Shown here in pieces: positions 1 to 30,000 of a stretch of DNA of 30,000 nucleotides. The stretch's first letter is position 1. Every line of letters begins with the position of its first letter. Source of the DNA: Chromera velia. Its lineage: Eukaryota; Sar; Chromeraceae. The notes below the pieces were generated by a model, which saw nothing but the letters and a program-made list of their open reading frames with translations, ran no database searches and was not told the origin of the DNA. The stretch spans positions 1 to 30,000 of the forward strand of contig JAHBMJ010000867.1 of assembly GCA_018398765.1 (NCBI GenBank), in the 5' to 3' direction. A program made the translations under genes and the position numbers.

Positions 1-98
1 ACACACACATACACAGATACACACACATACACAGATACACACACACACACACGCATACACACACACACGCATACACACACACGCACACACGCACACAC

Positions 99-132
<34 letters not shown>
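1..132. repeat. (CA)n microsatellite
   Basis: This is an almost pure CA dinucleotide tract with scattered ACACAGAT, GCATAC and GCAC interruptions. It runs into the left edge of the window, so its full length is unknown. Confidence 0.95.
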
Positions 133-690
133 CGCCAGAGAGAATAAGAGGACCCACCCACCTGGTCCGAACTGCATCCATTCCTCTTTCTCCTCTTGCT
201 GGACTTCAGGAGAAAGGGCAGGTGCCCCCACCTCGCTTCCAGTACGAGCGGCGTCTTTTCCCTTACTGCCCCTCCTCTTTCTCTTGAACATCCACGTGTA
301 CGTCTGGCTGTGGAACCTCATGTGCATCCAACGCCTCACAACCTCTTGGCGCTCGACAGTCATTGTGTACGGATGATTTCGCACCTGCATCAGTTGAGGT
401 GGGGCGAGGAGAGGAGAGAAAGGAACGACGGAAGGTTTGCATCGGTTGTTACAGATTCGTGTCCTTTTGAATGAGGTCTCGCTGTCATGAAAAGCTAAAC
501 TTGCAAGAGAAAGACAAAGAGAAAGAGTCCCACCTTGCAGTGTGAAACAGAAGCGGGGCAGTGCTGAAGCGAGACACGAATGGACTTTCGGGATCACACG
601 AAAAACAGAGAAGAGAAACGACAGACAAGGTAGAACAGACAGAGAAAAAGAACAGCGCGAAACCTGAAAGATCAAATCCGACGTATGAAA
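133..690. other. Intergenic or 3' flank, no gene recognised
   Basis: The short open frames here have no recognisable domain and a composition typical of random reading. Positions 490-680 are purine-rich on the + strand and lie just past the stop codon of the minus-strand gene, so they may be its 3' untranslated region. I see no RNA gene. Confidence 0.5.
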
Positions 691-1677
691 TCAACCAAGG
701 GAAGGCTGAAGGGGACCACCGGTCGATAAACTGACTTCTCTAAAGAGCAGCCCTGCAACTACCAGTCCCGTCTCTCCTACTGTGCACGCGAGGTTGCTGT
801 CCTCAAAATTGGGATCAAAAGGGAGAAACATATCCCAAAACGTGAGTGCATCTTTCCTTTTCACCGTCGCTCGAGAGGGATCGACAAGAACTTGAAAGAG
901 CAACTGGACGTAGGACCTCTCGAGGCCCAGAGGCTGAGAAAACAGCGATGCGTAGTGAATCGACTGGGAGACTTTCCACCCCTTTGGTTCCTCTGAAGCC
1001 GTCCTCATGAGCTTCAGAGACGAATCCGAATCTCCCGAGACCCGCCCCCCCACGAATCTCACGTGCCGACGCACCAGCACCTCCCCTCCAGTGCCGACAA
1101 GAATCCGAGCCGGAAGAAGCAACCCGTTCCTCACTAACGAGTTTCGATTGTCAAACCGAGCGCCATCAAACGCTACATACCACCCTTTCGACTTTTCCAA
1201 ATCGCCTATTCGCATCCCCGCACGGGTCCACCCTGAGGGGACAAAGTACGGTTCCCCTCCCCGCATTATCTTCTTCTGTGTGTCTGAAGGAAACGTTTTG
1301 TCCCCAACAGGATCAAAAACGTCGGGGTCCAATACTAGCAGATCGGATTGCAGGAGATCCTGGTCAATCTCTGACTCTGTAGCGTCTTTGACTGTGGAAA
1401 TACGAACGGGAATGTCCGGTGAGAGAACACCGAAGCTTTTGTTGAACGCAGTGTGACAGAGTCTGGTCAACATGTCATGAAAACAGTTTCCCAGCAACGC
1501 ATTTGCTTTCAGCTGTTCCAGGATTCGACAGCTTTCACGGTTCAGGTTCAGTGCGAGGGTGCAGCTCATGCTCTGCCCCCACGAGCCCGAATCCCCCGAT
1601 TCCCCCGATCCGTTGGAGGATCTAGCCGAAGCACCACAAAAAGGATAGACCCCAGGGTCTGAGAAGGCTTCCTTCAT
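691..1677 (-). CDS. Hypothetical protein with possible degenerate PARP-like (HGT-type) domain
   Basis: This is an uninterrupted frame of 328 codons with ATG at 1677 and TGA at 691. The first 40 residues are Ser/Gly-rich. Residues about 148-195 contain PSGWTRAGMRIG, then GWYVAFDGARF, then LVRNGLLLPARI. Residues about 238-265 contain SQSIHYASLFSQPL followed by a hydrophobic strand. This order (PxGWxRxGLR, GWxVAxHGT, IxxxGLLxP, SIxYAS, a final strand) recalls a protist and animal protein family whose HGT core resembles that of PARP-type ADP-ribosyltransferases. Here the HGT position reads FDGA, so any transferase activity is doubtful. The family link is from memory of motif order, not a search. 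No membrane segment or signal peptide is visible. The neighbouring gene at 2384 is transcribed divergently. Extra 5' exons cannot be excluded. Confidence 0.7.
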   Translation of the reverse strand: MKEAFSDPGVYPFCGASARSSNGSGESGDSGSWGQSMSCTLALNLNRESCRILEQLKANALLGNCFHDMLTRLCHTAFNKSFGVLSPDIPVRISTVKDATESEIDQDLLQSDLLVLDPDVFDPVGDKTFPSDTQKKIMRGGEPYFVPSGWTRAGMRIGDLEKSKGWYVAFDGARFDNRNSLVRNGLLLPARILVGTGGEVLVRRHVRFVGGRVSGDSDSSLKLMRTASEEPKGWKVSQSIHYASLFSQPLGLERSYVQLLFQVLVDPSRATVKRKDALTFWDMFLPFDPNFEDSNLACTVGETGLVVAGLLFREVSLSTGGPLQPSLG

Positions 1678-2383
1678 CTCATGGACGCTGGGAAATTAAA
1701 TGCAAAAGCGAAAACCCGGAAAAAGAAAGGGAACAAGGCATGAAGCACCAAGCAGTAAGAAACAGCCCTCTTTTGGTGCACACAGTTCGGCACTTGAAGT
1801 TACAAGGAGCAACTGATTGGATCGACCCCTAAGCCATTTGACAGGATAGCTCGAAACCTTACGTCTCAATCTGGCATTGTTGGTAAAAATCGAATGTCCT
1901 CAACCTACCTACTCAACCTCCTCTGGAAATGGCGCTCACCAGCTAACACAGCTACTATATACTAAGACAAGCCTGGTCCAATGAAGGAAAGAGAGTGAAA
2001 GAGACAGACTGAAGCACACTGAAGCACACAAACCGCGCCACGGCTGGTCGGGATCTGCATGCCGCGACTCTTCGAGGCAGGCCCGCGATGGTGCATGGTC
2101 GGACCCCGGCCATGCATGCACTCACCGCGGACCGCATGCAGACATACGAACAGACTGAGAATCATTGAACACTGAAGGTTTTGAGAGACTCCGAACATCT
2201 CCAAACAGGAGAGGTCTTGCCAATCTCTGAGCGTTTCGAAGTCACAAACAGATTTTGCGTGTACTTCTGAGCGTGTCTCCGGACCAACTCCCCTCTTCGG
2301 TCAGTGGTCTCGGAAAAGTTTGTGCCCAATCGATCCACCGGGAGCAAGGGAAGCAACCCACCCGAGATCCCTCGCTCCTCGTC
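1678..2383. promoter_or_regulatory. Divergent promoter region with TGCATGC palindromes
   Basis: This 706-base gap separates two divergently read genes and should hold both promoters and 5' untranslated regions. TGCATGC occurs at 2056-2062, TGCATGCA at 2113-2120 and GCATGCA at 2134-2140, about 250-330 bases before the ATG at 2384. TGCATGCA is the known core site of an apicomplexan AP2 factor (AP2-EXP in Plasmodium). Its role here is inference. No TATA box is evident. Short minus-strand open frames at 1936-2204 overlap one another in different frames and look spurious. Confidence 0.45.
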
Positions 2384-3082
2384 ATGTTTCGAACTGCCCT
2401 TCGAAGGGCGGCTGCGGCTGCGAAGGTTCCTGAGGTGATTGCCTCATTTGGAACCGCAGACAAGCGTCTGAACTTCGTGTCGCATCCTGGAGTCATGGCC
2501 ATTGCCAAAATTCTCGAGCAAGACGGCCTCTGTAACTACAGGGCTGAGTTCACAGATGAGAATATCGCAGCGATTCGCGAGTTCGACCCTGACCTCGCAG
2601 ACAAAGCCCAACTGGCGATGGACAACAAATTGAAGATCAACATGGAAGAGTTGGAACACATAGATGACAAACTTTTTTTCGAGCAGGCAATGAAGGAGAA
2701 GGCCTTGCTTGAAAAGCTGGCTTCCGAAACCATGTCCATGCCAGCAGGAAAGTACGATCAACCCCCATCGATCAAGGACTACTTCCGTGCTGACCTTCCC
2801 CGTCGTCTTCGAAAGTATTTGAAGGACGATGTGGTGGAGCAGGTGCGGTACGCAGAGCCCTACTGGGGCCCGCCGTCCGAAGAGAAGAAGAAGGAGTTGA
2901 AGGAGAAATACGACCTGGACTATGACCAAGAGGTTGCCCGTATTGATTTTGAGAGGGACAACATCCGGGGTCCTGACAGAGGGCCTTTCGATGTCCTCCG
3001 TCCTGATGAGCCCCTTCCTGTTGCAGAAGGGGAGGAGAAGAAGCTTCCGAAGACGGAAGAGAAGCCCGCCCTCAAGGGGTAG
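2384..3082 (+). CDS. Conserved-looking mitochondrial protein, function unknown (232 aa)
   Basis: The open frame extends 5' to 2255, but I chose the internal ATG at 2384 because it opens with MFRTALRRAAAAAK, a typical arginine/alanine amphipathic mitochondrial presequence; the 43 codons before it look like untranslated sequence. The mature part is soluble, charged and mostly helical, with acidic helices (EELEHIDDKLFFEQ), then DYFRADLPRRLRKYLKDD, YAEPYWGPP, and a lysine/glutamate-rich tail with FERDNIRGPDRGPFD. No transmembrane segment, cofactor motif or catalytic signature is visible. Size, presequence and the short aromatic/proline motifs are what one expects of an accessory subunit of an alveolate respiratory complex or ATP synthase, but this is inference and I do not recognise the family. 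It is intronless and ends in TAG at 3082. Confidence 0.75.
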   Translation: MFRTALRRAAAAAKVPEVIASFGTADKRLNFVSHPGVMAIAKILEQDGLCNYRAEFTDENIAAIREFDPDLADKAQLAMDNKLKINMEELEHIDDKLFFEQAMKEKALLEKLASETMSMPAGKYDQPPSIKDYFRADLPRRLRKYLKDDVVEQVRYAEPYWGPPSEEKKKELKEKYDLDYDQEVARIDFERDNIRGPDRGPFDVLRPDEPLPVAEGEEKKLPKTEEKPALKG

Positions 3083-4560
3083 TGAGTGGGTGGGGTGATT
3101 TATGATGCATGAGTCTGTGCATGTGTGCTGATTGTTTGGTGGTTGTCTTTCTTTGCGTGTATTTTGTCGATGGGACCTGAGGGCAGGCTGTGATGTTAGT
3201 GCGTAAGCAGGTCTTGCTCGTCTGCCTCTCGTTGCATGTCAGGAAAGGAGGGAAGGCGGGGTGACAGGTTGCGGATTGGGTGTTGGCACATGGATTTCCT
3301 TTCCTCCTCGTGGCCCGTTGAGGGGGTCACACAAAAGCGGTGAGAGAACAGAATCGAGCAGGGATGGGTTGAGTGGAAGGGGGCAGGGTGGATGCGCATG
3401 GTGGGTCCGGTCAATACAGATGTGGGCAGGCAGAGGGGCAACCAAACAGCGAAGGAAAGAGACAGGATGCGCAGGCAGGCAGAGAGACGGAGAGGCTGGC
3501 AGCAGAAAACGGTTGAAGTCAGGCAATCAGGGAGGCGGATAGACAAAGGGACAGGAGAGAGGAGTGGCTTCTTCTGTTCTCTCGGGGGTTTTGAAGCCAG
3601 CAGTGACGCGGTCAGCAGAAGACAGGCGTAGCTGCTTTTGCTTTGTTTCTCGCAGTGAAGAGAAAGTCGAAGAGGGGCTGGGACAGTAATAAGAGAAGTG
3701 GTCTTGGTTCTTTCTGGAAGTTTTTGAATCTGAAGAACTGAGTGCACGAGAGACGTGAACTTCCTTGTATTTTTTCTTGCCTTCCTTCCTCCCCCCCTTT
3801 CTCCCTTCCGTTCCCCTCGACAGAAGGAGGTGCATTCAAAGCGAAGGCTTTCTCTTTCGCTTTCTTCTGCACTTTCTTTCTTTCCATCTGCCCAACGTTG
3901 CCGAAAGATGGCACCGGAAGACAGTCAAGATCAGTGGCCGGGAGGAGACCAGATTTTCTGTGCCTTTTGAGAAGTGAAAAAGAAAGGAATAACCGGGAAC
4001 AGGGTGGGTGCAGGATCGACCCGAAAAGAAAGAAATTCCCTCCTCCCTCCCTTCCTTGCTTACTCGCTCCTTCAATTTCCAGAGCCAAAGAGCCAGGGAG
4101 TGTGCTGAAAGAAAATCGATTCTGCCTTATTTCACCTCTTTCTTTTCCTGAATCATATCTATCTCTTCCTTTTCCTGACTCATGCTTGCTTTTCTTCCCT
4201 GTCCTTCCGTTGTGTGCCTATCCTCCTGCCTGACTGTCGCCTCTTTGTCATTCTCTCTCGCGCCACTGAAAACATTGATTCTTCCTGCCTTCTGGTCGCT
4301 CAAGTCCACGTGAAACCATTCCCTCCCTCTTCGCTTTTTCAGCTTCCTGCCTGGCCCACTTTTTCAGTGCCCAGCTGGGTGGATCAGAAACCTGAACGTT
4401 GGCAAGAATCTCTGCCTGCAGTCCGTCTGCTCTTCCAACCAACCTGATTGCAATTCGGTATACGGTGCCTGCCCTCTCAATTAGATGACACTCGCATGGG
4501 CTCTTCATATGCCCCTCCTTTTGGGTCCTTCATCAACTTTTTCTCGCGCTCGATTGTCAC
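3083..4560. other. Intergenic region with purine-to-pyrimidine strand switch
   Basis: I find no convincing gene. The + strand is purine-rich from about 3240 to 3720, then becomes pyrimidine-rich from about 3770 to 4450, with runs such as CTTCCTTCCTCCCCCCCTTT. Several open frames of 70-180 codons lie here on both strands, but they are low-complexity Ser/Pro/Leu or Arg/Glu/Lys translations of the biased composition. Part is probably the 3' untranslated region of the preceding gene. Confidence 0.5.
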
Positions 4561-4952
4561 GACGATTGATTCAAGACTAATTTCAAATTGAATCAATCAA
4601 CTTGTACATGCAAGTCTGTTATTCAATGGTCTATAACAAATTGTATATTTAGCTATACAGTTTTTCTTCTTTGTATTGAAATCATAATCTAGATCATAAT
4701 GATCAAAAACTTAAAAGTTAAAATTGATTAGTCCTATTTATAAACGCTTGTGGACCATAATGATTTGTATATTAAATGCATTATTTTTTGGTGATCGATG
4801 TTAGTGATATTTGAAATATTAGGATGAGGATTTATGTTCCGGTTTCGTTTACGGTCCACTGCCAGGGGTAGGCCTGATGATCGAGGTTTTTGTTATACAT
4901 AGGGATAGGCTTAGCAGTACCTGGGTTGCAATGGCTTACACCATTTGCTTGA
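4561..4952. other. AT-rich spacer, no gene seen
   Basis: Composition changes abruptly to AT-rich near 4560. Short repeated words such as ATTGATTCAA and CAAATTGAATCAATCAA occur, but there is no open frame of interest. It precedes the inverted-repeat element and may be older repeat remains. Confidence 0.45.
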
Positions 4953-6380
4953 CCCTAAAGAATTGCTAGTGGAACTGCTAGTAAACTTACCATTTTGGGT
5001 GCCTAGGTAGCAGTTTTGCTGGCGGTTTTCAAAATTGCTAGTAGGGTCGATCTCGTGATCTATATGGAGTATAAGGCTAAAAATTGGTGTGCAACGCAAA
5101 CTAAACGTTAGAAGATAAGAACACTACTTTATAAAGCTTCTTTTACTGTTTCCCCCCCTCTAATACAAAACCGCTAGTTAGCCCAAAAACCGTTGGTAAC
5201 GGAAAATTTTTGCTAGTTGACTAGCGCCCTGCAAAGACCTAGGAATTTAGACAGGAATTTAGAGGAATTTAAACAGGAATTTAGAGGAATTTAGAGAAGA
5301 ATCTAAAAGAATTTTGCATACCGGGGGCGAGTAGAGTGCTTTTTGCCCCCCTTTCTACATAGGAGACCAGCGCTTTTCCGTAAAAAACTCGTTTTCCACA
5401 AAAAACCGCCTGTCTGCTCGCAGTCTTCGTTTGCCCTCCCTGTGTATTTTCAGCCTGCTTCCTGTAAAAGCCCTGCTTTGCTCTAGAGTGGCCGACTGGT
5501 GGTGCTCGCTCTCGCAAACCATGTACACCGTTCCCGCTGTAATGCTGCGTGCCTGGAAAGGAAACAGTTATCCAGAGTTTTCGAGAGCCTCCTTACGGCT
5601 GCTTCGTTGGGCTGGTCTGGATTTTGTCTGTTCGTTGGAGGTGGGAGTGCCGCAACACCCTGGCATCAACGGGTAGCAGCGACAGAGAGTTCAAGGCACC
5701 GGCTCTCTCTTCTTTAAGGGCAAAGCTAGACATACAGTTACGGAAGAGGTCTGCATGCGGCAGGTGGGGGCTATCGCTTCTTCACATTTCCCTCCTCCTA
5801 GCCCTCCTCTTGCCAAGCTCACCCCCCTTCAACAAGCTTTTCCCTCCTCTTATCGTATGTCTGTGTTTCTTTTTTACAACAAATCTGCCTCTGGTCTTTA
5901 CTCCTTTTCCGCCCTCCCTCGATCTGCTCTCACAGTAACCGACGGCTCTCTGTTCGGTTTCTTACGTCTACTCTCATTTAACCCACAAAGCAAAAGCAGT
6001 GCTCTGTCTATTGAATGTAGCGACCACAAACTCTGTGTACATAATTCTTATATTCGGTGTGTTGATGACTTCATGCATAGACTTTCTTCATGTGCCAAGT
6101 AGCTGGATGAAAGAGAATTCTTGCACTGCCTGGCTGAGCTGGAATTCATTAATTCAAATGATTGTAACTGTCCACTCCCCGGTGCAAGTATATCTGAACT
6201 TTTCATCCGTAATGTCATTCGATCGCTTTTACGCTCGCATCCGGTCTGTTTCTTTAATGTCTGTCTCCCTGTTCTAGAAAATGATTAACTGATCAACTCT
6301 ATCGGCGACTTAACAAACAATAACCATGCATGTATGTGCTGCTCAGGAGCTTAGCGCTCCAACTGGGGTTAGGCATCCTC

Positions 6381-6409
6381 TAACTAACTAACTAACTAAC
6401 TAACTAACT
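6381..6409. repeat. (TAAC)n microsatellite
   Basis: There are seven tandem copies of TAAC, immediately left of the 6411-6706 fold-back. Seeding or expansion at the element junction is possible. Confidence 0.9.
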
Positions 6410-6410
6410 G

Positions 6411-6706
6411 GTAAGGAGTTAGAAGCTGAAACTTTGTGTAAGATTCGGAAGACGTTGTAACGATAGAAAAAGAACTATGAAACAGATTCTTTATATTATT
6501 TTTAGAAACATAGGCTGCCATTCAAATTTTATAAGTTTTATACCGTTTTTCTTACTATTCAAAACCGTTAAAAAATGGCCCCAAAATCAAAAAATTTGTA
6601 TAATAGCCTATGTTTCTAGAAATGATATAAAAAATCTGTTCTATAGTTCTTTTTCTATCGTTACAACGTCTTCTTACACAAAGTTTCAGCTTCTAACTCC
6701 TTACAA
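6411..6706. repeat. Near-perfect fold-back (MITE-like) element, about 296 bp
   Basis: The left arm begins GTAAGGAGTTAGAAGCTGAA at 6411, and the right arm ends with its exact complement at 6706. Arms of about 120-130 bases match with a few substitutions and one six-base difference (ATTCGG present only in the left arm, near 6443). The stem covers AACGATAGAAAAAGAACTAT and TTTCTAGAAACATAGGCT, leaving a small AT-rich loop centred near 6560. It has no coding capacity. It lies inside the larger inverted-repeat element. Confidence 0.85.
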
Positions 6707-7025
6707 ATTATGAAAACGAGTTTTTTGCGGAAATACGCCGCTTTAGGGGGGCAAAAAGCACCCCACTCACCCCCGGCATGCGTTAGAGCTCTAAATTCCT
6801 AAACTTTGAAGGTTAATTTCTTATGAACTAGAATGAATTAGAACTTGATATTAACGGTGCTTATAGACGTATATTAGTTCTATAAGCATCACTAATATTA
6901 AGTTCTAACTCATCACAGTATACAAAAAATCAGCCTCCAAAATTTGCTAAATTTAAATTCTTATAAATTCCTGTCTTTAAATTCCTTTAGATTCCTAGCT
7001 AAATTCTTATAGGTCTTTGCAGGGC

Positions 7026-7563
7026 GGTTTTGGCAAAACCGCCGGTAGCGGTTTTGAAATGGCCGGTAGCGGTTTTGCAAACTGCTAGTAGGGTCGAATC
7101 TCCGGTCGATCTCGCGATCCATATGGCGTATGAGGCTGAAAATTGGTGTAAAAAGAGTTCTTAAGCAGTCTTTTACTAAATATTAACTCTTTTTACTTAA
7201 AAATAACTTGAACAATCGCTAGACAAAACCGCTAGTTGGGTGACTAGTGGAAATGTTTTGGCAAGTGACAGAAATTTCATTCATAAATTTCCGCTACTTG
7301 CCAAAATATTTCCGCCATTGACCCAACCGGCGGTTTTGTCTAGCAAGTGTTTAAGTTGTTTTTAAGTCATAAGAGTTAGTGTTTAGTAAAACAATGCTTA
7401 AGCGCTCTTTCTACACCAATTTTCAGCTTCATACTCTATATGGATCACGAGATTGACCTACTAGCAATTTATAAAGCTGCTACCGGCCATTCCAAAACCG
7501 CTAGTAAAAATGACAAGTAACTGGCAATTCTACTAGCAGTTTTACTGGCAATTCTTTAGGGGG
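7026..7563. repeat. Second fold-back: two inverted copies of block A
   Basis: The forward copy (about 7026-7265) and inverted copy (about 7280-7563) share the regions around CGATCCATATGG, TGAAAATTGGTGTA and CTAGACAAAACCGC. The centre near 7250-7310 is itself palindromic (GAAATGTTTTGGCAAGTGAC against CTTGCCAAAATATTTCCGC). The arms are about 75-85 percent alike by eye, more diverged than those at 6411-6706. It could be an independent insertion or the rearranged right end of the larger element. Confidence 0.7.
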
Positions 7564-8056
7564 TGACAATGTTTTAGAAAAAGACTTAGAGAATTCAAAG
7601 AAAACGAAATTAAAGGAAATTCAAGAATTCATGCAGAGATGATAAAGAGTCAAAAAGAATATGAGTTGTTTTAATTCTAATATACAATAGTACAGTTCAA
7701 GCAGGGGACTGAGCAGGGCAAACAAAATAGAATAGGAAGGCTTACTATTATAAAAGTAAGTAAAAGTAAGACATCGTTCTAGATTATTATTATTTGAGAA
7801 TAAATAACGACCCTGGTAGGCGCCGGTGCTCATGAGTGTATGGTGAAGTATGGTGCAGAAGTAGTGAGTTATAGTGAGTGTTTAAATTTTTAGAATAAAA
7901 AGAGAATTCAAGTTACTCACAGTTTCCTCTTTGGATGACTTTGGATGTGAGTTGTTGATCGCTTGACTTTTCCGTGCATGACTGTCCTTCCGGCCCTAAA
8001 AGCACGGGCGCACGAGCGATCCCTTAAATTCTGTTTAAAAAGTGTTTCCTTTTTTT
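7564..8056. other. AT-rich spacer, no gene seen
   Basis: This is AT-rich sequence between the mobile element and the promoter cluster at 8057. The only open frames are short (about 60-70 codons) and without recognisable domains. GAATTCAAG-type words recur at 7591, 7621 and 7905. Confidence 0.45.
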
Positions 8057-8125
8057 TGCATGCATGCGTTTCAGATCGATGGTACGTACATGCATGCATG
8101 GATTAAACCTCAATCTGCATGCATG
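8057..8125. promoter_or_regulatory. Cluster of three TGCATGCATG palindromes
   Basis: TGCATGCATGC lies at 8057-8067, TGCATGCATG at 8091-8100 and again at 8116-8125. The cluster sits 170-240 bases before the proposed ATG at 8298, where a promoter would be expected. The same word is the core site of a Plasmodium AP2 factor; a role in this organism is inference. Confidence 0.5.
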
Positions 8126-8297
8126 AACGCGCATCATAAACCGACCATGCAAACATTGTCCTTAAAAGCTTGACACCAAGTCCAGCCGCCTGTCCGTTGG
8201 GCCACTGAAGATGCAACAGAATCGTCGATTGATGAGCTTCATAACAAACTTTGAAAGGCATCCAAAATATAAGTGACCTCTGACAACTTGCTGACTG

Positions 8298-10925
8298 ATG
8301 TCGGGTGTGTTGAACGAGACCGAGCTGCTGGATCTGCTCGGGAGCTCTCCAGACATTTCCGGAGGTCAGTATGTGGTGAATGTGGGCTGGAGTCGTTGGT
8401 TCGCTCGTCTACTCTGCGGTCACAACAATGCTGTTTCTTGGTGTTGCATGCATGTATCTGCAAGATGATCACAGGCCAAAAGACCTACAAGCTGTCTCCC
8501 TTTCTCCAGCCCGACAGCTCCTGTTGACGTCATTTCTGCCCTCCTTTCCAAGAATTCGTCTAGTTTTTTCTTTGACCACCAACTTGCGCCATACATCCAC
8601 ACGTGTCTATGCTTGCCTATAGTCGCTCAAGAAGGGGTTCAATCGTTCTCACTTTCACGTTGTGTCGCTTGGACTTTCAGTCATTGAAGACGAGTATAGT
8701 CTTTGCCACAGTCTTCTTTTCTGACTTGACTTTTTTTTGGTTGCCTTGCTTCTGTACCTTTCTCTCTGTGCCTGACAGCTCATGTTCCTCCCACCCATTC
8801 ATTTGTGGTGGTGTCTGGTGGGTGTCTATTTGTGGGTTCCCTGAGCAAGGCATGACCATAGATACATCCATGTGTTTGTTGTTTCTGCCCTTCTGCGTAT
8901 CGCCACCTTTTCTCCTCTTTATGATTCATTTTATCAGATGAAAACTTTCCGGAACTGAACGACGAAGAACTCGCATCCCTCCTGGGGGAGAAATCTGAGA
9001 GCGACAAGGCAAAGGAAAAACTGCCTCCACCCGCAAAAGCCCCTGAGAAACCTCTTGATGTTGCAAAAACAGAAGAAAAGGCGAAACCGAAAGCCACAGA
9101 CCCACTGCCCCAATCTACGGAGAAAGACAGTGGAGACGAGACCAAGAAGGAGGGTTCAAAAGACGCCCCACTGCCCACCGCCACTCCGCCACCTGTACGT
9201 GCACCAGTCGCTGCTGATGCCGCCGAAGACACACCTCCAAAGAAAGGAGACAATGCAAGCGAACCCCAAGACCAAAACGAACCCCCAGTCGGACTCGAAG
9301 AAGCAGCAGGGGATCAAGAAGAGAGCGTGAGGAGTTCAGAGGAGGCCTCTGCCCCAGCCTCACAGAGAGCAAGCCACCCTCCAGACACATCCACGCCCCC
9401 CGAGCCCATCGTCCCTTCCCATCCGGGTCCCGCTCCGTCTGCAGCTCTTACTCCCTCCGCAGACAAGAGAGAAGAAGAGGAAGAGGCCAGAGACAAACCT
9501 CAATCCTCCCATTCGTCTTCTAACAAAGACAATACCCTGTCAGATAGACCCTCAGAGATCCCGGTAAAGTCGGAAACACGTGAGAGAGCAGAGAACCTGT
9601 CTGACAGTATTCGAAACAGTGAAGCCAGGCAAGAGGCGAGTAAGAAAGAAGAACCACTTTCTAAGACCTCGGGAGCTCCTAGTTCTTCCTCCCCTCTCCC
9701 TTCAGGCTCCCCGCGTGCGTCAATGCAGACAGCTCAGGAAGAGTCGCTCACATTGCGCACAGACGGGGAAGGAGAAGACGGCGAGATGCAACTTCACTCT
9801 GCCAGATCTCAAGACTTCCACTCCCCCCTGGCCCCCCCTGCTGCTGCTGCCACTCTGGGATTGAGGGGATCTACCCAGAGTCCCCGTCACCTTTCTCCCA
9901 GGGATGCGCTCCCGCCCCCATCTCAGGGACAGGAGAGAGAGAGACACGCAGAGGCACTGCGCATGAGCAGCGGGGGCAGTTTCGAGACGCCTCAACAGGT
10001 CTCGAGTCGGACTAACAAGTCTGACACTTCGTTACCGTACCAGACAGCCACAGTAGAGGCGGACAGAGGGGCAAAAGGCACTCGAGACAGGGAGAAAGAG
10101 AAAGAGAGGAATAAAACTTCCCCCCTGTCTGGTGAGGATACCGCAGGGTTGCTTGACCTTGCAGCCCCAGGAGGAGACTCTTCTCTCCACTCTCTGGTGA
10201 AGGCATTGATCCGGGCTTCCTCCTTTTCTTCTTTGTTGGGGGCGGCAAAAATAGGGGGCAAGGGGGGGGGAAGAAATCAGGCAATTGAGGAGCAGAGTGA
10301 GTGGAATGTTCTGCGTCGGGCGGTTGAGAAAGTGGTCGTGTGCAGAGGGGAGGAAGCAAGTCAGCGGAAAAGAAGGGCAGAAGAACTCGAAAAGGCACTG
10401 GGCGAATTCTCCAAAAAGAGGGGAGATAGAGGGAGCGGAAAGGTGGGTGACTTGGTGCACATCTGTCAAAGGTGATGAGAAGGACAAACTTGAGATTGAA
10501 TTTTTATGGATGACTGTCCGTTCAACGAACTGTCTTGCTAGTATCACAAATTGATCTTGGTCGGGTCTTATTGCACAAATCAGTATGCATGCTCGCCTGT
10601 CGGCATGTTTGCCTCTCTTGTTGCTCGTTTTGCTATTTGAGCCCTCTGCCCAGCTCTGTGCCCGAAAGCTTTTGGTTGCCTCCTTTCTGCCTGCTACTGT
10701 CCACGTGCGCGCGTGTGGTTTTGCGTGCGGGCAGTGAGTGTCCTGGTCGTTGATTCTTTGCTTGTTGTCATTTTCTTTCAAATTCACTTTGTCCTTTCAT
10801 TTCATTTGCATGCCTCTGGTCTCATTTGTTTATTTCGTTTGCTGCAGAGGGAAGAAAGGTGGGGTCTCTGCGCACTGTTGCTTGTTTCTGCAGTCGCGGT
10901 CAGTCAGTCTCCTGCCTGGACGTCA

Positions 10926-10971
<46 letters not shown>

Positions 10972-10973
10972 TC

Positions 10974-11013
<40 letters not shown>

Positions 11014-14000
11014 TCTCTCTCTCTCGGAGTCGGATGTCTCTTTTCAGATTTCTTCCTTTTCTTTATCGACTTTCTCTAAATGCACAAGGAGACACCGAGA
11101 AAGCAGTAAAGAGGTGTAGGAGAAAAAACAGAGGTAAATTCTCTCTCTCTCTCTCTCACACGCACACACACACACAAACACACAGAGGCAGAGAGCGCTT
11201 CAATTTCAAATTCCCTCTTTTTTCCTGCCTGCAGTCCTGTGGCCGAGAGCGTGACCGTCTGGAGTCCTCTCTGGATTCTCTGAAGAAGGAGAAGACCCGC
11301 CTGGAGGCCGAGGGGGAGGCAGAGAGAAGCGGGTCCTCTGCGGTTACCCTCCGACTGGTGGCAGAGAAGGAGGAGGCCTTGCGGAAGGCAGCAGAGGAGA
11401 AGACCCTGAGGACACACCTGGAGGCAGAGATGGTCTCCATACAGTCGGCTCGCATGGCAGACAGAATTGAGCTGGAAAGAATGGTAAGTCGCTTCCGTTG
11501 TCTCCAACAACTGACAGATACAAGACAGTGCTTCACTGTGTGGAGTGTGGTTGAATGACTGAATGGAAGGAAGAGCGAGTGCTTGACGGACTGAGTGACC
11601 ATTCTTCATGGGCATTCTTCGACCCTCCTGTCAGTGCGAAAATTGGCCGGGGGGCTTTGAAACACCAATTGGAAAGAAATTAATCATGGGGACGATGTAT
11701 TTTCATTGATCTAGATTGTCCTCTGTTCCTCTCTCTGTCTCAATGTGTCTCTCTCCATGCAGCACGAGACTCTTGGGGCCATTCAAGAGACCCTTGCCCA
11801 GGAGACGACTCAGAGACAAATGAGGGTCAGTCTGTCGGTCTGTCTGCTTATCCGTTGTCTGTTTGCTTGCCTGTTTGAGTGTCTATCCAGAGGGAGATAG
11901 TTGTCGTTAGTCTGTGTACACTTCTCTGATCAACTCACAGAAGATATTGTACTCGTGTTCCTCTATTTTGTGAGCTCTGACAATTTTCTCTCCTGTTTCC
12001 TTGACGAAGACGGTTGGCATCCACAGACATTGACGCAGACGGAGCAGCTGTCTTCCTTTGCGTTCCGGAGCTTTCCTTCGTTGTTCTCTCCACTTAGAGA
12101 GAAAGGAAGAGAACTTAACAGGAAAAGGGAAAGAGAGAACGATTTAGTCCGTGTTTTCTGTCTTTCTTTCTTTTATCCATTTACGCCCCCTCTCTGTGTT
12201 TTTCCTCACTCCGCCTTATGTGCAGGTCCAGGAAAGAATTGTGTGGAAGCAGGAGACGGCCAGTCTCCACAGACGCCTCTCTGCCCTCAAGAAGGCCAAC
12301 GCACACCTGGCCAAACACTTCTCCTTAATGGCGGGGAAGCAGAGGGAGAGCACGGGAGTTCTCGAGAGGCTGCAGGCAAGGGAGAACGAGAGGTTGCAGG
12401 AGGACGCAGAGAGGGAGGAGGAGGAGGCTGCTTATGCCACGCTTGCCGCCTGCTTTGCCCGAAAAGGGCAGCCTCAGTCAAAGTCGGGAAACCTCCCCCC
12501 TGCCTCGGGGCAGCCGCGACACGGCGCCACCTCGTCTCCTTGTCTGGCGATGCAGACTGCCCTTGAAGGAGAAGGAGTTCCAGAAGAAGGGGGGGGGCAG
12601 GAGGAGGACGTGCAAGAATTGAGAGAACGACTCGAAGAGGCCACACAACGGTACGTGGGTGGATGCACGACACTGTGGAGACTTGTGTATACAAGAGAGA
12701 GGCATCTTCTGTGTTGCCTTTTCCGAAAGTCAATTATGGTCCCCGTCCCTGAATTCATTTTTTCTCCTTGTCCCTCTATCATCTGCATGGATCTGATATG
12801 CCTTGCTTCCTGTCGGCTAGTTCTTTCTCTTCTCCCCGAAACTGGGCCCCGAGCTAGCTCGTGTACTTGTCGTGGTTTCCCTCTTTGACCTCTTTTTATT
12901 TCTTCCCACGGGGAAAACGGACGAAGAAGCAAGATCGCACAAAAGAGAAATCTGTCTTAACTCTCTTTTCTCTTCATTCTCGTGTCCTCCCCCCCCCCCT
13001 GTGCATGCATGCGCAGTATGGAGGCCCTGAAGCAGATGTACAGCAGTTGGAGAATTGCCGTTTTGAAGAACCAGGTTGGTCTTTCGGTCTCTCTATGGAA
13101 TTAAGGGATATTTTGTCCTGTCTTGCGCTTTCGCCCGCCTTGCTGTCTGCACATTTGCCCGTCGGGGTTCAGGTGCCCAGAAATGGATCGCACCGAGCAG
13201 CCGTCCGTGATTCAATGCCACTGCACGCACACTGTCCTATCATTGTTTTCCGTATTCTCCTACCGTTTCTTCTCTCTCTCTCTCTGCAGGCCAACGGAAC
13301 CTCCTCTTCCCAGGTTGCCCCCCCCCACCTGGAGGCCCTCTCTCTGGAGACAGTCAGACCCCCGTCTTCTCCATCACATACCATGTCAAGATCTCCATCC
13401 CCGTCCCCTCCCCTTGTCAGGCAGATTCCCATTCCCTCTCAACAGGCTTACGCGTCTTCCTCACTCTATCCCTCTCCTCATCCACAAGCAGGACCACACG
13501 CCACCCCCCAAATTCCACAGAGACCAGCCGCAAGTGGCCCTGATCTCTCCCCCCTCGCACCCTCCACCGTGCTCGTGCCAACAGACCCTGCAGGATCCCC
13601 GCCCTACCGTGATATCGCCGCACTCAGGGCTGCATACATGGCGGCAGCCTCAGGGCATCATCCAGCTGGAAGAAACATGAACCCGGAGGTCTCTCCCGCC
13701 ACTACATGGGCAGACGAGAGCAGAAGACTGGGGGGGCATCACCAGCGAGTGTTCCCTCACCCAGGGGCTCCCCATTTCGTCGGAGGATCTCTGCCAGTTC
13801 CTCCCGGAATGACTCTAGGAGAGATGATGTACAGGCCCATTCAAGGTCCTCTTGTAGAGGGGCGGCAGGGTCTACCGTCAAATTTTCAATTCGGGGGGGC
13901 TCCGCACAGACTTGAGGCTGGAGAGGTGGAGATGATGAGGGACCGTGGGGAAGGGACGACGATGAGGATGCGGAGGGTGATGACTGCAGACATCGCCCTT

Positions 14001-15485
14001 CAGGTCGCAGCAGCAGTCCCGGAACTTCCCCCTGAGTCCTCCTACGTGCATCTTCCTGTTGAACAAGTTGCGGTCAGTGGGAAAGGATTTTGAAAGTGGC
14101 CGCTTGATATTGGTGATGCGTCTCTTGACTGTCATGATATATCTGTGGGGATTTCCGAAGCATCCTCCAGTCACTTTCGTCCATTTGTTCATTCCATATT
14201 GAGCAGCACACTGACTCGTTCGCGAATCAATCGATGGGTCGAAATTTTCACTTGTCCCCCATTGAAACACTTCAGCTCACACGAAATTATTCACAGATCG
14301 CCCATTCAGATGAATTGAATTGCCCGCAACCCCCATTCTTTATCTATCCTTTCAATCTTCCTTTTCCCTTTCGCTCTAACCCTCTGTCTATGAATTTTGC
14401 TTCTCCCTCAACACGCATGCACGGGTCTATCTTTTTTCTGCATGTGTCGGCAAATGCATGCAGGCGCTGTGGATTCTGTGGAAGTCCAAACTGGAGCTCG
14501 TGCACGATCTGGTCAGACTCCGACACAGGTCCGATCGGTTCTCCTCTGTCGTGTCCCGCTGCAGCCGGCTGATGGACGACTCTCTATCAGAGAAGGATGC
14601 GGAGCTGCCCTCTGAGACACAGGCACAAGACTCTGAGGGCGCAAATGGCGCAGGGACCGCGTCCTCGTCTGCGGATGCAGTTGCTGCAGGGGCATTGAAG
14701 GAGACGGACATGCGCTTTCGGTTTCTGTTGGGAAGGGTGGCCGAGAGGATGAGCCAGACCGAGCTACAGCTTGCAGCCTCGGTCTTCCTTCTTTCCCATC
14801 CTTTGCAGATGATGGTCAGTGAGTGAGTGAGTGAGTGAGTGAGTGAGGGAGTGAGTGAGTAAGTGAGTGAGTGAGTGAGTGAGTGAGTGAGTGATCTCTG
14901 ATGAGAGGGCCACGCATGTTTTCGCGCTCGGACATTCAACTAATGCATGTGCTCCTGCATGTGCAAACAGCAGAGGGAGACAGAGGAGCCAGTGGAAAGG
15001 GACAGGCAGGCAAACGGTGATAAAGACAAACAGTGAGAGAGGCGCAGGCAGGCTGGCGGGGAGAAAGGAGAATGAGTTGCAAATCAATTAAGTGCATGCA
15101 TGGGGTGTTGATTTATTAACGCCCAGCCTGATTCTGAATGAAATGGCAATAGACTCTGAATGATCGACGAGTCTATGCACAAGTGGTCGCCAGAGGCCGC
15201 TGAGGCATTCGCGTTAGGCATTGGCTCACTCTCCGAGTCCCCTGTGATTTTACTTTCCGCCGCATGTATCGCCCAACGGGTGTGCCTGCCACTGTCTCAC
15301 GTCCTGTGTGTGTGCAGGAACTACGGCGGCTTGTGGAGGAATCCGCAGCAAGTCAGATAACCCCTGTTGCAAGCCGCATGGCTGCGTCTGCATCTCATCT
15401 CCTGGCGGAAAAGGTTTTAGGACCCCGAATGGCCGATGATTCAGAAAGCAGGGGGGGTGGGCCACTGGCAAGAGATGTCCACTGA
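8298..15485 (+). CDS. Large disordered/coiled-coil protein, function unknown (nine exons, about 1222 aa)
   Basis: Exons joined by GT-AG sites with consistent phases: 8298-8364, 8938-10442, 11235-11483, 11763-11825, 12226-12650, 13017-13074, 13290-14072, 14464-14814, 15318-15485 (TGA). They sum to exactly 1223 codons. Residues 1-50 are an acidic leucine-rich start (MSGVLNETELLDLLGSS, then LNDEELASLLGE) that could be a short linear binding motif. Residues about 50-440 are disordered, rich in Glu, Lys, Ser and Pro. Exons 2 (end) to 6 encode Glu/Arg/Lys coiled coil (for example DRLESSLDSLKKEKTRLEAE). Exon 7 is a Pro/Ser-rich disordered stretch. Exon 8 returns to helix (WKSKLELVHDLVRLRHRSDR). No enzyme domain, membrane segment or signal peptide is visible. 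A scaffold or cytoskeletal role is a guess from composition. The start is supported by continuous phase into exon 2; very small extra exons in introns could be missed. Confidence 0.75.
10930..11025. repeat. (CT)n microsatellite in intron 2
   Basis: This CT tract with occasional TTT interruptions lies inside the 792-base intron between 10442 and 11235. Its serine/leucine open frames are artefacts of the repeat. Confidence 0.9.
14815..14894. repeat. (GTGA)n repeat starting at a 5' splice site
   Basis: The intron after exon 8 opens GTCAGT and continues as about 19 tandem GTGA units with a few variants (GGGA, GTAA). Each unit reads GTGAGT, a good donor sequence, so the true donor is followed by an array of potential decoys. 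Only the first GT (14815) keeps the reading frame in the model given above. Confidence 0.85.
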
Positions 15486-18400
15486 TTATATTGTAGTGCT
15501 GAACAGCCGTTTTTCATGAAAAAGCTTTGTTTGACTACAGCTTTCAAAGATGGAAGAGAATTGTTTTATTGATAGCTTGAAGGTTATTTGCAGAATGTTA
15601 AAATCGTAGAATTCTATGTGTAAAGTGCTAGGTAAAGTGAATCTTTTACGTGGTTATTTCAAAATTATTCATTGTTAACTAACTGTAACTTCAGTAGTAA
15701 CATTTTTTTTTTAATTTTAATTCATGTTTATCATTTAAAACTGAATTAAATTGAATTAAATTGAGGCAGTTAAATATCCGAGTCATGATCATTAGGTGAT
15801 TTAACTGGTAGCCATCGTACACTGATTGTGAATGGTAATTCAGGTATGCATAGTCTGTTTATGCAACCTGGGCGGCTAGGCCTAGAGGAACGATGAAAAT
15901 GTCACGCCCAGTACCCCCTAAATAATACATAAACCAAATTTGTTACCAGAATTTCTTTAAAGTATTGTTTTCTTCATAAAATGTATAGCATAACGTTTCT
16001 AGTAAATTTTTTAAAGCTAATTAATTCCAGGCTTGCGAAGCAATTGCAAAGCAAAAAGCGCCCATTAACATAAGAATACAGATCGCACAACGCGTTGCAG
16101 GTGCAACCGGGAGGGGCACTTCTGATAATGAGAAAAAAATAAAGGATATGGTGTTGCTGTTATGCACAATTCTATCTAGAAGCGGTTCCAAAGCTATAGT
16201 CGACCATGATGTGATAGGTAGCGCTGGTCGGGAGACTAGCAACCGAAAGGGCCTAGACTCACGCCACCTTGGTCGATCACATCAAGATATTCTGATAAAA
16301 GGGAGATTGACTCACTAGCTCGTCCATCTATACAAAGAAACCATCGCAACACCTAGACTAATCTGAGGTGAGACGTTTGAAGGAATTAATGTATAGAGCA
16401 AGGTCGAGTGTCAGAAGAAGTGAGTGAGAGACCGAGAGGTCGCTCATTAAACCGTGATGCAAGCTTTCAATCAGAAAAGGGAAGCATGATCAGATCCACA
16501 CGAATGCATGCGCACAATTAATTGACGATTTGAAACTGCACTTAGATCTCAAAGGCTGTTGCGCAACATGCGGCCCCGGAAAGTCAAAGTTCACGCGGCC
16601 CGGGAAAGCGGCTGTCGTCGGGGCACCATGAAGCTATCGCCGCCATTATTTCTGGCGTGAATCTCTGTAGCTTTACGAGGATTTCCCTCTCTACAGCGGT
16701 AGCGCACTGAGTCTCGCACTAAACTACCAGAGAAGGAAGCAGTCAAAGAGCTAGGAAAGGTAGGAGAGGAGCTTGTAGCTTTACGCCGACTGTCTCAAGA
16801 AGGTCCATTCTGTCGATAAGGCAAGTTGAGGCGAATCGATCCGATTGGCATGCAGGCTTCCTCATCCCCCCCCCCCATAAATGTGTGCTCTGGGTTATCC
16901 TCAAAGCCTTGCTAGTGGCTTGGGATTTGGCATGCTAAATCTAGGATTTAACCCTCAATCATCATCATCATCATCAGGCTCCGCACTATATATTACATAA
17001 AAAAAAAAATAAAAGAAGAGAAAAAGTTTTTTTTTAATGGATTTTTTTTTTTTTAATCATGACATTTAATAGACAAACAACTGTTGTTCAAGTGTTGCAA
17101 GAGTGTTGCACGGGGTGTTGTGTTGAAAACCATGCATAGACTTTTCACTGGCAGTTGATATTAAAAAAAAAAAAAATAAAAGATTGCAAACTTTCTTTTT
17201 TTTACTATATTAATTCTTTTTTTTTATTTATGGAGTGCAGAGCCTAGAATTAATTAAAACACTCATTCTACCTTTTTTTAACAATATAAATTTTTAAGTG
17301 AATTAAGTTACCACAAAGTTACCCTAACACATGCCCTGCTAGCTCTGGCGACAGATAGACATAGCAGGAAGGCCCTAGGGCGGAACATATCAATCAATCA
17401 ATCAATCAATGCTAATTTCATTACTAAACAGATTTAATACCTTTCCCTTTGAGAACTAGTTGGGGAAGTTTCAATGTATTTCAATGTTTAATGATATATT
17501 CAGTGCCTATAGTTAGTAAATGGCGCAGTGTTCCCATTGGCTGACTACCAGCGACAGGTCACTCCACGCAGGCCCCCTTTGCAATGGCCCATGCACACTG
17601 TCACCCGCATGAGCCACTGAGCCAGTAATCTCTTGTCCACGGCCCACCCAAGAGGATCGAGGCACATCGAGTCATGGTTGACCTGAAGCAGGTTTGGAAC
17701 GCCGTCACATGAGAACCGGAAGGGCGCCACGTGTACATAACCATCGTCTTAATTATAACCGGAAACCAGACAACAAATTTGAGGGCTTCGATCGATCAAC
17801 TCTTCTCATGCATACCCTATCCCTACGACGCCCGGGAACTCATTCAGTTGCCATATCATGAAAAGAAAAACAAGGAACGCGGATCCTACTCACGGAAAGT
17901 CTGCTCTGATGAATCGAAAATGAAATGGAACAGCTCACACTTCCAACCACCCCTCCCACAGACGATCAAGCGACTTTACACGCTTCTACATGCACTCAAA
18001 ATCAATCATAAATCAATCTCAATGCGGCTGTTTGCGTGTGAACGACTCTGCTTGAGATCGTCCGTATCAGAGCTGTGCAGTCAGAGAAGAAAGACGATTT
18101 CTGAATCAGATCCAATGTCTACGACGGTTACTCACACGCAATCGACATGCATTTCCCAGACAGACAGGATCATCACTTTCCCCATACTTAGGTTCCCTTT
18201 GTTCATCCTCTTTACTTTCCAATTCCACGTACGAAAAGAAAGCGAAGAGCAAGAAAGAAACAGCAAGAGACAGAATGAGCCAACGACCGAATGTTGATAG
18301 AGGAGGTACGAAAGATGTGCGAGGAGTGGAATGGAGCGCTCCGAACTTGCCTCTACACTTGATTAAGTCAAAGAACCGACTCACATGCAGACAGTATGGC

Positions 18401-18636
18401 ATGCAGGCGAAGAAATGTGCACAGGCGGGGCAAAACGAAAGAAAAGATGAAAAGCATGTCCATTTGCCGTGACACGCACTCGAGCTGTCGATCCCTCAAG
18501 GTCTTACAGAATGAACAAACAGAGCTCACCAACAGATATGCACACGCATCCGTCCTTCGCAGACACAGTGACATGCCTACCGTGGAAATGCTTTTAAATT
18601 GATATCACTGTACTACTGATAAGGAAAGAGACCCGT
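15486..18636. other. AT-rich intergenic region without a supported gene
   Basis: The stretch from 15490 to about 17530 is AT-rich with long A or T runs (near 15705, 17025, 17050, 17165, 17215), an ATC repeat at about 16959-16976 and an ATCA repeat at about 17388-17409. An open frame without ATG at 16025-16318 and a 188-codon frame at 17731-18297 are the longest on the + strand; neither shows a domain. Part of 18300-18636 may be the 3' untranslated region of the sirtuin gene. No tRNA or rRNA was recognised by eye. Confidence 0.5.
16976..17245. repeat. Possible AT-rich MITE with short inverted ends
   Basis: AGGCTCCGCACT at 16976-16987 and AGTGCAGAGCCT at 17234-17245 are inverted copies with one mismatch. 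They are followed inward by poly-A and preceded by poly-T stretches that extend the imperfect pairing. The roughly 270-base unit is non-coding. No clear target-site duplication is visible, so this is a candidate only. Confidence 0.35.
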
Positions 18637-19560
18637 CTACTGCCCCAAAGACTGGAGAATTCCCTCCAGTGCCTTCTCGGAGGTTGTGGCCAGGCCCACT
18701 CCCTTTTCCCTTAGAGACCTGTGCTCAAATTCACAGTCCTCCTTTGATGGATTCACTCGGATCAGACAGCGACCCTCAGACCCCAGGTGGTCTGCGTTGG
18801 CCCGAATGGACCTGACCACAACCCCGGCTCCAATCTCCAAAACGGCGAGTCTTCTTTTGGAATCGGGAGTTTCAAACTTCTTGAGGAAACGTCGATAGTT
18901 TTCTCTTTGAACTCGTTCACGGGTGTCTTCAAAATTGAAGTCATCAAAAACCAGCACGTTGGGACGAAGGCACTCCCTCTTACAGCGAGGGCAAGAAGGG
19001 ACAAAGTCGTCCTTGGCAAGGTAGGGCAGATAGGGTGTGATTGGAAACAGTTCCTCACAGCAGGGCTCTGAGCACTGGAGGAAGGCCAGACTTCCGTGGA
19101 TCTCAAGGACATTGTCCTCAGACACACCACCAGACTTCAAATGAAGGGAATCACAGTTAGAAGTAACCGCAAAGCACCGGTCCTTTCCGAAGTAATCCAT
19201 CAACTGCTTCAAAAGGGCGTAGTCCCGAGCAGGCATCACATTGGCCCTTGCAACCCTCCACTTCCAATAGTCCCAGGCCTCCTTGGCGGTTTGGCACTTG
19301 AACATGCTGCCCACAGAGAAGTCAAACCAGTCCTTTGCCTCGGGAAGACGGTGCCCACGTTGTGCTTCGTTGTAACCCTCAAGAAAGCGGAGGAACTCAG
19401 GAGTCATCTTGCCGTCTTTGGACCGAAAGACGGAGACCCCAGACATGACTGACATTCCTGCTCCTGTCATCACGATCAGACCTCCTCCTTCTTCCTTGAC
19501 TGCAGCCAGCTTAGCTGCAGCATCCTGAAACAAGGAGCGGAGATCGTCTGATGATTGCAT
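18637..19560 (-). CDS. Sir2-family NAD-dependent deacylase (sirtuin), bacterial-like subgroup
   Basis: This intronless 307-residue protein has ATG at 19560 and TAA at 18637. Sirtuin motifs occur in order: GAGMSVMSGVSVFR (residues 33-46) for NAD binding, TSNCDSLHLKSGG (133-145, the TQNID-LH-AG motif with Ser for Gln), EIHGS with the catalytic His at 155, zinc cysteines at about 163, 167, 190 and 193, CLRPNVLVFDD (197-207), EIGAG (242-246) and IRVNPSKED near the C-terminus. Sirtuins remove acyl groups from lysine using NAD+. The TSN-D variant, the LRPNVL-F-D loop followed by a Q/R-rich helix, and EIGAG in place of EGTS resemble a bacterial Sir2 subgroup more than nuclear SIRT1-like enzymes. The usual HxAL after the ANxxP motif reads DYALL. 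No targeting peptide is clear. It is divergent from the ENO4-like gene. Confidence 0.92.
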   Translation of the reverse strand: MQSSDDLRSLFQDAAAKLAAVKEEGGGLIVMTGAGMSVMSGVSVFRSKDGKMTPEFLRFLEGYNEAQRGHRLPEAKDWFDFSVGSMFKCQTAKEAWDYWKWRVARANVMPARDYALLKQLMDYFGKDRCFAVTSNCDSLHLKSGGVSEDNVLEIHGSLAFLQCSEPCCEELFPITPYLPYLAKDDFVPSCPRCKRECLRPNVLVFDDFNFEDTRERVQRENYRRFLKKFETPDSKRRLAVLEIGAGVVVRSIRANADHLGSEGRCLIRVNPSKEDCEFEHRSLREKGVGLATTSEKALEGILQSLGQ

Positions 19561-20363
19561 CAGGCGAAGCAGGCGAAAAAGACACAGATTGATAGGAGTG
19601 GCTAATCGGTGTGGTGTCTAGAGGCCGCCGAACTTAGAGATACGTAGTTGACCAGACACTTGGCTTACCAAAGAATGAAGGCCGATCAGTAATAACGATT
19701 CCTCGACTTCTCTGACTTGCTGGGGGAGGGAATGAATCATCACCAAACGTGACCACCCCGAACCCTCAAGTCAAAACGTGATCAGGAAAAGATAGGAAAA
19801 GAGGATATGCGTACGCCGCGCGCGCGTGTGCCACAAAAGTCAACAGCTATTTTAGTTATAATTGACTGCGCGCATGCAGCGCGCGGCCCCGCGCGGCTCC
19901 GCATGCATGGTCCGCGTCGAGGCCGGCGTGCGTCGATGACGCGCTTTTTGTGCAACACCTTGCATGCATGCAACATGCAGCTAGCTCGATCATTAATTGT
20001 TTCACTTGAAGTACGGCCGGCGACGACTTAGTATATACGTACGTGATGATCGACATCATCGTGATGACGATCTTCGATCGTTCTGATTCCTTCACTGATC
20101 GCCGGAGAGCCTCGTGCTGTCACTCATCGGCTCCGCTCCCCTGGTTTCGACCAATCAAGCAGTGCAGTTTCTGGAACGTTAGACTGTATCTAAAACGCTG
20201 GTTTGCAAAGGTCTAGATCCGCGTAGACGGGCCAACTATTAGTACACGCAGTACGCCAGATACTCAACATCGAGGGGCCCGGAGTTCTGCAGAAGATCTG
20301 AATTTCAGTGTCACAACGTCTGCTTGAGTTCAGGGGTGAAGAGCCCATCAAAGACTCCAGTCG
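19561..20363. promoter_or_regulatory. Shared divergent promoter region
   Basis: This 803-base gap lies between the start codons of two divergent genes. TGCATGC-type palindromes stand at 19872-19878, 19901-19909 and 19961-19971. A short GC-rich block (about 19868-19930) with CGCGC and GCGCGGCCCCGCGCGG is followed by palindromes such as TACGTACGT (20037) and GATGATCGACATCATC (20045-20060). This would suit control of both genes from one site. Assignment as promoter rests on position and motifs only. Short open frames here are spurious. Confidence 0.5.
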
Positions 20364-21977
20364 ATGAGAGACGCTCGTCAGTCTGTAAGGGTTTTCTGTC
20401 TGATCGATTTCGGATTCTCTCGTCGTGCAGCTGAGTTTCTTTGCCTGTCAGTGCGGTCTTGATATTCCTTCACGCCATAGGTTTTCCACCTGCTTGCCGA
20501 AAGGCTTGTGCGCTTCTCTGAACTCCTGTTCTTTTACTCTTTCACTGCAAAGGAAACTGTTGTCCCGTGCTCTGTTGTCATGCCTATGTGCGTGCAGACT
20601 ATTTGCCGACGAAGGTTCGGCAGTACATCGAAGAGCACCAGGTGAGCGCATACACAGGTCTCTCAGTGAAGGAGACCCTGTGCGATTGGCAGAGCGTCGA
20701 GGATAGTTATGCGGACGGCATTGGGTAGATGGATACACGGGGCTGTTTCTTTGCATATGTAGAGCGTTTGGTGGCACTCGGGGGAGAAGTTCGTGAAGAA
20801 CAGCAGTAGGTATGCGTTTGACCGGTGCCATACCGCAGAGAGAAAAGCAGACGCGTGGCAACAGAGACCATGTTTCTTGCTCAACCGAGCGGCGGTGTTT
20901 TTTTCGACTTTGAGGATGTTGCGGACTTCTTCTTCCAGACTGCTCCTTTTCCTTTCTTCAATGACTTTTGTCTTCAGCCGACAGGTCGTCCTTTTACTCC
21001 TGCGCAGTCTCTCGGCGCACGAATAGATGGAGATGAAGGAACATGCGCTCACGCACAGAGAATCAGACACAGAGAGAGACAACACGATTCACCCGTCTGC
21101 AGAGGCTGATCCCTCCCTCCCTTCCTCCCTGCCTCTCTCTGCATGCAGTTGAACGAGAGGGTGAATGTGGTATTGAATGAAGTCCTGAAGGCCCTCCCTC
21201 CCGACCCTTGGGGGGCAATTGGAGGGAAGCTCTACGCGCACTCGGACGAGATTCCGGAGTTTGAAGGTCTAGAGTGCGTGTTTGAGGACGAAGACACTCT
21301 GACGGTCGGTCTGTGGGGTCTGTCTGTTCTTCCTTGCTGAGCATATGAGTGGATGCATGCATGTGTGAATTGACACTTGCTGCTCACATCCCATCCTGCA
21401 GGTGAATGTAGTGTTGAACGTCCGTGCCGCGAGGGTCGTGGTGCACTCCCTCAAGCTGCCTCGGTCGGACGTTCGGAGAGCGGAGGCACAGAGCGGAGAG
21501 GGGGGGGGGGAGACGACCCCTGACGACATCAGCAAGGGTGAACTCTCTCAGGAGGCAGCGTTGATCAACGGGTCAGATGGGGCAGGAGGTTGCGACAGAA
21601 AGAGGTGGAGTGGAAATGATTATTTCTCCTTCTGTCCGAAGGACTCCTTTGGAAGCCTCCTCTCTGTCTTTCTTTCTGGGATGATCTTTTTTTGTATTTT
21701 ACTTTCTTTTTCTCTGCCTCTGGCCACATTTTTTGCCCGCACATCAAGAACAAGAAAGAGCTGCAAGAGGTGGAAAGAGAACGAGAGAGACAGAAAGATG
21801 GGAACGCACACATGGGCATGCACAGACGCACGGAAAGAGAGAGAGAGGGTCAGATTGACAGCGAGGCTGTCTGAGCGACCAAAGACAACACAGGGAGATT
21901 CTGCGAAGAAAAGACCAGAGAATGTGTTCCGAAAGAGGGAAAGTGAGGCAGAAAGAGACGGTCCCTCTCTCCCTCTC

Positions 21978-22042
<65 letters not shown>

Positions 22043-25000
22043 CCTTTCTGCAGTCCTTTGGGTCGATGTGTGAACAAGATTAGGATATCTGACCTGGTTA
22101 CTTGTGAGGAGAGGTGGGCAGGTGCATGTCTTGTCTGTGTTTACTTGACCTTCTTTTGTAGAGCGGGAGGGAGGACGTTTCTTGACATTCCATTTGAAGG
22201 CCTCTTCTCTCTCTTCTTGCCTGAAGACTGAGGGGGCGCTTTTCAATCCAATTTGCCAATCAGTTTCCGGGTAAGGAAGGGGATGAGGCGACTGGAAAGG
22301 AACAGGCGAGCTTGAAGAGAGACAGCTGGCGTGTGTGCATGTATGGGGGATTGTTTCTGAGGTCTGGACATTCTGCTGGGCTGCGTGAGCTTTGCTGTAA
22401 AATCTCATGCAGTCGTCAGGGTTATTTTTTGATGTGACAATAAATAATCTATCGCTTTGACTCCAAAAGCTCTGTACGTTCAATTTCGTCCCCCATGGCT
22501 CTTTTCCTGTTCCCCTGCCCTAGCTCATTCATCCCTTTCTTTCGTCCCTCAGGGTTCGCTCTGTGGTCAAGCAAGCAGGACTTGAGGTGAGCTGACTTCT
22601 TTCTTTTGAGATTTTTGTTTTCCTTCGTGACTCGGAAGGGTGTGCAGACAGAGGGAGGGAGGGAGGGACATAGAGACAGAAGAGGACCCAGTCCGTCGAA
22701 CCGTGTTTTCTTTCTCCCTTGTCTGGTCCTTTTTTTCCTCTTGTCGTTGCGTGTGTGCAGAGAGAGATGGCTAAGTTAGATAGATGGAAGGAATTCAAGG
22801 TTAAATTGACTGCTTTTGCGTATGCGAAGACAAAGGAAAAAGGCATCAGACAGTCAACTTGCCGCACAGATCCAAACTAACGAACGAAATTCGAAAACAA
22901 CATTGCTGAAGGAAAATCATATTTTCAGTGACAAAAGTTTATCTTTCTTTCTCACCTTCCTTCCCCCTTTGCTCCTTTTTGTCTTTGCAGTCTCCAGACA
23001 ACCTTTCCCGCCTGATTTGCGACGCCCTCTTCTGGGCTGCTTCCAACGGACTTGCAAAGAACGGACTCGAAAGTCAGCAGAGAGAAAAGAAACAAAGAAA
23101 CCACCGGCCTACATTCATTTCGGAAGACGCAAGCTGGCAGTCAAGCCGTTTGAGTTTCAGAGGGAACGACCGCCGTACCTTTCTGGGTATCAGCTCGTTT
23201 CCTTCTGCATGTCTTCGGAGGGTCCAAAATTCAGTGCTTATGTGCATGCGTCTCTCTCTCCCTCTCACTCTCGTGTCTTCCTTCGCATTCTCTTCTTGTG
23301 TGTCTTTTTCTCTCAACGTCTTTCTGTCTCCAGGTTTTCCACAGAGGCAAATTATCTTCCGTTTGGACATGCACTCTCATTTTGCATCCTTGGGGATTCT
23401 TATTCAAGGCATTAATTAAACCTACTCCCTGTGAGCGGGACTTTAATTCTCTGTATGTTCTTTTCTGTCGGATTCTGTGCTTTCAGCTGCACTCGACGCT
23501 GCCCTCGCTGCGAGTGCCTCTTGCCTGCCCTCCCTGACGACAAAGGAGACTCTCGTGTTCTCCTTCGGTCTCTCAAGATCGGCAGCCGACAAATTGGTGG
23601 AGCTTCCATTTGTGCCTAGTCTCTCCGCAGTGCCCGTGAGGGAACAGAAGGAGAAGACGGAAGGGGGGGAACAAAATGCAAACGCAGGCCTCCCCCCTCC
23701 CCCCATTCCCCCGAGAGAGGGGGGCAGCTTCTGGCCTCTGCTTCTTGCAGATGTGATGAACTTTGAGGCGGTCGGTCCGTCCGTTTTCTTCTTCTGTGTC
23801 TTTTCTTTCACCTCTCCCACTCTCACACATTCACGTCCCTCTATCTTTTCTTCTTTCCTCCTTTCATCCGATTCTCCAAGCTTCTAATGTTTCCTTCTTC
23901 ATTCACTGGGACAGTCATTCTTCCTTCTTTCTCTGCACCCTTCTCTCCTGTCTCTGCACCATGTCCACAAGAAATCGATTGTCCATTCCTGTGAACAGTA
24001 TAAAGACAGACAGTGAAAGTATTTTACTATGCTTCACCAACCTTGCTTGATGCAGCCCTCTCCTCTTGGGAACGCCTCGCTGGGCCTCTGCGTGAGTGCC
24101 CCCACGGAGGTCTTCTGGGTCACCCCAACCGTCGACAGGCCCTCGTCGAAGGAAGTCAAGGGCGGGAAGAAGGACGACAAGGCCGCCGCAGCTGCACAGC
24201 CACCGCCAGCAGAAGGAGAGGATCCGCCCAAACCCCCGCCTCCCCCCCCTCCTCTGTGCACTGCCCTGTTCTCAAGCGGAAGAAAACTGATCGCTGCAGC
24301 GAAGGAACAAGTGACCGCAGTGCTTACAGCAGACAAAAAGGTAGGCAGACAGTGGTGATCAATGTCCTTTGAAGCGTTTTGTTTGATAGATCCTATTCGG
24401 TTTTGTCTGTCTTGCTTCTTCCTACTTGTTTTCCAGGCTTGCTCCTTTTAATTTCTGCTCGCTGGACCTCCGATGGTTTCCTTTCCTCATGCTGTGATGC
24501 CTTCTCATGAATCCAGACACGTTGTTTGTATATTCGTCTGTATCTGCCTCTCTGCTTGGGTGAAGGGTCGGTTGTGTTCTTTCGTTCCTGGCTTGAGTGA
24601 AGCGACTGCTTTCCGATTCCCTTTGACGTTTCTTTTCTGCCCCATTTCTTTCTTTTGATTACTTTTGTATTTGCAGACTGCAAGCTTCATCGTTGATGGC
24701 AAATGTTTTTGTCCAGAACCTTCTCTCGGTTGGTCTGTGTTCTCGGTGTCATATCAAAATATTCATATATTCTCAATTCCTGCTTTGTTGGGCTCTCCGA
24801 TGGGTTCTTTTCCCTTCCTTTTCTTCTCAAATCAGTTGTGGATGAGGTGAATGAAGGGTTGACAGAATGTTTCTTTCACCTATCTGGTGTTGGCTACATG
24901 TTTCCTTTCCTTGAGGGCGTTCTAGAAGTTCCCTGCATTCGTCCGTCCAGTGTGGGCATTCGTTTTGTTGCTTTTGTATGTCCTCTTCCAATTATTTGTG

Positions 25001-27684
25001 AGTATTTTGCAGGCTGAGAGGTTGCTGGCTTTTTCTCTCTTTCTCTTTTTCTGCTTTTTTAACCTCTTTACATCTCGCCCATTCTTTCTCTCCTCCCCCT
25101 CACAGCTGTTGGAGCCAAACTTGTGGGACAGGCTGTCACACAGGCATTGCCCCAGGTCAGCTGAGGGAAGCTGTAGAAGTATGAAGGGAAAAGGCAGACA
25201 AAGGAGGGGAGGTGCAAGAGGAAGAAGAAGAGAAAAGTATACTTTCACCCGCGTACATACATATCTTCCTCTTTGCTTCCCCGCGCTCATCAATCTGCAC
25301 TTGATCTTTTCTTCTTCTTCAGCGGCTGTGTCAGATGCGGTTGGGGCACTGTTCGGCTTCTTTCTGGTAGGTTGGTTTCGATGAAGCCATTGTGTGTTTC
25401 CTTTTCCGACAGAGCACAAGACGGACTGCAGAAGCACTTCGCCTTCTTTTGGACAGTTGGGAACGTTTTGTTTTTGTTTGTATTAACTCCTCCAGACTGT
25501 CTGCGTGCCTCTAAATCTGTAGTACTTGGCAAGCCACCCCCATTCCCTGTCTTCTACACTTTGTCCCCTCACCCCCTTGATTGGCTGCAGGCTGGCTTTC
25601 CTGGAATGAAGGTGTGGTTGCGGGCTGGAGGTGAGTTGGAGGTTTTCGATTTGGAGCGGTGACTGGAAAACGTTTGTTTCTTTTCAAAAACTCCCTTTGA
25701 ATGTCCTATTATCACACCGCTTTTTTCTGCGCCCGCCCTCTCGTTTTCTTTGTTCTCTTCATTTGAGCCCCCCCCTTCTCAGTTCCATTTTGACCTTTCG
25801 GGCACCCTCTTTAAGTTTTCTGCCTTCTTCACTGGTTGCCCCCCTGCCTGTCCTCTCAGTTTCTTCTATGCAGCGCACGGAGGCAGGCGCATTCGCGTGG
25901 GACGGCGCAGGGACGGGAAAGTCTGAGGAAGAACTGGTGAGTCGATCAGCAGAAATGAAGGCGGGTGGAGAAGAGGAGAGAAGATAGTTGGAGGGCTACA
26001 ACGAGAGACTGAAGGGGGAGGATCATGTTGTTCTCTGTTACTCTTCCAGATTTGTCAATAGGAAGAAGTCTGCCGGCGTTTTTATTTTTTTTCACTTGCA
26101 TGCTGAACTTTGACATTTTATTTCTTTCGAAGGTCCTTCGAAGAAATCCTTCGAACTTCCCGCATCGATCTCCTCGTCTACTCGATGTTGTCCTTGTCAG
26201 AAGTGCACGGGTGTTTATTCAGGTATTGATATGTTTCCTTCTTTTACTGTTTTCTTGCTTGCGCTCGCTCCACTCCCCCTGTAGGGAAGGAAATCATATG
26301 AAGGATCACTCACTGGAAAGGTGAATTTACTCTTGTGACCAAAGAAAGCAATGAGCTGGGTGAATTCAATTGAATGGAATGGAAAGAAAATGATCATGCA
26401 TGTGCAGGTCGAGGCAATCGCAGAGGCCATCGAGGCCATCCCCCCCCATCTGCGGGGGGGAGTTCTGGACGTTGACGTGGAGGGGGGGGCAGGAGACGGA
26501 TTCCTGGTCAAGGCACTAAAGGTCAGAGGGAGAAGAGAAGAACAGTCAGGGAATAGAGATCTCTCTCACACATATACATATACATGTACGTATACATACT
26601 CTCTCTCTCTCTCTCATATCATAAAATTTTTGTTTCTTTGGTTTCCCTGGATTTCTTTAAAGGTCGTCACTTACACTTGGTGCCCGGCGCATTGCGGCAA
26701 GGACATCAATCAGTGCACGCTTGTTCCGCCAATTGTAATTTGGTTTTGCCTCGTCTCTCCTCTCTTCATTTCCACTTCTTCTTGTTGTGCTCAGAACCAC
26801 CTCCTACTTTGCATGAATCTTTCGCTCCCTGCTCATGTTTCTGCTTCTACTCCTCCTGGAGCATGCAGGAGAAGTTTCCTGACCTGTCTCTGGTGTTAAA
26901 AGCCCCCGCACCCCCAAAGGAGGGAGAGGAGGAGAGACCCCTGCTGCGCCCGAAGGACGAGGTCAGTCTGTCAGGCGGTCTGGCAGTGGGGGGTTGAAGT
27001 GAAGAAGAAGGCGGAGGGAGAGTTGAGGGAAAGGGGGGGAGAGAGATGTGAAACACAGACGAAAGACAGATCCTTTTTGGTTTTTTTCTGCTGATCACCT
27101 TCGTTTCTACAGTTTTTTTATCTTCTTTGGTAAATTTATCTCTTTCTTTAGTGCGCCCTGCTGTCTTTTTCTCTTGCTGTGTTGTTTTTGCGTTCCTCAT
27201 ACTTGAATCTCTCTCCTGAACGAATGTCTTGCAGGCCCTAGGTGTGTGGGTGGGAGGGGACTGTGCGGCCTCTCTTGCACGACAGTCGGCCACTCTGAAG
27301 GTGAGACGTACAGAAAAGGGGAGGTTGAATGCACATACTTACAGACGCTGGAAAGCGGAAAATAGTCCTGTCTTTCTCTGCGTTGCTTTGTCCGTCACTC
27401 TCTTTTTCGACGCGTCTGTCTTTTCAGGGAGAAGAAAGAAAGACGCGTAGTCTGTCTTTCGACATTGCAAATTTTCATTCAGACGCAAAAAAAAGGAAAT
27501 CAGAATTGACCAGATTGTCTTGGTGATTCTCCATACAAAGATTTGATTATTTTGTTTGATTGATTGTCTGTCTGTAGAGGCTGGGGCAAGGATCAATGTT
27601 GCAGTTACGCCCTGCTGTGGTCCTGTGCACCATTCTGCCTGCAAGCTGGATGATTGGACGCTCTCTCTCTTTCCCTCTGCGCGC

Positions 27685-27732
<48 letters not shown>

Positions 27733-28419
27733 CTGTGGTTATTCATGTATGTGATTATCGATCCTTCCTTCAGGGTGCCGGTCTCCGAGTGGTCATCGAC
27801 GTCTCCTCGACCCTCTCTCCTCAGTTTCCCTGCACAGCCATGATCCCGGTCGGTCGGTCGGTCGGTCTGATTGTCTTTTTTCTTGGAGATCTTTTTGGTC
27901 GTCTGTTTGATTCTGCGTTCACAACAAAGAGAAGGGCAAAGACAGGCACGATTGATAGATGTGCAGATAGATAGATCAAATGCGTCGTGCTTCCTTCCGC
28001 CTTCATGCATGCTTGTGGCAACCAACCGCACATCGATCGGCCGTCACTCACACACACCCTCCGGAGGACCATCAAACATCCCAAACACTACCCCACACCA
28101 CCCACCCCCACTTCCTTCCTTCAATCACCGTCCTGTCTTCACTTCGTGCTTGAAGATCGTATGATTTGTTTCTCTCCCGATGCGCCTGCAGTTTGTCCTC
28201 GCTGGACGTGACAAGGACTCTCCGGGACTCCTCTACGTTGGCAGTGCGGTGCCATCGGAGGATCTCTGTACAGCCGTCGACAGGGAGATTGTCCGAACAG
28301 TGAAGAGCGCACGACAGAAATCAGAAACCTCAGAGAACCAGGCGCAGGGCCCCTCTGCAGTGGAGACGAGGGGAGGGGGGACGCCGGCGGTGGAGGTGGC
28401 ACCGGAACTTCAGAACTAG
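20364..28419 (+). CDS. Enolase 4-like protein (probable pseudoenolase), about 26 exons
   Basis: Proposed exons: 20364-20384, 20431-20446, 20598-20641, 21149-21304, 21402-21537, 22162-22270, 22553-22586, 22991-23072, 23141-23186, 23487-23770, 24056-24340, 24677-24728, 24836-24846, 25013-25020, 25106-25155, 25323-25366, 25413-25475, 25591-25630, 25860-25936, 26133-26222, 26408-26521, 26869-26961, 27235-27300, 27578-27694, 27774-27848, 28192-28419 (TAG). Order of motifs follows ENO4: a helical YLPTKVRQYIEEHQ and VLNEVLKALPPDPWG start resembling a dimerisation domain, a Pro-rich linker, GFPGMKVWLRAG with AFAWDGAGTGKSEEEL, VWVGGDC (enolase VGDDL), GSMLQLR (enolase LLLKVNQ, Lys to Arg), LRVVIDVSST (enolase VVSHRSGET, His lost) and LLYVGSAVPSEDL (enolase IKTG-RSER, Lys lost). 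It is therefore probably not glycolytic. Animal ENO4 is flagellar; that role here is inference. Weak points: the first two exons, 23072-23487, 25013-25155, 26133-26222 and the donor near 27694. Confidence 0.6.
21981..22042. repeat. (GT)n microsatellite in an intron of the ENO4-like gene
   Basis: About thirty GT units with one GC interruption lie in the intron between exons ending at 21537 and starting at 22162. Reading frames across it are artefacts. Confidence 0.9.
27693..27731. repeat. (GT)n microsatellite at a putative 5' splice site
   Basis: This GT tract lies where the exon starting at 27578 should end. Any of several GT units could serve as donor; only those with the right phase (for example GT at 27695) join in frame to the exon at 27774. 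Confidence 0.85.
27849..27869. repeat. (GTCG)n short repeat at a donor site
   Basis: The intron after the exon ending at 27848 begins with tandem GTCG units, giving repeated GTCGGT donor-like words. It parallels the GTGA array at 14815. Confidence 0.8.
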
Positions 28420-28796
28420 GTCGCGGCTTCCTCCTTTTCTTTCCGTTCCTTCTAAGATCTCTCATGAATGTTCACTCGACTACTATCTTCACTCCACCTT
28501 CAATCGAAGGTTTGTTTGAGATGCAAAGCCATTCGATTAGGCATTCTACACGCGTGAAGGTATGAAAAAGGCAGAGCTGAGGGCATAACATGCAGAGAGA
28601 GAACACTGCACGGCAGGAACGCAAATACGGGAACCTATTGGGACATACTTACTTAATTGTGGTTTAGCCTAGAGTCTCCGAAACTAGAGACGAATGGTAA
28701 CCCATGCATACAGTTGTAGACAAAGGAAGCAAGCCGCCGCAGCTTAGCCTGCTTCCACATGAACATAAACCACCATAACCCTCCATAGCCTAGCCT

Positions 28797-28837
28797 GAAG
28801 CCGAAGGCTGATAACCATACACGAAGCCGAAGGCTGA
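28797..28837. repeat. Two direct copies of GAAGCCGAAGGCTGA
   Basis: The 15-base word occurs at 28797-28811 and 28823-28837. Each copy contains AGCC-GAA-GGCT, which can form a tiny hairpin. Confidence 0.8.
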
Positions 28838-29678
28838 AAACTATTTTCTTATTACACGTGCTGTGTATACGCTATCATTATTTAACATATGATAATGATG
28901 ATGATGAGTTCATTAAGCCAGTTGGTGTCAAATTTCAAAGTTGTTTTTTGTTTCGACATAAGGAACTTAAAATCCGAACTTCCAGCTAGAACAGGTGTAC
29001 ACAATTACAGATAATCGGACAAAATGTAGATTAAATGTTTATAGACTAACTCTTCAGCTATTTATGATACTAATCTGAAAGTAATCCCAACAAATTCATA
29101 TAGTATGTCATTCTGTGGGTGTTGGATCTATATATAGATCTATGCATGCATGTGTTTGGCACTGTTTGGCTTGTATTTGATAGTATTTGTTTACTATTTG
29201 ACGTATTCTTACGTGCGCATCGTTGCACAGATTGATTTACAAATGGCTTAATGTCCCTGGAAAGCATAGCGTGGGGCACTCAAAAAATTTGTACCGGAAG
29301 AGCATCGCTCAGATGATCGCTTGAATTTCGATCAGGCCGACAACCTCATCCTTGGTGCATACAAAACTTTATCAGTAACTTATCTCTAACTTACACCATT
29401 TTGCGCAATTTTACTGACATCCGTGCAAACTACCCCTAAATCAGTTCTTGACCTTTCAAATAACGCTTGAGGCACGTACATAATTGCTTCTGTATAAACG
29501 AGATACACCCAACCAGTTGGGTGAGTGCCCCGGGGCCGGAGCCCTTTAGGGGGTCCGCAAATTTGATTGATGCGCACCATCGGAGGCTTGGGCATGTCTT
29601 GTGCAGGTGCATGGGGCGGGGGCCACGGCAATGCGCACGAAGTATGCTTTTCGGGACCGCGCGAGCATGCACTTGCAA

Positions 29679-29768
29679 CTCCGTGCGAGTTACTTGAGGG
29701 GCATGCATGGGCGAAGTAATTATAAGGTATGTGCGGTCGCGGCTCCGTGCAAGTTGCTTGAGGGGCAT
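29679..29768. repeat. Direct repeat of a 26-base unit
   Basis: The unit beginning CTCCGTGC and ending CTTGAGGGGCAT occurs at 29679-29704 and 29743-29768 with two substitutions, 64 bases apart. It is probably a fragment of a dispersed repeat family. Confidence 0.7.
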
Positions 29769-29955
29769 ATTTTGGAATTCGGGCGACACCGTGACAGACG
29801 GAGATAGAAACGACCCCCCTCTAAAAATGAAAAAATACGTTATACGAGTGCGTGCGATCTCAGGGCCTCTCGGCTGATCTCAGCAGAGCTGAGCTGCCCC
29901 CCGAGGCGATGTAATGCCGGCCACCATGCATCACCATGTATATGCATACAGCTAC

Positions 29956-29976
29956 ATATATATATATATATATATA
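29956..29976. repeat. (AT)n microsatellite
   Basis: A short AT dinucleotide run lies near the right edge of the window. Confidence 0.9.
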
Positions 29977-30000
29977 ATTCCACCTCACATACAGTTCAAG

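Follow-up and report, generated by a model that had tools for sequence, protein, structure and literature searches.

The C1b arm of Chlamydomonas contains an enolase, which has been read as belonging to a local nucleotide-supply factory (PMC9113940). The active site of vertebrate ENO4 is degenerate, and Eno4 is reported to be conserved in vertebrates only (PMC7132099). Here we describe a locus from the photosynthetic alga Chromera velia, lying in a window of 30,000 nt (positions 1 to 30,000 of contig JAHBMJ010000867.1, the whole stretch that was analysed). A sequence-only reading had proposed that it encodes an ENO4-like pseudoenolase in a non-animal host; the host is indeed non-animal and is likely an alveolate, and the product is probably a catalytically dead pseudoenzyme of the N-terminally extended flagellar enolase type. 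Among the closest known proteins is the axonemal enolase of Chlamydomonas (PDB 7n6g chain 6G, also 7sqc).

A gene model was built by hand from the sequence alone. Seventeen exons join into a single open frame of 1863 nt, running from ATG to stop and encoding a 65 kDa product, and the multi-exon gene fills the proposed interval exactly (Table 1). The 16 introns range from 97 to 981 bp, and every one of them has GT-AG boundaries and a CAG acceptor. Exon 1 was chosen because exon 2 requires phase 1 and is without an ATG back to the nearest upstream stop. An optional stretch in the barrel region was considered as a further exon and left out: it keeps the frame, but has an AAG acceptor as against CAG in the other 16, and its omission creates a junction reading through an enolase-like helix. 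Omission also lowers the axonemal-enolase alignment score: 155.4 falls to 137.6 if exon 6 is long, and 148.8 falls to 131.0 if it is short. It is very improbable that the model merges exons of different genes or that the gene has decayed. Exons 1 and 6 and the optional stretch are uncertain in a model of this kind, but 17 exons share one frame, the acceptors are uniform, and no stop interrupts 620 codons. Rfam gave no match within the window, and a search with Photo_RC returned 0 matches, which left the host untyped by its plastid.

Table 1 Features of the candidate pseudoenolase gene, in positions of the window
Feature	Position	Strand	Basis or remark
Whole gene, 17 exons, 620-aa product (preferred model)	20364..28419	+	GT-AG introns, single open frame
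Exon 1, proposed start codon (uncertain), 13 nt	20364..20376	+	picked for phase
Exon 2, DPY-30/RIIa-like N-terminal segment, first half	20598..20641	+	PDB match, splice sites
Exon 3, remainder of N-terminal segment and start of putative enolase N-domain	21149..21304	+	PDB match (N-terminal segment), splice sites
Exon 4, putative enolase N-domain	21402..21571	+	frame and splice sites; no PDB match for domain
Exon 5	22553..22586	+	frame and splice sites
Exon 6	22991..23072	+	other possible end 23186, also in phase
Exon 7, proline-rich stretch 1	23487..23770	+	frame and splice sites
Exon 8, proline-rich stretch 2	24056..24340	+	frame and splice sites
Exon 9, VDGKCFCP where GDEGGFAP expected	24677..24728	+	alignment block, shuffle test
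Exons 10-13 (25106-25155, 25591-25630, 25860-25936, 26408-26521)	25106..26521	+	best-supported barrel stretch
Optional in-phase stretch, 90 nt, outside preferred model	26133..26222	+	AAG acceptor
Exons 14-17 (26869-26961, 27235-27300, 27774-27848, 28192-28419), putative barrel remainder and C-terminal tail	26869..28419	+	frame and splice sites

A search of the 178 Mb genome located the pseudoenolase candidate at one locus only. Two ordinary enolases, C3528 and C732, lie elsewhere in the genome. They share the proposed fold with the window protein, but unlike it their exons retain the catalytic motifs, and no such N-terminal extension was seen in them.

The N-terminal helical segment anticipated from the sequence was borne out. 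When the N-terminal 43 aa were searched against 177,635 PDB sequences, the sole match at E<=10 was 7n6g_6G, annotated as phosphopyruvate hydratase, with residues 3-33 aligned on 3-33 at E 0.11 and 13/33 identities. The score of the segment against axonemal enolase was reached by none of 2000 shuffles, and hhalign aligned the two at E 4.6e-4. At E<=10 the Pfam Dpy-30 model (PF05186) did not match the N-terminus of the product, and the 7n6g extension itself reached only E 0.1. The product carries the DPY-30/RIIa-like extension of N-extended flagellar enolases, a module common to other proteins too. It is encoded at two other loci of the genome, L064 and L065, whose segments share 8 and 10 of 33 identities with the window protein and, unlike that protein, come with no enolase seen in the open frames examined. 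Moreover, the Chlamydomonas-type extension scores 78 and 72 with these two loci as against 64 with the window protein. These comparisons speak for an unrelated flagellar protein bearing a DPY-30/RIIa-type docking module, its N-terminal likeness due to the shared module and its barrel likeness to chance; against that stands the window module's own best score among four sequences, 64 with axonemal enolase versus 47, 39 and 40 with the other three. We regard an unrelated protein as rather unlikely, and the barrel bears on it from both sides.

A diverged enolase barrel had been claimed downstream, of which one enolase-like stretch in the right place was recovered, while the N-domain and C-terminal pieces gave no enolase in the PDB search, nor did the full-length product. 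For the barrel piece, 150 aa without the N-terminus, enolase was the first of three PDB matches (residues 218-294, E 0.78, 177,635 sequences), and the stretch lies in register with Chlamydomonas axonemal enolase. Alignment of this stretch with enolase by hhalign gave E 0.39, with further values of 0.33 and 0.24; hhalign and hmmsearch placed it on the same part of enolase as the PDB match, in order after the N-terminus. The exon 9 block scored at a level reached by 15/2000 shuffles. Reversed pieces yielded no enolase, yet the best chance match of the reversed barrel (E 0.32) was stronger than the forward enolase match.

The refuting outcome named beforehand, absence of an enolase match at profile level, did come about in Pfam, with no enolase family (PF03952/PF00113) at E<=10 for the 683-aa form, the 615-aa form or the pieces; NCBIfam likewise gave no enolase match. 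Without its N-terminus, the preferred model aligned with axonemal enolase at a score reached by 229/1000 shuffles and with gamma-enolase at one reached by 903/1000, 12/500 shuffles did equally well in hmmsearch, and the spliced alignment was not significant. Whole-protein glocal, HMM and spliced alignments gave a clear signal only when the N-extension was included. Weak barrel statistics and the silence of Pfam suit an unrelated protein; the enolase placed first by the barrel piece alone, in a register on which hhalign and hmmsearch agree, argues against it. The middle and C-terminal parts may be enolase, and the enolase assignment may stand despite the Pfam result, on weaker evidence that is consistent in order. 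Strand 5 of the C-terminal part has two candidates, LSLVLKA and LGVWVGGD.

The predicted loss of catalytic motifs held throughout, with 0/10 enolase signature motifs exact in the product and no exact copy of any of the ten in a six-frame translation of the locus. IEDP and VGDD occur with one mismatch each, GMDVA with two and the other seven with three or four, and the near copy of IEDP sits inside a proline-rich stretch. The product does not have the catalytic and metal-binding motifs of a catalytic enolase, and therefore the enolase reaction should not run. Chlamydomonas axonemal enolase differs in this respect: 7n6g retains the enolase motifs, whereas not one of them is intact in the window protein, which has proline-rich insertions besides.

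A degenerate active site is also the trait of ENO4, and by its motifs the product shares it. All ENO4 comparisons used one provisional vertebrate sequence. The two proteins have the same kind of N-terminal extension (8/33 identities with the provisional sequence), and the ENO4-like label keeps its footing in this extension, the barrel stretch and the missing motifs; it loses it at full length, where 206/2000 shuffles aligned as well with the provisional ENO4, and 1980/2000 for the barrel part. Against this ENO4 sequence the top hhalign match was of low complexity (E 0.0013), with the N-extension ranking next (E 0.26), and in the spliced test reversed ENO4 outscored forward ENO4 (193.5 against 153.0), a low-complexity effect. 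The proline-rich linker that had been read as an ENO4 feature is present as two stretches, though presumably not where vertebrate ENO4 has its own. Together with a module nearer to Chlamydomonas-type enolase (64) than to the provisional ENO4 (40), this position and the full-length result speak for a lineage-specific pseudoenolase that decayed from flagellar enolase independently of animal ENO4, by convergent loss of catalysis. High divergence by itself could mask orthology, and we hold independent decay to be a possibility short of an even chance; it is a sub-case of the dead flagellar enolase proposed above and adds nothing to its probability. A family link to flagellar enolase is likely, if short of proven, whereas orthology to ENO4 in particular, as against N-extended flagellar enolases in general, is a candidate assignment.

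For a dead flagellar enolase, we propose that the DPY-30/RIIa-like helices would form a dimer that docks on a partner helix of the flagellum. The docking site may lie in the C1b region of the central apparatus, home of the Chlamydomonas enolase. The module would be followed by a diverged enolase N-domain and barrel stripped of the catalytic and metal-binding motifs, and the product would be a subunit with a structural or regulatory role, perhaps of the central apparatus. Searches for the central-apparatus partners SPEF2_D5 and Hydin_ADK returned 0 matches in the genome and were uninformative, since control genomes were equally silent.

If confirmed, the locus would mean that a non-enzymatic flagellar enolase is not solely an animal invention. 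More speculatively, and in our view doubtfully, the last common ancestor of animals and alveolates may already have had a dead flagellar enolase, serving the central apparatus as a structural subunit. ENO4 would then be an ancient axonemal pseudoenzyme that did not arise in vertebrates, and for flagellar enolase glycolytic supply would be a secondary role or one that was lost. Finding such a dead enzyme in algal flagella would split the structural role from glycolysis, and the question would be testable in a protist.

The host genome assembly comprises 177,833,721 bases in 4040 contigs, with the window on contig C866. It gave 58 matches to light-harvesting proteins, indicating that the host is a photosynthetic alga. 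Both of its ordinary enolases, on contigs C3528 and C732, carry an EWGWS insertion, which is typical of plant and alveolate enolases, and the host is probably a chromerid-like alveolate. For the gene under study, frames were read and exons joined by hand. In the preferred model all 16 introns are GT-AG and all acceptors CAG, with uncertainty at exon 1, at the end of exon 6 (23072 or 23186) and at one in-phase stretch; forms of 683, 653 and 615 aa represent variant models. A search of the host genome with 660 residues of the 683-aa form returned 12 matches, all at the studied locus on C866.

Coordinates of the gene under study, other features of the window and related segments elsewhere in the host genome
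Feature	Location	Position	Strand	Details
Gene under study (preferred model)	window	20364-28419	+	ATG 20364, stop 28419; 17 exons, 620 aa
In-phase stretch, uncertain	window	26133-26222
Open frame	window	18640-19617	-	Sir2-family match PF02146, E 1.4e-13; adjoins the gene, opposite strand
Several long open frames	window	8925-14093	+	up to 516 aa
Four frames	window	8925-10472, 10641-11555, 12148-12885, 12858-14090		no Pfam match at E 0.01
L064	C2220	11915-12013		DPY-30/RIIa-like segment
L065	C3697	58453-58557		DPY-30/RIIa-like segment

The product had been read from sequence alone as an ENO4-like pseudoenolase, a reading to which the Pfam enolase families lent no support: none of the forms tried matched them, whole or in pieces. 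The 683-aa and 615-aa forms matched no Pfam family at all, and pieces gave chance matches only (YopE, E 0.23; PqqD, E 0.17). NCBIfam returned no enolase for the 259-aa barrel part, and a PDB search with the full-length product returned three chance matches and no enolase.

The PDB (177,635 sequences) was then searched with five pieces of the spliced product, picked after the alignments had been seen and giving E-values that are not significant on their own. With the N-terminal 83 aa, the N-extended axonemal enolase of entry 7n6g ranked second of three matches (E 0.68), and with a 43-aa piece (residues 9-51) it was the single match, 3-33 aligning on 3-33 (E 0.11). The 150-aa barrel piece (residues 330-479) gave three matches, headed by enolase 4a3r (218-294, E 0.78), presumably that of B. 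subtilis. The 165-aa N-domain (52-216) gave no match, and the C-terminal 117 aa (471-587) one unrelated match and no enolase. Exact reversals of the barrel and 43-aa pieces retrieved no enolase; the reversed 43-aa piece had one match at E 4.6, and the top match of the reversed barrel was an unrelated protein at E 0.32, stronger than the forward enolase match. Since clear enolases are so few in the PDB (at least 67), chance is unlikely to make an enolase the best match of two distinct pieces that also keep the order and register of the enzyme.

Profile comparison by hhalign aligned the 683-aa form with 7n6g at the N-terminus (E 4.6e-4) and then, in order, along a barrel stretch (E 0.33). Against a 41-enolase profile the values were 0.0092 and 0.24; with 7n6g left out, the remaining 40 enolases (39 prokaryotic, one from the host genome; 51 of 52 loci read, 12 removed by a length and motif filter) gave one match, the same barrel stretch, at E 0.39. 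By hmmsearch, profile positions 200-280 aligned with the preferred model at -1.2 bits, a score equalled by 18 of 500 shuffles (12 without the N-terminus). The corresponding counts for the 653-aa form were 10 and 5, and no alignment was reported for the 683-aa form. Addition of an approximate vertebrate ENO4 sequence to the profile changed the four counts to 22, 20, 14 and 9 of 500.

Glocal alignment of the 683-aa form with 7n6g gave a score reached by 0 of 2000 shuffles, both in full and for the N-terminus alone; the counts were 13 without the N-terminus, 3 for the barrel and 100 for the middle. For the preferred model, 6 of 1000 shuffles reached the full score and 229 the score without the N-terminus, and gamma-enolase against the latter was reached by 903 of 1000. 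With the approximate ENO4 sequence, 206 of 2000 shuffles reached the full score, 5 that of the N-terminus and 1980 that of the barrel. Against a 41-enolase matrix, the score was reached by 4, 5 or 14 of 150 shuffles, depending on how the shuffling was done. Ten ungapped blocks were also picked by hand, one of them at two lengths, which makes eleven comparisons; at most 15 of 2000 shuffles reached the score in five of these, and at least 157 in the other six. Spliced alignment of the locus DNA with 7n6g scored 145.5, against 120 shuffles with mean 115.0, s.d. 10.9 and maximum 150.0; eleven other host-genome stretches, including the reverse strand of the target, scored 88.0 to 128.0, and two true enolase loci 1465 and 1385. 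Without the extension the score was not significant (118.0; shuffle mean 111.5, s.d. 10.3).

The 7n6g extension itself matches Pfam Dpy-30 weakly (E 0.1). Querying the host genome with residues 1-80 of the 7n6g enolase listed five places, two of which are the ordinary enolases, aligned from residue 41 or 42 onward, outside the extension; the other three stood at E 0.29, 0.64 and 3.0. The window locus was absent from these results, probably because its segment is divided between exons 2 and 3. L064 and L065, which are two of those other three places, encode the same kind of segment, with no enolase in the open frames inspected. Their segments are identical to each other at 20 of 33 positions, and the nearby open frames are Lys- and Glu-rich. 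Alignment scores of the segment from the window are 64 against 7n6g, 47 and 39 against these two loci and 40 against the approximate ENO4 sequence; for the 7n6g extension, L064 and L065 give 78 and 72. The module alone is thus no proof of enolase ancestry, as 7n6g scores higher with two loci in which no enolase was seen than with the window. This comparison suits the main rival explanation, an unrelated protein bearing the same docking module; that explanation would leave the barrel resemblance to chance, and we consider it rather unlikely.

The catalytic replacements suggested from sequence alone were supported at the level of whole motifs. None of ten motifs (PSGAST, GGSHAGN, QEFMI, GDEGGF, GMDVA, IEDP, VGDD, LLLKVNQ, SHRSGE, KTGAPCR) occurs exactly in the product, or in the six-frame translation of the locus; on reading, the motifs are kept across exons in both ordinary host enolases. 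In enolase numbering, replacements by eye are Glu211 to Gly, Asp246 to Arg, Glu295 to Asp, His373 to Ser and Lys396 to Tyr, the C-terminal positions lying on an uncertain alignment. The ordinary enolase on C732 (minus strand) has an N-terminal leader that by eye resembles a signal or transit peptide, and is perhaps a plastid form.

The Chlamydomonas C1b arm contains enolase (PMC9113940), and Tetrahymena Eno1 is lowered in cilia lacking C1b, yet does not co-purify with C1b subunits (PMC8175508). In mouse, GFP-ENO4 localises to the central lumen of ependymal cilia (PMC12979858), enolase is reported absent from sperm C1b (PMC12297659), and a 2021 review favours sperm accessory structures over the central apparatus for Eno4 (PMC7999657). 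Eno4 has been called vertebrate-only, with unpublished substitutions at critical residues cited (PMC7132099). By title, the open-licence literature yielded no description of an alveolate ENO4, which may well be annotated elsewhere. On balance, we favour the reading that the gene product is a flagellar-type pseudoenolase, which would be tethered through its DPY-30/RIIa-like N-terminus and serve as a structural subunit.
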